The notes beneath the pieces are model-generated. The model saw only the letters and a program-made list of their open reading frames with translations. It was not told the origin of the DNA and did not search any database. Positions 1 through 49,546 of a stretch of 49,546 nt of DNA are shown piece by piece. Both the position numbers and the translations under genes were made by a program. The DNA comes from Thermococcus sp. (GTDB lineage Archaea > Methanobacteriota_B > Thermococci > Thermococcales > Thermococcaceae): positions 1 through 49,546 of the forward strand of contig NZ_JACDNS010000015.1 in the NCBI RefSeq assembly GCF_017656495.1, written 5' to 3'. Within the stretch, counting starts at the first letter, position 1; every line of letters begins with the position of its first letter.

Positions 1-67
1 TACGCGGCTTAGCCCGGGCCTTTGCCTCCTTCACCGCTTCCACGATTTTTTGCCTGTCAAAGGCCAT
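1..67 (-). CDS. rpl1: 50S ribosomal protein L1, N-terminal fragment
   Basis: Only the first 22 codons are inside the window; the gene runs off the left edge. The visible N-terminus (MAFDRQKIVEAVKEAKARAK) is the start of archaeal ribosomal protein L1, which binds 23S rRNA at the L1 stalk. The start ATG is at 65-67. It follows L11 on the same strand, the usual secE-spt5-L11-L1 order in Thermococcales. L1 is known in other archaea to repress its own mRNA, but nothing here shows that. Confidence 0.9.
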   Translation of the reverse strand, partial: MAFDRQKIVEAVKEAKARAKPR

Positions 68-153
68 TTTTCTGACCTCCAATCTTTTTTATTTAAGCTA
101 AATTGAAAAATCAAAATTTCGTAAAAAGAGGAGCTTTTAAACTTTTCCCTAAA

Positions 154-648
154 TCAGCTCTCCTCAGCCTTTGCAAATATCTCGTCGTAAACTCCTTCAT
201 CAATCTCCTTCTGCACAACTCTTGGGTCTTTGCCCTCAACTGTAACTCCCATGCTTAAAGCAGTTCCAATGACTTCCTTTGCCGCTGCTTTAAGGTCAGC
301 AGCAAGCATTTGGTGCTTTTTAGCCTTTGCTATCTTTATGACTTGCTCCATTGTTAAGTTACCAACAATGTTTCTTACTGGCTCACTTGAACCTTTTTCA
401 AGTCCAAGCTCCTTCTTAATGAGCTGACTAACTGGTGGTGTACCAACCTCAATCTCAAACTGCTTTGTTGCTGGATCAACGATAATCTTCACTGGCACTT
501 GCATTCCTGCAAAGTCCTTTGTTGCTTCGTTTATTTTGTCAACGACGAGCTTAACGTTTAATCCAAGTGGACCAATAGCTGGACCAAGTGGAGGACCAGG
601 AGTAGCTTTACCACCCTCAACTAAAACCTCAACAACTTGCTTTGGCAT
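154..648 (-). CDS. rpl11: 50S ribosomal protein L11
   Basis: L11, 164 residues, binds the GTPase-associated region of 23S rRNA next to the stalk base. The N-terminal glycine/proline-rich segment [18 protein letters not shown] is diagnostic of the L11 N-terminal domain, and the rRNA-binding C-terminal domain follows (about residues 70-140). I start at the internal ATG at 648 rather than three codons upstream because the sequence GGGGTGAAGAGA lies at ribosome-binding distance before it. It sits 13 bp downstream of spt5 and is probably co-transcribed with secE, spt5 and L1. Confidence 0.97.
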
Positions 649-661
649 TCTCTTCACCCCT

Positions 662-1120
662 CTACTCCTTTGACCGTTTGCTTATAAGTCTAACGTATTC
701 ACCCCTAACTGTAACGGGGATTGGGACTATTGCGCCGATGAGTTCAACGACAATTTCATCCTTTGCCTCATCCACCCTAACGACCTTGGCCTTTTCGCCT
801 TTAAATGGACCAGCAATGAGCTCAACTATGTCTCCAGGCTCAAAGCCGCTGACAGCTGGCTTCTCCTCAAGGAAGTGCTCAATCTCACTAAATGCAACTT
901 CTCCGGGAAGAGTTCCTCTTGCATGTCTTATTCCTCTTATAGCTTCATCAACTGCACTCTTGCTTGGTGCTTCAATAAAAATGTATCCCTTAACTTTCGA
1001 AGGAGTTAGTATAGCATAAATTGGTAAATTATATGTTCTTGCTTTACTATAAACTAACCTAGCTGTTGTCTCTTCCTGCCCTACTGTAACCCTTACTGCG
1101 AATATCTTGCTGTCACTCAT
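662..1120 (-). CDS. spt5: Transcription elongation factor Spt5 (NusG homologue)
   Basis: 152-residue archaeal Spt5. It has an NGN domain (about residues 1-85, beginning [13 protein letters not shown]) that clamps RNA polymerase with Spt4, followed by one KOW domain with the motif [19 protein letters not shown]. It raises RNA polymerase processivity and can link it to the ribosome. The start is taken as the ATG at 1120 because GGTGATAAAG precedes it; the in-frame ATG four codons upstream has no such site. It is in the secE-spt5-L11-L1 operon, the same order as bacterial secE-nusG-rplK-rplA. Confidence 0.97.
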
Positions 1121-1136
1121 CTTTATCACCAAAAGG

Positions 1137-1310
1137 TCATTGACCTGTTATTAAGGTACCTATAATACGAATAATCATGCCTATTAAGCCGATCAGGATT
1201 ATTCCAAGACCAGTAATCTTTGCAGCCATTTTATACTCTTTGCCGCTCGGTTTTTTTGTGACCAATAAAACCCTTTTGGACTCTGATAAGAAGTTTTTAA
1301 GCTTTTCCAT
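1137..1310 (-). CDS. secE: Protein translocase SecE/Sec61-gamma subunit
   Basis: 57-residue single-span membrane protein. An amphipathic N-terminal helix ([20 protein letters not shown], with KPSGKEY after it) is followed by one transmembrane helix (about residues 30-55, rich in I, L and G). That is the architecture of archaeal SecE/Sec61-gamma, which clamps the SecY channel. I choose the ATG at 1310, preceded by AGAGGGATAC, over the longer frame from 1337. First gene of the secE-spt5-L11-L1 operon, with its own promoter between it and ftsZ. Confidence 0.93.
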
Positions 1311-1383
1311 GTATCCCTCTGCTGGCACATCTAACACCTCGATGGGTTTTTTAAATCTTGTTAATCTTAGGTAGCGGTTAAGG

Positions 1384-1391
1384 TTTTAAAA
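1384..1391 (-). promoter_or_regulatory. TATA box of the secE-spt5-L11-L1 operon
   Basis: The minus strand carries CTTTTAAAACC here, about 75 nt upstream of secE and downstream of the ftsZ stop. Transcription would start near 1361, giving a leader of about 50 nt, so the r-protein operon need not depend on the ftsZ promoter. Assigned by eye. Confidence 0.55.
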
Positions 1392-1412
1392 GTTTGGGGT
1401 AAAAAAGAGAGG

Positions 1413-2534
1413 TCAAAGCTCCTCTAAATCAAGGTGAATAACTCTCTTCTCACCCTCTTCAGGGAAATATGTTGCTTCCTCCTCAACAACAGCATATGGA
1501 GAGCTTACACCTGTAACAACAACCATTACTCTGATAGTCTTGCCAAGTTCCTCATCAAGCTGGATACCCCAGATTACCTGTGCCTCCGGATCAAGCTTGC
1601 TTGTAACGAGCTCAATTATCTGCTGTGCTTCCTCAAGCTTAACGTCACTCCCAGCGATACTTATCAAGGCACCTTTGGCACCACTGATGTCAACATCGAG
1701 CAATGGACTGTTCAAAGCTTGTGTTGCGGCTTCAAGTGCTCTCTTCTCGCTGTCACTCTCACCAATACCAATCATTGCAACCCCGCCATCTTTCATGACA
1801 GCCCTAACGTCAGCAAAGTCGAGGTTAACTAAGCCAGGTTTTGTAATGAGCTCTGTAATACCCTTAACTGCTTGAACGAGGATTTCATCAGCAACCTTAA
1901 ATGCCAAGTGGATTGGCAAGTTTGGAGCAACCTCCATGAGCTTGTCGTTTGGTATAACAATAACAGTATCACTGTTCTTTCTAAGCCTTTCAAGACCATA
2001 CTCAGCGTTCTTGATTCTTCTAATACCCTCAACTGTGAATGGAAGCGTAACGACAGAAACTGTTAAAGCACCCATTTTCTTTGCTAATTCAGCAACTATT
2101 GGAGCTGCACCAGTTCCGGTTCCGCCACCAAGACCGCAAGTAATGAAAACCATGTCTGCTCCTTCAAGGGCATCTCTGATCTCTCTTTCACTTTCTTTTG
2201 CCGCTTCTTCACCAATCTTCGGGTTGTTTCCAGCCCCTAATCCCCTTGTCAAGTCCTTACCAATGAGTATCTTTCTGTGAGCCCTAACCTTAAGCAAATC
2301 TTGAGCATCGGTGTTAATTGCAATAACTTTAGCACCCTGAATACCAACTTCCATCATCCTATTGACTGTATTACAACCAGCACCGCCAACACCAACGACA
2401 TAGATTTTTGCTTGTATCTGCTCAAGAATTCTTCTAAGCTCCTCATCAACATCGCTTTGAGGAACTTGTACTTCATTCACCTTGCCCGCCTCTTGGGAAG
2501 TTCTTTCTATGGCATTTTCAATTAACTTTAGCAT
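1413..2534 (-). CDS. ftsZ: Cell division protein FtsZ
   Basis: 373-residue tubulin-family GTPase that polymerises into the division ring. Visible motifs are the nucleotide-binding [14 protein letters not shown], the tubulin signature [10 protein letters not shown] (about residues 136-145) and the synergy-loop region [11 protein letters not shown]. The N-terminal extension and acidic tail are typical of archaeal FtsZ1. The start ATG at 2534 follows GGGAGGGTGAAAAG; the longer frame from 2558 would include the binding site. It is a single gene with a promoter upstream, followed by the secE promoter. Confidence 0.97.
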
Positions 2535-2590
2535 CTTTTCACCCTCCCAGGGAAACAATTTAACATCTGGTAAATTCTGTAGTTTAAAGC

Positions 2591-2600
2591 AATATATAAA
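2591..2600 (-). promoter_or_regulatory. TATA box of ftsZ
   Basis: TTTATATATT on the minus strand, predicting a start near 2570 and a leader of about 35 nt before the ftsZ ATG at 2534. Confidence 0.6.
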
Positions 2601-2666
2601 TTTTAGCTAAGATTGCACAGCTAATTCTTAAATTTTAAGATGAAAAGCTTTAAAGATTTTGTCCAG

Positions 2667-3485
2667 CTAATCCTTGATAAACTCCACCCCAAGCTCTTCT
2701 GCTAAGGACTTTGCTAGTTGCCTTGTTTCCCCTTTACTGCCTTTCCAATCCACATATATTGCCTCAACTTTTTCAGCTGTTCTTTCAATGGCTTTTAACA
2801 ACATCTCTTTAGAGACTGGATGAGCATACTTTGGTGCAATATGGGAGAAAGCAAGCTCTGAGTCTAAAGCAACTTTAGTTTGTTTGGGGGCATAATGTCC
2901 ACCACCAATTCCAATAGCAACTTTGAAATTTGTCTTTTGGTAATTGTCGATGACATACATTATCGTTTCTGCTAGAATTTCTCCAGCTCTATCATTAACC
3001 CACTCTTCTTCGCTTGAGCCAATTTCAATGAAGAGTGAAGGGACGTCAAGTTCACTTGGTCCGTGATGTGTTGCTTCATAACAAACTGTCCATCCCAAAT
3101 CGTTCAGCTCATTCATCTTTAACAATGCCAGTTTCATTGCACTTGGTTGAGCTATAGCTAAACTGTAGTCATTCCCCCCATACATTGATTTATCCCAGTT
3201 TCCAGTAACATGAGTAGTCAGAGCAGGTAATTTCTGTTTGCTTGAGTGTCTTGAGGCAAAAATAATTAGCTCTGGTCTGATGTTCAACTGTTTTTCAATT
3301 TCCTTGTCTAGATAATCGTAATATATCATCTCCTGATTTGTCGTGAGAATTAAAGTATCATCCCTTTTATATACAAAGTTATCATCAAATCTAACATCAA
3401 TCTCTTTAAACCCAAAGCCCTCAATTAATTTTCGCTTTATGTTCATTGAAGCCAAATCAATTTTAGTCGTCATTATGATTTTCAT
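2667..3485 (-). CDS. dtdA: D-aminoacyl-tRNA deacylase, archaeal DtdA (GEK1) type
   Basis: 272-residue enzyme that hydrolyses D-amino acids wrongly charged on tRNA. It is recognised by the N-terminus [17 protein letters not shown], the segment [22 protein letters not shown] and the motif [12 protein letters not shown], all characteristic of the zinc-dependent DTD2 family. The start ATG at 3485 is preceded by GGTGATGTTGAA; a longer frame from 3587 would add 34 residues unlike the family. It is divergent from the aminomutase gene, with 364 bp between them. Confidence 0.95.
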
Positions 3486-3730
3486 TTCAACATCACCAAA
3501 AGATCGCAAATGTTTAGACGTTAATAAGGCTTTTGCGAAATCTATGTAACATCCAATTAATCTTCCTAGACTAATTGCACTATACATTTGTAAAATTAAA
3601 CTAGCTCATAACCTATGTATCTCAAAAAGTTCAGCAAATTTTTAGGGAAAAATGACCAAATACGTAAATTTTTTTCATTATATTCAAATCTAAACTTGAA
3701 TTTTGTAATGTTTTACATGCCAGTAAACGC

Positions 3731-3740
3731 AAAATATATA
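3731..3740 (+). promoter_or_regulatory. TATA box of the aminomutase gene
   Basis: AAAATATATA; transcription is expected to begin near 3763. This makes the leader about 87 nt, long for this order, where many mRNAs have leaders under 20 nt. Confidence 0.65.
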
Positions 3741-3773
3741 ACATCACACATATTCACTAACATCTGTAAAACC

Positions 3774-3813
3774 GCCTCAATGATGTGATATGTACAATGA
3801 TGATCTGAGAGGC
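3774..3813 (+). promoter_or_regulatory. Kink-turn-like (box C/D-like) motif in the aminomutase leader
   Basis: GCCTC (3774-3778) can pair with GAGGC (3809-3813). Next to this stem is a three-nt bulge AAT (3779-3781), then GA (3782-3783) facing GA (3807-3808) as tandem sheared pairs, then U opposite U and G opposite C. The two strands read as box C (ATGATGT) and box D (CTGA). This fits the kink-turn consensus bound by archaeal L7Ae. The upper stem is weak, so this is a candidate only. Confidence 0.45.
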
Positions 3814-3837
3814 ATTAATGCCCATATATGGGCATAG
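3790..3837 (+). CDS. Candidate upstream ORF (15 codons) in the aminomutase leader
   Basis: ATG to TAG encodes MYNDDLRGINAHIWA and stops 12 nt before the aminomutase ATG, with the stop overlapping the ribosome binding site AGAGGTGAT (3836-3844). Translation of this ORF would run through the kink-turn-like element and the palindrome, so it could couple translation to leader folding. There is no strong ribosome binding site of its own (only GATGTGAT upstream). It may be chance. Confidence 0.25.
   Translation: MYNDDLRGINAHIWA
3818..3835. repeat. 18-bp perfect palindrome before the aminomutase ribosome binding site
   Basis: ATGCCCATATATGGGCAT is a perfect inverted repeat directly before AGAGGTGAT. 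As DNA it could be a dimeric regulator site well inside the transcribed region; as RNA it could form a short hairpin beside the ribosome binding site. Confidence 0.6.
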
Positions 3838-3849
3838 AGGTGATACAAT

Positions 3850-5763
3850 ATGGAGAAACAAATGGAAAGTGCAATTTCAACATTCAATGTTGAAGAATCC
3901 CCCTGGGGTCTAAAGCAGGGTGTTAATTATGAAGATTTTTTAAAGATCTTTGAACCTCTTCCCGAAATTAAAGAAATCCTGGTCACCAGTGAAACCGTTG
4001 AAGAGGCCAGAGAAAAGTTGAGAAAGTTTGCTGAAGACTTGCTATGGAAGTACAAGAATGGTGAATTCAAAGTTGACGCTATGGACAGATGGCTTGCCAT
4101 TGAGGCAATAAATGTATTCCTGAACATAATCTCCGAATATGGTGAAAAAGCTGCTGGATTCTCAACTCTCGAATACCTCTGGAAGGCAACAAAAGGTGAT
4201 AAGAAGGTTCTAAGCATCATCACAGAGGGCTTCATGGAGGAGTTTAAGCACCTCTTCAAAGCTATGGCTGGTGTGACCGGATACTCAAAAGGCTGGCTTG
4301 GACCAAAACTCGAAGCTGCTGGTGTTAAATTCGTTGATTTTAGCAAAATTAAAGGAAGAAAAGCTGCCCTTATGAGATCAGAATACCTTGACAAGGTGTG
4401 GGAATACATAAAAGGATACCTCAAGAAGTACCCAAGTGGTCTTGATAAACACATCATCGAAAAGAGAAAGAAGCAGAGAGAAAAGCTAATGGAATACTGG
4501 GGTATAACAGAAGATGAATGGTTTGATTATAGATGGCAGTTCTCTCACGTGTTAAAGAGAGAGAAAGGTCTTGAAACCCTTAGAGAGCTAAATGAACTTG
4601 GAATAGTTAAAGTTCCAGAAGAGGATCTAAAACAAGTGGAAATTGCTGTAAAATACAGCATTCCCTGGGGTATAACTCCATACTACTTACACCTCTGGGA
4701 CTTTGAAAACCCATACAAAGAAGACAGACATGTAAGAAGACAAGTTATGCCACCCACATGGTATGTTTCAAACATGCTCCAGCACAGGGAAGATAGGGAA
4801 TACTACTTTGACTTCATGGGTGAGCACGACACTTCGCCAATTGACCTTGTTACAAGGAGATATGTTACGATAGCAATTCTCAAAGCTTACGATACATGCC
4901 CACAAATATGTGTTTACTGTCAGAGAAACTGGGAAGTTCTTGAGCCATTCATGGCAGGCTCATTCCCAGGATGGGACAAAATTGAAGCAGCAATAGAGTG
5001 GTTTGCTGAGCATGAATCGATGCTTGACGTCCTCATTACTGGTGGAGACCCCTTAGCTCTAAGTGACAAGATAATTGACAAGATTATGAGTAGACTTTCA
5101 GAATTCGATCATGTTGTTAACATCAGATGGGGAAGCAGGATCTTCGTGACAGTTCCAATGAGAATCACCGACAACTTAGCAGAAATTCTTGGAAGCTACA
5201 TTGAGCCAGGAAAGAGAAACGTCTCAATTTCAACTCACGTAGAGACTGCTTATGAAGTAACACCTGAAATGGCTGAGGCAACATATAAGATTAGGAGGCA
5301 AGGAATTTACATCTACAACCAGCTTGTTTACCAGAGAAATGTTAGCAGAAGATTTGAAAATGTCGCATTGAGAATTGCATTAAGAAAGGTCGGCATTGAT
5401 CCATATTACACATTCTATCCAAAGGGTAAGATTGAGCAGAAAGACTACCTCGTCCCAATTGCAAGGGTTGTCCAAGAAAGAAAAGAGGAAGCAAGATTAT
5501 TACCTGGACAATTTAGAACAGATGAACCTGTCTTTAATGTCCCAAGAATGGGTAAAAACCACCTAAGAGCATGGCAAGACAGAGAATTAGTCGGAATCAG
5601 ACCAGATGGAAGCAGAATCTATCTCATGCACCCATGGGAGAAGGGTATCAGTGAAACTAAGCTTTATACATACCCAGATGTTCCAATCAAGGAGTATCTC
5701 GAATACCTTGAGAGTATCGGAGAAGATCCCAATGACTACTGGACAATCTGGTACTACTACTGA
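3850..5763 (+). CDS. Lysine 2,3-aminomutase-like radical SAM protein (long form)
   Basis: 637 residues. The radical SAM cluster motif CxxxCxxC is at residues 350-357 (CPQICVYC), followed by GGDPLALSD near 398, as in KamA/EpmB aminomutases. These use a 4Fe-4S cluster, SAM and PLP to move an amino group from alpha to beta carbon. The segment FNVPRMGKN near the C-terminus resembles the region carrying the PLP lysine, but it is not the canonical PGGGGK, so the substrate (lysine, glutamate or other) is not fixed. The first ~330 residues form a long, charged, helical extension absent from the ~400-residue bacterial enzymes. The start ATG at 3850 follows AGAGGTGATACAAT. It is transcribed alone, upstream of a TRAP transporter with its own promoter. 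Confidence 0.85.
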   Translation: MEKQMESAISTFNVEESPWGLKQGVNYEDFLKIFEPLPEIKEILVTSETVEEAREKLRKFAEDLLWKYKNGEFKVDAMDRWLAIEAINVFLNIISEYGEKAAGFSTLEYLWKATKGDKKVLSIITEGFMEEFKHLFKAMAGVTGYSKGWLGPKLEAAGVKFVDFSKIKGRKAALMRSEYLDKVWEYIKGYLKKYPSGLDKHIIEKRKKQREKLMEYWGITEDEWFDYRWQFSHVLKREKGLETLRELNELGIVKVPEEDLKQVEIAVKYSIPWGITPYYLHLWDFENPYKEDRHVRRQVMPPTWYVSNMLQHREDREYYFDFMGEHDTSPIDLVTRRYVTIAILKAYDTCPQICVYCQRNWEVLEPFMAGSFPGWDKIEAAIEWFAEHESMLDVLITGGDPLALSDKIIDKIMSRLSEFDHVVNIRWGSRIFVTVPMRITDNLAEILGSYIEPGKRNVSISTHVETAYEVTPEMAEATYKIRRQGIYIYNQLVYQRNVSRRFENVALRIALRKVGIDPYYTFYPKGKIEQKDYLVPIARVVQERKEEARLLPGQFRTDEPVFNVPRMGKNHLRAWQDRELVGIRPDGSRIYLMHPWEKGISETKLYTYPDVPIKEYLEYLESIGEDPNDYWTIWYYY

Positions 5764-5827
5764 AAAATTTCGCCCTTTCACCCTTTCATTTGTTTACTTG
5801 TATGTAAATCCTCCAAAAGAACAAAAA

Positions 5828-5835
5828 ATATATAA
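5828..5835 (+). promoter_or_regulatory. TATA box of the TAXI-TRAP operon
   Basis: AATATATA, about 65 nt after the aminomutase stop. The predicted start is near 5858, so the leader (5858-5901) would contain the inverted repeat at 5866-5880. Confidence 0.6.
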
Positions 5836-5865
5836 TGTTTAAGTTTGTAAATATTTAAGATGTTG

Positions 5866-5880
5866 GGGGACATAGTCCCC
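5866..5880. repeat. Inverted repeat at the TRAP operon transcription start
   Basis: GGGGAC-ATA-GTCCCC, a 6-bp perfect inverted repeat with 3-nt spacer, about 8 to 22 nt after the predicted start. In this position a bound repressor would block initiation or early elongation; alternatively the RNA forms a small hairpin upstream of the ribosome binding site GAGGTGG (5889-5895). Confidence 0.5.
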
Positions 5881-5901
5881 ACTTCCATGAGGTGGCCAAA
5901 A

Positions 5902-6948
5902 ATGAGAAAGTGGAAAGCTTTAGGTGTAGTTTTTGTTTTAGTGTTGGCTTTAGTTGCTGCTGGATGTACCCAAAAAGAAACTGCAACAGGTACCGCAACC
6001 CCAACAAGCACTGGCATTGTACAAAAGAACGAAGAAGGAAAGTATGAGATAACAATTTATACCGGCTCTGGTCCGGGTAGCGTCTATTTTGCTATTGGTT
6101 CAATGCTTGCAAAAGTTATAAACAAAAAGAGCGACCTAATTGCTGCTAAGGCTGTTACAAGCGGTGCAAGTGTTGCTAACGCCAAGGCTATTGCAAAAGG
6201 TGAAGCCCAGGTAGCAATTATACAGAACGACGTAACCTGGTACGCCTGGGAAGGAAAATACCAATTTGAGGGTAACCCAATAAAGGTCCTCAGAGGTATT
6301 GGTACCCTTTATCCAGAGCCAGTCCAAATTGTCGTAAGAGCTGACAGTGACATTAAGACCCTCCAAGACTTAGCTGGTAAGAAGGTTGTCGTTGGTGCTG
6401 CTGGAAGTGGATGTGCTGCAACAGCTGAAAGAATCTTAAAGGCAGCTGGAGTCTGGGACAAAATCGAGCCAGTTTACCAGACCTTCGAAGAGGCAGCACA
6501 GAGCTTAGTTCTTGGGCAAGTCGATGCTGAGTTCACAGTTATTGCTTACCCAGCACCAGCTATTGACCAGATTGCAGTCAAAGTTCCAGTGAGATTAATC
6601 CCAGTTCCAGATGACGTTATAAAGAAACTCCACGACCAAGGATATCCATTCTATGTTAAGGTAATAATTCCAGCTGGCACCTACAAGGGAATGACCGAAG
6701 ACACACAAACAGTAGCTGTTAAGTCAACCCTTGTTGTCCACAAAGACCTTCCAGATGAAGTCGTTTATGAGATTACCAAGATTCTCTATGAAAACATCGA
6801 TGAACTAGCTAAGGCACACCAAGTTGCAAAGCAGATTGACATGAAACATGCATTTGAGGGTCTCATGGTCCCACTCCACCCAGGAGCAATCAAGTACTAT
6901 GAAGACCATGGCATAACTGTCCCAGATGAGTTAAAGCCCAAGGAATGA
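5902..6948 (+). CDS. TRAP transporter solute receptor, TAXI family lipoprotein
   Basis: 348-residue extracytoplasmic binding protein. It begins with a lipoprotein-like signal peptide (MRKWKALGVV..., LVAAGC with the lipobox cysteine about residue 22), then a Thr-rich linker, then the TAXI fold (TGSGPGSVYFAIGSMLAKVIN; later KKVVVGAAGSGCAATAERIL). It captures a ligand, probably a dicarboxylate or amino acid; the substrate is not readable from sequence. The ATG at 5902 is chosen because GAGGTGG lies 6 nt before it; two earlier in-frame ATGs have no site. First gene of a three-gene TAXI-TRAP operon. Confidence 0.93.
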   Translation: MRKWKALGVVFVLVLALVAAGCTQKETATGTATPTSTGIVQKNEEGKYEITIYTGSGPGSVYFAIGSMLAKVINKKSDLIAAKAVTSGASVANAKAIAKGEAQVAIIQNDVTWYAWEGKYQFEGNPIKVLRGIGTLYPEPVQIVVRADSDIKTLQDLAGKKVVVGAAGSGCAATAERILKAAGVWDKIEPVYQTFEEAAQSLVLGQVDAEFTVIAYPAPAIDQIAVKVPVRLIPVPDDVIKKLHDQGYPFYVKVIIPAGTYKGMTEDTQTVAVKSTLVVHKDLPDEVVYEITKILYENIDELAKAHQVAKQIDMKHAFEGLMVPLHPGAIKYYEDHGITVPDELKPKE

Positions 6949-6962
6949 AGGGGTGAAATTTT

Positions 6963-7409
6963 TTGAACAAATCTTTTCTTTTTTTCTTGCTTCTCATTGT
7001 ATTGTTTTTTCCCGTATCTGCGATTAGAATAGGATTCAATGAAAATGTGTGTTATTACCCCCTTGGCTCAAATTCTACCCTTGAGATTGATTACACTCAC
7101 AGTGTTTCATTAACTAAAGTTATAGACATATATCGGGTTTCAAAGGATGGTATTTATGCTCTCCAAGAAAGATGGCAGGAATTCCTTGCAGGACAACCTA
7201 CAGATTTCGATTATCGAGCCGGTAAATTCTATGTAAAGAACCTAAACACATTTCTTGGAAAATCATGGGAATATTGGTTTATCCCAGTTAACAATGTCAC
7301 CGTAAAAATTGATGAAAAAGTTGTGTTTGTTCAGCCTGAAGAAGAAGGAATCATGAAAATTGAGGTTAAGAAAGTCCCCATTCTATTGATAATAAGTAGG
7401 AGGTGTTAA
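6963..7409 (+). CDS. DUF1850 family protein, TAXI-TRAP accessory
   Basis: 148 residues with an N-terminal signal peptide or anchor (about residues 1-20) and a small beta-rich domain containing the family hallmark YTHSVSLTKVIDIYRV. DUF1850 proteins are recurrently encoded beside or fused to TAXI-TRAP systems; their role is unknown. The start is TTG at 6963, supported by GGGGTGAAA about 8 nt upstream and by the absence of an early ATG. It lies between receptor and permease, and its end overlaps the binding-site region of the permease gene. Confidence 0.8.
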   Translation: MNKSFLFFLLLIVLFFPVSAIRIGFNENVCYYPLGSNSTLEIDYTHSVSLTKVIDIYRVSKDGIYALQERWQEFLAGQPTDFDYRAGKFYVKNLNTFLGKSWEYWFIPVNNVTVKIDEKVVFVQPEEEGIMKIEVKKVPILLIISRRC

Positions 7410-7411
7410 TT

Positions 7412-9703
7412 ATGGGAGAGGAGCTTGAAAAAATTGAGAAAAAAATTGTGCTAGAAAAGACAAGAACACTGCCCCCAAAGTTAGAAAACATTGTAAAAGC
7501 CGCAGCAATACTCATTGGTATCTTTGAAATCCTATTTATATTCAACTTTACTTTTTCGGTGTATTCCTTGTTTGATAAGTTGGGTATCAGAATAGAAGCT
7601 CTCAAGCTGGACTTCCAAGATCAACAAGTAATGGCATTTGTGCTAGGTATGATATTTGTCATAGCATTCCTCAGATATCCAATAATGAAGAAGGACAAAT
7701 ATCTCAAAAAGGTACAGCCCATAGACTATATCCTAATAATCCTCGGACTAGCAGCAGCTCTTTATAAGTTCTGGCGATGGCCAACTTACATGGTTTACTA
7801 CGATGTCAATCAAACTGACGTTATATTTGGTTTCTTGGCTATAATCCTAGTCTTAGAGGCTACAAGAAGAGCAATCGGGTGGATTTTGCCAACAATAGTT
7901 ACAGTATTCTTGCTTTATGGAATTAAAGATGCCGGATTCAATTGGACTCGAATAGCCCAATATCTTTATCTCGATCAAGGTATCTTCGGCATTCCTTTCT
8001 ATGTTATGACGATTTATGTCTTTGCATTCGTGTTCTTCGGTGCATTCCTGCTAAAAATTGGAGTGAGCGACTACATCACAGAGTTCATGATATCAATATT
8101 TGGACCTAGACCAGGTGGTCCAGCAAAGTCAGCAGTTATTTCAAGTGGTTTAATGGGAACAGTCAGCGGAAGCTCAGTTGCCAATGTTTTAACAACTGGA
8201 ACATTCACAATTCCGCTGATGAAAAAAGCTGGTTATCCTCCAGAAATAGCCGGTGCTGTTGAGCCTGTTGCCTCAACAGGAGGTCAACTGATGCCTCCAG
8301 TTATGGGTGCAGCAGCATTCATTATGGCTCAGTTTTTAGGCGTCCCATATAACAAGCTGATTATTGCGGCAGTATTGCCAGCATTGATTTACTATTCAGG
8401 AGTTTACCTTTTCATAGATCTTGAGACAAAGCGCTTAGGTTTGAAGGGAATGCCAAGAGACCAGTTCAAGCCCGTCAGATACTTCCTAAGGAAGCTGTAC
8501 ATACTGCTACCAATTGTTGTAATTACCGTTGCGTTAGTATGGGGAATTGCTCCACACATTGCAGCAGTTTCTTCATTAGGCATTGCAATCTGGGTTGCAT
8601 GGATTTCAAAAGACGAAATTCCTGGACATGAGCAGCTTTATGTTGCAACAGTCCTTATCACAACCCTCCTGATGTTTACAGGGAGGGAGATAGCAAAACC
8701 TCTCGGCATAATATTGTTGCTACTCGGCCTAATTCTCATAATTATGGCAGTTGCAACGGACAAAGTGCACTTCAATGAAAAATTCTACATCAGCATGCTG
8801 TTTATCTTCCTCGTGGCTCTTGGAAAGTTCCTTTACATGAGAAAAGAGGAAATCCTCTTGATGAGCGGTGTCTTCGGAATAATATTCTCTCTCATAGTTG
8901 GATACAAATCTAAGACAGAAGGCGGTAAAGCAATGTATTCAGCAACTTACGAGTCAATGATAAGCGCTGGTAAAACAAGCACAACGGTTATGCTCGCTGC
9001 AGCAAGTGCAGGTTTGATTCAGGGTGTTCTTACAATGACAGGGCTGGTTACATCTCTCGGATACAAGCTTGTTGATCTGGCAGGAGGAAATCTGCTGTTG
9101 CTCTTAATGATGGCAATGATATTCAGCCTCATTCTTGGTATGGGTGTACCAACGACAGCCAATTATGTCATTACATCATTAGTAGCAGCTCCAGCAGTCT
9201 TTAACGCTGTAGCAAACAATCCAGTTTACTCTGCATCAGTTCCAGGCTATGCAACGCCAATTGCCCTCCTAGCAGCTCACTTCTTCGTGTTCTACTTTGG
9301 TATACTTGCAGACTTGACACCCCCAGTTGCTTTAGCGGCCTATGCGGGTTCGGCATTGGCTGGTGGTGACTTCTGGAAGACGGCAACTAATTCAGTTAAA
9401 TACGCTCTAGCTGGTTATGTCGGACCATACATATACTTCACTCATCCAGAAATGTTCCTCATTACAGTTCAGCAATGGACTCCCGCGGTTGCACTTAGGA
9501 TACTCTATTACTTCATAGCAACAATACTCATCATGTACCTCTTAGCAATAGCAATTACAGGTTATTACAAGAAGCCAATAAGGAAAGAGATAAGAGTTAT
9601 ATTCGGTGCATTAGGACTTGCTGGGGCAACACTCCATCCAATTCTAGTAGCCTTAGTAGTGCTTTCACTTATAGGAATTGTGATATATGCGAGAAAATCT
9701 TAG
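7412..9703 (+). CDS. TRAP transporter fused permease (DctQ-DctM), TAXI type
   Basis: 763-residue polytopic membrane protein. After a short charged N-terminus there are about four helices corresponding to the small (Q) subunit, then a large M-type domain with many transmembrane helices. It carries the TRAP motifs SAVISSGLMGTVSGSSVANV and MGMGVPTTANYVITSLVAAP (split here for length), typical of 4TM/12TM fusion permeases driven by an ion gradient. Start ATG 7412 follows GGAGGTG (7399-7405). It ends only 6 bp before the convergent mini-gene on the other strand, so the two transcripts must overlap or share terminators. Confidence 0.93.
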   Translation: MGEELEKIEKKIVLEKTRTLPPKLENIVKAAAILIGIFEILFIFNFTFSVYSLFDKLGIRIEALKLDFQDQQVMAFVLGMIFVIAFLRYPIMKKDKYLKKVQPIDYILIILGLAAALYKFWRWPTYMVYYDVNQTDVIFGFLAIILVLEATRRAIGWILPTIVTVFLLYGIKDAGFNWTRIAQYLYLDQGIFGIPFYVMTIYVFAFVFFGAFLLKIGVSDYITEFMISIFGPRPGGPAKSAVISSGLMGTVSGSSVANVLTTGTFTIPLMKKAGYPPEIAGAVEPVASTGGQLMPPVMGAAAFIMAQFLGVPYNKLIIAAVLPALIYYSGVYLFIDLETKRLGLKGMPRDQFKPVRYFLRKLYILLPIVVITVALVWGIAPHIAAVSSLGIAIWVAWISKDEIPGHEQLYVATVLITTLLMFTGREIAKPLGIILLLLGLILIIMAVATDKVHFNEKFYISMLFIFLVALGKFLYMRKEEILLMSGVFGIIFSLIVGYKSKTEGGKAMYSATYESMISAGKTSTTVMLAAASAGLIQGVLTMTGLVTSLGYKLVDLAGGNLLLLLMMAMIFSLILGMGVPTTANYVITSLVAAPAVFNAVANNPVYSASVPGYATPIALLAAHFFVFYFGILADLTPPVALAAYAGSALAGGDFWKTATNSVKYALAGYVGPYIYFTHPEMFLITVQQWTPAVALRILYYFIATILIMYLLAIAITGYYKKPIRKEIRVIFGALGLAGATLHPILVALVVLSLIGIVIYARKS

Positions 9704-9709
9704 TTTTCT

Positions 9710-9886
9710 TTATTTTTCCATATTTGAGTAGGATTTCTGAAGCTCTCTCAGTAATAGCCTCGTGGCGTTTTCTATTGTCTGTCCCGCTTCATTAGCTATG
9801 CTTTTTACATATTTTATGACTAATGTTACCATAAGCAAAGCCACTAAGACCATAAATAAGTACTCGATAGCTGCCTGGCCTCTCAA
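9710..9886 (-). CDS. Class III signal peptide mini-protein (archaeal type IV pilin-like)
   Basis: 58 codons: TTG start, then RGQAAIEYLFMV followed by a hydrophobic stretch (to about residue 25) and a polar helical tail. The N-terminus matches the archaeal class III signal (basic residues, G then QxxxEYL), which is cleaved by the prepilin peptidase FlaK/EppA so that Q becomes residue 1. The ribosome binding site GGGGGTGA precedes the TTG at the right distance. It is the last gene of a tight operon (12 bp after the 46-residue gene). At 58 residues it is short for a pilin and could be a minor pilin, an anchor or an assembly factor. Confidence 0.8.
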   Translation of the reverse strand: MRGQAAIEYLFMVLVALLMVTLVIKYVKSIANEAGQTIENATRLLLRELQKSYSNMEK

Positions 9887-9898
9887 TTTCTCACCCCC

Positions 9899-10039
9899 TT
9901 ATGGAACTGCTGCAATCATGTGCTTTGCAATAAAGCCCGCTGCAATTATTATTCCCAAAGCAACACCTGCTGTTATTATCACAAAATCTACAAATTTATC
10001 AATCAACCAGATAACAACTTTCTTTGTCCTTTCATCCAT
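9899..10039 (-). CDS. 46-residue single-span membrane protein, unknown function
   Basis: ATG to TAA encoding MDERTKKVVIWLIDKFVDFV followed by a glycine/alanine-rich hydrophobic segment ending KHMIAAVP. One transmembrane helix at about residues 18-38, with the charged N-terminus probably cytoplasmic. The ribosome binding site GAGGTGAT lies just upstream. It starts 9 nt after the TIM-barrel gene stop and ends 12 bp before the class III signal-peptide gene, so all three are probably one transcript. No family recognised. Confidence 0.75.
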   Translation of the reverse strand: MDERTKKVVIWLIDKFVDFVIITAGVALGIIIAAGFIAKHMIAAVP

Positions 10040-10048
10040 ATTATCACC

Positions 10049-10921
10049 TCACAAATATCTTGAAGCTCTAATCATGATTTCGGAATAAAGCATTACCGTA
10101 TCTTCGTATTTAGTGTCTGACGGCCCGGTATATATTAAATGCATTCTTAACGGCAGTTCTTTTTCCTTAACTTCTTTTACCATAAACTCAGCTAATGCCT
10201 CTGCCAGTAGGTCTATATCCGGATAGCCTTTGTATAGGGGCACCCTTTTCTTTACAAATGTGTTTCCAATGTAAAAACCAATTATTTGGCTGAATCTAAG
10301 TGATAAAAAGCCATGAGAAAGTTCCAGTGTTTCTGAGAGCACCTCCATCCAGAAGTTTTTGTCTACTTCTTTATTCGCTTTTTCGAATCTACCACTCTCA
10401 TAAGCCTTTGTTCTGTATACAAATACATTTTCAAGCTGAAGAGCTGGTATAACCCTTTCACAGTTTACCATCTCAGCTATTGCTTTAATTTCTTCCAAGC
10501 TTCCAACATCTTTTGGAGTATATGCTGTCTCCACCGTAATATACATTTTTTCTGGAGTAACTGTCAAAAGCTCCTTAATAATATCTGCAACTATTTCGAG
10601 ATCTCTGTCATCGTTGTAAAACTTCCTTCCAATATGGATGTTGAAGACCTCTGCTTGTGCCAGAGACGCCCGCTGAATATCACGCTTCAATGAGAGGATA
10701 ATTTTTTCTTGGATTTTTGGCTGATTGATTAGTCCATAAGATGGGGCATGTGCAGTTATTGTTGTGAAAGCCTCTTTGGCAACATAGGCATAGTTCTTGA
10801 AGTAATCTTCCTCTCTCTTATTGAAAGCAGCTGGAGGGATTTCTGTGAGCCTCATTCCCAGCGTTGCTGCTTTGGCAAGAGTTGAAATCGCATTGTATGT
10901 TCCCCAGTCGAACAGTATCAT
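10049..10921 (-). CDS. Endonuclease IV / xylose-isomerase-like TIM barrel protein
   Basis: 290 residues. Segments such as TAHAPSYGLIN, FNIHIGRKF, ITVETAY and HLIYTGPSDTKYEDTV correspond to the metal-site strands of the AP endonuclease family 2 superfamily, with several His/Glu/Asp in expected places but divergent spacing. It could be a DNA-repair endonuclease or a sugar isomerase/epimerase-like enzyme; I cannot choose. Start ATG 10921 is preceded by GGGTGGGTATT; the minus-strand TATA box CTTTATAAATT (near 10967-10977) fits. First gene of the operon with the two mini-membrane proteins, an odd pairing for a repair enzyme. Confidence 0.75.
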   Translation of the reverse strand: MILFDWGTYNAISTLAKAATLGMRLTEIPPAAFNKREEDYFKNYAYVAKEAFTTITAHAPSYGLINQPKIQEKIILSLKRDIQRASLAQAEVFNIHIGRKFYNDDRDLEIVADIIKELLTVTPEKMYITVETAYTPKDVGSLEEIKAIAEMVNCERVIPALQLENVFVYRTKAYESGRFEKANKEVDKNFWMEVLSETLELSHGFLSLRFSQIIGFYIGNTFVKKRVPLYKGYPDIDLLAEALAEFMVKEVKEKELPLRMHLIYTGPSDTKYEDTVMLYSEIMIRASRYL

Positions 10922-11037
10922 AATACCCACCCAAATTTTTTAATTACCAAAATATACTAAAACTTGAAATTTATAAAGCTTGCGCCTATTTACATGATGT
11001 GAGTAAAAGCTTAAATAGTGTATAATGGTAATAAACT

Positions 11038-11226
11038 TTGGTGGTGACCCTGAGTCCTAGCATAGGTGGAGTGATAAAAGACCCAACATCACGTTACGAA
11101 ATGAAGAGGAAAGATGTCGAGTTATGGACAAAGGAATACCAGCGAAATGCTACTTCTGAGAACAGCGAATATAAATCGATCGTTTCAAAAATAAAAAGAT
11201 TTCTCGCAAGAATATTTGGAAAATAA
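11038..11226 (+). CDS. Small hypothetical protein, about 62 residues
   Basis: A charged ORF ending in an amphipathic basic helix (SKIKRFLARIFGK). The upstream TATA-like AGCTTAAATAG (near 11006-11016) predicts a start close to 11037, so it may be leaderless from TTG 11038, or begin at GTG 11041, 11044 or 11071; no ATG is available near the front. A GGTGGTGA sits inside the first codons. It is divergent from the TIM-barrel gene. Function unknown. It ends 4 bp before the convergent isomerase-like gene. Confidence 0.5.
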   Translation: MVVTLSPSIGGVIKDPTSRYEMKRKDVELWTKEYQRNATSENSEYKSIVSKIKRFLARIFGK

Positions 11227-11230
11227 AACG

Positions 11231-12439
11231 TTAATATAGCATGACCTCAAAGCCAAGCTCACTTAACAGATCTGCCAGTTCTTCGCTGTCTACATAGACC
11301 AAAAGATGATGATTTCCTAATGTGCTATCCACAAAGTCTTTAGCATCCTCAATCTTGAGCTTAAGCTGAGTTCTACATCTCTGTTCGCTTCTCTCCCTTT
11401 CAGCTACTGTAACACTAGCCACAACAGCTTTTCTTCCTCTTATCTTAAGGAGAGACGCTTTTTTCCTAGGCAAATCCACCTCTACGCCAACTCCCATACC
11501 ACTCTCAAAATGAGATCTTATGATATAACCTGCAATTAGAGGAGCTGTGCAATGGGCTAGGATTATGTAGTCATCACCGTAATCAGCTATGTTGCCCATA
11601 AAAGCTGGTTTGTTGAAGAACTTTCTAATCAACGCCATTCCCAATAAAGTGTTTAGTTCTCCTTCGCAAGCCGCTGGAATTCCCTCCGCATTAAATAACG
11701 CTAATGCTAAGCATGGTGTTGCTTTAATCTTTCCAATCAGATCAAAACAGCCTATTGTAAAGCCATCAAGCTTATAGTCTTCGATAATTCTTTTTAGCGC
11801 GACATAAATTCTGCCAGCCTTTACAAGGTCTTCCCTGTTAGGCTCTCTAATTTCCCTCGCTTTTGCTATTACATCCTCAACAACTTTCCATCCTTCTGCC
11901 TCAGTTACAGATTCGTAGTATTCATAAAACTTCTTCAAGCTTATATGGACATAAGGCAGCTCAAACTTCTCGTTAATGAGCCATGGAGAAATTCTACCAA
12001 TTAAACCGAGTCTCAAGTTTAGGAACTTATCGAGTATCTCTTTCATGTCCTCATAGCCAAGAAGAGCTGCTTTAAGCTCTTCATAACTTGTAACCAGTGT
12101 TGAAGGTATAAGCCTGTCCCTGAGGTACTCCCTAATCTCTACGGCAGCTGCTATTGAGTTATTGAAAGAATCCCCAAAGAGAATTACTGGCTTTCTGTAG
12201 ATTGCAAACTCCTTTAGTGGATTCTCAGTTCCACCGGTTAGGGGGTATAACACAATTACATCAACCTTATTGAAGTCTATTTCCTCCTTAAGGTCTTTGA
12301 ACTCTTTTTTTATCGAAATAAATGCCCCACCAACAACTTCAAACTCCTCAGAAAGCTTTGTTAAAAACTGCGACGCTTTTTTCTCAAACTTTTTTGGATC
12401 TGCGATTTCGCTAACCCCAAAGACAACTCCAACTTTCAT
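11231..12439 (-). CDS. L-fucose isomerase-like protein
   Basis: 402 residues. The N-terminal half has a Rossmann-like pattern (MKVGVVFGVSEIAD, VDVIVLYPLTGGTE), and the C-terminal half has the fucose/arabinose-isomerase-like metal-site region with CFDLIGKIKATPCLALALFN, AACEGELNTLLGMAL and AHCTAP. The family interconverts aldoses and ketoses, but Thermococcales members are uncharacterised. Start ATG 12439 follows AGGTGATAAA. Divergent from the HARP gene, with only 53 bp between the starts. Confidence 0.75.
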   Translation of the reverse strand: MKVGVVFGVSEIADPKKFEKKASQFLTKLSEEFEVVGGAFISIKKEFKDLKEEIDFNKVDVIVLYPLTGGTENPLKEFAIYRKPVILFGDSFNNSIAAAVEIREYLRDRLIPSTLVTSYEELKAALLGYEDMKEILDKFLNLRLGLIGRISPWLINEKFELPYVHISLKKFYEYYESVTEAEGWKVVEDVIAKAREIREPNREDLVKAGRIYVALKRIIEDYKLDGFTIGCFDLIGKIKATPCLALALFNAEGIPAACEGELNTLLGMALIRKFFNKPAFMGNIADYGDDYIILAHCTAPLIAGYIIRSHFESGMGVGVEVDLPRKKASLLKIRGRKAVVASVTVAERERSEQRCRTQLKLKIEDAKDFVDSTLGNHHLLVYVDSEELADLLSELGFEVMLY

Positions 12440-12492
12440 TTTATCACCTAAGGATTTTAAACCAAAAAGGACTAAATAAACTTGTGGTTGCA

Positions 12493-13086
12493 ATGATTCG
12501 CTTTGTCCTTGATACAAGTATCTTTGTCAACCCAGATGTTAGGGCAAAATTTGGTAAAACACCAACTGAAGCCATGAAGAAGTTTTTAGAATACGCTGAA
12601 AAGCTGTTTGGTAGAGTGGAATTTTACATGTCCCCCGGAATTTATAGAGAGATTATGCACTTTGTTGATGAGAGCGAGGTTTCTCCGGATGTTGAGCTTT
12701 ACATAATAAAGAAACCCCCAAACGTTCACGACATTAAAATCCCTGCTTTTGTGGTCTATGAGCTGATTGAGGACATTAGAAGGAGAATTGATAAAGGGTT
12801 GAGAGTTGCGGAGAAAGCTGTTAGAGAGAGTGTTCTTGACACCGATAATGTTGATAAGATTATCCAAAAGCTCCGTAGAAACTACAGGAAGGCTCTAAGA
12901 GAGGGAATAGTAGACAGCAAAGAGGATTTTGAGCTGATTTTATTGGCTAAAGAGCTCGATGCAATAATAGTTTCAGCTGATGTTGGTATTTTAACATGGG
13001 CTGAGAAGATGGGGATTAAATGGGTGGATGCCGCTAAGTTCAAAGAAGTATTGGATGAGCTCGTGGAGAAGGTTGGGAAGAGTTAA
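12493..13086 (+). CDS. RNA-free ribonuclease P homologue (HARP); RNA ligase partner PIN protein
   Basis: 197-residue PIN-domain nuclease. MIRFVLDTSIFVNPDVR carries the first catalytic aspartate (D7), and VDSKEDFELILLAKELDAII with SADVGILTWAEKMGIKWVDA carries the rest of the acidic site. A helical arm (about residues 80-135) is inserted, as in the HARP/UPF0278 family, which in Aquifex removes tRNA 5' leaders without RNA. Archaeal members were long called RNA ligase partner because they sit beside Rnl3-type ligases, exactly as here (convergent, 31 bp). ATG 12493 is chosen over GTG 12484; the ribosome binding site is weak and the mRNA may be leaderless. Confidence 0.88.
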   Translation: MIRFVLDTSIFVNPDVRAKFGKTPTEAMKKFLEYAEKLFGRVEFYMSPGIYREIMHFVDESEVSPDVELYIIKKPPNVHDIKIPAFVVYELIEDIRRRIDKGLRVAEKAVRESVLDTDNVDKIIQKLRRNYRKALREGIVDSKEDFELILLAKELDAIIVSADVGILTWAEKMGIKWVDAAKFKEVLDELVEKVGKS

Positions 13087-13117
13087 AAAGAATGGAAATT
13101 TCCTTTTCTCCTCAGCA

Positions 13118-14260
13118 TTAGTCCACAAAGGCATGCCCATTCCAAAGCTCTCTGATTTCCTTAGTTGCGTCGTCATAAACCCTCTTGAATGTAATTTTCC
13201 AGTAGCCATTGCCAAGTTCCTCAATGTCATCGATATGAATGTTAAGCCCCATTCTCTCGAAATGGGATACCATCTTATAAGCGGTCTCAATTCTCTTTAC
13301 CCTAACTGTGAAAATCTCAGCAATCATCTCGCCAGCCACAACGTCCCATATTGACTCCACAAATGGCTGGAGTAAAGCTTTTCCAAGGGCTTTTGCATAC
13401 TCATCAAAGTCCTCTCCCCTTATGTGCTTCTCTGCAATATAAAATGCTAACCTCTTTATGCGCTGCATGAAGTAGCCATGAGGCAAATCAAAGAAAATCC
13501 TTGAGCCAATCTTTATGTCGTTAATATTTGCATAGGGCGTTACATACTTTACGATTTTCTTCATATCTGGGCTTTTCATGACTATGCCTTCTCGCCTTTC
13601 TCTGCTAAGTCTTTCAATCAACTCGTAAAGTTCATCAAGCTTCTCATAGCTGTAAATTCCAAAGACTTCAACGCTCTTAATTCCATAATCCTCGGCAAGC
13701 TTTATCCTTTCCTCAACTGGTAAGCTCCTTCCAGTTCTCTTTTCTTGAATATCAAAGAGGAAAAACTGAATATCCTCCTTAACATATGGCGGACCTTCAA
13801 CTAAATATGGACTCTCTGGACCTGCCATCTCCCCACATAGAACTAAATCAGGGTAATCCTTAAAGAACTGCTCGTTTATGAAGTCTTCAATCCTTTCAGT
13901 AGTGAACGGACAAACAAAACCACCTCTTGTTAAAGCCAAAATCTTCTCTCCAATCTTAGCCACTCTAACATTGTAACCATCAACTTTCTCCTCTACATAG
14001 AACGGCTTGTTTTTGAAAATTCGCTTTACACCATTTCTCAGATGGACAACTCTCTTTATGTGGGGAAATCCAAGAACAATGTCAGATTCATTAAAAACAA
14101 CCGTTCCTCTTCTCAGACCTTTGGCTGAGTCTTTAAACCGAAGATAGCGTAAACCCTCAAATTCATCCTCAACTATGCCACCTTTCATTTCTAGAGTCTC
14201 TATTCTCTCTTCATCAAGCCCAAGCTTGAGGAGAATATGTTTGAAGTACGAGCTTACCAT
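13118..14260 (-). CDS. ATP-dependent RNA ligase, Rnl3 (Pab1020) family
   Basis: 380 residues. The nucleotidyltransferase motif I is EEKVDGYNVRV with the adenylated lysine at K92; further motifs are LCGEMAGPESPY (motif III region), FFLFDIQEK, REGIVMKSPD (motif IV) and the C-terminal lysine motif near KIVKYVTP. A C-terminal dimerisation domain follows. The family circularises single-stranded RNA in Pyrococcus. ATG 14260 is chosen since GTGGGATGA precedes it; an ATG two codons upstream would lie in that site. Convergent with the HARP gene. Confidence 0.95.
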   Translation of the reverse strand: MVSSYFKHILLKLGLDEERIETLEMKGGIVEDEFEGLRYLRFKDSAKGLRRGTVVFNESDIVLGFPHIKRVVHLRNGVKRIFKNKPFYVEEKVDGYNVRVAKIGEKILALTRGGFVCPFTTERIEDFINEQFFKDYPDLVLCGEMAGPESPYLVEGPPYVKEDIQFFLFDIQEKRTGRSLPVEERIKLAEDYGIKSVEVFGIYSYEKLDELYELIERLSRERREGIVMKSPDMKKIVKYVTPYANINDIKIGSRIFFDLPHGYFMQRIKRLAFYIAEKHIRGEDFDEYAKALGKALLQPFVESIWDVVAGEMIAEIFTVRVKRIETAYKMVSHFERMGLNIHIDDIEELGNGYWKITFKRVYDDATKEIRELWNGHAFVD

Positions 14261-14434
14261 TTTCATCCCACAATAGAGTTAAGGATATGAGAGTATATAG
14301 ATTTTTGGAATATCAGCATTGGGGAAATCTCATCACAACTCAGACGGCCCCGTATTCATCATTCAGTAGGGCTTTTAACTATTGACATTAATAAATGTTG
14401 ATGGTTGATAAAAAATTAATTTCAGGTGAATGCT

Positions 14435-15271
14435 GTGAAGAGGGTAACTCCATTCAATGATTTAAAGAAAATCGGAGATGAGAGAGTTACAGCAATAGGA
14501 ATGGGTACATGGGGGATAGGTGGAAAAGAGAGAGCTAATCATTCGAGAGACAAAGAAAGTGTTGAAGCTTTACGCTACGGTTTGGACTTGGGTATTAACC
14601 TCATTGATACTGCTGAATTCTATGGTTCTGGACATAGCGAAGAAATAGTTGGAAAAGCCATTAAGGTTTATGAAAGGGATAGTATTTTCATCATCAGCAA
14701 AGTTTGGCCCACCAATTTTGGTTATGAAAAAGCAAAGAAAGCTGCTCAGAACAGCGTAAAGAGGCTTGGAACCTATATTGACCTCTATTTACTTCATTGG
14801 CCAATTGAGGATTTTAAGAGAATTAAAGAGACACTCTGGGCATTGGAAGATTTGGTTGATAAAGGGCTTATACGCTACATTGGTGTCAGCAACTTTGATT
14901 TGGAGCTCTTAAAGAGAAGTCAAGAGGTTATGAGAAAGTACGAGATAGTGGCAAATGAAGTGAAATACTCACTAATGGATAGATGGGTTGAGGAGATAGG
15001 ACTTCTCGAGTACATGAAAAAAGAAAAAATAGCTCTGATAGCACATACGCCTTTAGAGAAGGGAAGGTTAGCATATAATCAATGCTTAGCCAAAATAGGG
15101 GAGAAATATAACAAAACGGCTGCTCAAGTTGCGCTGAACTATTTAATTTGGCATGAAAATGTAATTGCAATTCCCAAGGCCAGCAATAAGGAACACCTAA
15201 GGGAGAACTTCGGTGCCATGGGCTGGCGTTTAAGTGAAGAAGATTTAAAGAAAGCGAGAGAGTGTGTTTAG
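14435..15271 (+). CDS. Aldo/keto reductase
   Basis: 278 residues, NAD(P)H-dependent oxidoreductase of the AKR fold. The catalytic tetrad is visible: D and Y in [17 protein letters not shown] in IISKVWPT and H in LLHWPIEDF. The nucleotide-binding end reads [17 protein letters not shown] 14435 is preferred over GTG 14426 because AGGTGA lies 6 nt before it. Substrate unknown. It ends in a 4-bp overlap with the convergent tRNA-binding gene. Confidence 0.9.
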
Positions 15272-15993
15272 CTTTTTAAGAATGCCTCCACCAAGTTCCT
15301 TGTCTCCTTCAAGGCATCGAGCGGAATCCCCTTAGGCAATCCTCCAATTTCTCCTTTTACATCTTTCAGCACTCCTTCTCCAGCGCCAAGGAACATTCCT
15401 TCGCTGACAATTCCTCTGAAGTTCGCTGGTGGTAACAAAGCAACAGCCACCCTGTTCCCTTCTTTAACTGTCAAATCGTTTGTTACCACTGTTATTGCCC
15501 TATCCCCAATGTTTACATTACAAACCAAAAGTCTGTCAGCATTTGGATGCTTTCCTACGCTCATGACCTCACCGACTTTTATATCCACAGCAATTACTGG
15601 GTCATTGATTTTTCCTAAAGCTAATCTCTTGTCTAGGTTTAGTATTGTGTTGAGGAAAAATCTAACTTTAGCAACTGCTTCCTCCACTTTCTCTTTTTCG
15701 TTCTTGTCAGCCAAACTCAAGAACTTGTGATGCCAGTCTTCCCCACCCAATGCCTCAATTATCCCCTGGGCTTTTTCTTTAAGAGCTTTCATTTGTGGAG
15801 TATCAATGAGTTCCTTGGGGTCAAGATATGAGTATCTCATGGCTTGTAGCTCAGGGAGCATTTCTTTGGCTAGCTTTATCGCCTTCTTCTTATCCCACCT
15901 ACCTTTAAATTTGGCATGTTCAATTGTCTTCAAGAATAGCTCAACAGCTTTTTCTGCAACGAGTAGACGATAATCCTTACTCGTGTCCCACAT
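15268..15993 (-). CDS. tRNA-binding OB-fold protein (MetRS C-terminal/EMAP-like) with helical N-domain
   Basis: 241 residues. The C-terminal part (about 135-241) is the tRNA-binding OB fold ([39 protein letters not shown]) found at the end of methionyl-tRNA synthetase and in Arc1p/EMAPII. The N-terminal ~130 residues are helical, with [18 protein letters not shown]. It probably presents tRNA to a partner enzyme; which one is unknown. ATG 15993 follows AGGTGAGGAAA. Overlaps the 3' end of the upstream repeat-protein gene by 17 bp, so it is translationally coupled. Confidence 0.88.
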
Positions 15994-17050
15994 TTTCCTC
16001 ACCTTTCAGAGCTTTTAGAACTTTGTTCTTAACGATTTCGTTTTGAATACCCTCAGTTATTGAAAGAGCCCTCTCCATTTTTCCAAATCGAGCATATGTT
16101 AAGGCTATATTGCCCAAAACTTCTGAAGCTCTCTCTTTATCCTCAATAATCCCTGCTATTGTAAGTGCTTCATCTAAACGACCAATCTTCATGAACTTAT
16201 GAGCTATCCCTACCAGTTCCAAATCGCTTGGCTTAATTTTTCCTATGAGCATCATATCAAAGACATCAGCCAAAATAACCTTAGCTAAATCCTCCCTCTC
16301 ATGAAGGAAAAGCCAGTAAGCAACTTCAAGCATTGCAGCTACTCTTTCTTTTGGGGAAAGATATCTCATGCCGATTATCGCTTTATCAATATCACCAACT
16401 TCCAAAAAACCCATAATAGCAACACTACCTCTCTTTAAGACATTCTCAACAAATTTCTTCTTGCTTTTCACACCATTAGCCTGGATTTTTAGCTTTATTG
16501 AGCGATATATATCTTCTGCCAGGTCATAAAAACCCAATGCTTTTTCATTTGTTATTTCATCCGCAGCTTGCACAATGAGCTTAGCCAAACTAGAGAGAAA
16601 AGAAACAACACGAGAATAGGGTTCTTTTGATGATTGTATGATTTCAACAGCTTGGGTAAAGTAGTATAAGCTATCCTCAAGCAAATCAGAGAGTGCGAGG
16701 TAATATGCTAAATACCCATAAGCTTCTGCTTGCCATAGTGGGTACCCAATATCATCAGCCAGGGAAATTGCCTTTCTGAATGTATGTTCCCCCATTCTCT
16801 CCTTTCCTATAGCGTAAAGAGCCGATGCTAAGAGTGCCAAAGCCTTTACTTTTGTTACTTTATTCACTATCGAATCTGCTATTTCGAACATTTTTGAGAG
16901 TATTAAATCATGGTAAGTTTCGTCAACAGAACGAAGAATGAATGCGAGTGCTTCAAGCCTAAAAAAACTGTCCTCAATATTTAATGCTGCCTCAATTGCT
17001 CCTTCAATGTCACCTTTTTTCAAACGTTCTTTAAAGTCACTAACTACCAT
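15977..17050 (-). CDS. Helical-repeat (TPR-like) protein, paralogue B
   Basis: 357 residues made of about nine to ten helical hairpins of ~35 residues, such as [19 protein letters not shown] and [20 protein letters not shown]. The [KR]xGDxxxA pattern resembles tetratricopeptide/SEL1-type solenoids. No catalytic motif or signal peptide, so probably a cytosolic scaffold. It is a paralogue of the next upstream gene (356 residues): the same layout and end-to-end alignable segments, for example [10 protein letters not shown] against LEIGDIDSAI. 4 bp downstream of that gene and overlapping the tRNA-binding gene. Confidence 0.8.
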
Positions 17051-17054
17051 AAAA

Positions 17055-18125
17055 TCACCCCTTCATCTCCTGTAAGACACTTTCCTTAATAATCTCATCT
17101 GGTATAGATTCAATAATCTCTTTTGCTTTTGCTATGTCCCCTCTTTTCAAAATCTTCTTGGCAAGCAGACCTAGTACCTTTGAAAGCTCGAATTCATCTT
17201 TTATGTTCATTGCTATTTGAAAAGCATCATCATCCCTATCCATTAAAATTAGTAAATTAGCAATATACGCTAAATCATGATCATGCAATTTGATTTTCCC
17301 TCCAATGATTTGAGGAACAACATCATGAACAATATCAAATGCGTATTTTTGCTTCCCCTTTTGATACAACCACTTTGCAACTTCAAGTAATGCAATAGCT
17401 CTTTCCTCATTTTTTAGGTATTTAATTACCTCAATAGCAGAATCTATATCACCTATCTCTAGCACTCGTTTTATAAGTGATGTTCCATCTTTTAATGCTA
17501 TTTTTATCAAAGCAATTTTTTGTTCGATTGTTTTTACTCTGACACTCATTTCAAGTTCTTCGTAAATTTTTTTGGCAAGCTCATAAAACTTCAGAGCATC
17601 TTTTGTGTAAATCCTCTCTGCAACAGCTAAAATCTGCTTCCCAAGCCTGTCCATGAGTTCTATATAAAACGAATGAGTTATCTTTGAGGTTTCTATGAAC
17701 TCCTTAGCAAGCTTAAACAGTTCATACGCCTCGGAAAGTCTACCAGAAATACCAAAATAATAAGCCACTTCTGTAAGCCCCCTCGCCCTCCATAACGGGT
17801 CTTTTAGTTTGTAGATTTGTTCAAGGGCAATTTTAAAATATTTCTCAGAATCACGCTCTCGCCCAGCTTCATGAGCTACATATCCTAGGAGAGCATAAAT
17901 TTTGGCTCGTTTCCAATCTTCAGAGAAGAACTTCATTAAGTTGAGAATTTCATTGATTATAAAGAAATAGTACTCTTCAAATTCTTCAATACCACCAATT
18001 TTAGCAGCAATATGACCAAGAACTTCTATTTTAGAGTCCCTCTCAGAAATTTTATGAGCAAGATCAATAGCCTCCCGTATTTTTCCCTCTTTTATAAGCT
18101 CATCTATTCTCTCAAAAACAAGCAC
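17055..18125 (-). CDS. Helical-repeat (TPR-like) protein, paralogue A
   Basis: 356 residues with the same helical-hairpin pattern as its neighbour (ELIKEGKIREAIDLAHKISE ... ILKRGDIAKAKEIIESIPDE). The open frame continues upstream to 18203, but I place the start at GTG 18125. GGTGG lies 5 nt before it, the N-terminus then aligns with the paralogue, and the two proteins become 356 and 357 residues. TATA-like ACTTATATATG lies near 18156-18166. Cytosolic scaffold of unknown partner; probably arose by tandem duplication. Confidence 0.78.
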   Translation of the reverse strand: MLVFERIDELIKEGKIREAIDLAHKISERDSKIEVLGHIAAKIGGIEEFEEYYFFIINEILNLMKFFSEDWKRAKIYALLGYVAHEAGRERDSEKYFKIALEQIYKLKDPLWRARGLTEVAYYFGISGRLSEAYELFKLAKEFIETSKITHSFYIELMDRLGKQILAVAERIYTKDALKFYELAKKIYEELEMSVRVKTIEQKIALIKIALKDGTSLIKRVLEIGDIDSAIEVIKYLKNEERAIALLEVAKWLYQKGKQKYAFDIVHDVVPQIIGGKIKLHDHDLAYIANLLILMDRDDDAFQIAMNIKDEFELSKVLGLLAKKILKRGDIAKAKEIIESIPDEIIKESVLQEMKG

Positions 18126-18168
18126 ACTTCCCACCGAATTTATATAAGCTATCATCATATATAAGTAT

Positions 18169-18498
18169 TCAGCGATGTTTAACTCTTCTATCCCACTCCT
18201 CAAGCATTACGTCAAGAGCAAGCAGATTAGTAAGCTTCAGCTTAACTTTCTTGTTCTCATAATCTATTCCACCTTTAAAATCATTTAACAACTCAAAGAC
18301 TTTTTCTGCCTCTTTAATTTCAAGATGCTTACCGTAAAACTCCTCCTTACAATACGGACATGTAAAGATAAACTCCTCAAATGCGGAAATAAACACTCCC
18401 TTGTTAGCCAACAGCTCACTAAAGTTTTCAAGTGTGAGCATCTGCTCAATTAGTTCTTCCCATTTTAATGCTTCCCCACAAATTGGGCATCTTGCCAT
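18169..18498 (-). CDS. Zinc-ribbon protein, unknown function
   Basis: 109 residues with two CxxC knuckles, C4-C7 (RCPICGE) and C47-C50 (FTCPYCKE), which can form one zinc site bridging a ~40-residue helical insert. The C-terminal half is charged and helical. It begins directly after the stop of the DHH gene, and 43 bp separate its stop from the chosen start of the first repeat protein. No named family recognised. Confidence 0.75.
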   Translation of the reverse strand: MARCPICGEALKWEELIEQMLTLENFSELLANKGVFISAFEEFIFTCPYCKEEFYGKHLEIKEAEKVFELLNDFKGGIDYENKKVKLKLTNLLALDVMLEEWDRRVKHR

Positions 18499-19476
18499 CT
18501 AAATCCCCCTCAAAAATTTCTCAATTTCTTTCACTAAAAACTTAATGGCTTCATCAAGATTTTTCCTACCATTTGCCCCAGCTGCTCCAGCATGACCTCC
18601 ACCTGAGCCTTCAATGATTGGGCCAACTTTTTCCATTATTTTGCCTAGGTGAAGTCCTTTCTTCACTAAATGCTCCTTTGCTCTTGCAGAAATCCTAACA
18701 CCCTTTTTCTCGCTCCCCACTATCGCAACATCAGCCCCCAACTGGAGAAAGACTTTACACGCTAAAGATTCATAAGCAGAAACCTTGGATGTCACTATTA
18801 TGTATTTCCTGAATTTTTTAATTTCCATCCTCTGGCATGCTTTTAAAATAGCCATTCTCTTTGCCTGGTCAATATTCTCATCACTTACTGGGGCTGTTAA
18901 GTTGTAGATTTCTCCCATCTGGATTGGAAATCTCTCAAGAATCTCGCTTACAGTTTTGAATGTCTTTGCATTTGCATATCTAAAATTAGCTGTATCTGTC
19001 GCTATTCCCGCAAGTATTGCTTTTGCTGCAATTTCATCATAAAAGTTGAAGTATTTTAAGAGCTCCCACACTATTTCAGCTGTTGATGTTCTTGAAGAAT
19101 CAACAATTCTTATGTGAGATTTTATTGAATTCTCTTTTTCGATGTGATGATCAATTACAATTACAAACTTGTCTTTTGGAATTTCGACTGGTTCAAGCTG
19201 CTCAATCGAGGATGTATCAAATATAACAACCACGTCCTCTTTAACTTCGGGGTCTTTTTCTACTTTTGCAAAAGATAGTAAACGCTTGGCATAAGAAGAG
19301 ACACTTTGGGCAACACCAATTCGATTATCTAAACCTATACTGTTGAGATATCTAGAAAACGCAATCGCACTACCCAATGAATCTGGATCAGCATTATGGT
19401 GACATAGAAGCAGAAAAGAATATCCCCTTTCTTTTGCTTCTTCCAAAAATCGCTTAAGTTTTATTTTGCCCCGCAA
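18499..19476 (-). CDS. DHH/DHHA1 family phosphoesterase (NrnA/RecJ-like)
   Basis: 325 residues. N-terminal DHH domain: HHNADPDSLGSA (26-37, metal ligands H26, D30, D32), VIFDTSS (D86) and DHH at 108-110. C-terminal DHHA1 domain ends with GSGGGHAGAAG (about 290-300). The family cleaves nanoRNA, pAp or single-stranded DNA ends. Its place at the end of the exosome superoperon suggests RNA turnover. The start overlaps the DUF3194 gene by 23 bp. Confidence 0.93.
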   Translation of the reverse strand: MRGKIKLKRFLEEAKERGYSFLLLCHHNADPDSLGSAIAFSRYLNSIGLDNRIGVAQSVSSYAKRLLSFAKVEKDPEVKEDVVVIFDTSSIEQLEPVEIPKDKFVIVIDHHIEKENSIKSHIRIVDSSRTSTAEIVWELLKYFNFYDEIAAKAILAGIATDTANFRYANAKTFKTVSEILERFPIQMGEIYNLTAPVSDENIDQAKRMAILKACQRMEIKKFRKYIIVTSKVSAYESLACKVFLQLGADVAIVGSEKKGVRISARAKEHLVKKGLHLGKIMEKVGPIIEGSGGGHAGAAGANGRKNLDEAIKFLVKEIEKFLRGI

Positions 19477-19765
19477 TTTCCCTCAACCTTTCCTCAACTT
19501 TTTCGTAGGCTAATTCCAAGGCCTCTTCAACCAGCTTATCAACATCAACCTTCACAAATATCGGCACCTCAAGGTATATCTCAAGCTCCAAATCGAGGGT
19601 TTCTTCCTTATTTATCCTCGCTGTAACTTCTATGTCCTTCACTTCACTCCTTGTTAGATGCTCAAATATGTATTCAATTGCAGTCTCTTGAGCTAGCTCT
19701 CCTAAAGCGATAAGTTCATCTTCACTGAGCTCTGGTAGTCCAATGTGAATAACTCTCTTTGTCAT
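19454..19765 (-). CDS. DUF3194 family protein
   Basis: 103 residues, acidic, alternating beta strands and helices (VIHIGLPELSEDELIALGEL). It matches the small archaeal DUF3194 family normally found between prefoldin beta and the DHH gene. Function unknown. ATG 19765 follows GGTGAGTGAG; the longer frame from 19780 has no site. Overlaps the DHH gene by 23 bp, so co-translated. Confidence 0.82.
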   Translation of the reverse strand: MTKRVIHIGLPELSEDELIALGELAQETAIEYIFEHLTRSEVKDIEVTARINKEETLDLELEIYLEVPIFVKVDVDKLVEEALELAYEKVEERLREIAGQNKT

Positions 19766-19808
19766 CTCACTCACCAACAAAGTTTAAAGATTAAAATTAA
19801 GCAGAAAA

Positions 19809-20159
19809 TCAGCCAGCTGTTGGTCTGAGCATTGACTGTATTTTTTGAGTTAGTTCTTTGATTTTTTCATTAAGCTTCTGCTCTTGTCTGTTAAGAGCGT
19901 TCAGCCTAACCTCAAGGGTCTCAATCTTCTCCTTGAGTTCTTCAACAGCTTTATCCTTGCTGGTTTTCACTATTAGAGTTCCAACAGTCTTGTAGATCGG
20001 AGTATTCTCCTCAACTTTTTCAATCTCCTCAAGAGCCTTCTTGGCATCATTTAAATCAACCTGAACTTTCTGCTTTTGCTGGATAACAAGCTGTAACTGC
20101 TGTTGATAGCTCTCAAGCTGTCCCAATAAAGCCTGAACTTGTGGTGGAATGTTTTGCAT
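19809..20159 (-). CDS. pfdB: Prefoldin subunit beta
   Basis: 116 residues: two long coiled-coil helices (about 5-45 and 75-110) joined by the conserved beta-hairpin segment ENTPIYKTVGTLIV. Six subunits form a jellyfish-shaped chaperone passing unfolded proteins to the thermosome. Start ATG 20159 follows GGAGGTGTTGAA. It sits downstream of pcc1 in the usual archaeal order. Confidence 0.96.
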   Translation of the reverse strand: MQNIPPQVQALLGQLESYQQQLQLVIQQKQKVQVDLNDAKKALEEIEKVEENTPIYKTVGTLIVKTSKDKAVEELKEKIETLEVRLNALNRQEQKLNEKIKELTQKIQSMLRPTAG

Positions 20160-20233
20160 TTCAACACCTCCATAATCGTTAATCCAACCAAAAATTAGCA
20201 AGAGCATTTAAGAAGGTTTTGCCGAACGGAAGT

Positions 20234-20476
20234 CTAAAGCTCAACAACGTCCATAGCAACTTTAATCCATCTTAAATAGGAATTGAGAGTTCCCCTTAGA
20301 GCTGAGTTATCTTGAGCTGTAAAATGCAAAACAATTCTATTTCTTTCCCGTTTAAATTCAATTTCACTTCTCCGATAGGGAACACTTAAATGTTCAAAAA
20401 GAACGCTCTCATAAACAATTTTCGCAATCTCTTCACTTGGGAACTCAATCTCTATGGTTCCCTTTATTCTATTCAT
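20234..20476 (-). CDS. pcc1: KEOPS complex subunit Pcc1
   Basis: 80 residues with the Pcc1 pattern: IEIEFPSEEIAKIVYESV, then SALRGTLNSYLRWIKVA. Pcc1 dimerises and binds Kae1 in the KEOPS complex that makes t6A37 in ANN-decoding tRNAs. Its start overlaps the end of the Brix gene by 4 bp. Confidence 0.95.
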   Translation of the reverse strand: MNRIKGTIEIEFPSEEIAKIVYESVLFEHLSVPYRRSEIEFKRERNRIVLHFTAQDNSALRGTLNSYLRWIKVAMDVVEL

Positions 20477-21111
20477 TCACGCTCTCTCCTCTTGACTTTA
20501 ATGCCCAACGCCTCCTTGTAGTCCCATCTCCTTCCATCTTCCATAATCCAGATTTTTACGCTAATCAGTGGTCCAACTGGTCTTTCTTTTGTTATATCTA
20601 AGCGGTAGAAGTTGATTGCCATTCCTCTTGGATGTCTCTCAATAACACCAAGGACATCCGTATTGTATTTGTCCGCTATATAGGTTAAGCTCTTGTCACC
20701 TCTTGGGATGAATTTTCCGTTTGTAAGTTCGGCAAACGCTTGAGCAAAGGCTATGTGGTCAAGACCCACTCTTTTAGCGGTTGTAACAATAAACGGCATC
20801 TCCTCACGAATCGGCCTTATATTCCTAAAACCAATCTCTCTTTGGAGTTTAATTCCATGAAGGTAGAGATAACCGAGATATCCCCAATCGTCAGGAGAAA
20901 CTTTGATGAAAGTCATTTTAAGCGGATTTCCTTTCCAGACATTTATTATCAAGAGTCTCTCATAACCTCTGTCATAAGCCTCCATAAGCAAATCTTGGAT
21001 TGTCTTCTTTCCTCTAGTCAGATAAGTAGAATTAGGGAATACTTTTTCTAAATCATGCCCAAAACTTCTAGTTCTTCTTGTAGGTCTGTGTGAGGTTGTT
21101 ATCAGCATCAT
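20473..21111 (-). CDS. Brix domain ribosome biogenesis protein (Imp4-like)
   Basis: 212-residue archaeal Brix/sigma70-like protein beginning MMLITTSHRPTRRTRSFG, with YDRGYERLLIINVWKGNP and a sheet-rich C-terminal half. Archaeal relatives bind rRNA and act in ribosome assembly. Two adjacent ATGs (21111 and 21108) are possible; GAGTGATAGC precedes both. It is upstream of pcc1 with a 4-bp overlap, within the exosome superoperon. Confidence 0.93.
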   Translation of the reverse strand: MMLITTSHRPTRRTRSFGHDLEKVFPNSTYLTRGKKTIQDLLMEAYDRGYERLLIINVWKGNPLKMTFIKVSPDDWGYLGYLYLHGIKLQREIGFRNIRPIREEMPFIVTTAKRVGLDHIAFAQAFAELTNGKFIPRGDKSLTYIADKYNTDVLGVIERHPRGMAINFYRLDITKERPVGPLISVKIWIMEDGRRWDYKEALGIKVKRRERE

Positions 21112-21178
21112 CGCTATCACTCATAAGTAATGCAAAGCAATTAAAAGCTTTTTGAAAAATCGAAACTTTCAAAAGAGT

Positions 21179-21328
21179 TCAGATTGCTTTTACTCTTCTT
21201 GCAACTTTAGGCCTCGGCTTGTAAAGTATCTTGCTTCCGCAGTATGTACAGCGGACTTCCCTTGTAATCGCTAAATCAAGCTTAACTTCCTTTCCACATT
21301 TTGCACATCTATAAACAACCTCAACCAT
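21179..21328 (-). CDS. rpoP: DNA-directed RNA polymerase subunit P
   Basis: 49 residues: MVEVVYRCAKCGKEV ... VRCTYCGSKILYKPRPK, the Rpb12-like zinc ribbon (CxxC...CxxC) that stabilises the Rpo3/Rpo10 assembly platform. ATG 21328 follows GGTGAAGAAA at ribosome-binding distance. Directly downstream of L37Ae. Confidence 0.97.
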   Translation of the reverse strand: MVEVVYRCAKCGKEVKLDLAITREVRCTYCGSKILYKPRPKVARRVKAI

Positions 21329-21357
21329 TTTCTTCACCAAAAAAGATTTATTAGGGC

Positions 21358-21612
21358 TCAAGCCCTTGAAACTATTCTCTTAGCGACTTTTCCAGCTGGT
21401 GTTACTGGCAGATAAGCACCACCAGCAAAGATTGCACCACACTTCTGACACTGCCAAATTCCAGTACTTATTCTCCTTACAGCCTTCCTTCCGCAGACTG
21501 GACATGTGTGCTTTTGCTTCATCTTTGCTTCTACAGCAGCTACCCTTCTTCTGATCTTGAGACCATATCTAGGCCCAAATCTTCCAGCTGAACCAACCTT
21601 TTTAGTTGCCAT
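21358..21612 (-). CDS. rpl37ae: 50S ribosomal protein L37Ae
   Basis: 84 residues: [20 protein letters not shown], then a zinc ribbon [13 protein letters not shown] ... [18 protein letters not shown] 21612 is preceded by GGGGTGATGCTC. It lies between rrp42 and rpoP, as in most euryarchaeal exosome superoperons. Confidence 0.97.
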
Positions 21613-21759
21613 GAGCATCACCCCTAATGATCTTTAAGCTGATGGGTATAGCAGAGTTTTATTTAAAAGGCTTTTCCTAAAACCTAACTAAAGAACAAAA
21701 ATTTAGTTTATAAATCTTTCTTGCATTCCTTATCTGAAAAGAAAAAGAAAACAGAAATA

Positions 21760-22572
21760 TTACTCCCTCTTCCCCACAGCTTCAAGAATCTTCTCTCTAA
21801 TCTCCTGGGCTCTTCTGAATGCAACATCAACTGCATACATGACTTCCTCAAGCTTGAAGCTTCCGCCTTCGCTCTTCTGCACTGCTGAGATATGGCCATT
21901 CTCATCTGTTGTTATTGTTAATTTTCCATCCATTACCTGCTCTTCTTCAAGATTTGGGTCAACAACTATTGTTCCCCCAATCTTAGCAAAGCTCACTGGA
22001 ATTGGGATTTTTGTTACTGGTAACGGCTCATACTCATCAAGCATCACAACTTCGCCAGTCTCTTCGTTGTACTCAATTTTTGGCATCTTTGTTGAAAGCA
22101 GAGCTGCAATTGCTCCAATTCCTGCGGCATCTATGAGGTTTCCATCGTGGTCAAGGACATGAACGTCAATGAAGACCACTCTGACAAGCTTTCCTGGAAC
22201 AATGACGAGCTTTTCTAAGTCAATTGCCTGGCTTTCCCTTATTCCCCTATCAACAACTCTAGCCAGTTCGATTGCTCTCTCATCTGGAGGACCTGGTTCA
22301 AAGGTCGGTGAAGCTAATGGAACGAGCTCAACGTTCGTTGTCATAACACCCTTATCTGGCAAGTCTGGAAATGGCTCGCCCAAATCAAGCTTAATTCCAA
22401 CGAGAACTTGAGTATTACCGAGCTTAACCCATGCTGAGCCCTCGGCCTTTTCAATGACATTAACTTTTATTTCAAGAGGTCTTAAATCCTCCAAGCCTCT
22501 CCCATCAATTCTCTTCTTCTCTTTGAGGAGTTCAATGATGTGGTCTTTCATAATTGAAGCCATAACTTCCAT
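21760..22572 (-). CDS. rrp42: Exosome complex subunit Rrp42
   Basis: 270-residue RNase PH-fold protein lacking the catalytic residues. It pairs with Rrp41 to make the hexameric ring that phosphorolytically degrades and tails RNA. Recognised by EKKRIDGRGLEDLRPLEI, FEPGPPDERAIELARVVDRG and VVDPNLEEEQVMDG. ATG 22572 follows GGTGAGTAAA, three nt before the end of rrp41, so the two are coupled. Confidence 0.97.
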   Translation of the reverse strand: MEVMASIMKDHIIELLKEKKRIDGRGLEDLRPLEIKVNVIEKAEGSAWVKLGNTQVLVGIKLDLGEPFPDLPDKGVMTTNVELVPLASPTFEPGPPDERAIELARVVDRGIRESQAIDLEKLVIVPGKLVRVVFIDVHVLDHDGNLIDAAGIGAIAALLSTKMPKIEYNEETGEVVMLDEYEPLPVTKIPIPVSFAKIGGTIVVDPNLEEEQVMDGKLTITTDENGHISAVQKSEGGSFKLEEVMYAVDVAFRRAQEIREKILEAVGKRE

Positions 22573-22573
22573 T

Positions 22574-23317
22574 TTACTCACCTACCTCTTGGGCTATTTT
22601 GAGGTATTTCTCCTTCAATGCCTCCCTTTGTTTCTGGTAGACTGCTTTTGCTCCCTTTATCGCTAATCTCACGGCTTCAAGGAATTCATCTTTTGTCAAG
22701 TAGCCATCCATCTGAAGAAGGGTTATGTCGTTCTTTATTGGCATTATTGCAACTGGGACATCTGCCTCTCCATAGTTGTCCTCTTCCTTGTTCAGGTCAA
22801 GAACAATCTGCCCCTCAATCTTTCCAGCAGCACATGCTGAGACTAAGTCCTTCATTGGAATTCCCGCATCCGCCAGTGCCAGAGAAGCCGCGGTAATTCC
22901 AGCAACTCTCGTTCCTGCATCTGCTTGAAGAACCTCAATGAAAACATCAATTGCAGTCCTTGGAAATAATTCAAGTATGATTGCTGGCTCTAATGCTCCC
23001 CTAATGACTTTGCTTATCTCAACACTTCTCCTGTCTGGTCCAGGTTTTTTCCTCTCTTCGACGCTAAAGGGAGCCATGTTATATCTAACTCTTAATATTG
23101 CCCTATCTGGTCTCTGTAGGTGCTTTGGATGAATTTCTCTTGGCCCATAAACCGCAGCGAGAATTTTATTTTTACCCCATTCTACATAAGCAGAACCATC
23201 GGCGTTTTTCAAAACACCAACTTCCATTTTAATTGGTCTGAGCTCATACTTTTTTCTGCCATCAATTCTCCTTCCATTCTCATCAATAAGCTTTATATCC
23301 TCAGGCTTTCCCATCAT
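22574..23317 (-). CDS. rrp41: Exosome complex subunit Rrp41 (catalytic)
   Basis: 247 residues, RNase PH fold with the active phosphorolytic site. Visible are [17 protein letters not shown], the phosphate/RNA-binding region [34 protein letters not shown] and the acidic [19 protein letters not shown] 23317 follows GGGTGAAGGAA. Its 5' end overlaps rrp4 by 17 bp. Confidence 0.97.
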
Positions 23318-24068
23318 TTCCTTCACCCTCTTCTATTTGAGGTATTTCCTCAATAATTCCCTGCTCTTTGAGTTCTTTCAATCTTGTCAAAAGCAGCTCT
23401 TTTACTCTATCGGTCAGTCCTTGTGTATGACTTTCTCTATCAACCTTTAGTATTGCCTCAATTGCCACTCTCTCAAGCTCTTCTTTTCTTCCACTGACCC
23501 ATACCCATCCATTTTGTCCAACAATAATCCTTGTCTGAGTCATTTTTTTGATTAGATTTATCATAGAACCGCCCTTACCAATCAAACGGGGCACTTTAGA
23601 GGGAGTTATTTTTACAATCTGCCCACCCTTTAATGGACCACCGTTAAAAGGCATTCCCTTAGTTGTTAAGTCAATTTGGTTCACTTCATTGAAGGCCTTC
23701 ACTTTCGCATAAATTATGTCTCCAATATCAAATATTTTCCTTAAATCTGTCTTCAGCAGATCAATTTTTTCTTCAACAGCATCTTGTATTCTTAATGTTG
23801 CTTGATAAGGCGCTCCAATATCTACAGTCCAGCTCGAGAATTTTACATCAACAATCTTTCCAATGACATTATCTCCAACTTCTGGAATATATGGCCCCTC
23901 AAGTGGGATAACCCTTATGAAATCATTTCTTATGTCTACGAGACCAACAACTGTCGAATAAATCCTGTTTCCTTCCTTGAAAGTCCCTCTGCCGTTCTTG
24001 AACGGTCCTTGTGCCAATAGTGTTCCTGGAACCACTAACTCTCTATTTTGTACAAAAATCCTTCTCAT
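23301..24068 (-). CDS. rrp4: Exosome complex RNA-binding subunit Rrp4
   Basis: 255 residues with an N-terminal beta domain ([16 protein letters not shown]), an S1 domain (about 65-140) and a KH domain with the GxxG loop in [16 protein letters not shown]. It caps the Rrp41/Rrp42 ring and admits RNA. The start overlaps the SBDS gene by 4 bp. Confidence 0.97.
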
Positions 24069-24775
24069 AGTCCCTTCCTCTCTATAAGTTTAGTTATAAC
24101 ATTGCCCTTTGTAAGGGCATTAAGTTTCTCATAAAACTCTTCCTCAACTCCACCTGGGATTTCAATAAGGAACATCCATGAGCCATCGCTTGCCCACTCT
24201 TCCCTCTTAATCGTTCCAAATTTTCTAACTTCTCCATAGGCTTTTCCTACATAATCCGAAGGTATCTTTACAGCTATCACTTTAACCTCAATCTTAAGCG
24301 GTAAGAATCTGCGGATAGCTTTTATGACGTCTGGAACTTGAGCTTCGGCATCTTTAAAGATGTCAACCCTAACTCCAGCCTCTTCCATAGCTTTAAGAAT
24401 CCTATCAACTGGGTGAGGATAGCCTGTTCTTGGATCAACTGCATGTCTGTGAATTATTGTAGCTATTTGCCTCTTCTTTTCTTCAAGCATCTCCCTCCTT
24501 TGCTGGGCTGTGAGCTGAACTTCTCCCTTTCTAAGGATTATCTTCGCAACTTCATATGGGTCACTTGTCCCAAAGATTTTCTCCATCTCATGCTCGCTTG
24601 CTTTATCTCCCTTGTGTGCGTCTTTAAAAACATAAGGTGTGGCAAGAATTTCCTCTATTGGAACATCCTTACCTTCTTTGAAATCCCTGGCAAGATAGGG
24701 ATCTACCAAAATCTCAAATGTTTCCCCATGTGTCTTTAACCTTGCAATCACTGCTTTGTCAACGCTTATTGGCAT
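24065..24775 (-). CDS. sdo1: Ribosome maturation protein SBDS (Sdo1)
   Basis: 236 residues with the three SBDS domains: an N-terminal FYSH domain ([37 protein letters not shown]), a helical middle ([20 protein letters not shown]) and a C-terminal ferredoxin-like domain. With EF-2-like GTPases it releases anti-association factors from the 50S subunit. ATG 24775 follows GAGGTGGTGACT. Ten bp after psmA. Confidence 0.97.
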
Positions 24776-24785
24776 AGTCACCACC

Positions 24786-25568
24786 TCAGTAGTTGCTGTC
24801 TAATTCGGTATAATCCTCTTCTTTCTCAGCAACTTCCTCTTCTTCCGCCTCTTTTATTGCCTCCTCAAGGCACTTTGCAACTTTTTCTTTGCTTATCTTC
24901 TTGAACTTCTTTTCCTCAACTGTGATCACTGCAACTTCTATGTTCTCTGGTGAAGGTTCTTCCATTGTTTTTGCCAAAGCTAATACTGCCAATTTTATTG
25001 CCTCCTCAAGTGTCATGTCGTCTCTGTATTTCTCCTCAAAAATTGCCATGGCTGTGTTTCTTCCACTACCAATTGCCACTGCCTTCCATTCAAAGTATGC
25101 ACCACTTGGGTCTGTTTCAAAGAGTTCGGGCTTTTCATTAACGCCCGCCATTAAAAGAGCAGCACCAAAAGGCCTAACACCACCATATTGGGTGTGCATC
25201 TGCTTGAGATCACAAATCTTCTTTACCAAAACTGTAAGTGGAACTGGTTCACCATATGTTAAGCGATAAATTTGAGCCTCTAAACGAGCTCTGTCAACCA
25301 AAACCCTAGCATCTGCTATTATACCGCTTGAGGCAGCTGCTATATGGTCATCAATCTGGAAAATCTTCTCATAACTTTCTGGCTCAATTAACCTGCTTGT
25401 TACTCTTTTTTCTACAGCTAAAACTACACCTTCTTTGCACTTTACTCCTACAGCTGTTGCACCTCTCTTAACGGCTTCTCTTGCATATTGTACTTGGAAA
25501 AGCCTTCCATCAGGGCTGAAAACAGTTATAGCCCTATCATACCCGGCTTGTGGTGGTACAAACGCCAT
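24786..25568 (-). CDS. psmA: Proteasome subunit alpha
   Basis: 260-residue structural ring subunit of the 20S proteasome. The alpha signature [20 protein letters not shown] is at the N-terminus, with the later conserved [16 protein letters not shown] and the acidic C-terminal tail that docks the PAN ATPase. The gate residues YDR are present. ATG 25568 follows GAGGTGATGTAAA. It heads the psmA-sdo1-exosome run and has its own TATA box. Confidence 0.98.
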
Positions 25569-25626
25569 TTTACATCACCTCATGAATTATCGTGACTCTT
25601 GATTAAGTTAAACTTCCGCTCTTTGC

Positions 25627-25634
25627 TTTATATA
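25627..25634 (-). promoter_or_regulatory. TATA box of psmA
   Basis: TATATAAA on the minus strand with AGAG upstream; the expected start is near 25604, about 36 nt before the ATG. An inverted repeat abuts it on the upstream side, where the transcription factor B site should lie. Confidence 0.65.
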
Positions 25635-25636
25635 CT

Positions 25637-25659
25637 CTCCGATTGATAAGTTATCGGAG
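25637..25659. repeat. Inverted repeat at the upstream edge of the psmA promoter
   Basis: CTCCGAT (25637-25643) and ATCGGAG (25653-25659) form a 7-bp perfect inverted repeat with a 9-nt spacer that itself contains overlapping GATAA/TTATC. It lies between the rnp2 stop and the psmA TATA box: a candidate operator, or a hairpin at the end of the rnp2 message. Confidence 0.5.
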
Positions 25660-25715
25660 TTGATAATTAAGCTTTTCTATGAGGACAAGAGAGAGGATTT
25701 TTCTCCTTTGTCATT

Positions 25716-26075
25716 CTACCATCCAAACTCTTTCAGGAACTTTATTCTCAAACGTTTTATCGTCCCGGAGACTCCAAGTGTTCTTACTATCGCTTTTGAA
25801 CCATTAATTTCAGTAAGCATAGCTAAAGTAAAGCGGATTTCCTCAACGTGCTTTCTATCACATCTAAGAATTCCAGTTTGAGTTTTTTCGTTAAACTTGA
25901 TGAACCAAGGTTTTGCCCTTGCAGTTCCTAATTCTCCAAGAACTCTTAGGAAAGCCTCCCAAATTGCTTTTTTTATTTCATCTTTTTTGAATTCCCTTTC
26001 TCCAATTACTTGAAAAGCAATGTAGCGGTGCTTATCTCTAAGCGTTGGTGGCAAAGTTTTTGGTCTCTCTCTCAT
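25716..26075 (-). CDS. rnp2: RNase P protein component 2 (Pop5)
   Basis: 119 residues starting [20 protein letters not shown], with [20 protein letters not shown], the archaeal Pop5 pattern. Pop5 pairs with Rpp30 to support the catalytic domain of RNase P RNA. The TATA-like CTTTAATATG (near 26092-26106, minus strand) places the start almost at the ATG, so the mRNA is probably leaderless. Rpp30 is also in this window at 32139. Confidence 0.96.
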
Positions 26076-26113
26076 GATAAAAAGTTAGAAAGAGCATATT
26101 AAAGCTTTTGTCC

Positions 26114-26128
26114 TTGGCAAAATGCCAA
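26114..26128. repeat. Inverted repeat upstream of the rnp2 promoter
   Basis: TTGGCA-AAA-TGCCAA, a perfect 6-bp inverted repeat with 3-nt spacer, immediately upstream of the minus-strand TATA region of rnp2. Candidate operator. Confidence 0.5.
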
Positions 26129-26234
26129 AGGGCACTAATATCATCTCCATCAAGAAGACAGTTTGTCAAAATTAGTCCCAAAAACCTTTTAAAGTTAGGG
26201 CACATTTACAAACTTCGATGCACCATGATAATCA

Positions 26235-26355
26235 GGAGTGATTGTTTTTGGAGCTAAGAATGAGGGCTTCTTAGGTTTCTCGGTTAGCTTTATAGCTGAA
26301 GGGCGGGATTGTTTTTGGCTCGTCTTTTAGTGTAATCTGGAGGGAGTGTTTTTGG
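26235..26355 (+). repeat. Three 17-nt direct repeats upstream of trpB2
   Basis: GGAGTGATTGTTTTTGG (26235-26251), GGCGGGATTGTTTTTGG (26302-26318) and GGAGGGAGTGTTTTTGG (26339-26355). The start-to-start spacings are 67 and 37 bp. The third copy ends 5 bp before a TATA-like TTTTATTT. Consensus GG[AC]G[TG]GA[TG]TGTTTTTGG. Confidence 0.7.
26254..26299 (+). other. Two consecutive potential hairpins before trpB2
   Basis: CTAAGAA (26254-26260) with TTCTTAG (26268-26274), loop 7 nt; then TTAGCT (26284-26289) with AGCTGA (26294-26299, one G-U pair), loop 4 nt. They sit between the first and second direct repeats. If transcribed from the TATA-like site near 26190 they would be part of a leader or small RNA. 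Confidence 0.4.
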
Positions 26356-26492
26356 AAAGCTTTTATTTGAATCTATCAACTTAAGGCTAGTTTATTCTGT
26401 CCGTTCCTGCACAATTAAGGGGATTAATTTCTCTAACTCTTATTCCCTCACTTTTGGGACTTTTTTGAACAAAAACTACGGAGGTGGTTTAA

Positions 26493-27833
26493 ATGGAGAA
26501 GGTTAAAGCCGTTTTGAAGCCAGAAGAAATACCAACGACGTGGTACAACATTTTGCCTGATTTGCCAGAGCCGTTGGCTCCGCCATTAGACCCAGAAACA
26601 GATGAGCCAATAGATCCAGAGAAACTGAAGAGAATTTTTGCTGAAGAGCTAGTTAAGCAAGAGATGAGTAGTAAAAGGTTCATTGAAATACCAGAGGAAA
26701 TTTTAGAGATGTATGCTAAGATTGGAAGACCAACACCGCTCTTTAGGGCAACACACTTGGAAAAAGCCCTCAAAACGCCAGCAAAAATTTACTTCAAGTA
26801 TGAAGGAGCAACGATAACAGGAAGCCACAAGATTAACACTGCATTGGCTCAAGCTTATTATGCTAAAAATCAAGGTATTGAGAGATTAGTCACTGAAACT
26901 GGCGCAGGTCAGTGGGGAACAGCTCTATCCTTAGCAGGAGCTTTGTTTGGGCTGAAAATTAGGGTGTACATGGCAAGGGCAAGTTATCAGCAGAAGCCCT
27001 ACAGAAAAATACTAATGCAAACATACGGAGCAGAAGTTTATCCGTCACCAAGTGACAGAACAGAGATTGGAAGAAAATTCCTCAAAGATGATCCTAATCA
27101 CCCAGGAGGACTAGGAATAGCAATAAGTGAAGCTATAGAAGATGTTTTGAATGACGAAAATGCTCGCTACTCACTTGGTAGTGTTTTAAATCATGTTTTA
27201 ATGCACCAGACAATTATTGGAGAGGAAGCAAGGCTTCAAATGGAGTTACTTGGTGAAGAGCCAACAACAATAGTTGGCTGTGTTGGAGGCGGAAGCAACT
27301 TTGCTGGCTTAGCTTATCCGTTCGTTAGAGACGTTTTAAAAGGTAAAGCAGAGTACGAGTTCTATGCGATAGAGCCGAGAGCAGCACCATCAATGACAAG
27401 AGGAGTTTACACTTACGACTACGGAGACAGCGGAAGGCTAACGCCGAAGATAAAGATGCACACCTTGGGACACACCTATTATGTTCCTCCAATCCACGCT
27501 GGCGGATTAAGATACCACGGCTTAGCTCCAACACTGAGCATTTTAATAAACCACGGTATAGTCAAGCCTAGGGCATATCACCAAACAGAAGTATTTGAGG
27601 CAGCGATTCTATTTGCAAGGACAGAAGGCATTGTTCCAGCACCAGAAAGTGCCCATGCAGTAAAGGGAGCAATAGATTTGGCTTTAGAGGCAAAGGAGAA
27701 TGGGGAAGAGAAAGTAATTCTCTTTAATCTCAGTGGGCATGGATTACTGGATTTAAAGGGTTATGAAGATTTCCTTGAAGGGAGACTTAAGGACTACGAA
27801 CCTAAGGAGTTCCCAATTTTGAAGAGCATTTAG
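26493..27833 (+). CDS. trpB2: Tryptophan synthase beta subunit, TrpB2 type
   Basis: 446 residues, PLP enzyme joining indole and serine. The PLP lysine is K113 in [10 protein letters not shown], and the phosphate loop is [11 protein letters not shown]. The N-terminal extension ([20 protein letters not shown]) marks the TrpB2 group, which lacks the TrpA interface elements and occurs alone outside trp operons, as here. It may salvage free indole. ATG 26493 follows GGAGGTGGTTTAA. A T-rich terminator follows. Confidence 0.95.
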
Positions 27834-27835
27834 TT

Positions 27836-27878
27836 TTGTTTTGCTTTTTACTTTTTTAGTCTTATTTGCTCTTCATTA
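27836..27878 (+). terminator. T-rich terminator after trpB2
   Basis: Runs of T (TTTTGTTTTGCTTTTTACTT, then TTTTTTAG) without a stem follow the stop, the usual intrinsic terminator of this group. The convergent aspartate kinase ends at 27906. Confidence 0.55.
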
Positions 27879-27905
27879 ACCATGGTACATTATCCCAATT
27901 CAGAA

Positions 27906-28958
27906 TCAAGTCCCAATTACACTGATAACTTTAGTAAATGGCGAATACTTTTCCATAATTTCTCTATGTATTTCCCTAACAGCCTTCTCAGTTTCCTCTT
28001 TTGGTGCCTTAAAAGCAACCCAGTTTTCTCCTTCAGAAATTCTCTCGTAAGGAACTCTTGGATATGCATTTATCACACCGACTATACCATAAGCGCCCTC
28101 AAGTTTATAGGCAATTATTGGAATTCCAGAGCTCTTTTCAGAAACTAATGTTCCCATCCACCATCCTTTTGTCTTGCCAAAAAGAAGGGGAACTTCATTC
28201 TCACCTGCCAGTTTAACAGCCTTCCATTGTATCGCCTTCATACCAAACTTTGAAGCAATTAGAGCCTCATCGTAGGAAACAAAAGGAATTAGCTTTGTCT
28301 CTCTGACTATCTTCGGGTCTGCAGTGTATATCCCTTCAACATCACTCATTATCAATACAGCTTTTGCTTTAACACAAATTCCCGCTACAACTGCTGTATA
28401 GTCACTCCCTCCTCTGCCAAGAGTTGTCCTAAAGCCTTGAAAACCTCCGATAAATCCAGGAATTACCGGAACCTTGCCATCTTCCATAAAGTCTTTAACA
28501 CAGTCAAAAAGTTTTCTTGTTTTAGTAATATCAACTTCCGCGTTTCCAAAGTTTCCGTCAGTTACTATAATATCCCAAGGTTCAATTAACACCCCATCTA
28601 TAGCTTGGGCAAAAATGGAAGCCGAAAAGAGCTCACCAAAAGATAGAAGAAAATCTCTCCTAACTTTATCATTTGGAAAATTCAGGCTAAGTGCGGAGGA
28701 TAATTCCTCCGCTAGTTGTTTAATAACATCTATGCCAATACCATGCTTTTTTGCAAATGTCATATAATCGAACAGTACATCCTCGAGAATCTCCCTATCC
28801 CCAGTTTTAGCTAGTAATTCAAGCTTGTCTGTGATTCCCTTGAGTGCTGAAACAACTACCACAACCTCATTCTCGTCTTCCAGCATCTTTACAAACTGAA
28901 CCGCATCATAAAAGTCGTATCTCAACGAACTGCCTCCGAATTTCACAACAACTCTCAT
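27906..28958 (-). CDS. lysC: Aspartate kinase
   Basis: 350 residues. The N-terminal amino-acid kinase domain starts MRVVVKFGGSSLR, with FGELFSASIFAQAI, RGGSDYTAVVAGI and the nucleotide-site segment SDVEGIYTADPKIV; a shortened ACT region follows. It makes aspartyl phosphate for Met/Thr. Bacterial enzymes are ~450 residues, so one ACT domain may be missing and feedback control may differ. ATG 28958 follows GAGGTGTCATTG. Last gene of the methionine operon, 10 bp after metE. Confidence 0.9.
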   Translation of the reverse strand: MRVVVKFGGSSLRYDFYDAVQFVKMLEDENEVVVVVSALKGITDKLELLAKTGDREILEDVLFDYMTFAKKHGIGIDVIKQLAEELSSALSLNFPNDKVRRDFLLSFGELFSASIFAQAIDGVLIEPWDIIVTDGNFGNAEVDITKTRKLFDCVKDFMEDGKVPVIPGFIGGFQGFRTTLGRGGSDYTAVVAGICVKAKAVLIMSDVEGIYTADPKIVRETKLIPFVSYDEALIASKFGMKAIQWKAVKLAGENEVPLLFGKTKGWWMGTLVSEKSSGIPIIAYKLEGAYGIVGVINAYPRVPYERISEGENWVAFKAPKEETEKAVREIHREIMEKYSPFTKVISVIGT

Positions 28959-28968
28959 CAATGACACC

Positions 28969-29985
28969 TCAAATATCCCTTAGGGTTCTAAAAGGTATGC
29001 TTGTTTTTTCTTCCCTCTCAAGCTCTTTTCTCACTATCTCGACACCTTTGACCATATTGACAAGTTTTCTGTATGCTATATCCCTCGAAAGCAACTTTAA
29101 GCCACAGTCAGGATTTATGTAAAGTCTTTCAGGCTCTATGTACTTGAAGACCTTCCTTATGGCTCTTGCAACTTCCTCAGGACTCTCAATACGTGGATTA
29201 TGAACATCTACAACACCGAAGCCAAGCTCCTGATAAGTAAGCTTTTTGAGAAAATCCATGTCTCTAAAGTTCCTATTAGCAAACTCCAAGGCAAACTGGG
29301 TAACCTTAAGATCATCAAAGTAATCTGCAAGGAGATAATAGTTACTATAACAAACGTGCATACTAACTTTAATCTTCAGACCTTTAACTGCTCTATTTAC
29401 AACATCAACAGCCCACTCCACTTCATCTGGATGATTTAGGATTGCTGGCTCATCTATTTGGATGAATTTTGCACCCTCTTCCTCGAGAAGTTTAAATTCT
29501 TTGTTGAGAATCTTCGCTAAGTCCATAGCAAAATCTTCCTTGGTGTCATAATATTCGTTGAAACTCCAGTCTGCCAAAGTGTATGGACCTGTAATAGGAA
29601 CTTTAACTATTTCTTTGGTTGTAACTGATTGAACGAACCTAAATTCATCAAGCACAAGAGGTTCTCTATACTCAAGCTTGCTAACCGCAGATGCTTTGTT
29701 GAAGTAGAAATTGCCCCAAACTCTAATTGGACCATAGAACCTAAATCCATGTATCTTAGCTGTAAAATATTCCGTCATCTCACTCCTGCCCATTTCTCCG
29801 TCCCATGGGATATCTATTCTCGCTCTCTCATGTTCCCTAAGCACTGCAATGCTGGCATCCCTAACGGCTTCTTTAAAATCTTCTTCGGAAATCTTTCCAA
29901 GCTCATAAAGTTTGTACTGTCTTAGAAGCCATCTTGGCTTTGGATAGCTGCCAATAACACTTGTAGGAAGTATTGGGAGTTCCAT
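28969..29985 (-). CDS. metE: Methionine synthase, short MetE-like (catalytic zinc domain)
   Basis: 338 residues, equal to the C-terminal catalytic barrel of cobalamin-independent methionine synthase. The zinc ligands are present: H210 and C212 (SMHVCYSN), E234 (ALEFANR) and C294 (NPDCGLK). N-terminus TSVIGSYPKPRWL; WDGEMGRSEM and IDEPAI are also conserved. The folate-binding N-terminal half of bacterial MetE is absent, so the methyl donor is probably a methylated protein or corrinoid, or methyl-pterin; this is inference. ATG 29985 follows GGAGGTGAATAAA and overlaps nothing; the previous gene stops at 29987. Confidence 0.9.
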   Translation of the reverse strand: MELPILPTSVIGSYPKPRWLLRQYKLYELGKISEEDFKEAVRDASIAVLREHERARIDIPWDGEMGRSEMTEYFTAKIHGFRFYGPIRVWGNFYFNKASAVSKLEYREPLVLDEFRFVQSVTTKEIVKVPITGPYTLADWSFNEYYDTKEDFAMDLAKILNKEFKLLEEEGAKFIQIDEPAILNHPDEVEWAVDVVNRAVKGLKIKVSMHVCYSNYYLLADYFDDLKVTQFALEFANRNFRDMDFLKKLTYQELGFGVVDVHNPRIESPEEVARAIRKVFKYIEPERLYINPDCGLKLLSRDIAYRKLVNMVKGVEIVRKELEREEKTSIPFRTLRDI

Positions 29986-29986
29986 T

Positions 29987-30922
29987 TTATTCACCTCCTA
30001 GCCTCCCTAAAAGTCTCAGCTTTCTCCAAGCTACACTTTCTGGGAGAAAATCAAGCAAAGTATTCGGGGTTACATAAATCCTTGAGAAGTTCCCTGAGAG
30101 TTTAAGAAGCCTGTCTCTAATCCTATCTGTCCTCTCCATTTTTGTCTCTCTGGCGTTAATAACTCCAAGACCTACCTCACCACTTACTCCCTCGGGCAGT
30201 GAACCCTCAACAAGGTCTACATTGAGGATTACCCCTTTAGGCACCACTTGTGGAGTTCCAAAGTATGTAACAACCCACAGCTTCCTGAGCTTGCCCAACT
30301 CCTCAATAACAACCCTTGCAATTTCTTTACTTATATGAACTTCATCTTCCCTTGTTGCTCTTGAAAGCTCCGATGCCAAAGCTGGCTCTTGGAGTTCCAC
30401 AATTTCAACTTCAAGCTCCTTTATGAGTGGTGCAAGAACTCTCTCGGCGTAATCTCTGGCAAGTGCTTCAAGGCTCTCGTAGTATTCATTTAGGGAATGA
30501 TATGCCAAAGTTACTGGACCTGGAAGGACGGCTTTTAGGGTTGCCTCTGGATAAACTTCTTCGAGGATTTCCTTTGCAATGTTTACCCATTTTGGAATTG
30601 GATTGTCGAGCAAACTGACTTCATCCTTAATAACAGGTGAGCGATAGAAAAAGTTGTTTTCATAAAACTTGAAGAGCCCATTCACTTCAACTCCATCTAT
30701 ATACCTTATGAGGGGATTAAAGATGTCATCCCACCTATACATTCCATCAGTGACTACCTTGACTCCAGCCTCTCTTAATTTCTCAAATGCCCTCCTAGTG
30801 TATTCTCTATATTTTTCCTCAAGCTTTTCTTCACTTAGCCTTCCAATATTGTACAGCTCAATCTTTTTTGCTAATCCAAGTGGCCTCGGTAAGCTTCCAA
30901 TCAAAGCAGGAATAATTCTCAT
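29987..30922 (-). CDS. MetE-like protein lacking zinc ligands
   Basis: 311 residues, clearly homologous to the following gene and to MetE: IGSLPRPLGLAKKIELYNIG at the N-terminus, GPVTLAYHSLNEYYES and LQEPALASEL. The His-x-Cys motif is replaced (VTYFGT), and the final NPDCG is replaced by TPNTLLDF, so it cannot bind the catalytic zinc in the usual way. It may form the folate- or methyl-carrier-binding partner of the 338-residue subunit, like the N-half of bacterial MetE. It overlaps the upstream gene by 4 bp and abuts the downstream one. Confidence 0.85.
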   Translation of the reverse strand: MRIIPALIGSLPRPLGLAKKIELYNIGRLSEEKLEEKYREYTRRAFEKLREAGVKVVTDGMYRWDDIFNPLIRYIDGVEVNGLFKFYENNFFYRSPVIKDEVSLLDNPIPKWVNIAKEILEEVYPEATLKAVLPGPVTLAYHSLNEYYESLEALARDYAERVLAPLIKELEVEIVELQEPALASELSRATREDEVHISKEIARVVIEELGKLRKLWVVTYFGTPQVVPKGVILNVDLVEGSLPEGVSGEVGLGVINARETKMERTDRIRDRLLKLSGNFSRIYVTPNTLLDFLPESVAWRKLRLLGRLGGE

Positions 30923-31974
30923 TTAAACACCTCCCTAATCTTTTCATACGCCTCTCTCCAGAGATTTAACCAAACATCAAGGTTCCTCGATAGAACAATT
31001 AGATTAACACCTCCAGCAATGTCAAGGGCTTTTACTTCCTCAAGGACTTCCTCAAAGGTATCGTTCCCAGTTTGGATGGCCATTTTTCTGAGGAGAAGCT
31101 TAATATTGTCACTTATCGGATATAGGAGAGAAACCATCACCGGAACCTCAACATTAGTGTATTTTTTCAGCTCAATGAATGTTTCTTTAATCCTAGCAAC
31201 ACTTTGTTTGGTCGCTACCACTTGAGTAAAAAACAACTCAACTCCAGCCGTAAGTTTTCTAGCAATTCTTTGTGCCTCCACTCTAGGTCTATAATGAGGA
31301 TTCAGTGTGCCTGCGACTCTCGGTCTTTCCTCCACTTCAAAAGTTTCCTTTGTTGGTAAAACACCATTAAAAATAAGTCTAGCTAGGCGTATCATGTTTG
31401 CAGAATCAAGGTCAAACACTGGCCTGCTGGGTAAAGTAAGACTTGGCCAGTCTCCAGTAGTCAATAGAACTACTTCAAAGTTGAAGAGAACAGCTGTTTT
31501 AAGCTCTGCTGTTAGAGCTGCTAGATTTTTATCCTTTGCTGTTAGATGAGGCATGACTTCAATTCCAAAGTGCTTTAAATATGTTGCAAAAGCTGTTGAA
31601 GAGAAATGAGGACAACCAAGGGGATTATCGGGGATTGTGTAAAGATTTGAGTTCGTTTTTGTTATAACCTCTGCTATCTCTACTTCATTTCTAATAGCTG
31701 CTATCGGAAACTCAATACTCAGTGCTTTGCCCTTCTCGACCCGACTCCAGAAGTTTGAATGCTTTGGCTTAACTTCTCTGCTTGGTATTTTTTCTATTTC
31801 CATAAGTAAAGGATGTTCATTAAAGAACGTCGCCCCATCAAGGTAGTGGATTCCTTCAAGTATCTTCAGCCACGGACAGGGATTCCCAGTTACTTCACAC
31901 TTTTCGTTAAATGCCCCTCCACACGGACCATTCAAGAGTGCCTTGGGACATCTAGAAACCCTGAGTCTAATCAC
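30919..31974 (-). CDS. Methylene-tetrahydrofolate reductase-like protein with N-terminal MetV-type cysteine domain
   Basis: 351 residues. Residues 1-40 carry a cysteine cluster (C9, C18, C26, C33; CPKALLNGPCGG, CEVTGNPCPW), like the MTHFR_C/MetV domain that holds an Fe-S cluster in acetogens. Residues ~70-350 look like the MetF barrel (ALSIEFP, YTIPDNPLGCPH, VMPHLTAKDKNLAAL, VVLLTTGDWPS). It probably reduces methylene-pterin or folate to the methyl form, feeding the MetE proteins. The start is GTG 31974, within the sequence GGAGGTG; the mRNA start predicted from the TATA box is about 5 nt upstream, so it is nearly leaderless. Confidence 0.82.
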   Translation of the reverse strand: MIRLRVSRCPKALLNGPCGGAFNEKCEVTGNPCPWLKILEGIHYLDGATFFNEHPLLMEIEKIPSREVKPKHSNFWSRVEKGKALSIEFPIAAIRNEVEIAEVITKTNSNLYTIPDNPLGCPHFSSTAFATYLKHFGIEVMPHLTAKDKNLAALTAELKTAVLFNFEVVLLTTGDWPSLTLPSRPVFDLDSANMIRLARLIFNGVLPTKETFEVEERPRVAGTLNPHYRPRVEAQRIARKLTAGVELFFTQVVATKQSVARIKETFIELKKYTNVEVPVMVSLLYPISDNIKLLLRKMAIQTGNDTFEEVLEEVKALDIAGGVNLIVLSRNLDVWLNLWREAYEKIREVFK

Positions 31975-32001
31975 CTCCTTCCAATAAAGTTAAATGTAGT
32001 C

Positions 32002-32009
32002 TTTATATA
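32002..32009 (-). promoter_or_regulatory. TATA box of the methionine operon
   Basis: TATATAAA on the minus strand preceded by CGAAAAA; start expected near 31979. It drives the reductase, both MetE-like genes and aspartate kinase, which are spaced by 10 bp or less. Confidence 0.7.
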
Positions 32010-32138
32010 TTTTTCGACATATTTTTTGGTATTAAATAGTCATGGTAGTTATAAAACTGGTGATAGTAAAATAATAAGCCAGAAAAGTAATGGCACGTCT
32101 ATCCTCGGGAATTTAATACTCAGAATTTATTGAGTCTA

Positions 32139-32774
32139 TCAAAGCTTTTTATTGAGAATTTTTTCAGGATAGAAGCTTAAGGACGCTTTAGCCTGGCAGA
32201 TCTCCATCCCTATAACAACTCCAAGGCTTATTAAATCTCTTGGAGCCCTAACTTCCCACTTACTTTCTGCCGAGGATGTGAGAAATCTTGGAACCTTATA
32301 CTTCTCAACGAGCTGCCAGTTCTTCATCATGAATTTCAAAATGTTAGCCCTCTCATAAGAGCTCGCTCTCAAAAGCTGAGATATAGAAAAGCCAATCGCA
32401 ACCTCATTCTTTGCGGCAATTTTTGCAAGAACATGGTCAAATCCGTTATCTTTCCTTCCAAATTCTGGGCTTATTAAAGCATCAACGCCAATTTCAAGAG
32501 CAGAGCGATTAACTTTCATATTGCCTCCTTGGACATAAATTAAAGCCTTGAGGTTGCGGTTTTTGAGTTCTCTGATTAGTGAGGGTTTGTTTGTAATCAC
32601 GAGAAGAGCAACTTTGCCATACTTTCCTCTAAGCTCTCTGATTTCCTCTTTTAGCTTTTCATAATCTAGACTGCCATTTAATAGGAGCTTTTTTGTAAAG
32701 ACAACCTCATCATACCACTCCTCAGCCAACTCGTAAGCTTTCTCATCCCTGATGTCCAGCTCAATCCATTTCAT
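32139..32774 (-). CDS. rnp3: RNase P protein component 3 (Rpp30)
   Basis: 211 residues with a TIM-barrel-like PHP-derived fold: [49 protein letters not shown] and [13 protein letters not shown]. It pairs with Pop5 (rnp2) in the RNase P holoenzyme. Overlaps the upstream RNA-binding gene by 4 bp. Confidence 0.95.
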
Positions 32775-33226
32775 TCACTCAGCCACTCCTTAACTGATTT
32801 TACAACGCTTTCTTTCTTCATTGGGAAAGCCTTGACCTTAATTCTCACATGGATTACATCTTCTCCCTCAGTTACTTTAACCTCACCGAGATAAGCTTTT
32901 TGCTTATCAAAGCGGATATAAAAGGTTCCAGTCTCATCAACTTTTTCCTCAGCATGCTCCATGAGATAGGTCTTATCCTCTTCACTAAGCAAAGCTTTGA
33001 GGTTCTCAAGGAATCTTCTTACGTTTTTGCTTCTCTTAATTTCTGCGTCCATGACAAGGATTGGGTTTCCAAAGTAACCCTCCGTCTCAATTATCTCAAA
33101 GTCAACGTCTTGAGGAGATAAATCCTCAGGGAATAAAGTTTCTAATGCCTCCAGCACCTTCTCAGGGTCTTCAGTTGCATGAATGAACGTCCTGATTTTT
33201 ACACTATGAGCTTGAAGCTTTACCAT
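32771..33226 (-). CDS. RNA-binding protein, COG1325 (exosome-linked) family
   Basis: 151 residues: [40 protein letters not shown] and [15 protein letters not shown]. This is the archaeal family placed between L15e and Rpp30 and predicted to bind RNA or the exosome. ATG 33226 follows GAGGTGAGAACC; the frame from 33244 would include that site. Confidence 0.88.
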
Positions 33227-33362
33227 GGTTCTCACCTCAAACATTTTTCAATCTCTCACTTTAAAATATGTCGCTCATGAAATTTAAGCATTTCTCCTAA
33301 AATCGTCAAATTCACGAATTTAAACCAATTAAAGCGAAATTATTAAAAATCTACGTCAAAAG

Positions 33363-33398
33363 AGGTTAATCTAGGTAAAAGAGAATAAGAAAAGCAAG
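33363..33398 (-). terminator. T-rich terminator after rpl15e
   Basis: On the minus strand the L15e stop is followed by CTTGCTTTTCTTATTCTCTT and further T-runs without a stem, typical of termination in this order. Confidence 0.45.
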
Positions 33399-33983
33399 TC
33401 ACTTACCCTTACCCTTATTTGCTCTAATGCTTGGTCTGACTTTCTCAGCGCCCTTACCTTTGTTTCTGAGCCCTCTTGACTTCTTACCAGCGCTTGTGAG
33501 ACCTCTAAAGACTCTACCCTTGTGAACCTTCATTGCAATCCAAGCTATCTTAGGATCGGACTTGATGACTGGATGGTGTGGGTCAACCATTATAACCTCA
33601 AACCATTTGTACATTCCATCCTCGCCAACCCAGTAGGAGTTGAGCACCTCAAGGTTGGGGAACTTTCTTGCTGCCTTTTCCTCAGCAATCCACTGGAGGC
33701 TCTTTTTGGGCGAGTACTTGACCATACCCATCTTGCTTGGCTTTCTACCGCCCCTCCACCTGGGCCTCTTTCTTCCTCCTCTCCTAACTCTAACCCTAAC
33801 GATTACATAACCCTGCTTTGCTTGGTAGCCTAAGCTCCTCGCTCTGTCAAGTCTTGTAGGTCTCTCAATCCTAACAACGCTTGGCTCCCTTCTCCACTTA
33901 ATCATTCTAATCTTCAAAAGCTGTCCAACATAGCTCTTCTTTGGGCTCTTCCAAGCTTCTCTAATGTATTTGTACATTCCCAT
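33399..33983 (-). CDS. rpl15e: 50S ribosomal protein L15e
   Basis: 194 residues, very basic: [40 protein letters not shown], then [20 protein letters not shown] and [20 protein letters not shown]. It binds 23S rRNA. ATG 33983 is chosen: GAGGTGG is 5 nt upstream and the family starts here, whereas the open frame continues through the leader to 34049 in a GC-rich stretch that looks like structured RNA, not protein. Confidence 0.97.
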
Positions 33984-34061
33984 TCTTTCCACCTCGCTTT
34001 CGCTGTTTGTGGTTCTCCGCAAAGCGGAACATCCCGCGGGTTCCCCCACCTAGTCGAGGTG
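33984..34061 (-). promoter_or_regulatory. GC-rich structured leader of rpl15e
   Basis: The segment is far richer in G and C than its surroundings. On the minus strand CCGC-TTT-GCGG forms a hairpin (extended by GTT/AAC across a 2-nt bulge), CCCGCGGG is a perfect palindrome, and CACCTCG (34061-34055) is complementary to the ribosome-binding segment CGAGGTG (33996-33990). The same CACCT also pairs with the nearer AGGTG (34051-34047), giving two exclusive folds. The TATA box predicts a start near 34056, so whether CACCTCG is fully transcribed is uncertain. Confidence 0.5.
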
Positions 34062-34077
34062 AGTTTAGAGTTTAGGT

Positions 34078-34085
34078 TTTTAAAA
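34078..34085 (-). promoter_or_regulatory. TATA box of rpl15e
   Basis: GCAACTTTTAAAAACC on the minus strand; start expected near 34056. The core CAACTTTTAAA is identical to the leuS promoter core on the other strand. Confidence 0.65.
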
Positions 34086-34130
34086 GTTGCGATTCTTCCT
34101 ATCCAAATCCCAAAGATACTCAGATAACCA

Positions 34131-34142
34131 CAACTTTTAAAT
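34131..34142 (+). promoter_or_regulatory. TATA box of leuS
   Basis: CAACTTTTAAATA on the plus strand; start expected at about 34160-34165, exactly where the foldable segment begins, so the leuS leader is about 138 nt. Confidence 0.65.
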
Positions 34143-34159
34143 ACTCCAATTCCAAATCT

Positions 34160-34207
34160 ATGGCGATGCCAATGAGGGGGGATCGAGTTCTCAACTATCA
34201 AGACTGA
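34160..34207 (+). CDS. Candidate upstream ORF (15 codons) in the leuS leader
   Basis: ATG to TGA encodes MAMPMRGDRVLNYQD. Its ATG falls at the predicted transcription start, so it could be read as a leaderless message. It contains one leucine codon (CTC), and its stop codon lies in the loop region of the leader hairpin. It may be chance. Confidence 0.25.
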   Translation: MAMPMRGDRVLNYQD

Positions 34208-34239
34208 GCATTTCTTCGATAATCCCCCTATTTGGCATT
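34165..34239 (+). ncRNA. Structured leader RNA of leuS or independent small RNA
   Basis: GATGCCAA (34165-34172) pairs with TTGGCATT (34232-34239). Inside it, GGGGGGAT (34176-34183) pairs with ATCCCCCT (34222-34229), then CGA with TCG across a 3-nt bulge ATA, and CTCA (34190-34193) with TGAG (34205-34208). The result is a long hairpin of about 75 nt starting at the predicted transcription start. A T-run (CTCTTTTTCC, 34261-34270) follows, which could end a free RNA about 30 nt before leuS. Confidence 0.5.
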
Positions 34240-34300
34240 CTCAAGAATTCTCCGTGCATGCTCTTTTTCCTGTTCAAACAACCATTAAGGAGGTCAGACT

Positions 34301-37177
34301 ATGGTAGATTTTAGGGCTATTGAGGAGAAGTGGCAGAGGAAGTGGAACGAAGAGAAAGTCTTTGAGCCAAAGATAGACAAAAATAAGCCAAAGTTCTACA
34401 TTACAGTTGCTTTCCCATATCTCTCAGGGCATCTGCATGTTGGACACGCAAGGACGTACACAATCCCAGATGTTATAGCGAGATTCAAGAGAATGCAAGG
34501 TTACAATGTCCTGTTCCCAATGGCATGGCACATCACAGGTTCTCCAATAGTTGGAATTGCTGAGAGGATAAAGCACCGCGATCCCCAGACGATTTTCGTT
34601 TACAGAGATGTTTACAAAGTACCAGAAGACATTTTGTGGACTTTTGAAGACCCAATAAACATCGTCAAATACTTCATGAAAGCAGCAAAGGAGACATTCA
34701 TTAGGGCTGGATTTAGCGTTGACTGGAGCAGAGAGTTTCACACAACCTCACTGCATCCGCAGTTCAATGCTTTCATAACTTGGCAATTCTTGAGGCTAAA
34801 AGAGAAAGGACTGATAGTTAAGGGAGCACACAGGGTTAGATGGGATCCAGTTGTTGGAACACCTCTTGGCGACCATGATTTGATGGATGGAGAAGATGTT
34901 CCAATTTTGGAGTACATCCTGATTAAGTTCATCTTGGAGAAGGATGGTGAGATTATTTACTTGCCAGCTGCAACACTGAGACCAGAGACAGTTTACGGAG
35001 TAACTAACATGTGGCTGAACCCCAATGCCATATATGTCAAAGCCAAAGTAAAATACAAAGGAAAGGAAGAGATATGGGTAGTCAGCAAAGAGGCAGCATA
35101 TAAGCTGAGCTTCCAAGACAAGGAAATTGAAATCTTGGAGGAGTTCAAAGGAGAAAAGCTGATAGGCAAGTGGGTTAAGAATCCTGTCACTGGAGATGAG
35201 GTAATAATCTTGCCAGCAGATTTTGTTGATCCAGATAATGCAACTGGAGTTGTGATGAGCGTTCCAGCGCATGCTCCATTCGATCATGCCGCCTTGGAAG
35301 ATTTGAAGAGAAACACAGAGATTCTGCTGAAGTATGATATTGACCCAAGAATCATTGAGAATATCACATACATATCACTGATTGAACTAGAAGGCTACGG
35401 CGAGTTCCCAGCAGTTGAGGAAGCAGAAAAATTGGGAGTAAAAAGTCAAGAGGATAAAGAAAAGCTGGAGCAGGCGACAAAGATCATTTACAAGGCTGAA
35501 TATCATAAGGGCATCTTCAAGATTGAGCCATACAAGGGCATTCCAGTCAGCAAAGTTAAGGACTTAGTTGCCGAAGACATGAAGAAGAAAGGAATTGCCG
35601 ATATTATGTATGAATTTGCCGACAAGAATGTCATTTCAAGATTTGGAAACAGGGCTGTAGTTAAGATAATCCACGACCAGTGGTTCATTGACTATGGAAA
35701 CCCAGAGTGGAAAGCTAAGGCTTTTGAGTGCTTGGAGCAGATGAAAATAATTCCAGAGTCAAGGAGAGCGCAATTCAAAGCTGTGTTCGATTGGATAGAA
35801 AAGAAAGCATGTGCAAGAAAGATTGGACTGGGAACTCCACTACCTTGGGATCCAGAGTGGGTGATTGAGAGCTTGAGTGATTCAACGATTTACATGGCTT
35901 ACTACACAATCTCAAGAGCGATTAACAAATACGGCATTAAAGGAGAGCAACTGATTCCAGAGCTGTTCGATTACATATTCCTAGAGGAGAGGAACGAGGA
36001 GAAAGAGAAGGAGCTGAGCGAAAAGACTGGAATTTCAGCAGAGGTCATCAAGGAAATGAAAGATGAGTTCGAATACTGGTATCCGCTGGACTGGAGATGC
36101 TCTGCCAAAGACCTAATTCCAAATCACCTAACGTTCTTCGTCTTCAACCATGTGGCAATCTTTGACAAGAAGTACTGGCCGAAAGGAATAGCCGTCAACG
36201 GCTACGGAACGCTGGAAGGCAAGAAGATGAGCAAGAGCAAAGGAAACGTGCTGAACTTCATTGACGCGATAAACGAGAATGGAGCCGATGTTGTGAGACT
36301 ATATATAATGAGCTTGGCCGAACATGACAGCGACTTTGATTGGAGGAGCAGAGAAGTATCAAAGCTGAAGGGACAGCTGGAGAGATTCTATGAGCTAATA
36401 AGTGAATTTGCAAGTTACGAAGCAAAGCCAACCGAGCTGAAAGACATTGACAAGTGGATGTTGCATAGATTAAACAAAGCGATTGAAGGAGCAACTAAAG
36501 CCTTGGAAGAGTTTAGGACGAGAACTGCTGTCCAGTGGGCATTCTACAGCATATTGAACGACTTGAGATGGTACATGAGGAGAACTGAAGGCAGAAACGA
36601 CGAAGCAAAGCGCTATGTCTTGAGAACACTGGCAGATATATGGGTTCGCTTGATGGCACCGTTTACACCACATATCTGTGAGGAGCTGTGGGAAAAGCTA
36701 GGCGGAGAGGGATTTGTCAGCTTGGCTAAGTGGCCTGAGCCAAATCCCGAGTGGTGGAACGAGGCAATAGAGCTGGAAGAGGATTACATTAAGTCACTAA
36801 TTGAGGACATCAAGGAGATTATAAAGGTTGCAAAGCTTGAGGATGCAAAGAAAGCTTACATCTACACTGCCCCAGAGTGGAAGTGGAAGGTTGCTGAGAT
36901 TGTTGCAGAGAAGAGAGACTTTAAGGCCGTAATGAGCGAAGTCATGAAAGACCCAGAGATGAGAAAGAAGGGCAAAGAAGTGGCAAACCTAGTGAACAAG
37001 CTGATAAAAGAGAGGGCTTTTGAGGTAAAGCGCATTGATGAAGAAAAAGCACTGAGGGAGGCAAAAGATTTCATTGAGAAAGAGCTTGGCTTAGAAATAA
37101 TCATTAATCCAGAGGAAGACAAAGGCGGAAAAGCTAAACAGGCAATGCCAATGAAGCCTGCAGTTTATATAGAATGA
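34301..37177 (+). CDS. leuS: Leucyl-tRNA synthetase
   Basis: 958-residue class I synthetase. HIGH-type motif HVGHA in [18 protein letters not shown], the editing domain (about 170-450), the KMSKS motif as [14 protein letters not shown], the anticodon-binding helical domain and a C-terminal extension. The length and domain order are archaeal. ATG 34301 follows AAGGAGGTCAGACT. Transcribed alone with a long leader. Confidence 0.98.
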
Positions 37178-37236
37178 GCTTTATATCCCATCTTTCCTTT
37201 CTTTCATAACACAATATTAAATAACACACTACTAGT

Positions 37237-37866
37237 TCACCTCTCCACCACTACCTCAACCCTAAACTTCGAAATGATATAAAACAGCAAAGCTAAAGCA
37301 AGGATTTTGATAATCATGGAAACTCTCCTTGAAATTCTTGGGAATTCATGTGTGGACTTCATCACGACTCCTTCATCAACAATTAAAGCATCATCAGGCA
37401 TTTTACTAATAATCAGCAAAACTAATAAATCACCAGCTAAGCCAGAAGTGTTGAACACAAAAACGATTCCCCACCATGGGCTTTGCAAGGTAAATGCGAG
37501 AATGTAAGCTATGATAGATAGCAAAACAGGGGCAATTATAATGTACATCCATTTCTTCTTTCTTAGAGGAGTCCTCACAGCAATATATGGAGCTAAATTC
37601 ACTTTTCCAAAAACTGAAATCCCAAACTCAACTTTAGCCCCAAAGAGCTTTGCAGTCAAAGCGTGTAAGGCTTCGTGAACGATGATAACAAAAAGCAAAG
37701 GTAGAATTAAATAAAACAGCAGATCCCAAGAGGATGCAAGGTTAATCCCAAAGTCCATCGGACTCAATGCTAAACCAGACAAAATGAATAAAATGAAAGC
37801 CAGCAAAATAACTTCCCTTTCGTATTTCTTTAAACTGAGGGAATAAGAGAACCCCCCAGACTCCAC
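37237..37866 (-). CDS. DUF3267-like integral membrane zincin protein
   Basis: 209 residues with about five transmembrane helices and an HExxH motif in IVHEALHALTAKLFGAKVEFG. That is the DUF3267/site-2-protease-like pattern of putative membrane metallopeptidases. The start is GTG at 37866, overlapping the prenyl synthase stop (TAGTG), with GAGGGAG upstream, so it is translationally coupled to idsA. Substrate unknown. Confidence 0.8.
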   Translation of the reverse strand: MESGGFSYSLSLKKYEREVILLAFILFILSGLALSPMDFGINLASSWDLLFYLILPLLFVIIVHEALHALTAKLFGAKVEFGISVFGKVNLAPYIAVRTPLRKKKWMYIIIAPVLLSIIAYILAFTLQSPWWGIVFVFNTSGLAGDLLVLLIISKMPDDALIVDEGVVMKSTHEFPRISRRVSMIIKILALALLFYIISKFRVEVVVER

Positions 37867-38894
37867 TAATACTCCCTCTCCACTATGAAATCAGCAAGCA
37901 GTTCAAGATTTCTCCTTGCTTCACTTTCTGGAAGAACTTTCAAGGCTTCTTTAGCTTCCTTTACTAGGTCTTTAGCAAATCTTGAGGCATATTCAATGCT
38001 TCCATACTTCTTAAGCAGTTCAATTGCTTTTGCAACCTCCTCTCTGATGTCCTCCTCGATTATGCCCCTACCCTTAACATCTCCTGCATACTTTCCAAAC
38101 ACCTTCAAGAATTCAGCTTTATCTTCTTCGCTCGCATGCTGGAAGAAGTGAGCAACTATAAGCGTCTTCTTGCCTTTTCTTATGTCACTCCCAACTGGCT
38201 TTCCGAGCTTCTCCTCATCGGCAATTAAGTCAAGGACATCATCCCAAACTTGAAATGCCAGCCCAACGTTTCTTCCATACTTTGACAGAGCCTGTATATA
38301 CTCTTGGTTGTCTGTTCCAATTATGCCACCTATCTTTGCCGATGCATCAAAGAGAGCTGCAGTTTTGCCATCAATCATCTTTAGATACTCCTCAATTGTG
38401 ACCATGTCTCTTGTCTCAAATTCAAGATCAAGAGCTTGCCCCTCACATATCTCAATACCCGCTCTCGCTATTGCCCTGACAATTTCAACAACCTTTTCTG
38501 AACTGACTGGAGCTTTTGTTGCTGCATCAAAGACAACAGAGTACATTAAATCCCCAGCAAGAATTGCCATGTTAATGCCCCATACTTTGTGAACTGTTGG
38601 TCTGCCTCTCCTTGTTTCATCCATGTCCATGATGTCATCATGAATTAACGTATAAGTGTGGAGAATTTCTATTGCCGCCGCTGGATAGAGGGCTTTTTTC
38701 CAGTCCCCACCAACAGCTTCTGTAGCAGTGAGAACAACAAAAGGTCTAACTCTCTTTCCTCCAGCTAGAGGATAGTGTCTTGTTGCCTCATATAGTTCTT
38801 TTGGCTCTTTTTCAGGTAAAAGCTCAAAGATAACATCATCAACAATCTTCGCTTTTTCCTTTATTGACCTGAAGAGTGCATCAAACTTGCTCAT
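37866..38894 (-). CDS. idsA: Geranylgeranyl/farnesyl diphosphate synthase
   Basis: 342-residue trans-prenyltransferase. First aspartate-rich motif DDIMD at 86-90 and the second, DDVLD, near 220; AGGKRVRPFVV near 44-54. An aromatic residue (Y81) five positions before the first motif agrees with a C15/C20 product. It makes the precursor of archaeal ether lipids. ATG 38894 follows GGTGATATT. Downstream of RNase J. Confidence 0.95.
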   Translation of the reverse strand: MSKFDALFRSIKEKAKIVDDVIFELLPEKEPKELYEATRHYPLAGGKRVRPFVVLTATEAVGGDWKKALYPAAAIEILHTYTLIHDDIMDMDETRRGRPTVHKVWGINMAILAGDLMYSVVFDAATKAPVSSEKVVEIVRAIARAGIEICEGQALDLEFETRDMVTIEEYLKMIDGKTAALFDASAKIGGIIGTDNQEYIQALSKYGRNVGLAFQVWDDVLDLIADEEKLGKPVGSDIRKGKKTLIVAHFFQHASEEDKAEFLKVFGKYAGDVKGRGIIEEDIREEVAKAIELLKKYGSIEYASRFAKDLVKEAKEALKVLPESEARRNLELLADFIVEREY

Positions 38895-38898
38895 AATA

Positions 38899-40224
38899 TC
38901 ACCCCGGAATTCCAACTTTGTAACCATTTCTTGAGACAAACACATCCTTACCAATTAGATATCCTTCCTCTTCTGCAAGTTCAGCATAGTGAGTGAGCAT
39001 TCTAAAGTCCCCATGAGCTGGGACTATTGTTTCAGGGTTTAGAATTCTAATAAGATAACGGTGATCTTCTCTTGAAGCATGCCCCGATACGTGCAAATCC
39101 TTAATTATCCTAACTCCTCTCATTCTAAGCTTTATTTCTAGAGCATATCTTTGTGCAATGTTCAGAGGATTTGGGATCACTCCAGCAGAGAAAACAACAG
39201 TATCATCCTTACCCAAATCGTAAAGCTCTCCATTTGCCATCCTCGTTAAAACCGCCCCGGGCTCACCCTGATGACCTGTAACTATTAAGAGGTAGTTCTC
39301 TCTCGCTTGGGAAACTTCCCTAAGAGCTTTCTGAACTGCATTTGGACTCCTGAGAACTCTTGACCCTTTCATCCTTATCAGACCAAGTTGTTTTGCTATT
39401 CCAGTATATTTAGCCAATGACCTTCCTACAAGAACAGCTTGCCTGCCCATAGCATTTGCAATGTCTATTAACTCCTGTAAACGAGCTATGTGGGATGCAA
39501 AGGTCGTAGCTATAAGTCCCTTTTCGTCCATACCTTCATAGAGGAAATAATCCTCAAGGAGCATTTTTGCAACCGCTTCACTTGGTGTTTTTGTCTGCTC
39601 AGCAACACGTGTTGATTCTGCTATTAAAACTTTAACTCCCTCTTTACCAATTTCCTTAAGCCTCTTATAGTCAGGCTTCTCCCCAAGAGGGTTATTGTTG
39701 TCAAATTTGTAGTCACATGCATAAACTACAGCACCTTCTGGGGTGTGGACAACAACTATTGAAGAATGAGGAATTGAATGGGTGATTTGAACAAATTCAA
39801 TTGCCAAATTTTCACTAACTTGAACAATTTCCCCATATTGGGTCTCATACATTGGATTTTTAACCTCAAAATACTGTTCGCTCTTGACTTCGCTCTTTGC
39901 AAGCTTTATTGTATACGGAGTTCCATAAATTGGAACATCTGGATAATGAGGGGCTAACTTCGCTATTGCTCCAATATGATCAAGATGACCATGAGAAAAG
40001 GCAATTGCAACAACTTTTTTATTCCTAATTGGAGTGTCATCTGGGATCGCACCTATCTTTCTTAGCTCTTTAGAAGACATCTGTTGCAGATTAACATCCT
40101 CATGAATGAGAACCCTATCCAAGCGAATGCCCATGTCGATTATTACAATTTCCCCGTTGTATTCAATGGCTGTCATGTTTTTACCTACTTCCTCGTAACC
40201 GCCTAGAGTGTAAATATTTATCAT
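38899..40224 (-). CDS. rnj: Ribonuclease J (archaeal aRNase J)
   Basis: 441-residue metallo-beta-lactamase/beta-CASP nuclease: the metal motif SHGHLDHIGA, then ACDYKFD, the beta-CASP motifs and GHASREDHRYLIRILNPE with PAHGDFRM at the end. It is a processive 5'-3' exonuclease in Thermococcales. Its persistent place among isoprenoid genes is known for this order but unexplained. Five bp upstream of idsA. Confidence 0.95.
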   Translation of the reverse strand: MINIYTLGGYEEVGKNMTAIEYNGEIVIIDMGIRLDRVLIHEDVNLQQMSSKELRKIGAIPDDTPIRNKKVVAIAFSHGHLDHIGAIAKLAPHYPDVPIYGTPYTIKLAKSEVKSEQYFEVKNPMYETQYGEIVQVSENLAIEFVQITHSIPHSSIVVVHTPEGAVVYACDYKFDNNNPLGEKPDYKRLKEIGKEGVKVLIAESTRVAEQTKTPSEAVAKMLLEDYFLYEGMDEKGLIATTFASHIARLQELIDIANAMGRQAVLVGRSLAKYTGIAKQLGLIRMKGSRVLRSPNAVQKALREVSQARENYLLIVTGHQGEPGAVLTRMANGELYDLGKDDTVVFSAGVIPNPLNIAQRYALEIKLRMRGVRIIKDLHVSGHASREDHRYLIRILNPETIVPAHGDFRMLTHYAELAEEEGYLIGKDVFVSRNGYKVGIPG

Positions 40225-40307
40225 TTCTTTTCCTCCCGTGTTTGACCTCTAAGCTCTCACGAGCATAAGGCCAAGCTAAGTAATAATTGAGAGTAGGGTT
40301 TAAAAAG

Positions 40308-41429
40308 CTAAGCTTTCCTCCGCCTTACTCTGAGAAACTCACCTAGATCAATTCTCTGTTCTAACCACTCTCTTGCAAAGCCTGTAATCACCAGTGGGAC
40401 TTTTCTAAGCTCTTCCACATCTCTCGCTCCAACAAGAAACATGGCATTTTTGAGCTCATCAATGTATCTCTGGAGAATCTTAATTACCCCTTCAACATCA
40501 CCCCTAACTGCTGGTTTCAGCAGAGGCAAGGCAACACCAGCTAAGTTTGCTCCAAGAGCTAAGGCTTTTGCAATCATTACACCATCTCTAATTCCACCTG
40601 TCGCTATTATTGGCAAGTCAGTTGCATATCTAACCTCGGCAACACTAATTGCTGTGGGAATTCCCCAATCCCAGAACTTCAAAGCCAAATTTTTGCTGCG
40701 CTCATCTTTTGCTCTGTAATACTCAACACCGCTCCAGCTCGTGCCCCCAAGACCACCAACGTCAATGGCATCAATCCCAATACTCTCAAGCTTTATTGCA
40801 ACTTCCATTGAAACTCCAGCACCCGTTTCCTTGGCTATTATGGGATAGGGAAATTCGCTCTTAAGTTCAGCTAGCACCTTGAGAACTCCTCTGTATTGCG
40901 TATCCCCCTCGGGCTGAACGCTCTCTTGGAGAGGATTCATGTGAATAGCCAAAGCATCGGCTTGAATTGTCTCGACAGCTTTTAGTGCTTCTTCAATACC
41001 ATAACGGTTTGGCATAGTCTCAGCGAATTGAGGAGCACCTAAGTTTCCAATAAGAAAGATATCAGGTGCAACATCCCTAACGTAGTAGCTCTCCCATGTC
41101 TCTGGATTCCTAATCATTGCCCTCTGACTTCCAACTCCCATTGGAATGTTTAACTCTTGAGCAGCCTTAGCTAAGGTTTTGTTTATCTTTCCAGCAAGCT
41201 GAGATCCTCTTGTTCCACCTGTCATTCCAGCTATCATAATTGGATAGTCAAACTTCCTTCCAAGAAACTCAACACTCAAGTCAATCTCATCTTTATCGAT
41301 TTCTGGAAGAGAAGTGTGAACAAAATGGATGTTCTCAAATTGATTAGTCACATGTGCCTCTACTTGCCGTTTTAAGCAGTGTTCAATATGTTCAAACTTC
41401 CTGATTATCGTGAGCTCCTCCTTATCCAT
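40308..41429 (-). CDS. fni: Isopentenyl-diphosphate delta-isomerase, type 2 (FMN)
   Basis: 373 residues, FMN/NADPH-dependent barrel interconverting IPP and DMAPP. Motifs: [62 protein letters not shown] and [22 protein letters not shown] 41429 follows AGGAGGTGCTTTC. In the mevalonate gene cluster. Confidence 0.96.
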
Positions 41430-41464
41430 GAAAGCACCTCCTAAATGAAAAGTGCAAGAATTGG

Positions 41465-42265
41465 TTAAGAGATTTTTGGATACTCAAGTTTTCTAAGCTT
41501 TGTGCCGACTCTTTGACCTTTGATAGCCTTACTGAGATTCCCCCTAACTTTCCCATTTATGAAATAAACTTCACTGTGCTTCGCTATTTTTAAAGCCTCT
41601 CTCAACTTGTTTCCAATTCCTCCAGTTACATCAATTCCAGCTGATTCTGAACTTTCCAGCAAATGTCTAATTTCTTCAGCATTGAGCTCTTCAATTAGTT
41701 TTGCATCCTTCTCCTTCGGATTCTTGTCATAAATTCCATCAACATCCATCAAAAAGATGACTTTGTTTGGCTTAAGCATCTTTGCGAGATAGCTTACTAT
41801 TTGATCTCCCGAAAGAATATCTATGCCCTTATCGAGAGCTATTACTGTGTCCCCAAACAGAATGGGAATAAACTTAAGCTCGAGGAGCTTCCTCAGTATC
41901 TCAATCTCTCCATAGATTATCTCTTTGTTTTCAATTAGAAAGATTGACGATGAAGAGAGAGAATAAGCGGGCAAGCCTTTCTCTAAGAAAGTTTGAATTA
42001 TCAAGTCATTAAGCCTGAGCATTGCTTGATGCGTCTTTGAAAAACCAATCCTTTTTCTATCAACATCCCCTCTGAGACCTTCAGTGATTTTGTATTCCTT
42101 TGCATTTGGATGCCCAAAGCTTCCACCGCCGTGAACTAAGATAAACTCCTCATCTGGGTAAAACTGAGCAATTTCCTCAGCTATCTGCTCCACTATGTGC
42201 TTGTGGAATGAGTATTCTTTCTCTTTGTCACTTATTACACTTCCACCAAGTTTTATGATTATCAT
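41465..42265 (-). CDS. ipk: Isopentenyl phosphate kinase
   Basis: 266-residue amino-acid-kinase-fold enzyme that phosphorylates isopentenyl phosphate in the modified archaeal mevalonate route. N-terminal [26 protein letters not shown] with the family-specific catalytic histidine, [12 protein letters not shown] and [13 protein letters not shown] 42265 follows GGTGTTTAACA. The gene upstream is not mevalonate kinase but an inserted islet. Confidence 0.95.
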
Positions 42266-42353
42266 TGTTAAACACCAAAAAATAAAGATGCGAAGATAAG
42301 TTAAAAGAGTTTTTAATCAAAATATCCACATTGAACGATTAGAAGAAAGAACA

Positions 42354-43238
42354 CTATCTAAAGCCACACTCGCACATTTTAGGCACTCGTATGAACCTCA
42401 TTGTTCCACCGGGCATGGACTCTGTTCTGTTACCTATTTTATATGTAATTTTTGGTCTTAAGAGTAACATTCTCACTGAAGGATCAACCTTCATGTAAAC
42501 AAGCATATAGGTTCTTTTACCCGGTAGAATAATACATCCCCCACTAGAAAGCATTAAATCTTTTGGGATGTCATCTATTTTAGTAACCCAAGGCAAATCA
42601 GAAATTGATGTAACGTTATAACATGCTACTGCCATAGTGCTGACTTTTGAAGGACTGAGCGAATAAGATAAATTCATTATATAAACAGTAGTATTTGTTG
42701 GATTAAAAATTCCAAGTCCATAGGTTATAAAAGCTGTGTCCATCTTTGAGGTAAAGACTTCTTCTCTATATTCTGTAATCACTAATTCATAAGAATTCTT
42801 CTTATTACTAATTTCAAAACTCCAGTTTCCGAAGGGAATTATAAGATTTTTCTCAGAGTTTAAATCTCTAATTAAAATACTCAAACTAAGATTTTTAATA
42901 TTTCTGCTGTGATTGAGCATTATAGGCACAGGAACTTGCAGTTTAAAGTATCCTCTGAAACTTCTACGGATACTACTTTTGTTATAACTAACCCACGCAT
43001 TAAAAGATGGGAGATACAACACAATGCTTACATTTTTTCCGACCTTTGAAGGACACCAATAAATAGGCACATTTATAGTATCGTTTTGAGATGCATATAC
43101 ATAGGCTACATATTCACTGAGAAAAATATCAGAACTACATCGTAATGATTCAACACTCTTCTCATTAGAAATTCCCACCAAAAGCGCTGAAAAAAGAAAA
43201 ATTGAAACAACAACTATAGTCCATTCAAACTTTTCCAT
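42354..43238 (-). CDS. Predicted membrane-anchored extracellular protein, unknown
   Basis: 294 residues: one N-terminal transmembrane or signal segment (about 7-24) and a beta-rich extracellular part with many N-glycosylation sequons (NVS, NKS, NHS, NLS, NWS, NTT, NVT, NRT) and a few cysteines, including a C-terminal CECGF. No recognised family. ATG 43238 follows GAGGTGAATATTT. More AT-rich and with fewer recognisable motifs than its neighbours. Paired with the cysteine-rich secreted protein directly upstream; together they split the mevalonate cluster. Confidence 0.7.
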   Translation of the reverse strand: MEKFEWTIVVVSIFLFSALLVGISNEKSVESLRCSSDIFLSEYVAYVYASQNDTINVPIYWCPSKVGKNVSIVLYLPSFNAWVSYNKSSIRRSFRGYFKLQVPVPIMLNHSRNIKNLSLSILIRDLNSEKNLIIPFGNWSFEISNKKNSYELVITEYREEVFTSKMDTAFITYGLGIFNPTNTTVYIMNLSYSLSPSKVSTMAVACYNVTSISDLPWVTKIDDIPKDLMLSSGGCIILPGKRTYMLVYMKVDPSVRMLLLRPKITYKIGNRTESMPGGTMRFIRVPKMCECGFR

Positions 43239-43250
43239 AAATATTCACCT

Positions 43251-43784
43251 CTATGAAGCACTACTCTCACATTCTGGTGTCCACTCTTGACGAGCATATG
43301 CTACTACAGTCGTATCAGTCGCATGTTCCCTACCAAGTTGGTCAACTATATATTTTCTCTGGACAACTCCATAGACCGGCTGTTTATACCTCCAATATAG
43401 GGTTACTGTTTGCCCATAGCCACATGTAGCGCTACATCCTACACTTTCACAATCTTGAACACCAATTGAAAATCCTAATTCTGCTTCTATCTCTGATATT
43501 GGAACTTTTATCGTACCCCAAAGTGAAGTAACACTACAGTGAGTTATCTCTTTGTAAACAGTACAGCTCTCTGTATAACAATAGTGACTAACTTCCTCTA
43601 CCCATGGACCATAGTTGATGTGATCTACATATGAATACTCCACCTTCCACTCTTCAAAAGGACCTGGTAAAATATCCCCTTCATTTGGTTTTATTGGCAT
43701 TTCTCTATTACTCTCCGCGCTTACAACATTTGTTACTGCTCCTACTATTAACAACCCAACAAGTAGTGCAAGCAGTCTTTTCAT
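43251..43784 (-). CDS. Predicted secreted cysteine-rich protein, unknown
   Basis: 177 residues: a Sec signal peptide (MKRLLALLVGLLIVGAVTNV, cleavage about residue 23-24 after VSA) and a mature domain with seven cysteines (C69, C74, C83, C112, C117, C121, C172), so probably up to three disulfides. No known family. ATG 43784 follows AGGAGGGAAAGGC. It has its own TATA-like site (CTTATAAATC, near 43836-43845) downstream of the mevalonate kinase terminator. It ends 12 bp before the membrane-anchored gene, so the two form an operon. Confidence 0.72.
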   Translation of the reverse strand: MKRLLALLVGLLIVGAVTNVVSAESNREMPIKPNEGDILPGPFEEWKVEYSYVDHINYGPWVEEVSHYCYTESCTVYKEITHCSVTSLWGTIKVPISEIEAELGFSIGVQDCESVGCSATCGYGQTVTLYWRYKQPVYGVVQRKYIVDQLGREHATDTTVVAYARQEWTPECESSAS

Positions 43785-43902
43785 GCCTTTCCCTCCTACC
43801 AAATATTGCAATAATATTTTTGACTTTATGATTTATAAGTTTTTCTCTTTACTAGTTGTAATCTATTACGCTTTTTTTTCGTGAGTTTTTACTTTTCAAC
43901 TG

Positions 43903-43963
43903 CACCTTTAAGAACTCCCTCAGTCAAAAGAAACCCGAGTAAAAGACTGAACAAAAAAGAACA
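43903..43963 (-). terminator. T-rich terminator after mevalonate kinase
   Basis: On the minus strand T-runs (TTCTTTTTTG, then TCTTTTACTC and TTTCTTTTG) follow the stop. This suggests that mevalonate kinase is transcribed separately from the islet. Confidence 0.45.
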
Positions 43964-44965
43964 TTATTGTGTAACATCCTCAATCCTAAGGCCTTCCCTG
44001 CTAATCTTTGTTATCATGGGCATTCCGCCAGCAATCTTTATTGCTGTCGCCACTTCACTCTGCTTTCCTGGAGCTAATGCATACATACATCCGCCACCAC
44101 CGGCGCCCGTAATCTTTGCCCCCAAAGCACCAGCTTCCCTTGAAGCATACACTAAATCACTCAAGCTCTTTGTTGAGACTCCAAGAGCATCAAGTAGGCC
44201 ATGATTTATGTTCATAAGTCTTCCGAGAAGCTGGAATTTAATTTCTTTATCATAATCCGCCAGAATAACCTCTTTAGCTTTCTCAACGACCTTCCCCATT
44301 GAGTTCAGGATTGGAGTGATAATATCGGGCATTTCCTCAAAGGTCCTTCTCACCTTTGCAACTAACTCCTTAGTACTGCCGCTTGAGCCTGTGTATCCAA
44401 CAACGATTGGCAGTTCTATTGCCGGTAACTCCTCAAAAGTGCCCTTCTCATAGTAGAGGAAGCCACCAATTGCGGAAACCGTCGGGTCAATTCCGCTCGA
44501 AGCTCCTTGGACTAAGAGCTCAGTTTTATGTCCAAGCTTTGCAACTTCTTCCTTTGTGAGCTCCAGACCCAAAAGCCTTGAAACTGCACCGATTGTTGCA
44601 ACTGCTACAGCGGCGGAGGAACCTAAACCGGCACCAACAGGGATTTGGGATGTAATTGAAACAGTTACTCCCTTTTTTTGCCCAGCCTCTTCCATTACAA
44701 GGTTTATTGCCTCTCTTACGTAGCTCAAAACCTCAGCTGCTTTTCCATAATCCGTTTCGAAGTAGATTTCTTTATCGGAAAACGAAACAGTTAAGCCGGG
44801 CACTCTAATGTCTTTCGCTTCAATCCTAATTCTCCCATTCTTGTTGAACTCAGCCCAAACGTATGTTCTCAAATCAATAGCGGCTGCTATGGCAGGTTTT
44901 CCATAAACGACGCTGTGCTCACCGAAAAGAATAATTTTAGCTGGAGCTGAAGCAAGAACCCTCAT
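43964..44965 (-). CDS. mvk: Mevalonate kinase
   Basis: 333-residue GHMP kinase. Motif 1 [20 protein letters not shown], motif 2 [17 protein letters not shown] and motif 3 [14 protein letters not shown] are all present. It makes mevalonate 5-phosphate for isoprenoids. ATG 44965 follows GGAGGGTCAGAA; the open frame from 44998 would place that site inside the protein. Confidence 0.96.
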
Positions 44966-45059
44966 TTCTGACCCTCCATTAACTCCAGTGAAATTCACCC
45001 CTAGGAAAGTTGAAGTCCAAGATTTATTTTCCTTTTGGTCTCAAAATAGTAAGAAAGTG

Positions 45060-45938
45060 TCAGGGCTTTCTCATAACAATCGACGCATAGCCAACTATTG
45101 CATCTGTACTTCTGCTGACTTCAAAGCTTGTAGTGTAATGCAAGAGCTCTGCTTCAATAGCTCCAGCTAATCTTGAAAACACTATAGCCGTAGCGACTCC
45201 ACCGGGCCCACACATTGTATGATCCATTTTCCTTATCTCATCAAACATACCTTTGTAGTCAAACTCAAGAATTCTCTGAATAACCCTGAAGTCCCATTCC
45301 TTAATTCTGCCGAGCAAGTCTTCTCCTCTCGACCTGAAGGGAACGTAGCCGTACATGTAACCATAGTGCATCATGTCAGTGCTTGCAATAACAACAACAT
45401 CTCTGCCAAGCTCTTGAGATGCTTCAAAAATTGCTTTTCCTAAGTCCTCAGCAACCTCCTCATCTTGAAGCCCAAGATCTATCGGCACTATTTTGATTTT
45501 CTTACCAGCTTTATCAGCTATGTACTGTATAAATGGTAGTTGAACCTCTATGGAATGCTCATACTTGTGAGCCAGCTCATCCAAGTCAGCGATGCTGGAA
45601 TTCTTAACAATTGCTTTGGCTAATTCAGCATCAACTTCAACTTCTCCTAACGGAGTGATCCACTCTCCTTCCGGATATACAGCTACAGGTGATCCTAAGC
45701 CTGTATGGTTAGGCCCTATTATGACAAATGTCTCTGGGAGGCCATCTTCATAAATAGCTTTGTATGTTCTTGAAGCCGTATAACCAGAGAAAACATAGCC
45801 AGCATGAGGTGCAACGCCTGCTGTTATCTTTCTCTCACTGCCAAGCTCTCCTAAGTCACTGAAAAAGCGCTCAAGCATTACCACTAGCTCTCCACCAGTG
45901 GGATAAAAACTGCCAGCCACGGCAGGATACCTAGTCAT
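45060..45938 (-). CDS. MEMO1 family protein (AmmeMemoRadiSam class)
   Basis: 292 residues: [63 protein letters not shown] and [11 protein letters not shown]. These are the conserved His/Asp/Cys positions of the MEMO family, related to extradiol dioxygenases; archaeal function unknown. ATG 45938 or 45941; GGGTGGTA precedes both. Upstream of mevalonate kinase, separated by about 94 bp. Confidence 0.93.
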
Positions 45939-46032
45939 CATTACCACCCAAAAGAAGTTATGCAGAAGAGCTTATAGAATTTTGGTCAATCAATGATTAA
46001 GATAAAGTGAAGCTGGAAAATGAAAAGAGAGC

Positions 46033-46638
46033 TTAAGTCCTAATAATCCTCATCTCAAAGTCCTCGACTGGAACCTTGAAGTCCTCTCTGCTCTCGATTT
46101 CTTTGCGGTTGTAGAGGATTTCCCTTGCAAGTATCCAGTAGATTAAAGCTAAAGCCTTTCTACCTTTGTTGTTTGTTGGGATTGCCAGGTCAACATAGCT
46201 GAGCAAGTTCTCGGTGTCAACTAAGGCTACAATTGGTATTCCAACTTCAACAGCTTCCTTGAGTGCTTGGTGGTCAGCTCTTGGATCTGTGACAATAAGA
46301 ACATCTGGTTCAAAGAAGTTCTTGACTGCTGGGTTTGTCATTGTTCCTGGGAGGAATCTTCCTGGGATTGCTCTTGCACCGGTAACTTCGCCGAACTTTT
46401 TAACTGGCTTTTGACCGTAGAGCCTAACGCTAACCGCTAAGATTTTGTCTGGCTCGAACTTTGCAAGGAACTTACCAGCTACGCGAAGCCTCTCATCGGT
46501 TTTTCTAACGTCTAAAACATAAAGTCCATCTTGCCTAACCCTATAAATGAACTTTTTCATATCTTTAGTTTTCTGCTGTGTTCCGATGTGAACTCCAGCT
46601 GCTAAATATTGGTCGAGTGGAACCAAATACTCTTCCAT
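46033..46638 (-). CDS. rps2: 30S ribosomal protein S2
   Basis: 201 residues: [40 protein letters not shown] and [20 protein letters not shown]. It binds the 30S head-body junction. ATG 46638 follows GGGGTGAAAGAA and overlaps the end of the enolase-like gene region by a few bases only. Last gene of the L18e-S2 operon. Confidence 0.97.
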
Positions 46639-46643
46639 TTCTT

Positions 46644-47669
46644 TCACCCCTCAAATGTTATTATTCTTCCTCTTTCACCCAAATCTTCAGCTATCCTAAT
46701 CAGTTCGTTTATTTTAACTAGCGAATCTTTATAGAGCATTATAGCTGGGCATTTGAGCCCAACAGCTATGTGAGGCAGAGCCTCATCAGCCGATTCAAAT
46801 TTCGCCTCAGCCAATATGGGCGTAATCCTCTCGGATTTCGCATCATTCACAAGGTTGTATAAATCGGTGAGTGTGCCGAGGTTTATAGGCTTTATTGAAA
46901 GTGCGTTGTAGTATCTCCTATCAAGTATGTCCTTCTCCTTAAAGAGATATTCACCGTCAACAAAAACTCCGTGCGTGCTGGCAATGAGCTCGAGGAAAAG
47001 CTCATCGGTACCAATCGGCTTTATGTAAGCTATGTTGTTGTCCTCTACAATCCTAAGGACTTCTTCAAGCTCAAGTGGTCTTTTTTGGACAAGCCCTATT
47101 GCAACATCTAGACCAAGCTCACCACTTGCAGTTTCTGAAGCTTTTGAAAGTTCCTCAACGCTGATTTTTTCTGTATGCTCTTCAATCTTGACCATTGCAT
47201 CAACAACATCTGTTATCTCCATCAAATCTCTGACCATGACGTAGTAGTCAAAAGCCTCATCGCTTGCAAAGCCAATGAGTGGAACTGGAAGTTCCGTTGT
47301 AAATGTTCCGCCAATGTAGCTGTAAAGAGGCATCTTCTTGACGTTAGCTGCAGCTTTTGCAACAGCTATTGAGACAGCTAATGCGGTGTTGGCCCCGATG
47401 TGGCTTAAATTGTCTGTTCCATCAATCTCCCAGAGGTAGCTGTCAATGAGCTCTTGTTCTTGAGCATCAAAACCAATGAGCTCAGGTCCTATAATCTCAT
47501 CTACTTCACTAACAGCTCTGTGGGCCTCAACAACGTATAGGGAAGGGTTCTCATCAACGGGAGCTGCAAATCTCCCAAAGCCAGAGCTGGTTATAACGTC
47601 AACTTCAATTGAGTATTTGCCGCCTTTGAGGATTGCAACCCTACCCACAACGTTCTCTATTATCGTCAT
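46644..47669 (-). CDS. Enolase-like protein, catalytically degenerate
   Basis: 341 residues against ~430 for true enolases. The N-terminus looks like enolase ([40 protein letters not shown]), but signature elements are missing: no SGETED-type motif at the C-terminus and no complete acidic magnesium triad or catalytic lysine contexts that I can find. It is probably not glycolytic. Its conserved location before S2 in the ribosomal/RNA polymerase operon of Thermococcales suggests a structural or regulatory role. It overlaps neither neighbour, with gaps of 5 and 6 bp. Confidence 0.85.
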
Positions 47670-47675
47670 CTTTCA

Positions 47676-47849
47676 TCAGCTCGGCCTTATAACGGTTATT
47701 GGTATTATACCTTTTTCAAACTCCAATATTGCAGCATCCAACGGGGTTATGCCCTCTGGAACGTCAATCAAGACGGGAGCTCCCATTGCTATCTGCAGTG
47801 CCCTTGCTCCAATAATTCTCGCCTTTTCAAATCTCGTGTACTTGAACAT
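47676..47849 (-). CDS. rpoK: DNA-directed RNA polymerase subunit K
   Basis: 57 residues: [30 protein letters not shown], then [18 protein letters not shown], the Rpb6/omega homologue that folds the largest subunit. ATG 47849 follows AGGTGATAAAC. It lies between tRNA-Pro and the enolase-like gene. Confidence 0.97.
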
Positions 47850-47870
47850 GTTTATCACCTATGCCAATTT

Positions 47871-47948
47871 TGGTGGGGCCGCCGGGATTTGAACCCGGGT
47901 CTCCGGCGCCCCAGGCCGAGAGGATGGACCAAGCTACCCCACGGCCCC
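47871..47948 (-). tRNA. tRNA-Pro (anticodon GGG), CCA encoded
   Basis: The minus strand begins GGGGCCGTGGGGTAGC and ends GGCGGCCCCACCA. The anticodon stem TCGGC/GCCGG closes the loop CTGGGGC, giving anticodon GGG. The T-arm reads CCGGGTTCAAATCCCGG. The 78 nt include the 3' CCA. Very GC-rich, as expected in a hyperthermophile. Embedded between rpoN and rpoK, so probably cut from the operon transcript. Confidence 0.96.
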
Positions 47949-47969
47949 ACCTAAAGAAATGTGGTTTTT

Positions 47970-48167
47970 TCAATACACCCTATACTGCATGATGTCATCA
48001 ATCAACTCAACATGAGTGAGGAGCATTCTTCTGCAGCAGTATCTCTCCAATCCAAGGTCGTCGAGCACTTTCTCAGGATCTTCACCCTTCTCAACGCGCT
48101 CTTTAAAGATGTAATATTTATCACCTATGACCTTCCCACATGTAAAGCATCTCACGGGGATTATCAA
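47970..48167 (-). CDS. rpoN: DNA-directed RNA polymerase subunit N
   Basis: 65 residues: zinc-bundle protein with the [14 protein letters not shown] and [16 protein letters not shown] motifs (Rpb10). I place the start at TTG 48167: AGGTGAT is 5 nt upstream and the protein then begins IIPVRCF after Met, like the family. The GTG at 48176 lies inside that site. Confidence 0.95.
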
Positions 48168-48228
48168 CCAAATCACCTTTTTTAAAGTTTTAACCCTAAA
48201 CTAAAGTGTTAAAGGAAAGCAAACCAAT

Positions 48229-48636
48229 TCAACGATAGCTCTTTTGTCTCTTTGCTCTTGGACCTTTTGTTGACCTGTTTGGCTTGTGTGGCTCTGTTCT
48301 TCTGCTGTCACCGACAAGCATTGTTCTGTCGTACTTCATGAACTTCTCCTTGAGATTCATGTCTCCTGTCCACTCTACTAAAGCCCTTGCAATTGCAACT
48401 CTTGCAGCCTCAGCCTGTCCCATGAATCCTCCGCCTTGTACTTTGACATCAATGTCAACTTTGCTGACGATTTCCTCACCAGCTAAGATAAGTGGCTCAA
48501 GGATTGTGAATCTTGCAATCTCGGGCTCGATAATCTCAACTGGCTTGTTATTAATCCTAACTCTACCCTTACCTTCTCTGATTGTTGCCCTCGCAATTGC
48601 GGTCTTTCTCTTCCCAGCAGTTTGGATAACTCTCAT
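48229..48636 (-). CDS. rps9: 30S ribosomal protein S9
   Basis: 135 residues: [40 protein letters not shown] and the basic C-terminus [11 protein letters not shown] that reaches the P-site tRNA. ATG 48636 follows AGGTGATAGTG. Overlaps the end of L13 only in its ribosome-binding region. Confidence 0.98.
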
Positions 48637-48646
48637 CACTATCACC

Positions 48647-49075
48647 TCAGAACTTTCCACCCAAATACTTTGCAACCTCTCCAACCGTCACATACTTGGG
48701 TGTCTTAAGCCTTGACATGTGTGCTTCTATTATTGTCTCAAACTCTTTTCCTTCAAATTCCTTTGGAACACCAGCGTAAACTTTAAGCCTCTTAAAAGCC
48801 TTCCTGCCCCTGTCAGTCTTCCATGGAAGCATTCCTCTGATTGTTCTTCTAACAATCTCGTCGCTTCTCTTTGGATAAAATGGACCTCTTCTTGGGTTTG
48901 TTCTTGTTCTAAGCTCTGTCCTCTGTTTATACTTTGCAAAGATGTCCTCTCTGTTTCCAGTGATTATAGCTTTTTCAGCATTTACAATGATAACTTCTTC
49001 CCCTTCAAGGAGCATTTTGGCGACTTTTGATGCAAGTCTTCCCAATATGAGACCTTCAGCGTTAATAATCCTCAT
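48647..49075 (-). CDS. rpl13: 50S ribosomal protein L13
   Basis: 142 residues: [20 protein letters not shown], then [20 protein letters not shown] and [20 protein letters not shown]. Early 23S assembly protein. Six bp after L18e and ten before S9. Confidence 0.98.
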
Positions 49076-49081
49076 AGCCCA

Positions 49082-49444
49082 TCACTCCATTATGATTACT
49101 CCACTACCTTTTGGATTTCTCTCGATTAACTCCTCAATTGTTATTGCCTCTCCACCAGCTTTGATAATCTTTTCTCTAGCTTTTTCGCTGAACTTCCATG
49201 CAGCAACGATAACCTTGTGGTCAAGGTTTCCTGCACCCAAAACGCTTCCTGGAACTATAACAACATCTCCTTCCTTTGTGTATCTGTTGATTTTGCTGAC
49301 GTTTACCTCAGCTCTCTGTCTTCTTGGTCTTTCAAGACGCCAAGCTATGTCCTTCCATATCTTTACTCCTTCCTCGTTTGACTTCTTCCTTAAATACCTT
49401 ATAAGCCTTCTCAAATTAATATCAGTTGGACCTGTTCTCTTCAT
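49082..49444 (-). CDS. rpl18e: 50S ribosomal protein L18e
   Basis: 120 residues: [40 protein letters not shown] and [23 protein letters not shown] 49444 follows TTGAGGAGGAATGCTC. First protein gene of the operon, downstream of tRNA-Leu. Confidence 0.98.
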
Positions 49445-49494
49445 GAGCATTCCTCCTCAATTCCTTCTCGCGCCGAGGGACGGGGTGATCATTA

Positions 49495-49546
49495 TGGTGC
49501 GGGGGCGGGGATTTGAACCCCGGAACCCCTACGGGACGGGACCCTG
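49495..49546 (-). tRNA. tRNA-Leu, 3' part (window edge), probably anticodon CAG
   Basis: The minus strand shows a long variable arm, T-arm CGGGGTTCAAATCCCCG and acceptor strand CCCCCGCACCA with encoded CCA. A long variable arm means leucine or serine; the acceptor strand complement GCGGGGG fits archaeal tRNA-Leu. The visible piece starts CAGGGTCC, which by analogy with other leucine tRNAs begins at the anticodon, giving CAG. The 5' half is outside the window. Confidence 0.8.

Follow-up and report, generated by a model that had tools for sequence, protein, structure and literature searches.

A conserved kink-turn in the leader of a Thermococcus aminomutase gene, a possible translational switch

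Introduction

Most of the known archaeal leader kink-turns (k-turns) belong to genes of the translation and guide-RNP machinery, where they act as OFF switches. Archaeal leader k-turns that are bound by L7Ae have been described (PMC5539422, PMC3124441), and every k-turn tested folds with this protein (PMC6298567). In the l7ae leader of Archaeoglobus fulgidus the Shine-Dalgarno sequence (SD) is found inside the C-helix of the k-turn, and is hidden by L7Ae (PMC6298567). As of PMC4247193, riboswitch regulation lacked direct support in vivo in the group of the present organism.

Here we analyse a k-turn in the 5' leader of a kamA-family aminomutase gene in a 49,546-nucleotide stretch of DNA from Thermococcus sp. 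(the window). A k-turn at such a place seems to be novel, as far as the searched literature and Rfam show. The literature search gave no paper linking Thermococcus with an aminomutase leader, and no Rfam family reached its gathering score over the site, nor did permissive thresholds return anything convincing there.

Results

The operon and its promoters

The following features frame the leader.

3711-3727, no strand assigned: inverted repeat TTTAC-N6-GTAAA directly 5' of the kamA TATA box, candidate transcription-factor operator
3733-3740, plus strand: TATA box AATATATA, sequence and spacing kept in orthologous leaders
3850-5763, plus strand: kamA-family radical SAM 2,3-aminomutase (TIGR00238, 384 bits)
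5793-5808, no strand assigned: second TTTAC-N6-GTAAA, 5' of the TAXI gene, candidate operator
5860-9703, plus strand: TAXI solute-binding protein, small membrane protein and fused TRAP permease, gene order kept in orthologous loci where the contig reaches

The kamA gene heads a TRAP-TAXI operon. Its K525 aligns with D293 of lysine 2,3-aminomutase 2A5H. This Asp binds the side-chain amine of the substrate, and glutamate 2,3-aminomutase has a Lys at the corresponding position. The Lys at the Asp293 position suggests that the enzyme resembles glutamate 2,3-aminomutase and probably acts on an acidic substrate such as glutamate. Beta-glutamate serves as an osmolyte in archaea (PMC1224877), but the same review notes early NMR evidence against its formation by an aminomutase in methanogens, and an osmolyte role for the operon is thus only a guess.

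The inverted repeat TTTAC-N6-GTAAA stands before both the kamA and the TAXI promoters and is conserved across Thermococcales. It was seen 5' of kamA in 16 of the 16 orthologues listed, with a diverged right half in two of them (L015 and L018), and is likely to be the operator of some transcription factor. Because it precedes both promoters, one transcription factor probably controls the two, and the RNA element would then be an extra layer on kamA.

From the archaeal TATA spacing, transcription is predicted to start at about 3757-3763, near CACTAA, which gives a kamA leader of about 87-93 nt with the k-turn element beginning about 11-17 nt downstream of the predicted 5' end. The original prediction had placed the start about 11 nt before the element, which lies within this range, and had called the leader unusually long; it is long, but leaders of 50-300 nt are found on about 20% of T. 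kodakarensis mRNAs (PMC4247193). The order from the 5' end is k-turn, hairpin 2 (3818-3835), SD GAGGUG (3837-3842) and the ATG at 3850.

Geometry of the k-turn

The elements of the leader RNA are listed below.

3774-3778, plus strand: C-stem 5' strand GCCUC, covaries with 3809-3813; complementary to the SD, and doubles as the anti-SD strand of a competing helix
3779-3781, plus strand: k-turn bulge AAU (N-R-U), third position U in 17/17 leaders
3782-3785, plus strand: box C core GAUG (tandem G·A/A·G, U·U, G-C), GA in 17/17 leaders
3790-3802, plus strand: apical loop with an invariant CA (3795-3796; 0 tree changes) and a near-invariant AUG (3800-3802; 1 tree change per position)
3805-3808, plus strand: box D CUGA, the non-bulged k-turn strand, GA in 16/17 leaders
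3809-3813, plus strand: C-stem 3' strand GAGGC, pairs with GCCTC at 3774-3778
3818-3835, plus strand: hairpin 2, AUGCCCA-UAUA-UGGGCAU, 86% of cells paired, some compensatory and G·U changes
3833-3842, plus strand: CAU-A-GAGGUG, the foot of hairpin 2 plus the SD, partner of 3773-3782, 81% of cells paired over 10 pairs

On inspection of the sequence, GA 3782-3783 lies opposite GA 3807-3808, followed by U3784·U3806 and G3785-C3805. Box C is ATGATGT (3780-3786) and box D is CTGA (3805-3808), with 18 nt between them. The layout first proposed for the site, GCCTC/GAGGC flanking AAT, GA/GA, U-U and G-C, with these two boxes, is matched exactly at 3774-3813. The upper stem had been called weak, and in the window copy the NC-helix (U·U, G-C) is so; in relatives it is clear, with GGA/UCC or GGGA/UCCC (the latter for example in L011 and L012). 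Covariation in this upper helix was not significant in the 17-leader alignment. The 3-nt bulge, tandem G·A/A·G and canonical C-helix, which are the standard k-turn criteria, are all present in the window and in 11 of 16 relatives.

A scan for the pattern stem, N-RUGAUG, 8-40 nt, CUGA, stem found a single site in the whole window, both strands included. First-order Markov sequences are expected to hold 0.08 such sites with stems of at least 5 bp, and 0.54 with stems of at least 3 bp, so the motif taken alone is only mildly unlikely by chance.

Conservation and covariation

Homologues of the 3850-5763 protein were found in 23 of 94 Thermococcaceae genomes, and each of the 19 kamA orthologues of at least 86% identity from these genomes has the leader element in the same position. 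L005 and L006 nearly duplicate L004 and were counted together with it. A covariance model (R1) derived from 17 distinct leaders matches those 19 leaders, although the scores of its own leaders are not independent evidence. Nothing else was matched at E<0.01, so that no regulon of further copies appeared at this threshold; this absence is informative, but the many-genome search ran with stricter filters. Six weaker matches (L091-L096, E 0.014-0.08) were considered as extra copies and rejected, as they are without the k-turn core.

A 79%-identical paralogue clade (L020-L023 and L025) has neither the element nor, within the 1.5-kb flanks, the TRAP genes. Just 5' of position 1501 the members of this clade carry CCTC stretches upstream of GGAGGTGATCACC, possibly a different anti-SD arrangement. 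Another structure was observed just 5' of the kamA-like genes (about 5800-6000) of L033 (DHVE2) and L062 (a Thermoplasmata MAG), where both leaders have, close to their predicted 5' end, a common 7-bp hairpin, GCAGAGC...GCTCTGC, that is unlike the Thermococcus element.

The leaders are about 60% identical on average, as compared to 51% at CDS third positions. The counts listed above for the two GA and the bulge U refer to the 17 distinct leaders of alignment A2. Automatic consensus folding of A2 returned no structure, and therefore the structure was assigned by hand and then tested against controls. Double changes were found at 5 of the 8 C-stem pairs; one core pair, for example, is U-A in seven leaders and C-G in another seven, and the outer pair occurs as A-U, G-C and C-G. 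Pairing over the whole structure was 71%, and at most 48% once the 3' partner was slid. In a tree-aware null, which keeps the tree and the substitutions per branch but moves the substitutions between columns, the C-stem values were reached in 0-2 of 500 simulations. Thus the covariation of the lower stem exceeds slid, shuffled and tree-aware controls alike. The apical CA...AUG is as conserved as the k-turn core (0-1 tree changes), and -1b:-1n is C:G in 14 of the 17 leaders, the window included. A pseudoknot between an apical UACA and an upstream UGUA was tried and rejected; it is present in the genus of the window and absent from L011, L012 and L014.

Covariation across homologous leaders had been proposed as the check on the element, and in most homologues the GA/GA and the stem are indeed kept with compensation, while in five the k-turn is lost or altered. 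L019 has UAA in place of box D, in L016 neither side of the U·U pair remains and a newly acquired AU could close the bulge, and L015, L017 and L018 have weak C-stems. L017 comes from a genome with both kamA copies (G038); besides its decayed C-stem it has a GC-rich hairpin, CCGCC-CGGAA-GGCGG, adjoining the SD.

The same position in 19/19 orthologues, GA/GA in 16/17 leaders and compensatory C-stem changes beyond the tree-aware null show that the k-turn is genuine, selected and leader-specific. A k-turn under selection in the aminomutase leader makes a cis-regulatory role likely, which agrees with the control of this gene that was first suggested.

A competing helix with the Shine-Dalgarno sequence

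The segment 3773-3782 (CGCCUC-A-AUG), made up of the 5' strand of the C-stem and the AUG of box C, is complementary to CAU-N-SD at 3833-3842 in most relatives. Over its 10 pairs, 81% of cells are paired as compared to 29-52% when slid. Column shuffles had a mean of 74%, and none out of 500 was as high as the observed value; a rate-weighted tree-aware null reached it in 6 of 500 simulations for pairing and in 1 of 500 for double changes. In 13 of 17 leaders the duplex has an energy of -9 to -16 kcal/mol (-12.4 in the window), and in 12 of 17 no other upstream stretch pairs better with the SD region than the box C/C-stem strand does. Furthermore, the CAU is retained in L013 and L019 although the foot of hairpin 2 is not complementary there.

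Other results were less clear. The core alternative pairs alone gave no excess of double changes in the tree-aware test, shuffles of single leaders often pair equally well with the SD region, and swapping partners between species changed the energy from -10.5 to -9.5 kcal/mol (p 0.05-0.1). Hairpin 2 itself shows fewer independent double changes than the C-stem. The anti-SD pairing may in part be a by-product, as the k-turn stem constrains CCUC, the ribosome GAGG and hairpin 2 the CAU. The predicted energies of the two folds differ by no more than about 5 kcal/mol at 85 °C, and in most leaders the predictions make them similarly stable over 70-85 °C, but thermodynamic models are unreliable at 85 °C. 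Both helices appear to be conserved in complementarity, the competing helix less certainly than that of the k-turn. As both use the strand 3773-3782, the k-turn and the masking of the SD would be mutually exclusive.

Discussion

Our preferred explanation is a kamA leader that controls translation in cis, as a switch based on the k-turn, a tentative proposal to which we give a little less than an even chance. In one state, 3774-3813 would fold as a k-turn, either bound by L7Ae or stabilised by ions, with hairpin 2 beside it; the SD at 3837-3842 would be single-stranded and kamA translated. In the other state the k-turn would be unformed, and 3773-3782 would pair with the foot of hairpin 2 and the SD (3833-3842), which would block translation. 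If folding of the k-turn excludes masking of the SD, then binding of the k-turn should free the SD and turn the gene on. We infer the presence of both states in cells, the identity of L7Ae as the binder and the ON sign. L7Ae would be the obvious binder, because genes of its family are present in the genome of the window and all tested k-turns fold with it. The nearly invariant CA...AUG of the apical loop is explained by neither fold, and suggests a further contact. A more complete version is that of an archaeal k-turn ON switch, in which the 5' strand of the k-turn covers the SD until folding, triggered by the availability of L7Ae, by intracellular K+/Mg2+ or by a metabolite contacting the loop, sets it free and an operon for a beta-amino acid (possibly an osmolyte) is switched on. 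Taken with all these parts it is rather doubtful.

The opposite sign is also conceivable, with L7Ae on the k-turn lowering kamA translation, in the manner of the l7ae, nop5 and similar leaders, by blocking ribosome loading or by stabilising a closed structure. There are precedents in Sulfolobus acidocaldarius and A. fulgidus (PMC5539422, PMC6298567), and k-turn-like sites in the NOP56 and Cbf5 transcripts of T. kodakarensis (PMC4247193). However, the SD starts at 3837, outside the C-helix and 23 nt past its end at 3813, with hairpin 2 between, and folding of the k-turn takes away the strand that is able to mask the SD. The repression by SD masking that was originally drawn from the l7ae leaders does not fit this arrangement, and the competing helix suggests the reverse sign. 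We consider a repressed leader unlikely.

The leader could instead be a riboswitch responding to an ion or a metabolite, in which the k-turn is an architectural bend, the apical loop contacts the ligand and L7Ae is incidental. The C:G at -1b:-1n in 14 of 17 leaders is a state that permits detectable ion-driven folding, but the box C/D-like U·U at 3b:3n and G-C at 4b:4n weaken such folding (PMC5689011). An apical loop as conserved as the k-turn core, the confinement of the element to one operon and the possible tie of the gene to an osmolyte-type product all speak for a ligand, whereas the aptamer would be very small and the ligand is hypothetical. This makes the riboswitch quite unlikely.

It is also possible to see in the leader a stabilising 5' structure that has no regulatory role, where hairpin 2 holds the SD open and an L7Ae-capped stem-loop shields the mRNA against 5'-3' decay. 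The short distance from the predicted 5' end and a strong hairpin immediately before the SD agree with this, but the restriction to one operon, the conserved apical loop and the anti-SD complementarity are left unexplained, and we find it improbable.

A box C/D guide sRNA within the leader, or processed from it, is nearly excluded: RUGAUG and CUGA do stand at the stem ends, and the best sub-threshold Rfam match over the site is a C/D snoRNA (E=3.5), but the C-D spacing is only 18 nt, there are no D'/C' boxes or guide, no Rfam match at gathering score was obtained and the C'-like ATGATGA of the window copy is not conserved, which also speaks against the free L7Ae-bound RNA of the original prediction. 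A box C/D sRNA, sR35, is found elsewhere in the window (14311-14366, minus strand; Rfam 62.3 bits). Very improbable, too, is control by an upstream AUG, where the near-invariant loop AUG would open a tiny reading frame (AUG-NNC-UGA in about half of the leaders) that tunes initiation, as frame and length vary by species (2 codons, 12-15 codons, overlapping or in-frame).

If the k-turn switch is real, k-turn control would reach into metabolism through a conserved element of opposite sign confined to a single metabolic operon, and the leader would offer a compact archaeal RNA switch amenable to genetic tests.

The closest likeness is to the l7ae leaders of S. acidocaldarius and A. fulgidus (PMC5539422, PMC6298567), which likewise have a k-turn stem-loop in the 5' leader that is weak without protein at growth temperature. 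There L7Ae turns translation off and the SD is part of the k-turn or adjoins it, whereas in the kamA leader the SD is outside, the opposite sign is predicted and the target is a metabolic gene. The -1b:-1n pair is mostly C:G in the kamA leaders, and in none of six l7ae-type leaders. The sRkB and sRkC RNAs of Pyrococcus abyssi (PMC3124441) are also Thermococcales leader RNAs with k-turns, and for them L7Ae binding has been shown, but they are about 216 nt long, have two k-turns and belong to another gene; they are set apart from the kamA leader here by their description, not by sequence. In the close relative T. kodakarensis the NOP56 and Cbf5 transcripts likewise have predicted L7Ae sites (PMC4247193), but these mRNAs encode guide-RNP proteins and kamA does not. 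The SAM-I and lysine riboswitches, finally, also have a k-turn in the stem of a structured leader; unlike them, the kamA leader has neither a known aptamer core nor an Rfam match.
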